Origin: a virus
Virus record (IMG/VR): IMGVR_UViG_3300037502_003396
Span: 1-20,244 of that record
Strand: one strand, 5' to 3'
DNA: 20,244 bases
Below, in pieces: positions 1-20,244 of the stretch (position 1 is the stretch's first letter; every line of letters begins with the position of its first letter). The position numbers and the translations under genes were made by a program. The notes beneath the pieces were generated by a model. It did not search any database. It was not told the DNA's origin and saw nothing but the letters and a program-made list of their open reading frames with translations.

Positions 1-176
1 TCGAGCGTGCCCTGCACCTCAACGGTGAGCAGCGTTTCCGCCGCGTTCTTCGCCCAGTTGACGACGAGCGAAATGTACTCGTTGTCGCGCGTGTCGAAGC
101 TGTTGCCGACGACGGCGATCGAGCCGGTGAGCGCGACGGTCGTCGCGAGGACTACGGGGCGGGATTTCTCTGCCAC
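1..176 (-). CDS. Phage tail-tip/structural protein, N-terminal fragment (runs off window)
   Basis: Only the first 58 codons are present; the gene continues past position 1. It starts with GTG at 176, preceded by a GGAG about eight bases upstream. The peptide begins VAEKSRPVVLATTVALTGS and then reads NSFDTRDNEYISLVVNWAK and ETLLTVEVQG. This alternating hydrophobic pattern suggests a beta-sandwich structural domain, as in phage tail accessory proteins. It is the last visible member of the minus-strand late operon, after the tail-tip genes, so a tail tip or fibre role is inferred from position. No family is recognised. The short hydrophobic stretch near residues 8-23 contains no typical signal-peptide charge pattern and is more likely part of a beta fold. 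Confidence 0.6.
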   Translation of the reverse strand, partial: MAEKSRPVVLATTVALTGSIAVVGNSFDTRDNEYISLVVNWAKNAAETLLTVEVQGTL

Positions 177-241
177 TGGCTGACTCCAGCTACTGGCGCC
201 GCGAGCACAGCCAAGGGCCGCTGGGCGCCGACCCGCCGACG
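177..241. other. Short intergenic gap between tail-tip genes
   Basis: These 65 bases separate two tail-tip genes and form the longest gap in the tail half of the operon. They contain two copies of the palindrome GGCGCC (at about 197-202 and 224-229 on the plus strand) and the ribosome binding site of the downstream gene. There is no T tract, so I do not call a terminator. Confidence 0.4.
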
Positions 242-1390
242 CTACGCTTCGTCTTCTCGCAGGTCAACGCACGCGATCGACAGGAGCTCGCCAGACCCCG
301 GCCCCTTCGCCGTCAGGCGCAGCCGCACCAGCCCGTTCGTGCCGTCGCGCGGGAGCGACACCGAGACAGCCGTCGTCCACGCCCACGCGCCCGAGGTGGC
401 TGTCAGAGTGACCGCGGTGCTGCCCTCGGTGCCGACGCCGCTGAAGCTGTTGGCCGAGAGCGACCCGCCCTGATGGTAGAGCTTGAGTTCGCAGTCGACG
501 GCGCTCGACGTGCGGTAGCGCACGCGCAACTTCCACGCGCTCGTGCTGCCAGCGTAGAGGTCGCGAACCTGCAGGTACCAGTGGGGATCGTTGACGGGGG
601 CGTTGAGCAGCCAGTCAATCTCGCCCTCGGTCGCGCTCTGCCTGTGCCAGTGCGGCGTCTGCGTGTTCGACGTGCTCGCGTTGGCGCTCTCGACGCCCGA
701 CAGACACCAGTGCTGACGCCACGCCGACCGCGCCTGATCGAGCAAATAGAACAGCCGCTGCATTCCGCGCGGAGACGCCGAGCCACCGTCGATCACAGGG
801 CGCCCCGAGCGCGTCGCGGCTGCGTCCCAGCCGGGCTCGGACGACGACACCGCGAGCGACGACAGCGGGCACTCATGCAACGTCACGCGCCGCACGCCCG
901 CCCCCTTCGAGGTGGGCGTGGTCGCAACCTCGATCTCCTGCGTCATCGACGCGGTGACGCCGCTCACGTTGGCGAAGCCCACGATCTCCATGGGCGTCGT
1001 GCGTCCGACGGGCGGGTTGAAGAACGTAGCAGTGCCGTCCAGCCCGCCAGCGTCAAGCCACGTCGCACCCGTCGGCAGCGTCACGGTGATCGCCTGCGAG
1101 TCGAGGATCTCACTGCTCTCGTGGATCTCGACCGCGATGCGGATGACCCGCGCGCCGCTCGACCGCGTGTACGGCACGCGCAGGGTGTACGCGAGCCCGG
1201 TGAGCGATACGCGCCCCGCGCCGGTCTGACGAAGCGGCGCGTCGGCCTCGCCAGCCTTGACGAGGTTGTGCCCGTTCAGGAACGCGACCTCTTCCGCCAG
1301 GCGCGCGACGGTGCCGACGCTGACGGGCTCGCCGGTGCGGACGGCGTCGAGACTGAACGCGCTCGGCGCCTGTGTGACGGGTGTCGGCAT
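242..1390 (-). CDS. Probable tail-tip or receptor-binding structural protein (382 aa)
   Basis: The start is the ATG at 1390 (MPTPVTQAPSAFSLD), with GGGAG five bases upstream inside the end of the preceding gene. The open frame extends further upstream to 1906, but that part is arginine-rich antisense-type sequence and is read in another frame as the upstream gene. The protein is rich in Ser, Thr, Ala and Trp and has no enzymatic motif that I can see. Residues of roughly 15-60 look helical (VARLAEEVAFLNGHNL). The middle and C-terminal parts (WYLQVRDLYAGSTSAWKLRVRYR and later strands) look like beta-sandwich or jelly-roll folds common in phage tail-tip and carbohydrate-binding proteins. Its place after the tape measure and hub-like genes supports a distal tail role. 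The function is inferred, not recognised by family. Confidence 0.65.
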   Translation of the reverse strand: MPTPVTQAPSAFSLDAVRTGEPVSVGTVARLAEEVAFLNGHNLVKAGEADAPLRQTGAGRVSLTGLAYTLRVPYTRSSGARVIRIAVEIHESSEILDSQAITVTLPTGATWLDAGGLDGTATFFNPPVGRTTPMEIVGFANVSGVTASMTQEIEVATTPTSKGAGVRRVTLHECPLSSLAVSSSEPGWDAAATRSGRPVIDGGSASPRGMQRLFYLLDQARSAWRQHWCLSGVESANASTSNTQTPHWHRQSATEGEIDWLLNAPVNDPHWYLQVRDLYAGSTSAWKLRVRYRTSSAVDCELKLYHQGGSLSANSFSGVGTEGSTAVTLTATSGAWAWTTAVSVSLPRDGTNGLVRLRLTAKGPGSGELLSIACVDLREDEA

Positions 1391-1392
1391 GG

Positions 1393-2100
1393 CTACTCCC
1401 AGACCTCGAAAACGCTGATGGACTCGATCGTGTCGGGGTCGCCGCTCGGCGCTGCCGTCGTGGTCGAGCGCCAGCCGACCCACACCCACGCTGGAGTGAT
1501 CGTCGCCGTGGCCCCGAGGCCCGACGACGCCTCGCGGCAGGGCCACTCCTGCGTCGGGCGCACCAGCTCTGGCGTCAAAAGCAGGTCGAACACACAGAGC
1601 GTGTCGCTGCCGCCAGCGGCCTTCGACGCCGTCGCCGTGGCGTAGCGCAGCGATCGGATCGGCGTGTCGCACGTCGCGGTGAGCGCAGCGTAGACGTAGA
1701 GCGTGGTGCCGCTCTGCGTGCTCTTCGTGCCCTGCACGACCACGCGCACCTTGCGAGGCACCAGCCCCGCGGGCGCCGTCTGAACGCGCGCCATCGAAAG
1801 CGCGAGCGGGCCAAACGCCTTCGCGGTGCGATCGCGGTACCACGGGATCAGGGAGTACACGTCGACAACGCCGACGATCTGGGTCTCGTCGATCACGCCA
1901 GACCACGCGCCCTGCCAGTCGACCTCGCCGGGGCCGAGCGCGTGCGCCACGAGGCGGATGTTACGCTCGCTCAGGTGCGAGAGGTTGCTGTGGACGATGT
2001 GCGCGCTGCCGGAGTCAAGCGGATCGCCGTCGGCGAGGTAGCCCGACGCAGGCGGCGGGTGCTTGATGTAGCGCGTGACGACTCGTTGTCCGATGGGCAT
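1393..2100 (-). CDS. Probable tail-tip structural protein (235 aa)
   Basis: It starts with ATG at 2100, preceded by AGGAG at a five-base spacing, and ends two bases before the next start. The N-terminal third (SAHIVHSNLSHLSERNIRLVAHAL) looks helical. A similar position in the next gene holds VARLAEEVAFLNGHNL, so the two may share an N-terminal attachment element, although the identity is too low to call by eye. The rest is beta-rich (VRVVVQG, TLYVYAAL, AWVWVGWRS) with a Trp-rich C-terminus ending ESISVFEVWE. No catalytic motif is seen. Position in the tail-tip cluster suggests a baseplate or host-contact protein. No family is recognised. Confidence 0.65.
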   Translation of the reverse strand: MPIGQRVVTRYIKHPPPASGYLADGDPLDSGSAHIVHSNLSHLSERNIRLVAHALGPGEVDWQGAWSGVIDETQIVGVVDVYSLIPWYRDRTAKAFGPLALSMARVQTAPAGLVPRKVRVVVQGTKSTQSGTTLYVYAALTATCDTPIRSLRYATATASKAAGGSDTLCVFDLLLTPELVRPTQEWPCREASSGLGATATITPAWVWVGWRSTTTAAPSGDPDTIESISVFEVWE

Positions 2101-2108
2101 CTCGTCTC

Positions 2109-4685
2109 CTAGGGCGCGATCGGTCGCACGGCGTCTGCGGTGGAGTCGATCACCAGCGTCGTGTCGTCGCCGACGAACATCCAGTTGCTCTTCTGGGTCG
2201 CCGTCGTCGCAGAGTAGTTGGCGAAGCGCACGTCAACCCAGCCCGCAGCGATCTTCGACTGCGCCGTGGCCGACATAGCCGAGGTGAACGTCATCCGGTT
2301 GGTGCCGGTGTCGACCGACTGCACCGTGAGTTGCTCGGTCCACAGCGTCGTCGTGTCGCGCTCGATCAGGTCGATCACGTCGCCCGCGGCGAACGTACCC
2401 GCGTCCACCCCGCCGGAGTAGGTGTACACGCTGGTCACGTAGCCGCTGGCGAGCTGCAGGACCGTCGAGGACACGACCGAGTCGGCCTTGCCGCACGGCG
2501 CGTACGGGTACGACTGCCGCGGGAACAGCAGCGCCTCCACGCGCATCTGCGCGCGCTCGAGGTCGAGCGTCCGCGCGACGACCAGACCCACCTTCGCGAC
2601 CAGCCCGCGTCCACCCGAGCCGTCGGGCAGCATCCACTCTGACACGCGGATGAGCGCGCCCAGCTCGACGGTGTCCCAGAGCGAAGCCTTCAGCGTCAGC
2701 GTCGCGACGGCCAGCGGCTCGGACCAGAGCTCGAGGCGCCCGACGACCTCGCGCGCGAAAGCATAGGGGTCGTCGACCGGCAGGCTCTGCTCTTCGATCC
2801 CGGCGAGCTCGACAGTGATCGTGCGGCCGGGGCCGTAGCGGGCGCGACTCTGCTGCAAGGTCGCCTCGACGTTGAGGGCCTCGCCCTTGATCTTGAGTCG
2901 GTTGACAATGCCGTCGGCCCAGCGCGACCACGTCGGCAGGCCGATCAGATCAGTCGACGTGAGGGTCACCACCGGCGCCGCACCCGCCGCGGGCCAGCCC
3001 CAGGCGTGAATCGCGAGGCGCCCCGAGCGCGTGACCGGGGTGCACCCGTGCAGCAGCGAGCACTCCGTCACGACGGACCCGAGGGTGCGGTCGCCGTCGA
3101 AGAGCCACTCCCTCGCCGTGCGCAGGCCCGCCGTCGCACGCAGCGCCGGTCCTGAGGTGCCCGCGGCGTAGACGCTCGACCAGTCCCAATCCTCGGCGCG
3201 GGCGTCCTCGCAGAGCCCGATGACGCTGTGCTTGAGGCCGAGCAGCCAGTGGTCCGTCCGCACTCGGTAGGCCACCTTGAGCACCGGCGAGCCGAGCAGA
3301 ACCCATGTGTGCGGCACGGTCCCTGTGCGCGGCTGCGGAACCTGAGCGCCGGCCCTGCGCGGCGCCCACACGATCGCAGAGCCAGAGATGTGCGGGCCTA
3401 GTGCTGCCGTGTCCGCGGTCGTGACGCGCGTCAGCAACGCCGACCACGACTCGTCCAGATGGAGCCGAAGCGCGGGCTGCTCGGCCGTCGTCATAGACGC
3501 CTCGGTTGTCGTCGTCTCGGTCCACGTCGTCGGCAGCGAGGCGAGAGACGACACGAGATAGGAGACGTTGCCTGCGGCGGTCGACACGAGAGTTACGCCG
3601 CCCTGAGGCACCTCGCTGAGTCGCGCAGTGACCGCGTGGCGCGTGCCGTTGGCGCGAGCATCCTGCGTGATCCCTGCCGTCTGCGACCACGCAGCCTCGA
3701 TCCTGAACGGCTGCGTGGAGTCGGCATTGATGGCGATGCCATCGGCTGTGCGCGTGTAGTGGTAGACGACTCGTTGACCAGCGGTGTTGGTGAGCGACGA
3801 GGCAAGGTCGGCGTGCTGCCGGAACAGCAGTTCGAGCGTGCGATAAGACCCGCAGGTTCGGACGTTGACTCGCGTCCCGGTCGCAGGATCGGTGCCGCCA
3901 CTGAGCGTCGTGCGAGAGACGAACAACTGCTGCCCGCCGGTGTTGCTCTCGTTGACGTTGCCGCTGTTGTAGCCAGCGAGGCGCGTCGAACCAGTGTTGC
4001 CGCCGATGCCGTTGCTCGCCTGCACCTGCCAGAGCGGGTCGCAGGCCATGGCGTAGCGCGCGCCCTCTGCCGCGAGCGCAGGCGCCCGCACCGCGTAGCC
4101 CGACCAGTAGAGCGTCGCGGTGGTGCCCTCGACGCGCCACAGGTTGACCTTGCGCCGCGTCGTCCACGGCACGCTCGCGTAGAGCTCGGGGAAGTACCCC
4201 GTCGCCGCGTCGACCGTGTGCGCGATCGCCTTCGTTCCGAGGCGCCCTCGCGTGACCGTGAGGACGTTGCCAGCGACCGCAGTGACCCGCACGCACTCCG
4301 TGTTGAGCCAGGCGAAACAGGGCGCGGTGAACAGCGCCCCGTTGCCGACAGTGATCGAGGTCGCGCTCGCGGTGATGGTCGAGGCCAGCGGCGTCGAGGT
4401 GAGCAGCGCCGCGTCACGCCCCGCGAGGCTGGTCAGGAGCGGCGAGCCGCCTGCCGTCGTCGCGGCGTCGTGCAGCTCGAACGACAGCGGCGACACCTCA
4501 AGCTCGCCCTCAAGGGGCTTCGCGCGCTCGCTGATGGTGCCGCGCGGCGGCGAGAGCCATCCGTTGGCGTAGACCACGCCGGTCTCGCCCGCCCACCAGA
4601 GCGGCGACGAGCTCGTCAGAGTCCCCTGATCGTGCGTCGTGAAGACGTGCGGGACGCCCGTGATGGTGAGTGCCCAGCCGCTCAC
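2109..4685 (-). CDS. Large tail tip/baseplate hub-like protein (858 aa)
   Basis: This is the largest gene in the window. It starts with GTG at 4685, overlapping the upstream stop by four bases (GTGA). The protein opens SGWALTITGVPHVFTTHD and is beta-rich throughout. A central part around residues 450-700 contains PTWSRWADGIVNRLKIKG and PVDDPYAFAREVVGRL; such segments resemble those of phage tail hub or tail-associated proteins that fold like the T4 gp27/gpJ core. Two copies of a small beta module lie at about residues 101-160 (NTECVRVTAVAGN, LTVTRGRLGT) and 762-821 (AAGDVIDLIERD, RMTFTSAM). No lysozyme or peptidase motif is seen. Size and position after the tape measure and one further tail gene support a hub or tail-tip role; the exact family is not certain. 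Confidence 0.7.
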   Translation of the reverse strand: MSGWALTITGVPHVFTTHDQGTLTSSSPLWWAGETGVVYANGWLSPPRGTISERAKPLEGELEVSPLSFELHDAATTAGGSPLLTSLAGRDAALLTSTPLASTITASATSITVGNGALFTAPCFAWLNTECVRVTAVAGNVLTVTRGRLGTKAIAHTVDAATGYFPELYASVPWTTRRKVNLWRVEGTTATLYWSGYAVRAPALAAEGARYAMACDPLWQVQASNGIGGNTGSTRLAGYNSGNVNESNTGGQQLFVSRTTLSGGTDPATGTRVNVRTCGSYRTLELLFRQHADLASSLTNTAGQRVVYHYTRTADGIAINADSTQPFRIEAAWSQTAGITQDARANGTRHAVTARLSEVPQGGVTLVSTAAGNVSYLVSSLASLPTTWTETTTTEASMTTAEQPALRLHLDESWSALLTRVTTADTAALGPHISGSAIVWAPRRAGAQVPQPRTGTVPHTWVLLGSPVLKVAYRVRTDHWLLGLKHSVIGLCEDARAEDWDWSSVYAAGTSGPALRATAGLRTAREWLFDGDRTLGSVVTECSLLHGCTPVTRSGRLAIHAWGWPAAGAAPVVTLTSTDLIGLPTWSRWADGIVNRLKIKGEALNVEATLQQSRARYGPGRTITVELAGIEEQSLPVDDPYAFAREVVGRLELWSEPLAVATLTLKASLWDTVELGALIRVSEWMLPDGSGGRGLVAKVGLVVARTLDLERAQMRVEALLFPRQSYPYAPCGKADSVVSSTVLQLASGYVTSVYTYSGGVDAGTFAAGDVIDLIERDTTTLWTEQLTVQSVDTGTNRMTFTSAMSATAQSKIAAGWVDVRFANYSATTATQKSNWMFVGDDTTLVIDSTADAVRPIAP

Positions 4686-5548
4686 AGCGATCCAGCCCCA
4701 GCGTAGGAGAGCTCGAACGACACATCGCGCCGCGCGTCGTAGCCGGGGATCGACAGCGTCACGCGCGCAGCCGACGCCATCTCGGGCGTCAGGTACACCT
4801 TGTCATATGCTGTCACGCTGCCGCTGAGAACGCCCTGCAGGTCGCCCCACGTCACGCCGCACTCGAGCGTGTGCGCGGTGACCACGGTGTCGAGCGCGGA
4901 CCACGGCGGCGCCTGCGCTGGCTCGCCGGTAGACGGCGAGAGCCACCGCGACGAGACCGGGTAGGCCTGCGTCGAGGTCGAGCTGAGCGACGTGACGAAG
5001 CCAGCGTCCTTCGGCAAGAGCTTGAAGGCGCCCTGCCGACGCAGCGTGGCGCGCCCGTCGTGCCATCCGTAGACGGTGCCGTCGGGCATCGAGCTCGCCG
5101 CGTACCGCTGCGGCTGGTCGACCCAGCCCGTGTCGGGGTCCACGAAGGCCGCGAAGACACAGTGCGTCGGCTGGTGCGGCGCGGTGTACGTCGTGCCGGT
5201 CGCGGTCGACGGGACGTTGCCTGTCATCCCGAGCAGCGCGCGCAGCGTCGGCGAGCCCGAGAGGTCGATTGAGCCGCTGGTAGCGCCGAGGTACGTGAAC
5301 TGCACCTTGCCGGTCGCAGGCGCGATGGTCAGCAGCCAGTAGAGCGACCCGAGCGCCGCCGTGACGGCCGCGAGGAACTCAGCGGGGTCGTTGTGCGCGG
5401 ACCCCGTGCCGTTGGCGAGGCGCGTCCGGTACCACGCCGCAGCCACGGTGCGGTTGGTCGGCCCGCCGCGGTCGTCGGTGGTCGTGATCGTCTGCGTCGA
5501 CGTGATGCGGTAGCTCTGCGCGAGCAGGTATCCGAGCGACTCAGCCAT
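4682..5548 (-). CDS. Distal tail / tail-tip protein (288 aa)
   Basis: Two in-frame ATGs lie six bases apart, at 5554 and 5548. A GGAGG ends right at the first ATG, leaving it no spacing, but sits six bases before the second. I therefore choose 5548 (MAESLGYLLAQSYRITSTQ). The upstream ATG would overlap the tape measure stop as ATGA. Residues about 55-115 carry a pattern (AEFLAAVTAAL, TGKVQFTYLG, TLRALLGMTG) that I have seen in assorted virion proteins: a helix, paired strands, then an L-LLG turn. The C-terminal half has strands ending in RRDVSFELSYAGAGSL. Its place directly after the tape measure is where distal tail proteins are normally encoded. The role is inferred from order; no family is recognised with confidence. 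Confidence 0.65.
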   Translation of the reverse strand: MAESLGYLLAQSYRITSTQTITTTDDRGGPTNRTVAAAWYRTRLANGTGSAHNDPAEFLAAVTAALGSLYWLLTIAPATGKVQFTYLGATSGSIDLSGSPTLRALLGMTGNVPSTATGTTYTAPHQPTHCVFAAFVDPDTGWVDQPQRYAASSMPDGTVYGWHDGRATLRRQGAFKLLPKDAGFVTSLSSTSTQAYPVSSRWLSPSTGEPAQAPPWSALDTVVTAHTLECGVTWGDLQGVLSGSVTAYDKVYLTPEMASAARVTLSIPGYDARRDVSFELSYAGAGSL

Positions 5549-5550
5549 GG

Positions 5551-7836
5551 TCATCCTCCGAACAGGCCGACGAGGTGCTCCCGTCGGATCGCGCCAGTGC
5601 CGACGGCCTCGCGCAGGGCCGAGCCTACAGCCTGTTGAACCCCCGCGTCCGTGAACGCGGCGCCCGACACGTTGACCACCAGCGTCAGCGGACCGCCGCC
5701 GCCGCCGGTCTGCCGGTCGTCTGCCCGAGCCGCGGTCGTCGTGCCCGCGCCAGCAGCCCCGCCAGCGGCCGCAGGCGTCGCGGAGGTCTGTGGCCCCATG
5801 GCAGCCGCTCCGATTCCCGCAGCGGCCGCTGCGGCGGCGTGGAGGCCCGCGGACTTGAAGTGCCCAAGGGCGCCGGGCGAGCCGATCGCCAGTGCTCCAA
5901 AACCCTTGGCAGTCTCCTGCAACGCCGACACGACCGACTGCTTCGCGAGGTTGCGCAGGAAGGCGCGCGTCTGATCCTCAATCACTTGCGCGAAGGTGGC
6001 GCCCGCGTTGGCCTGCGCGTCCATCGCGGCGAAGGCCGCGTCGACGAGGCTCCCGCCCAGCACGCCAGCGACCTCGGTCGCCTTGTCGAGCACGAACTGC
6101 TGGCTTTCGGTGAACCGGTTCTGCTCTTCGGTGAGCGCGCGGGTGGTCTCCGCGAGCGAGGTCTGGATGCCGATGCGCTGCGTGAGCAGGTCGTTGATGG
6201 ACTGCTCGCTCGCGTTCGCCTGGCGTGCCTGATCCATGTAGGCGGTGTTCGCTTCGAGCAGGTCGAGCAGCGCCGTGCGACGCTCCCGTAAGGTCTGCAC
6301 CTGTAGCCGCCCTGCCGCGTCCTCTCGACCGCGCGCCAGCAACTCCTGCCGCTGGCCTTCCTGTCGCCGTCCCGTGAGGTCGAGGGCCTCAAGCGCCGAA
6401 CGCCCCGAGGTCATGCGCTCGATCGCCGACCGGGTGGCGATATCGGCGGTGCCGAGGCCAGCCTGCACGCGCTCTGCGCCGGGGCGGAAACCGGCGAAGA
6501 ACGAAGCCAGCCCCGCGGTATCCGTCGGGAGGCGCCGAAACGGCTCGCGAGTCAGGAGATCGGCCTGCTCGCTGGCGAGTCGTTCGGCCTCTGCTCTGCC
6601 ACCGCCGCCGCCGCCGCCGCCGCTGACACGGTTGCGCCGGTTGATCTCGGCGCGTCGTGCTCTCTCGGTCGCCCGCTCGGCCTCGATCCTGATCCGCTCC
6701 TGCTCCGCGAAGGTCTGCTCGATCTCTGCCGTCAGCCCGCGCAGTTGCTGTTGGAGGGCCTGCTGCCGCGTCACCCCGCGGCCACCAGCGAAGCCAAGCG
6801 CCTCCTGCGCGCCACCCTCGAGCGCGCCGCGCTCTGCCCGCTGCAGGGCCTCGAGGATGCGCGCGCGCTGCTCTGGCGTGCCCTGCACGCCGAGACGCCC
6901 AAGCTCGACACCGCCGAGGTTGAACCCTCGCGCGCGCAGTCGAGACGCGATCGCGCCCGCCTCGGTGGTGAACTGCCCCGACGCGCTCTGCGCCTGCGGC
7001 GCCATGGCCGTCGATCGGAGACCGATCATCTCGGTCAGCGTGCCGACCGCAGCCTCGATCATGCTGTTGAAGCTGTTGGCGTCCGTCGTCGCCTGCGTGA
7101 GCCAGCCCGAGAACTGGGTGAAGAAGTCTGCGAGTTCGAGCCGTTGCGCGATGAATCCGGCGAGCGCGTCCGTGGCCTCGCGCTGCGCGCGCGTCGCCAT
7201 CTCCATCGACTCAGACAGCGAGGCTTGCGCAACGCCGGTCTGCCCCGCCTGCTCCGTGAGTTGCCGCAGGGTCTCGCGGAGCTGGTCGCCAGCCTCCATC
7301 CCCTGCTGCAGACGGATGCCGAACTTGGAGAGCTCTTCGCCGGGATTGATGAGCTGGTCGGTGAGCTGCTCGAGGGCCTGATTCAGATCGGTGCCGGTCG
7401 ACCGCGCGAAGTCACGCGCCCGCGCCGTGACCGCGGCAAGCTCTTGCGCCGACAGCCTGAGACCCGACTGCAGAGCGCGCTGCTGTACGGCTGCGGCCTG
7501 CTCCGCGGACACGACTCCGTTGGTGGCCTGCTGCACCACCCCGTACGCCGCGCCGAGCTGCTGCAGCGCCATCTGGTGGCGCTCCGACCCAGCGGCAGCC
7601 TCGACCAGCGCAGGGCCGAAACGCAACGCGGCATCGATGGCGTTGTTGAGCCCATCCGCCGCGAGTTCGCCGAGAGCGTGCGTTAGCACCTGCGTCGACC
7701 GCGAGGCGTCCTCGGCGCTCTCGCCGACGCCAGCCAGCGGCGCCTGAGCGCCCTTCGCCGCGTCGCCCATCTGCTTGAGCGAGTTGGCGACTGCGCGCGC
7801 TTCCTTGGAGAGCTCGTCGAGTGCGTCGTCAGCCAC
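5551..7836 (-). CDS. Tail tape measure protein (761 aa)
   Basis: It sets tail length and occupies the tube lumen. It starts with GTG at 7836 (MADDALDELSKEARAVANSL), with AAGGG eight bases upstream, and overlaps the end of the T frame by eight bases. The N-terminal half is long amphipathic helix rich in Ala, Gln and Glu. A poly-glycine hinge near residues 404-413 is encoded by a GCC repeat on the plus strand. A second coiled region follows (EEQNRFTESQQFVLDKATEVAG). The C-terminal part, FLRNLAKQSVVSALQETAKG then an Ala-rich hydrophobic stretch (GLHAAAAAAAGIGAAAMG), is typical of lambda-like tape measures. The end LVVNVSGAAFTDAGVQQAVG is a short beta/helix tail. At 1.5 angstrom per residue it predicts a tail near 110 nm. 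No lytic transglycosylase or peptidase motif is visible. Confidence 0.93.
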   Translation of the reverse strand: MADDALDELSKEARAVANSLKQMGDAAKGAQAPLAGVGESAEDASRSTQVLTHALGELAADGLNNAIDAALRFGPALVEAAAGSERHQMALQQLGAAYGVVQQATNGVVSAEQAAAVQQRALQSGLRLSAQELAAVTARARDFARSTGTDLNQALEQLTDQLINPGEELSKFGIRLQQGMEAGDQLRETLRQLTEQAGQTGVAQASLSESMEMATRAQREATDALAGFIAQRLELADFFTQFSGWLTQATTDANSFNSMIEAAVGTLTEMIGLRSTAMAPQAQSASGQFTTEAGAIASRLRARGFNLGGVELGRLGVQGTPEQRARILEALQRAERGALEGGAQEALGFAGGRGVTRQQALQQQLRGLTAEIEQTFAEQERIRIEAERATERARRAEINRRNRVSGGGGGGGGRAEAERLASEQADLLTREPFRRLPTDTAGLASFFAGFRPGAERVQAGLGTADIATRSAIERMTSGRSALEALDLTGRRQEGQRQELLARGREDAAGRLQVQTLRERRTALLDLLEANTAYMDQARQANASEQSINDLLTQRIGIQTSLAETTRALTEEQNRFTESQQFVLDKATEVAGVLGGSLVDAAFAAMDAQANAGATFAQVIEDQTRAFLRNLAKQSVVSALQETAKGFGALAIGSPGALGHFKSAGLHAAAAAAAGIGAAAMGPQTSATPAAAGGAAGAGTTTAARADDRQTGGGGGPLTLVVNVSGAAFTDAGVQQAVGSALREAVGTGAIRREHLVGLFGG

Positions 7837-8299
7837 GGTCGTTGCCCTTGCGTTTCGCTCGCTCCAGCTCGTCCCGTTCGCGGGAGGCCAGAGAGTCCTG
7901 CACGAGGTCGAGAGCCTCGACCTCGGCCCCGGTTGGATGCGGGCACCTGAGGTGCAGCGCGCCCGCGCGGAGCCACCGGAGGTGCGTCACCGCTCGGTGG
8001 GCCTCAGGTCGTCGGGGATAGTAACCCGGACAGGTGCGGATCTCACCATGCTCGGCGTGGCAGAGCCTCGACGCCCGATCGATCGCTGCGCGGTGCGTCT
8101 CGGGCAGCGCGCTCGGATCGATGCGCCCACCGGCGAGCGGGCAGCGCCACTCCGCGCGGCACGCTGCGGCGTCGCTGGCGAGCACCGCGGCGCCGCGCGG
8201 GTCTGTCTCGGACGCAGCGCGCTCGGCTAGGTCGCAGCCACAGGCCGCGTCGCCGAGCGCTTCGGTCAGGGCGACGCTACCGACCCAGCCCAGTAGCCG
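7829..8299 (-). CDS. Tail assembly chaperone T extension, made by -1 frameshift from the G gene
   Basis: This frame follows the G gene in the -1 frame, and no ATG, GTG or TTG occurs in it until a GTG at 8185 that lacks a ribosome binding site. Read through the CCCTTTC slip at 8305-8299, it gives a G-T fusion of 321 residues (165 from G plus 156 here), spanning 8793 to 7829. In lambda and many siphophages the G-T product recruits the tape measure to the tail tube during assembly and is absent from the virion. The extension is unusually cysteine-rich: CGC, then C and C six residues apart, CHAEH, TCPGYY, RCPHP. Spacing with nearby histidines suggests metal binding. It ends with a charged helix (RERDELERAKRKGNDRG) and overlaps the tape measure start by eight bases. 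Confidence 0.72.
   Translation of the reverse strand, partial: RLLGWVGSVALTEALGDAACGCDLAERAASETDPRGAAVLASDAAACRAEWRCPLAGGRIDPSALPETHRAAIDRASRLCHAEHGEIRTCPGYYPRRPEAHRAVTHLRWLRAGALHLRCPHPTGAEVEALDLVQDSLASRERDELERAKRKGNDRG
8247..8277 (-). promoter_or_regulatory. Stem-loop downstream of the frameshift site
   Basis: An eight-base-pair perfect stem (GCGTCGCC / GGCGACGC) encloses a 15-base loop and spans the stop codon of the G frame. It begins 21 bases after the slippery heptamer. That is further than the usual 5-9 base spacing, so the alternative hairpin at 8276-8297 may matter more. The two overlap by two bases. Confidence 0.45.
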
Positions 8300-8793
8300 A
8301 AAGGGCCGCGCGCCGCCTTCGGCAGACGCGACAGGTCGATCGCGACGCGACCCATCTCCTGCACGGTCTCCAGCCCGTATCGATCCGCGATCTCCTGCAC
8401 CCACTCCTCGGGGGCGAGGCCGACGCCGTGATGCGCCTCGGTCGCCACGAACCGCGCCCCCTTCGAGCCAGGCTGCGCGACCGTGAGCATCTCGTCTCCC
8501 TCGACCGCGTGGCAGGCCGCGCGGAACGCGAGCATCCGCTGCGCGGGCGCCGAGAACAGCCCGTCGAGAACGTCGACCATCCACGCCGCCGAGAGCCGAC
8601 GCAGGTGGAACCACGTAGGCGCCATGGCCTCGCGGAACACCAACAGCGACTCGTCGCGCGTGACGAGGTAGCGCGCGGCGCGGCTGAGAGAGTCGCCGTC
8701 GACCGGACGACTCATCACCGCCACGTCGAGCGCAGGGTCAGGGTCGCTCGGGTTGAGACGCACCACGCGGAGGGTCTTGCTCGTCGGGTCCAT
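8266..8793 (-). CDS. Tail assembly chaperone G-like protein (175 aa)
   Basis: It starts with ATG at 8793 (MDPTSKTLRVVRLNPSD), with AGGAG close upstream, and stops at TGA 8268-8266. It lies between the major tail tube gene and the tape measure, where siphophages encode gpG-type chaperones. The N-terminus is a small beta region. The rest is helical (SLSRAARYLVTRDESLLVFREAM, LSAAWMVDVLDGLF, EEWVQEIADRYGLETVQEMG), as in other tail chaperones. The last ten codons after the slippery site differ between the short G form (GYWAGSVASP) and the long G-T form. The identification rests on position, fold-like pattern and the frameshift signal rather than on sequence similarity that I can name. Confidence 0.75.
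   Translation of the reverse strand: MDPTSKTLRVVRLNPSDPDPALDVAVMSRPVDGDSLSRAARYLVTRDESLLVFREAMAPTWFHLRRLSAAWMVDVLDGLFSAPAQRMLAFRAACHAVEGDEMLTVAQPGSKGARFVATEAHHGVGLAPEEWVQEIADRYGLETVQEMGRVAIDLSRLPKAARGPFGYWAGSVASP
8299..8305 (-). other. Programmed -1 ribosomal frameshift site CCCTTTC
   Basis: In the G reading frame the codons are GGC CCT TTC, so the heptamer is C CCT TTC, a perfect X XXY YYZ site. After slipping back one base the two tRNAs still pair with CCC and TTT. The zero-frame stop is 31 bases downstream, and the -1 frame is open to 7829. Downstream RNA can form a stem of 8277-8270 with 8254-8247 (GCGTCGCC with GGCGACGC, eight pairs) or, closer, 8297-8291 with 8282-8276 (GCTACTG with CGGTAGC, including one wobble pair). 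CCCTTTC is not the commonest phage heptamer, so usage is inferred. Confidence 0.7.
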
Positions 8794-8802
8794 GCTCTCC
8801 TG

Positions 8803-10065
8803 TCAGCCCAGCGCGAGGATGAACGGCGCCTGCGCGAGCTCTTCGTTGTCGAGCGTGCCGCTGCACTGCTCGTTGATCTTGGTGCGCAGCACCACGCGGA
8901 GCTTGGTGAGGTTGCCCTCGCCCTTGAACCGCTCGGGGATCGACTCGATCACGCACTGCGGGGCCATCACGACGACGTGGCGTCGCGAGGCGGCGGCGCC
9001 CGCGCGGACGATCAGGGAGAAGTGCAGTTCGGTGCCCGCGTCGAACCACGAGAAAACGTCGGCGTTGTCGGGCATCTCGAGCGTGATCTTCGCGAACGCC
9101 TGCACCAGCCCCTCGCCACGCGCCACCGCGCGCTTGCCTTCCAGCGTGCCGGTGAGCGACGTGAGGTGGATGTTGCCGAAGTTCAGCTCCATCGCCACGG
9201 TGTCGATCGCGGTGTCGACGCGGGTCGTCGTCGCGACGGGCTGGAGCCACACGATCGCGTTGCGCACCGCGAGCGGCGAGCCAGCAGGGTCTTCCGACCG
9301 CGCGACCGACAGGCCCTGCGACGAGGGGCCGGTGAAGGTCGCGGCGTTGAGCGTGAACTGGGCGAGCGCGAGGGCGTTGCGCTCGAAGCGCAGCGCGCAT
9401 GAGCCGTTGAGCCCGTTGAAGGTGTACTGGCGCGAGGTGTCGCGCGACGACGCCGACACCGACATCGAGCGGCTGTTGGTACGCGTCGGGTAGTAGCAGA
9501 CCATCTGCACCACGTCGGCGTTGCTCGCCGGGGTGCCTGAGAGCGCGGGGTAGACGGTGAGCGTGTCGGTCGAGCGTGACCGAACCTGCGCGACCTCAAG
9601 CCCGTTGCTCGCGTTGGCGACGGCGATGATCTGCCCCGCCGGAAAGTCCGCGCCGTCGCCGCTGTCGACCGTGAACTCGGTCGAGCTGGTCGGTGTCGCG
9701 GCCTGCGTGCCGACGTCGGGGATCGACTCGCCGCCGAACACGACGCGCAGCGGGATGCGCCCCGGCATCGTCACGTCCGTCGGCAGCGTGCCCGTCTCGT
9801 CGAGCAGCGTGGCAGGCGGCTGCAGGTAGTAGGAGAAGTTGACGGTGCCGCCCTTGTCGCCAGCCATGGGCGTCACGGCGTCGTAGGGCACGGGGGACAG
9901 CTTCATCGCGTCGACGAGCACCTGCGTCGCGGTGGTCTCGACGGAGTCGCCGACAGGCGCCGCGCGGCGCAGCTGCGCGCCGGTGGTGCCGAAGGTGCTC
10001 TCCTCGGTGAAGTAGACGGCGCCAAGATGCTCGAACGCGACGTGGTCGATCGGGGTGGTGCTCAC
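8803..10065 (-). CDS. Major tail tube protein (420 aa)
   Basis: It forms the stacked rings of the tail tube. It starts with GTG at 10065 (MSTTPIDHVAFEHLGAVYF); the ribosome binding site is weak. The length is above the 150-250 residues usual for a minimal tube protein. The excess is partly explained by an inserted beta module at about residues 128-190 (FTVDSGDGADFPAGQIIAVAN, LTVYPALSG). The flanking parts contain the strands expected of the tube fold: GGTVNFSYYLQ, AVAMELNFGNIHL-type strands near residue 290, and LTKLRVVLRTKINEQ near the end. The gene directly precedes the G / G-T chaperone pair and the tape measure, which is the standard siphovirus order. The tube assignment rests mainly on order and beta content. 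Confidence 0.78.
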   Translation of the reverse strand: MSTTPIDHVAFEHLGAVYFTEESTFGTTGAQLRRAAPVGDSVETTATQVLVDAMKLSPVPYDAVTPMAGDKGGTVNFSYYLQPPATLLDETGTLPTDVTMPGRIPLRVVFGGESIPDVGTQAATPTSSTEFTVDSGDGADFPAGQIIAVANASNGLEVAQVRSRSTDTLTVYPALSGTPASNADVVQMVCYYPTRTNSRSMSVSASSRDTSRQYTFNGLNGSCALRFERNALALAQFTLNAATFTGPSSQGLSVARSEDPAGSPLAVRNAIVWLQPVATTTRVDTAIDTVAMELNFGNIHLTSLTGTLEGKRAVARGEGLVQAFAKITLEMPDNADVFSWFDAGTELHFSLIVRAGAAASRRHVVVMAPQCVIESIPERFKGEGNLTKLRVVLRTKINEQCSGTLDNEELAQAPFILALG

Positions 10066-10072
10066 GGTGATC

Positions 10073-10609
10073 TCATGTGGTTACGGGGCCGTACGCTCCG
10101 GGGAAGGTGGCCCTCGTGATCAGTTGGAACGGGACCGACAGCACGGCGCGGTCCTCGAGGTACTCCACAGACCATCCGTCCTCGGCGGGCGCAACGTCAA
10201 TGACGTGCGGGTCGAGCCCCGCCCACGACGGCTGCCACGACACCGAGCCGAGGATCAGCGCGGCGTCCTCGCTCGCGCGGTCTTCGATCGACCCGCGGTC
10301 GGCACCGCCCAGGCGCGCGGCGTCGACGCCTGCGTCAAGCGACCCCTCGGGCTCGTAGCGGTAGCCGACGCGGACGACGACAGGGCTCACGCGCAGGTCG
10401 CGACCGTCGAGGTGGTTCTGGTAGCCGCCGAGCGGCGCCGACGACAGGATCTGCACCTCAACCGCACGCTCGACGGCGTCGGGCTCGCACGTCTCAAGCG
10501 GCCCCGACGGCAGCCGGAAGTGCCCTGCCGTGATCGTGTGTCCAGCCTCACCGGCAGCGGTGGTGAGCAGCGACAGCGCCAGCGTGCGGTGGGCGGAGAA
10601 GTACGCCAT
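10073..10609 (-). CDS. Probable tail terminator / head-tail joining protein (178 aa)
   Basis: It starts with ATG at 10609 (MAYFSAHRTLALSLLTTAAGEAG), two bases before the upstream stop, and ends seven bases before the tube gene start. It lies just upstream of the major tail tube gene, where phages encode the protein that caps the tail tube and docks it to the head. Strands such as VEVQILSSAPLGG, VSPVVVRVGYRYE and RAVLSVPFQLITRATF fit the alpha/beta terminator fold. Residues 109-147 (EDRASEDAALILGS, DPHVIDVAPAEDG) are acidic. No family motif is decisive, so the call depends on gene order and size. Confidence 0.55.
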   Translation of the reverse strand: MAYFSAHRTLALSLLTTAAGEAGHTITAGHFRLPSGPLETCEPDAVERAVEVQILSSAPLGGYQNHLDGRDLRVSPVVVRVGYRYEPEGSLDAGVDAARLGGADRGSIEDRASEDAALILGSVSWQPSWAGLDPHVIDVAPAEDGWSVEYLEDRAVLSVPFQLITRATFPGAYGPVTT

Positions 10610-10611
10610 GG

Positions 10612-11466
10612 CTACGACCTGAGCAGCGGCACGCCGCGCCAGAGGGCCTTGCCCACCTCGGCGTTGCCATCTTGGTTTACGTCGTAGGCGACGCTCGCGA
10701 GCGCAAGGTCGAGCTCCTGCCGGAACCGCTCGCGCATGTCGTCGCGGTAGAGCACGCCCTCGGCTGTCGTGTCGGTCTCAGCGACCAGCGCGCGCACGCG
10801 GTAGGCGTGGGCGGTCGTGAGCTCGATCACGCCAGCGTATCCGCCGGGGTGGCGCTCCTTGGTCCCGAGGTCGTCGAGCAGCATCTCCCACGCGCGCTCG
10901 ATCAGCGCGGGCACCCACGCGCCCGACGGCAGGCGCTTGCGAAGCGCCGCATCGAGGTCGAGCAACAGCGACTCCGTGAGGTGCGAGCGCGGCGCATAGC
11001 GCGTCACGTCGAACGGGATCGCGATCACCTCGCCGGTGTCGGGGTCGGACCACTCGACCCGGTACTGACGCGCGATCTCGACGGTGCACGCCGACGAGAT
11101 GGCGACCGAGATGCGGGCGCTTTGGAACGTCGCCCCGCTGGCCTTCGCGCGGGCGAGCGGGCGAGCGAGCGAGATGGTGGTGCCGCTGATCGACGAGACG
11201 AGCACCGACTCTCCGCCGGTGGCCTCGGCGCCGCCGATGAGGTAGCGGCGCCCGACGACGATGCCCGTCGCGCTGGCGACCGACACCGACGAGGCGCCCG
11301 CCGCAGCGGCCGAGCTGAGCGTCGTGTTGACGCTGTCGAGCGTCGGCGTCGGCGTCGTCAGCGCGGCGCCTGCCAGCGTGCGCACGGTCGCGGTGCCAGC
11401 ACCCGATGGACGCGACGACAGGTCGAACGCGATCGTGCCGCTCCCCTGGTACTGCACCCAGCGCAC
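10612..11466 (-). CDS. Probable head-tail connector/adaptor protein (284 aa)
   Basis: I place the start at GTG 11466 (MRWVQYQGSGTIAFD), with GAGGAAGG about ten bases upstream and only one base between the preceding stop and the start. The frame is open further upstream to 11568, but that part is an Arg/Pro-rich shadow of the upstream gene. Residues 48-118 form a beta module (VSVASATGIVVGRRYLIGG, SISGTTISLARPL) resembling one in the tail tube and hub genes. The C-terminal part (YRVEWSDPDTGE, GAWVPALIERAWEMLLDDLG, FRQELDLALASVAYDVNQDG) looks helical, as in phage neck adaptors. DVNQDG at 262-267 matches an EF-hand-like calcium loop. Position between capsid and tail terminator genes supports a connector role. 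Confidence 0.55.
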   Translation of the reverse strand: MRWVQYQGSGTIAFDLSSRPSGAGTATVRTLAGAALTTPTPTLDSVNTTLSSAAAAGASSVSVASATGIVVGRRYLIGGAEATGGESVLVSSISGTTISLARPLARAKASGATFQSARISVAISSACTVEIARQYRVEWSDPDTGEVIAIPFDVTRYAPRSHLTESLLLDLDAALRKRLPSGAWVPALIERAWEMLLDDLGTKERHPGGYAGVIELTTAHAYRVRALVAETDTTAEGVLYRDDMRERFRQELDLALASVAYDVNQDGNAEVGKALWRGVPLLRS

Positions 11467-11467
11467 G

Positions 11468-12130
11468 CTACGCCGCCTTCCTCGAGGTGGGCGCGGGCGC
11501 CGCGGGCTTCGGCGGGTGCTCGGCGACGAGCCAGAGACACTGGCCGTGGGCCTCCTCGTCGACGCCACGGCGGTCGGGCGTTGAGGCGCGGCGGTACTGC
11601 TTCGCGCTCACGCCGACGCCCCACATCGAGAGCACCTTGACGGCGTCCTCGAAGGCGAACGGCGACGGGCTGCGGGTGATGTCGACGTAGCGGTAGAGGT
11701 CGCCTCGGCTGCGCTCGCGCGACTGACGCGCCTCGGCGTTCCACCGACCGAGTTCGTGCTTGTCCGCGGTGGCGGGCACGTTGCCGCCGAGGTTGGCGAC
11801 CTTGGTGCGGAGCACCTTGCCGCGCAGCTCAGGCGGCAGTTGCCGCCCCTGCGCGTCGCGGTCTGGCGGCGCCTCGCCCTCGACGAGCGCCAGCACCCAC
11901 TGGCGCCCGTGGTCGTAGATCGTCCTCCCCTCGCCGTCGGCGTTGTCGCGCAGCGCAGTCACAGCGATGTGCCGCACGGCGTCGTCGGTCTGCGAGAGCG
12001 CCACGGTGAGCAGCGGGGCGCCGTCGCGGTCCAGCCGACGCAGCTCGTCGGCGACGTAGGCGCGGCGCTGCTGGTCGCCGAGGTGTTCGACAGTGGCCCA
12101 GCGGTCGAAGGCGAGGGGGAGAACGATCAC
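11468..12130 (-). CDS. Phage protein of unknown function in head-tail joining region (220 aa)
   Basis: It starts with GTG at 12130 (MIVLPLAFDRWATVEHLGD), with AGGAG ten bases upstream. I do not recognise a family. The N-terminal part is mixed helix and strand (AYVADELRRLDRDGAPLL, VRHIAVTALRDN). The middle has a charged linker (EARQSRERSRGDLYRYVDITRS), followed by VKVLSMWGVGVSAKQYRR and a Pro/Ala-rich tail ending PAAPAPTSRKAA. It sits between the decoration-like gene and the probable connector, where neck, completion or capsid accessory proteins are often encoded. It may be a structural or assembly protein; sequence alone does not settle it. Confidence 0.6.
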   Translation of the reverse strand: MIVLPLAFDRWATVEHLGDQQRRAYVADELRRLDRDGAPLLTVALSQTDDAVRHIAVTALRDNADGEGRTIYDHGRQWVLALVEGEAPPDRDAQGRQLPPELRGKVLRTKVANLGGNVPATADKHELGRWNAEARQSRERSRGDLYRYVDITRSPSPFAFEDAVKVLSMWGVGVSAKQYRRASTPDRRGVDEEAHGQCLWLVAEHPPKPAAPAPTSRKAA

Positions 12131-12151
12131 GATTGTTGGACTCCTGTGTGG

Positions 12152-12502
12152 CTAGACGCCGACGACCTCCGCGATCCACGTGACCGCGGAGAGGTCGGTG
12201 GTTGCGGTGACCTCGGCGTCGGAAGCCGCCGAGAGGTCGCGGATCTTGAGCACGCCGGTCGCGGGCGCGTAGGCGGCCGCGGGCACGTAGGCGAAGCGGT
12301 ACTTGTCGTTCGCGGCGCCGCCGATGCCCATGGCGACGAACGACACGCCATGCACCTTCGTGAACCCGCCGCCCGCGAGGGCCGACAGGTCGATGGTGTC
12401 GCCGCCGGTGGCGTACGAGGCGCTGCCGGTGATGATGATCGTCGCGCGGCGCCCGTGCGTGTGGAGCTCGTTCGAGAGGACGGAAGCAGTTGCGGTTCCC
12501 AT
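12152..12502 (-). CDS. Probable capsid decoration protein (116 aa)
   Basis: It starts with ATG at 12502 (MGTATASVLSNELHTHGRR), with AGGAG about nine bases upstream, and lies directly after the major capsid gene. The small beta protein has a TGSASYATGGDTIDLSAL segment and ends TDLSAVTWIAEVVGV. I recall many phages carrying a 110-130 residue protein of this pattern (a SYxTGG turn, then strands and a DLS-V ending) immediately after the major capsid gene; these are usually regarded as capsid surface or head-stabilising proteins. The function is inferred from that pattern and from position. Ala/Gly-rich stretches are expected in such proteins. Confidence 0.6.
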   Translation of the reverse strand: MGTATASVLSNELHTHGRRATIIITGSASYATGGDTIDLSALAGGGFTKVHGVSFVAMGIGGAANDKYRFAYVPAAAYAPATGVLKIRDLSAASDAEVTATTDLSAVTWIAEVVGV

Positions 12503-12517
12503 GGTCGTCGTCTCCTA

Positions 12518-13453
12518 TCAGGCCGTGATGCCGGTGAGCTTGCCGTGGCGGCGCCGGTTGGCGACCTTGAGCGCGCAGGCCATCGAGGCGACGACCTCTT
12601 GGTTGTCGTTGACCTTCGCCAACGGCTCGACCTTGAGGTCGCGGTGCATGACGAGCTCGACGCCCGAGGAGAGGTCGAGCCAGTACATCTCGGTCGTGGT
12701 CATCCGACGGATGTTGATGAGCGGGATGCCGTTGTAGGTGGGGGCCGACCGCAGGAGGCCGAGGTCGACGGCGCCCTGCACCGGGATCTGCATCCGCGAA
12801 TAGGACGACGACGCGCCCATGATCGAGACGTAGTTGGTGATCTGGTTGGCGGCGCAGAGGATGGCGCTCGGCGTGGCGTTGTACGGGGTCGTGGTGAGCG
12901 CCTCGTAGGTGTCGTGCATCACGGCCGCGGAGAGCGCGCCGCCGATGCCCTGCTCGTACGCGGCCCACGTCGAGTAGGAGCCGGGGGCGAGGCCAGCGTA
13001 GGTGTCGCCGCTGTCGACGATCGACGCGATGCCGCGGTCCTGCGTGGAGCCGAGCAGGGTCGACTCGAGCAGCGAGTAGAGATCCTTCGTCGCGTTGCCG
13101 ATCTCGGCCTGCAGCAGATCCTCGAAGGTGCCGCCGCGGGCGACCTGATCGAGGATGTGCCCGGTCACCGAGGCCACCGCGCGGAGGTAGAACGGGGCGA
13201 GCGAGGCGCGCGCGAGGTTGCGGCGGTTGGTGCTGCCGATCGCCTGGTTCTCGACGAAGATCTCGGCGTTGTCGGTCGACGAGTACTGCACGTTCCACTC
13301 GAAGGGCTGCGCGCCGTTCGAGGGACGCACAAGGCCGCCCTGCAGGAGGAAGTTGTAGAAATCGGTCGGCCGCGAAACGAGGTCGATCGGGATGCCGGGG
13401 GAGACGTTCTCGCGAATGCCGATGCCCGCGAGCAGGGCGTTGGTCTGGGACAT
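12518..13453 (-). CDS. Major capsid protein (311 aa), HK97-like
   Basis: It forms the icosahedral shell. It starts with ATG at 13453 (MSQTNALLAGIGIRENVSPG), 57 bases after the upstream stop. The order of features fits an HK97-fold coat protein: an N-terminal arm, a beta E-loop-like region (FEWNVQYSSTDNAEIFVENQ), a long spine helix (FEDLLQAEIGNATKDLYSLLESTLLG), a P-domain with DTYEALTTTPYNATPSAILC, and a C-terminal strand region (GIPLINIRRM, ELVMHRDLKVEPLAKVND). At 311 residues it is close to the minimal size for this fold and has no long N-terminal delta-type scaffold domain, consistent with the separate scaffold-like gene upstream. No cleavage motif is apparent. Confidence 0.85.
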   Translation of the reverse strand: MSQTNALLAGIGIRENVSPGIPIDLVSRPTDFYNFLLQGGLVRPSNGAQPFEWNVQYSSTDNAEIFVENQAIGSTNRRNLARASLAPFYLRAVASVTGHILDQVARGGTFEDLLQAEIGNATKDLYSLLESTLLGSTQDRGIASIVDSGDTYAGLAPGSYSTWAAYEQGIGGALSAAVMHDTYEALTTTPYNATPSAILCAANQITNYVSIMGASSSYSRMQIPVQGAVDLGLLRSAPTYNGIPLINIRRMTTTEMYWLDLSSGVELVMHRDLKVEPLAKVNDNQEVVASMACALKVANRRRHGKLTGITA

Positions 13454-13474
13454 GATGCGTGCCTATCACGCGAA

Positions 13475-13509
13475 GGCCCGAGCGCGCGGCGTGATCGCCG
13501 GGTCGGGCC
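13475..13509 (-). promoter_or_regulatory. Two-tier hairpin in the leader of the major capsid gene
   Basis: The 57-base gap before the capsid gene holds a seven-pair outer stem (GGCCCGA at 13475-13481 with TCGGGCC at 13503-13509) and a five-pair inner stem (CGGCG / CGCCG) closing a TGAT loop. It starts one base after the preceding stop codon and ends 21 bases before the capsid ATG. No T tract follows on the minus strand, so a classic terminator is unlikely. It could stabilise or process the abundant capsid message, or modestly attenuate transcription. Confidence 0.5.
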
Positions 13510-13510
13510 G

Positions 13511-13894
13511 TTAGCTCCTACCCGCGCGAGCGCGGGCGGTGAGTTCGTCTGAGTCCGCTGCGTCCATCTGGCGCTTGAGCTTTCCAGCCCACGCCATGCC
13601 GGGGTCGCCACCCCAGAGCAGCCACGCCACGTAGGCGGGCGAGGTCTTGTCGCGCTCGCGCGCGCGCCGCTCAATCTCATTGTCGTGGCGAGCGAACCAC
13701 GCGGCCATCTTCGCGGCCTTCTCGAAGGTCACGTCCTCGCCGTTGGCCATGCGCGTCGCCCACGCGACCGTCTCGGACTGCAGGCCGTCGCCAGAGAAGC
13801 CCTGCTCGTGCAGCGCGAGCCCGCGGCGCAGCGCATCCCGCACGCCGCTCGGCGGCGTGAAGTTGATGTGCTGATAGCGGGCGGGCACCGGCAC
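13511..13894 (-). CDS. Small phage head-region protein with WGGDPG domain (127 aa)
   Basis: It starts with GTG at 13894, with GAGGAG eight bases upstream. The domain order is PPSGVRDALRRGLAL (14-28), WATRMANGEDVTFEKA (45-60), MAAWFARHDNE (63-73) and AYVAWLLWGGDPGMAWAGKL (87-106). I recall this arrangement (a GV-A-RGL segment, then A-NG, M--FF/WF-RH and a W-WGGD-G--WA ending) from phage head-gene loci, sometimes attached to capsid maturation proteins, but I cannot give a database name. Conserved aromatic, His and Asp residues suggest a compact helical fold. Its place between scaffold-like and capsid genes implies a head assembly role; the molecular activity is unknown. Confidence 0.65.
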   Translation of the reverse strand: MPVPARYQHINFTPPSGVRDALRRGLALHEQGFSGDGLQSETVAWATRMANGEDVTFEKAAKMAAWFARHDNEIERRARERDKTSPAYVAWLLWGGDPGMAWAGKLKRQMDAADSDELTARARAGRS

Positions 13895-13897
13895 GGG

Positions 13898-14464
13898 TCA
13901 GACTCCTCGACGCAGCCCCAGCGCGACAGCCGTCTTCCGCGCGAGCTCAGTCAGGCCCGAGGCCGAGGTCAGGTCGGGCGGCGCCGGCGCCTGCGGAGGC
14001 TGCACGACCGCGGCTGCGGGTGAGCCACCGGCGGGCGCCAGCGGGCGCAAGAGGAAGGGCTTGGATGCGAGGTAGCCGCGCAGGTGGTCTTCGATCGACA
14101 GGCGCGGGTCGCGCGACACCACGACGCGCCCGTCGTCCGCGACGGTGAACTGGTCAGCGACCAGCGCGAGCACGGTGTCCGCGTCGATCGCGCCAACGCG
14201 CTCGGCGACGCGCACGACCTCAGAGCGCACCAGCGCGCGCCGCATAACGTCATGGCCGTCGTGCGCAGGCGGCGCGGCGGGCTTCGGCGGATCGACCGGC
14301 TTCGGCGGCTCGACCACGACAGGCGCGGGCGGCGGCGGAGCCACGACGACCGGAGCGGGCGCAGGCGGCGCCACGACGGGAGCTGCGACGACGGGAGCGG
14401 GGTTGGGCTGGACGTTGTCCATGTGCGTCGATTCTGGCACGGCGTCGGTGTCAAGCGCAATCAC
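13898..14464 (-). CDS. Probable capsid scaffold-like protein with Pro-rich arm (188 aa)
   Basis: The start at GTG 14464 overlaps the upstream stop by four bases (GTGA). The ATG at 14422 (MDNVQPNPAPVV) is an alternative, but neither has a strong ribosome binding site. Residues about 20-68 are a Pro/Ala/Val-rich low-complexity arm with repeated APVV and PPKP units. A helical region follows (RRALVRSEVVRVAERVGAI, TVLALVADQF), then DPRLSIEDHLRGYLASKPFLL. That ending resembles phage scaffold and minor head proteins, in which a helical core is followed by an -L--KPFL- segment. Position just upstream of the capsid gene supports a scaffold. The C-terminus is short and basic (LARKTAVALGLRRGV), as expected for capsid contact. 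Confidence 0.6.
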   Translation of the reverse strand: MIALDTDAVPESTHMDNVQPNPAPVVAAPVVAPPAPAPVVVAPPPPAPVVVEPPKPVDPPKPAAPPAHDGHDVMRRALVRSEVVRVAERVGAIDADTVLALVADQFTVADDGRVVVSRDPRLSIEDHLRGYLASKPFLLRPLAPAGGSPAAAVVQPPQAPAPPDLTSASGLTELARKTAVALGLRRGV

Positions 14465-14712
14465 TGTCGCGCCGCATCCCGCAGGCCGTCTGCGATCTCC
14501 CGCGCGCGCCGCGCGATCGGCGCAGCGAGACAGGGCAGGTGGTAGGTGTCGCCGCCGGTGACGCGCACGCGCGCGCCGACGAGGGTGATCTGGTAGGCGC
14601 GGGCGCCGTCGCCGCCGCCGCGGGTTGGAGCGAGCTCGATCACTGCGCCGGGCACGGCGTAGCGCAGGAGGTCGAGCGCGTCGTCATGGGTGCGGAGCCA
14701 CGTTGGGGTCAT
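14461..14712 (-). CDS. Small unknown phage protein (83 aa)
   Basis: I start it at ATG 14712 (MTPTWLRTHDDALDLLRYA), which overlaps the upstream stop as ATGA and so suggests coupled translation. The frame is open further upstream to 14910, but that extension is an Arg/Pro-rich shadow of the previous gene. The protein has a helix, a strand region (AVIELAPTRGG, AYQITLVGARVRVTGGDTYH) and a C-terminal helix with basic residues (APIARRAREIADGLRDAARQ). No family is recognised. Location between head-morphogenesis and scaffold-like genes suggests a head accessory role. Confidence 0.6.
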   Translation of the reverse strand: MTPTWLRTHDDALDLLRYAVPGAVIELAPTRGGGDGARAYQITLVGARVRVTGGDTYHLPCLAAPIARRAREIADGLRDAARQ

Positions 14713-15167
14713 GCGTTCTCTCTCGTCACTCGCGTCGCTGCTGTCGAGACCTGCTTCAGCAGCAGGCCGCTGTCGACGCCGATGCGGCTGTGGCCCTTGC
14801 GGCGGATGGTGGAGGGCTTGAGCTTGCGCAGGCGGCTCCGCACGTCGCCACCGCTCGTCGCGAGGCGCGTCGCGAGGCGGTCGCGGTACGCCTCGGCTGC
14901 GGCCTTCCACGGCGCGCTCACCGGCGCCTTGCCCGCAGCGACCTTGCGGAGGGCGTCGACGAAGGCGTCGTTGACCTCGGCCTTCATGACGTTGGTCACC
15001 TCACGGAAGTCTCTGCCTCCGCGCTCGAGCCAACGGAGCTTCTGCAGCGCGTCGTTGGGGAGGACGATGGCTGCGCCAGGGACGCGCCCGATCGCGGCCA
15101 TGGCGAGTGCCGCAGCCTTGTCGATCTCGCGGAGACGAGTGAGACCTCTGATCGGGACGACGGCCAT
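14709..15167 (-). CDS. Phage virion morphogenesis-like protein (152 aa)
   Basis: It starts with ATG at 15167 (MAVVPIRGLTRLREIDKAA), with GAGGAG seven bases upstream. The C-terminal motif LKPSTIRRKG (116-125) followed by VDSGLL (131-136) resembles the ‘T--RK--...LVDTG-L’ ending of Mu gpG-type virion morphogenesis and tail-completion proteins. The rest is helical and basic (DFREVTNVMKAEVNDAFVDAL, AEAYRDRLATRLA), again as in that family. Such genes often sit downstream of the capsid gene, whereas this one follows the portal directly, so it may instead act in head or neck assembly. The family resemblance is from memory and moderate. Confidence 0.55.
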   Translation of the reverse strand: MAVVPIRGLTRLREIDKAAALAMAAIGRVPGAAIVLPNDALQKLRWLERGGRDFREVTNVMKAEVNDAFVDALRKVAAGKAPVSAPWKAAAEAYRDRLATRLATSGGDVRSRLRKLKPSTIRRKGHSRIGVDSGLLLKQVSTAATRVTRENA

Positions 15168-15170
15168 GGA

Positions 15171-16703
15171 TCACTCCTCGGCTGGCGGCGGCGGCGGCTG
15201 CGAGGGCCTGCCCTCGCGCTCCTGCTCGGACTCTGCGTACTCCGTCTCGATCTGCGCGACGACCTTCGCAAGCGTCTCGTCGTCCAGCGCGAGCGCGGCA
15301 CTGATCGCCTGCCGGATCGCGAGCACCGTTCCGGTCGCGCCGATGCGGTCGCCGACCTGCGTGAGCAGCAGCGTCGCCTTCGCAAGCGCCTCGGCGGGGT
15401 CGTCGGCCACGAACCGCTTCGGGTAGCTGAGCGTCACGGTGATGCGGTCGAGGTCGACACCGAGCAGATCGGCCACCAGCGACAGCGCCTTGCGTTCGTA
15501 CGCTTCGAGATCCTGCGCGAACTGCCGAGCGCGCGCCTCGAAGTCCCGCGAACGCACCCGCAGCGCCTCGCCGCTCTGCGTCTGCGCGCTCTGGTCGGCC
15601 TGCACCTCGAGGCCAGCGGTCCGGTAGGCGAGCGCGATCAAAAACAGGCAGTGCGTGCGCAGGTCGGTGAGCGAGTCCGGCGGGAACGTCACCCACTGCG
15701 GGCTACCGGCACCCTCGGGCGCGGGGAGCGCAGTGCCGGGGCCGACGCGCAGGTCAACCTCGGGCTCGATGCCACCCCGCGCCGTCGTCGGCACCGACAG
15801 GAACGGGGGCGCGCGGCGCTGCGTGTCCTCGACCTGCGAGAGCAACTGGTACACCTGTCGCCCGATCGCCGCCGGGGTCGCCGCGAGCGAGCGGCCCGAG
15901 GGCACGCGCGAGAGCGGGTCGCGACGGTGCGCCGCGAACACCACCGGCACGCGACCCGGCGTGGCGTTGGGACCGCTGGACACCGGCTGGCCGAGCACAG
16001 CCTCGCCGACGCCCTGCGACGTGCCAAGGCTGGCGACGTGGCGCTCCCAGCCCTCGCGGGTGTAGCGCCAGATGGTGACGATCTGCGTCTGGCGCGTCTC
16101 GTCGACCACCGCGTCGTCCGCGTACGCGAACTCGCTCAGCCCGTCGTCGTCGTAGCGCGCCCATGCCCACGCGGTCGGCGGGATGACCCGCGCGCGCACG
16201 CTGACCTTCGCAGCGATCTCCTCTTCGCGGGTCGTCGCGGCGTTGCGGCGCGGCGGCTCGATCACGACGGCGCAGGCGCCGTGCACCGCGATCTGCCGCG
16301 CCACGTTGCTGACGTGCTCGGGCCACCGGCATCCCTCGCCGTCGAGATCCTGCACGTAGGGGCCGAGGTCGCTGAGGTCGCGCGACACGCCAGGCGCAAC
16401 CGCGTCGGCGTAGGCGTCGACCACCGGCTCCGTCAGGTTCGCGTAGAACGCGAGGTGCCGACGGCGTCGGAAATCCGCCGGTTGCTCGCCCTGCCACGGG
16501 ACGAGGTAGGTTCGCTCGGTGCCGCGTGGCACCTCGACGGCGACCTCTCGACCGCTCTCGGTGCGGCGCAGTTCGTAACCGTAGAGGCGCGCGGTGCCCA
16601 GCGTCGGTGAGCTCGGGTGCTCCCAGTGCCAGCCGCCGCGGTAGGCGTCGCTCAAGAACGCGTGCCAGCCACGAGCCTCATCGAAGGTATGCCTGTCATC
16701 CAC
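15171..16703 (-). CDS. Portal protein (510 aa)
   Basis: It forms the dodecameric ring at the unique capsid vertex, through which the terminase pumps DNA. It starts with GTG at 16703 (MDDRHTFDEARGW), with GGAG seven bases upstream, and overlaps the large terminase end by eight bases. The length fits phage portals. Typical features are an N-terminal segment with NLTEPVVDAYADAVAPG, a central beta clip region (RVIPPTAWAWARYDDD, TIWRYTREGWERH), and a long C-terminal helical region (LALAYRTAGL-type helix; SGEALRVRSRDFEARARQFA, YERKALSLVADLLG). It ends in an acidic/Pro-rich tail (EEREGRPSQPPPPPAEE-like), probably disordered. The gene order terminase, portal, then capsid assembly is standard. Confidence 0.88.
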   Translation of the reverse strand: MDDRHTFDEARGWHAFLSDAYRGGWHWEHPSSPTLGTARLYGYELRRTESGREVAVEVPRGTERTYLVPWQGEQPADFRRRRHLAFYANLTEPVVDAYADAVAPGVSRDLSDLGPYVQDLDGEGCRWPEHVSNVARQIAVHGACAVVIEPPRRNAATTREEEIAAKVSVRARVIPPTAWAWARYDDDGLSEFAYADDAVVDETRQTQIVTIWRYTREGWERHVASLGTSQGVGEAVLGQPVSSGPNATPGRVPVVFAAHRRDPLSRVPSGRSLAATPAAIGRQVYQLLSQVEDTQRRAPPFLSVPTTARGGIEPEVDLRVGPGTALPAPEGAGSPQWVTFPPDSLTDLRTHCLFLIALAYRTAGLEVQADQSAQTQSGEALRVRSRDFEARARQFAQDLEAYERKALSLVADLLGVDLDRITVTLSYPKRFVADDPAEALAKATLLLTQVGDRIGATGTVLAIRQAISAALALDDETLAKVVAQIETEYAESEQEREGRPSQPPPPPAEE

Positions 16704-18024
16704 GGTGCAGCTCCATCACGCCGTATCGAAGGGCGTCCATCGCGTCGTCGTTGATCTTGTCCACGTCCTCCGTGAACCCGCCATCGCGACCACGACGCCG
16801 CGAGTAGCTCTCGAACTCGCCGATCGTATGCGCGCAGGCGTCCGAGATCCACAGCGCGCTGCGCCCGAGCACAGGGCCGCTCTGCACGCGCTCGACGGTC
16901 CACTCAAGCAGGGCGCTGACGCGCCGCAGGCCCTCGCCCACGTCGTTGCGCGCTTCGTACGTTCGCGCAGCGCCGCGCAGGTAGCGCCCGACGCTCTCGA
17001 TGTGTCCCGGCTGCGACGGGTCGCAGAACACCCGCGTCGCGCGGTAGCGCCGACACAGGTCCGCAATGATCGGGAGCCACCCGTCGCTTGTCGCCGCGAC
17101 GACCTTCCCGCGGTGCACCTCTTCGTGCAGCAGGTAGAGGTCCGCTCCGTCGGTGGCGAGCACCAGCGCGACGCCGGGGTGCGTCCAGCCCCAGTCGACA
17201 GCGACGATCACGTCAGCCCAACTGCGCCCCGCGAGGTCGCCCGCGCGGCGCACGTGCACGTCGCGCGAGAAGCTCTCGTAGACCTGCCCCTCGACGCTGC
17301 CGAACTCGGCATCAAGCCACTGGCGGCACCAAGCCTTCGTGGCGCCGGGGCGCGAGCGGAGCGACGCCTCGAAGTCCGACGGCAGGTGCGGGTTGTCACG
17401 GGTGCGCGCGCGCACGACGCGGCGCCTGCCGTCGGTCCACGACAGCGCGTCGCCGGTGCGTCCCTCGCCGGGGCCGGTCCCGAAGTCCAACGCCGTCCAA
17501 TGGCCCCGCGTCTGCGGCGGGCCGATCACGAGCTGCCGACGCTGGCGCCCCGGATGTCCTCGACGCAGACGCGCCGCGAGCACGCGGATGGGGTCGTGCG
17601 ACCGCTCGCGCGTCGCCTCGTCGAACACCAGCCACGCCGCGTTCATCCCCTCGAGGCTCTCGGTCGCGACGGTCGAGCGCAGCCAGATGCGCGACTCGCC
17701 AGCAGGCGTCGGGATCGCGAGGTACGCGCCGAACAAAGGGTCGCGGCTGAACCGCCAGCAGGCGCGCGGGATGTTGCGCTCCCACTCCGTGAACCAGCTC
17801 TGGAACAACAGCGGGAACGTCGGCGCGGCGACGATGCCAGCGAAGCCGGGGTGCGTCTGCGTCGCGAGCGAGAACGCCTCCCAAACGGCCAGCGTTGTCT
17901 TGCCGGTGCCGTAGCCGCACGCGGCCCACACCTCGGCCTCAGGCGCGTCGTGGATGGCCTGCTGCCGTTCGTGCGGGGCGTAGGTGACCACCACGCGGTC
18001 GAGCGGCTGCGCGGCGGCGATCAC
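16696..18024 (-). CDS. terL: Terminase large subunit (442 aa)
   Basis: The packaging ATPase and nuclease moves DNA into the prohead and cuts it. It starts with GTG at 18024, overlapping the small subunit stop as GTGA. Visible motifs are: Walker A ACGYGTGKTT (35-44); Walker B WLVFDEA (131-137, with D135 and E136); a likely coupling segment VIGPPQT (166-172); and the RNase H-like nuclease acidic residues in VAVDWGW (D277), FCDPS (D335) and NDDAMDALRYG (D426/D427 and D430). The length is in the normal range. The intact motor and nuclease motifs argue that the phage is functional or only recently defective. Whether it is a cos or pac enzyme cannot be read from the motifs alone. Confidence 0.96.
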   Translation of the reverse strand: MIAAAQPLDRVVVTYAPHERQQAIHDAPEAEVWAACGYGTGKTTLAVWEAFSLATQTHPGFAGIVAAPTFPLLFQSWFTEWERNIPRACWRFSRDPLFGAYLAIPTPAGESRIWLRSTVATESLEGMNAAWLVFDEATRERSHDPIRVLAARLRRGHPGRQRRQLVIGPPQTRGHWTALDFGTGPGEGRTGDALSWTDGRRRVVRARTRDNPHLPSDFEASLRSRPGATKAWCRQWLDAEFGSVEGQVYESFSRDVHVRRAGDLAGRSWADVIVAVDWGWTHPGVALVLATDGADLYLLHEEVHRGKVVAATSDGWLPIIADLCRRYRATRVFCDPSQPGHIESVGRYLRGAARTYEARNDVGEGLRRVSALLEWTVERVQSGPVLGRSALWISDACAHTIGEFESYSRRRGRDGGFTEDVDKINDDAMDALRYGVMELHRG

Positions 18025-18464
18025 GTCGCCTCGCGCGGGCGCACCAGCGACGCGGGCAGCTCGATCACGACGGTCGGCGTCTGCTGCCCCGCAGCGGCCT
18101 TGTCGGCCTCGGCCTTGGCAATGTCAGCCTCCCACCGCGCGCGCCGCGCGTCGTGCCGCGCCTTCGGGTCGCCGCGGCGGTGGTCGAGCTGCCACGCGGC
18201 GGCGCGCCAGTCTTTCTGCGCCGCCTTCGAGACGGTCGCCGCAAGGCCGACGTTGGCGGCGGCGTACGCCTCGCGCGCCCGCTCGACGAGCTCGCGCACG
18301 TCGTCGTTCGTGCACGCCCCCTCGCGCACGCTCTTCGACCAGTCCATCCATGTGCGCCAGGGGATGCCCGCGCTCTCCGCGGCGTCGCGGTAGAGCGCGC
18401 CAGCGCGCAGGGCGTTCAGCAGCCGGTCGCGCTTCTCGCGCGTGATGGCGTGCGCGCGACCCAT
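18021..18464 (-). CDS. terS: Terminase small subunit (147 aa)
   Basis: It recognises the packaging site on phage DNA and hands it to the large subunit. The ATG at 18464 shares one base with the upstream stop (TGATG). Residues 24-45 (LYRDAAESAGIPWRTWMDWSKS) form a helix-turn-helix. A helical oligomerisation region follows (AAWQLDHRRGDPKAR, ARWEADIAKAEADKAAAG). The C-terminus, PTVVIELPASLVRP, resembles the short strand tail seen in many small terminases. Size and linkage to the large subunit fit well. Overlapping starts and stops imply coupled translation from the methyltransferase gene through to the portal. Confidence 0.88.
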   Translation of the reverse strand: MGRAHAITREKRDRLLNALRAGALYRDAAESAGIPWRTWMDWSKSVREGACTNDDVRELVERAREAYAAANVGLAATVSKAAQKDWRAAAWQLDHRRGDPKARHDARRARWEADIAKAEADKAAAGQQTPTVVIELPASLVRPREAT

Positions 18465-19738
18465 CAGGCGATGAGCCGCGGCGTCAGACCTCGACCGGCG
18501 AGGCGCTCAAGCGTCACCGCAACAAAGCGCGGGTCAATCTCGATGCCAACGCAGACGCGACCACACTGCTCCGCTGCCATGAGGATCGTTCCCGAACCGC
18601 TGAACGGGTCGCACACTACGGGCGCGTCCATCATCCACAGGATCTCATGCGCCCACTCAACCGCCTTGCTGTGACCGTGCTCGTTCTCGCCGCATTTGTA
18701 CGGGCCTCGCACGCTAGGAAAATAATCACCGTTGCCGAACCTGCCGCGCGCGTTGCGACGGTGGAAAACGTGATCGGCGCCCGTCGTGATGAAGGCGTTT
18801 TGCCAGTGCATCACGAATGGCCCCGGCCATCGCGGCATGGAGCGCGGCATCGTGCGCAGCGAGACGACCTCGTACCAGAAGCGCACGCCCTCAACGCTGG
18901 CGATGCGAGCGTACTGCGGGCCACAGCCAGAGATGACCGCAGCGGGAGCGATGGCGAAACACACCGCCACCTGTTTCGCCGCGTCCCAGTCGTACGGCGG
19001 GTCAGTGAACACGACAGCAGGGCTGAGACCCGATAGCGCCCTCGCTCTGTCGTCTGCGCTGGTGGCATCCCCGCACAGGAGCCGGTGGACGCCGCCGTGT
19101 TGCGACGGGATCTCCCAGAGCTGCCCCGTGGCGGTTTGCCACTTCTCGCGCAGTTCCTCGGCGCGGTCGACGGGAGCCTCGTCCTCCTCGACCTCGGGTC
19201 GCTCTCCGGGCGCGTCGCCGTCGGCGTTGCCCTGCGCCAGCACGGCATCCCCCGCGGCCTTCACGAGCGCATCCAGCGCCTCGCCGCCGAAGCCCATGTC
19301 GGCCATCACGGCGGCGTCGCGGCCGAACTGCGCGGCCATCGCGACGATCGCCTCCGCTGAGTCGGTGCCCTGCAGGCCGCGGGCGTTGTCCGCGAGCGTC
19401 ATGGCGTCGGCCTCGGCGTCGGACACGTCGACGACGCGCACGGGCACGCAGCCGGGCGGACCGCCGAACGAGTGCTCGGCGCCGCCGCGCATCTCGCCGT
19501 CGACCTCGAGGCCCTGCAGGATGAGCTTCGCGGCCTCGAGGCGCCCGTGCCCGCCGATGATGCGGCGCCCTCGGGCCTGAGCGACGATGGGCGCGCCCCA
19601 GGCGGTGCGGAGGATGGTGCGGGCGAGATGCGCGACCTCGCTCCCGTGCAGGCGCGGGTTGCGCGGGTTGGGTCGCAGGTCGGCGACGGGGAGCCAGACG
19701 GCTGCTGTCGCGTTAGGTGCGGGTTTGGTGGCGGCCAT
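18464..19738 (-). CDS. ParB-like domain / DNA methyltransferase fusion (424 aa)
   Basis: It starts with ATG at 19738, with GAGG five bases upstream. Residues about 15-135 are a ParB/Srx-type N-terminal domain, with LRPNPRNPRLHGSEV, GGHGRLEAAKLIL and ADAMTLADNARG. An acidic linker follows (EVEEDEAPVDRAEELREKW). The C-terminal amino-methyltransferase has DPPY at about 247-250 (motif IV) and DPFSGSGT at 377-384 (motif I, S-adenosylmethionine binding), followed by GIEIDPRFV. DPPY before FSGSGT indicates the permuted beta-class order. It should methylate N6-adenine or N4-cytosine. No cognate restriction enzyme is visible, so it is probably an orphan enzyme used to protect or mark phage DNA, perhaps near the packaging site. 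Such fusions are common in phages beside the terminase. Confidence 0.92.
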   Translation of the reverse strand: MAATKPAPNATAAVWLPVADLRPNPRNPRLHGSEVAHLARTILRTAWGAPIVAQARGRRIIGGHGRLEAAKLILQGLEVDGEMRGGAEHSFGGPPGCVPVRVVDVSDAEADAMTLADNARGLQGTDSAEAIVAMAAQFGRDAAVMADMGFGGEALDALVKAAGDAVLAQGNADGDAPGERPEVEEDEAPVDRAEELREKWQTATGQLWEIPSQHGGVHRLLCGDATSADDRARALSGLSPAVVFTDPPYDWDAAKQVAVCFAIAPAAVISGCGPQYARIASVEGVRFWYEVVSLRTMPRSMPRWPGPFVMHWQNAFITTGADHVFHRRNARGRFGNGDYFPSVRGPYKCGENEHGHSKAVEWAHEILWMMDAPVVCDPFSGSGTILMAAEQCGRVCVGIEIDPRFVAVTLERLAGRGLTPRLIA

Positions 19739-19922
19739 CGAGCCTCACAGCGTCGTGGGGGATGCGCCCGAGCTGCGCGGCTCGGACTTCGTCGAGAGAG
19801 GAGCAGAGGACGACGCGCTGTCCGACGACGAGTCGGACGGCCTCGCCCCGACGGAGCGTCTGCCGTGCCTCGTCGAGCTCTGCGGTGTCGAGTGCGCTGG
19901 GCTGCGGGGAGCGTTTCGCCAC
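19713..19922 (-). CDS. Small hypothetical protein at head of the late operon (69 aa)
   Basis: The only conventional start in this frame is GTG at 19922, which lacks a clear ribosome binding site. The frame is open upstream to a TAG near 20090 and contains a protein-like stretch (GVVVFDGAIAARDTAD), so the true start is uncertain. Codons have GC-rich third positions like the neighbours. The peptide (LDEARQTLRRGEAVRLVVGQ, SSLDEVRAAQLGRIP) is mixed helix and strand, and no family is recognised. It overlaps the methyltransferase start by 26 bases, and its end carries that gene's ribosome binding site. It could be a leader peptide or regulator; existence is likely, function unknown. Confidence 0.5.
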   Translation of the reverse strand: MAKRSPQPSALDTAELDEARQTLRRGEAVRLVVGQRVVLCSSLDEVRAAQLGRIPHDAVRLDGRHQTRT

Positions 19923-19966
19923 GTCTGCAGTGTCGCGCGCCGCGATGGCGCCGTCAAATACGACGA

Positions 19967-19990
19967 CGCCCGCGGCAAGACCCGCGGGCG
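19967..19990. terminator. GC-rich hairpin, possible weak terminator or leader structure
   Basis: A perfect nine-pair stem, CGCCCGCGG with CCGCGGGCG, encloses a six-base loop. On the minus strand it is followed by TCGTCGTATTTG, a poor T tract, so termination of a transcript entering from the right would be weak. It lies about 45 bases upstream of the first small gene and may equally be a leader attenuator. Confidence 0.35.
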
Positions 19991-20064
19991 ACGGCGTGCT
20001 GGTCGGCGTGGGAGAGACGGACGACCGGGAGGGACCATGCCGCAGGGCGCGGCGGGGGTCAACT

Positions 20065-20139
20065 GCTACGCCGCTACATCGACGCTACGTGCTCTGCTAC
20101 GTGTCGAAACGCTTCAAAACAAGGCTGCTACGCTGCTAC
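20065..20139 (+). repeat. Cluster of six GCTAC repeats
   Basis: GCTAC occurs at 20065, 20073, 20084, 20096, 20127 and 20135, with a degenerate ACTAC at 20143. Spacings are 8, 11, 12, 31 and 8 bases. Several copies extend to GCTACG or TGCTAC. The inverse unit GTAGC recurs at 20222, 20229 and 20237 on the other side of the AT-rich core. Confidence 0.75.
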
Positions 20140-20154
20140 ACCACTACTCTTATA

Positions 20155-20166
20155 GAGAGAGAGAGA
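20155..20166 (+). repeat. GA dinucleotide repeat (six units)
   Basis: Six GA units follow TATA and lead into ATTATATTTTATT. On the minus strand this is a pyrimidine tract (CT repeats) directly after TATAAT. It is the only AT-rich, low-complexity patch seen in this very GC-rich window. Confidence 0.85.
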
Positions 20167-20171
20167 TTATA
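20166..20171 (-). promoter_or_regulatory. Candidate -10 box TATAAT for late operon
   Basis: The minus strand reads AAAATATAATCTCTC here, a perfect -10 consensus pointing toward the late genes. No TTGACA-like -35 is found at 16-18 bases; that place is occupied by a GC hairpin. It may be an activator-dependent promoter, or chance in an AT-rich patch. Confidence 0.35.
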
Positions 20172-20178
20172 TTTTATT

Positions 20179-20202
20179 GGGGGCGCGCGCGAGGGCGCCC
20201 CC
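20179..20202. repeat. GC-only inverted repeat flanked by TATTGGG
   Basis: GGGGGCGC (20179-20186) pairs with GCGCCCCC (20195-20202) across an eight-base loop. A seven-base direct repeat, TATTGGG, begins at 20175 and again at 20204, bracketing the hairpin. No T tract follows on either strand. Confidence 0.6.
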
Positions 20203-20221
20203 CTATTGGGAGCATGGGGGC

Positions 20222-20241
20222 GTAGCGGGTAGCGGTGTAGC
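20222..20241 (-). repeat. Three GTAGC units, inverse of the GCTAC cluster
   Basis: GTAGC at 20222, 20229 and 20237 (spacings 7 and 8) is the reverse complement of the cluster at 20065-20139. The array reaches the window edge and probably continues. Confidence 0.65.
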
Positions 20242-20244
20242 GGT

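Follow-up and report, generated by a model that had tools for sequence, protein, structure and literature searches.

A GTAGC iteron array 3' of a Prim-Pol/VapE helicase gene is a probable SaPI/PICI-type replication origin in a phage contig

The array and its neighbours

The stretch of DNA analysed here (the window) makes up an entire IMG/VR record, 20,244 bases long and 71% GC. Its right end carries six GCTAC units on the plus strand (20065-20139; starts at 20065, 20073, 20084, 20096, 20127 and 20135) and three on the minus strand, read as GTAGC on the plus strand (20222-20241; starts at 20222, 20229 and 20237). Both arms face the lowest-GC stretch of the window, TTATAGAGAGAGAGAGATTATATTTTATT, whose GA-repeat core at 20150-20178 is 79% AT and accommodates every 30-mer of the window with 30% GC or less. 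The array and the genes downstream of it are laid out as follows:

16696-18024, minus strand: terminase large subunit, TerL (phrog_2, E 6e-29)
18021-18464, minus strand: terminase small subunit, TerS (phrog_4102, E 5e-18)
18464-19738, minus strand: ParB-like/DNA methyltransferase, first large gene of the downstream operon (PHROGs 498/723, Pfam PF01555)
19713-19922, minus strand: 69-aa ORF between the putative origin and the ParB-methylase gene, with no Pfam or PHROG match
20065-20100, plus strand: four GCTAC iterons, the outer units of the six-unit arm (starts 8, 11 and 12 nt apart)
20105-20124, minus strand: conserved inter-iteron element, CCTTGTTTTGAAGCGTTTCG on that strand; possibly a second binding site
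20127-20139, plus strand: two GCTAC iterons, the inner pair of the six-unit arm, next to the core (starts 8 nt apart)
20148-20179, no strand: AT-rich core with an (AG)n tract at 20154-20166; candidate DNA-unwinding element in the lowest-GC stretch of the window
20179-20202, no strand: GC hairpin (arms 20179-20186 and 20195-20202)
20222-20241, minus strand: three inverted iterons forming the other arm (GTAGC on the plus strand; spacings 7, 8), a three-unit arm kept in relatives
20244, minus strand: inferred end of the Prim-Pol/VapE helicase gene, which lies beyond the window (final base of its stop codon, from the L005 alignment)

The first-pass annotation, made from the sequence alone, had noticed inverted clusters facing an AT-rich core in GC-rich DNA ahead of a terminase-linked operon. 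All of this holds, the "at least three" GTAGC units of that description being exactly three. GCTAC is mildly over-represented throughout the window (47 occurrences vs 23 in shuffles), so that the signal lies in the density of the units and not in their mere presence: nine of them fit into fewer than 183 nt, and no 200-nt stretch in the rest of the window holds more than three (Poisson probability of nine or more about 1.5e-10, with the rate outside the array as background). The GC hairpin was considered as a terminator and dropped, as it received no terminator call and the perfect hairpin is not kept in relatives.

Conservation in relatives

A blastn search in distant mode with positions 17000-20244 gave no match among GenBank phages. 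Relatives reaching past the window edge were therefore taken from IMG/VR by protein, with the ParB-methylase and TerL as queries. The same array was found in six contigs (L002, L005, L010, L011, L031 and L032), and its copy in L005 (IMGVR_UViG_3300032116_000919) shows 0 mismatches in 183 nt. The reverse complement of the window starts at position 2679 of L005, where a VapE gene has its TGA stop codon (2677-2679). The supposition that the array continues past the edge is thus incorrect: in L005, its identical copy stops where the preceding gene ends, the last base of that gene's stop codon matching base 20244, and the array is complete at nine units. As the last base of the window falls in the stop codon of the helicase gene, this gene cannot be seen in the window. 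The first iteron starts two bases past that codon, the position expected of an origin immediately 3' of an initiator gene. In the direction of the terminase operon, the stop codon is followed by three iterons spaced 8 and 7 nt apart, some 87 nt with the core and a CT/AG tract, a pair of iterons (8 nt), a 31-nt step bearing the conserved CCTTG..GTTTCG element and finally four iterons (12, 11 and 8 nt). Two iteron sets, three and six inverted GTAGC units, hence flank the AT-rich stretch.

This arrangement (three iterons, core, two iterons, element, four iterons) keeps its spacing within 1-2 nt in L002, L005, L010, L011, L032 and L039. The iteron bases are identical at 43-45 of 45 positions in pairwise comparisons vs 60-79% outside them (Fisher p 2e-4 to 4e-9). 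The iteron consensus derived from 54 sites is G-Y-GTAGC-R-G, in which GTAGC was the search word and is hence invariant by construction. The element at 20105-20124 is near-invariant in the group of L005, L002 and L032 and mostly kept in L010 and L011; CTCTCTCTATAAGAG (minus strand) of the AT-rich core is also conserved in relatives. The annotation had held that the array should be discounted if GCTAC/GTAGC occurred at equal density elsewhere or if relatives lacked the array; it is conserved, and no similar cluster was seen elsewhere in three long related contigs. The cumulative GC skew, proposed as a further check for an origin, gave no usable extremum: two of the three long relatives have no clear one at the array, and the third (G003) has a minimum at 22629, about 500 nt from the array, where the skew is weak and the contig ends nearby.

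Several further features of the array were observed in the wider set. The (AG)n tract at 20154-20166, beside TATA, is more conserved than AT-richness as such, L039 retaining CTCTCTCTCTCTCTATAAGAG and few other AT bases, and L007 and L027 carry GAGAGAGAG in a mirrored core. L004 has a 14-nt relative of the 20105-20124 element, GCCCTGAAAACAAG, in inverted orientation, and the putative origin of L027, which is mirrored, has a looser one.

The adjoining helicase gene

The annotation had also called for a search for the gene of a DNA-binding protein beside the array. In L005, L002 and L011, the gene that ends there can be read, and it encodes Prim-Pol, PriCT-1 and VapE-like domains (Pfam; in L005, E 4e-78 for the VapE-like domain and 1e-47 for Prim-Pol), and in L005 a VRR-NUC gene precedes it. 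A profile of the helicase matches PDB 7pds (E 2e-84). An AlphaFold model of residues 285-686 of the L005 protein (pLDDT 94, pTM 0.89) ends in a helix-helix-strand-strand succession, the pattern of a winged helix. Among structures of similar fold, the six chains of 7pds ("The structure of PriRep1 with dsDNA") rank first (best E 7e-29), ahead of the NrS-1 and D5-type primase-helicases. The helicase is homologous to PriRep1 and, as read from relatives, has the features of an SF3 helicase initiator of the VapE/D5 type, with a predicted C-terminal DNA-binding domain.

The repeat word and the helicase C-terminus

Among the relatives, four contigs amount to natural swaps. In L004, the ParB-methylase (98%), TerS (100%) and TerL (99%) are nearly those of the window, and the Prim-Pol domain is 91% identical to that of L005; the C-terminus of its helicase is only 31% identical, and its iteron is GGTAAC. 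L027 has a TerL at 98%, a helicase C-terminus at 40% and the iteron CCTTAC. The reverse situation is found in L011, which still has GTAGC with a helicase C-terminus at 64%, a TerS at 31% and a TerL at 58%. In L028 (TerL 98%), the replication module has been exchanged, a DnaB-type helicase (L028:3065-4540) replacing Prim-Pol/VapE, and no GCTAC cluster or obvious array was seen in this contig. Because of these four cases, the repeat word, as judged by sequence comparison, follows the helicase C-terminus and not the packaging genes.

The gene of L004 (L004:1446-3491) is itself a chimera, in which the identity drops from the Prim-Pol domain to 63% in the helicase part before reaching its low value at the C-terminus; this natural domain swap coincides with the change of iteron.

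The swaps could instead reflect linkage, the 3' end of the helicase gene and the intergenic region being exchanged as one segment. The retention of the word in L011 and the constancy of the spacing favour functional matching over linkage, short of proof. More generally, helicases with more similar C-termini tend to be followed by more similar iterons (Spearman 0.22, Mantel p 0.001), an effect that is real but modest, and the partial correlation is 0.19 for the C-terminus given the helicase core vs 0.09 for the core given the C-terminus.

These cases bear directly on the readings first offered for the array, namely an iteron origin, a multi-site operator and a terminase-binding region: the first is strongly supported, and the natural swaps make the other two unlikely. 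Sites bound by terminase commonly consist of several units close to terS, and the array does lie upstream of the ParB-methylase, TerS and TerL genes, as a packaging start (pac or cos) recognised by TerS might. Site and terminase genes are not conserved together, however. L004 has GGTAAC in spite of nearly identical terminase subunits, L027 and L028 have CCTTAC or no array found with a TerL at 98%, L011 keeps GTAGC with divergent subunits, and many elements have a similarly built array behind VapE whatever the neighbouring genes, all of which makes a packaging start very improbable.

We also consider it highly unlikely that the array is a multi-site operator or a ParB-type centromere, controlling the ParB-methylase/terminase operon or bound by its products. 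The array is upstream of that operon, whose first gene has a ParB-like N-terminus, but L004 combines a nearly identical ParB-methylase with another repeat, and the 69-aa ORF is retained in L004, L027 and L028 even though these have another array or none. A scan of the region for promoters and terminators found none, and no sigma-70-like promoter in particular, although such a scan is of limited value here. Moreover, in L046 and L049 the GTAGC word is present in a layout mirrored relative to the helicase gene, as expected of an origin and not of a promoter-linked operator.

Least probable of all is an origin of the pRN1 type, in which a hairpin of the inverted arms would be recognised in place of an iteron word: the fold of the region scores better than that of shuffled sequences (z -4.1), and pRN1 ORF904, also a primase-SF3 helicase-winged-helix protein, requires a 100-nt stem-loop 3' of its gene (PMC4234260), but any inverted repeats fold in this way, six units against three with variable spacers leave the pairing ambiguous, the GTAGC word and its spacing are conserved above their surroundings, and the iteron word co-varies with the helicase C-terminus. 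The stem-loop and iteron models both make the array an origin.

Arrays behind other VapE helicases

Relatives of the VapE helicase were gathered from viral contigs and bacterial genomes, giving 140 non-redundant loci, and significant 6-mer arrays (p <= 0.01 vs dinucleotide shuffles) were sought in 400-nt bins from -3.2 to +3.6 kb. Such an array is present at -20 to +380 from the VapE stop codon in 55.7% of the 140 loci, vs 0.7-6.5% in the 16 other bins. The method misses degenerate and displaced arrays, so that 56% is a lower bound, silent on the remaining loci; about 44% have no array at the tested place by this 6-mer method, some being displaced. Strong arrays, present in 66 loci, make use of both strands. 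On crossing the widest gap between iterons, the strand that carries most of the units changes in 45 of the 55 scorable loci, and the lowest-GC 30-mer falls in that gap in 42 of the 66 (16 expected).

The origins of S. thermophilus phages adjoin the primase gene. Among 16 isolate phage and satellite records, eight have an array directly 3' of the helicase gene (Streptococcus SMP, Corynebacterium Troy, Paenibacillus Bloomfield, Yersinia YeP5, Acidovorax ACF1, Lactococcus 1358, APSE-1 and the satellite Javan608). Three more have one 380-740 nt downstream (Haddon, vB_Pae_U5 and D4446, the last with a TGACCA array 0.5 kb after the helicase), which brings the total to 11; the remaining five have none at these places. 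In the 5.8-kb cyanobacterial plasmid pAL20115c (L208), a strong array of 12 TACTCA copies lies inside the 3' end of the VapE gene and not behind it, at -491 to -124 from the stop codon.

Comparison with known systems

The alpha protein of bacteriophage P4, with its ori/crr, acts on iterons and uses two separated sites. Here, neither the window nor the three long relatives showed a second array, a difference from P4. The likeness is that alpha, which initiates replication, is also a primase-helicase fusion (PMC7145576).

The closest parallel lies in the rep-ori modules of SaPIs and other PICIs (EcCICFT073, SaPIbov1 and EfCIV583), compared here by their published descriptions. In these islands, a helicase-initiator gene, with the primase separate or fused, is followed immediately 3' by the origin, made of two iteron sets flanking an AT-rich region (PMC6092414), and specificity is ascribed to the C-terminal domain of Rep (PMC7581432). 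The array described here differs in its GTAGC word, its 6 + 3 units, its (AG)n core and the fusion of Prim-Pol to VapE. The window also carries TerS, TerL and portal genes, whereas a PICI is a satellite without its own full packaging and virion set; what is found is a PICI-like replicon in a phage contig with its own packaging genes, and the element itself is not a PICI.

In SCCmec, the 5-nt iterons (AAGTG) that lie downstream of the Cch2 gene are bound by the C-terminal domain of this helicase (PMC7581432), but these are only three direct repeats, and the polymerase/primase is the CCPol-MP complex, not a fused Prim-Pol. ORF904 of pRN1 and its counterpart in Bordetella phage BIP-1 share with the present system a primase-SF3 helicase-winged-helix protein and an origin element 3' of the gene (PMC4234260); there, however, a long stem-loop is the proposed recognised element, and the BIP-1 repeats were not judged an origin. 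Earlier reports of such origins in single phages may exist.

A proposed origin and its meaning

We conclude that the array is very probably a phage replication origin of the SaPI/PICI type that would be recognised by the C-terminal domain of the adjoining helicase. This reading is based on the position and anatomy of the array, the conservation of iterons and spacing, the co-variation of the iteron word with the helicase C-terminus and not with the packaging genes, and the homology to PriRep1. By analogy with SaPI Rep and Cch2 (PMC7581432) and with the PICI origins (PMC6092414), the C-terminal winged helix of the Prim-Pol/VapE helicase would bind the G-Y-GTAGC-R-G iterons, so that two helicase assemblies would form on the inverted arms of six and three units, facing the AT-rich/(AG)n core. 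The core would then melt and the helicase load itself, after which the Prim-Pol domain would prime synthesis and give rise to two forks.

More tentatively, and with the balance somewhat against it, the helicase C-terminus and the iteron origin may form one cassette that is swapped among phages with near-identical packaging operons, changing their replication specificity. If so, such a swap could spare a phage the competition of co-infecting relatives, or keep satellites with the same type of origin from hijacking it. If the proposed recognition is correct, the winged helix of VapE would carry a readable code for a word of 5-6 nt, and origins would become predictable for many phages and elements annotated with a "virulence-associated" VapE. 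The presence of arrays directly behind VapE helicases in over half of the 140 loci and in eight of the 16 isolate records provides a simple rule for finding candidate origins in many phages, prophages and islands, and the natural helicase/iteron swaps are material for working out how the domain reads DNA. It also argues against taking "virulence-associated protein E" as a virulence factor.
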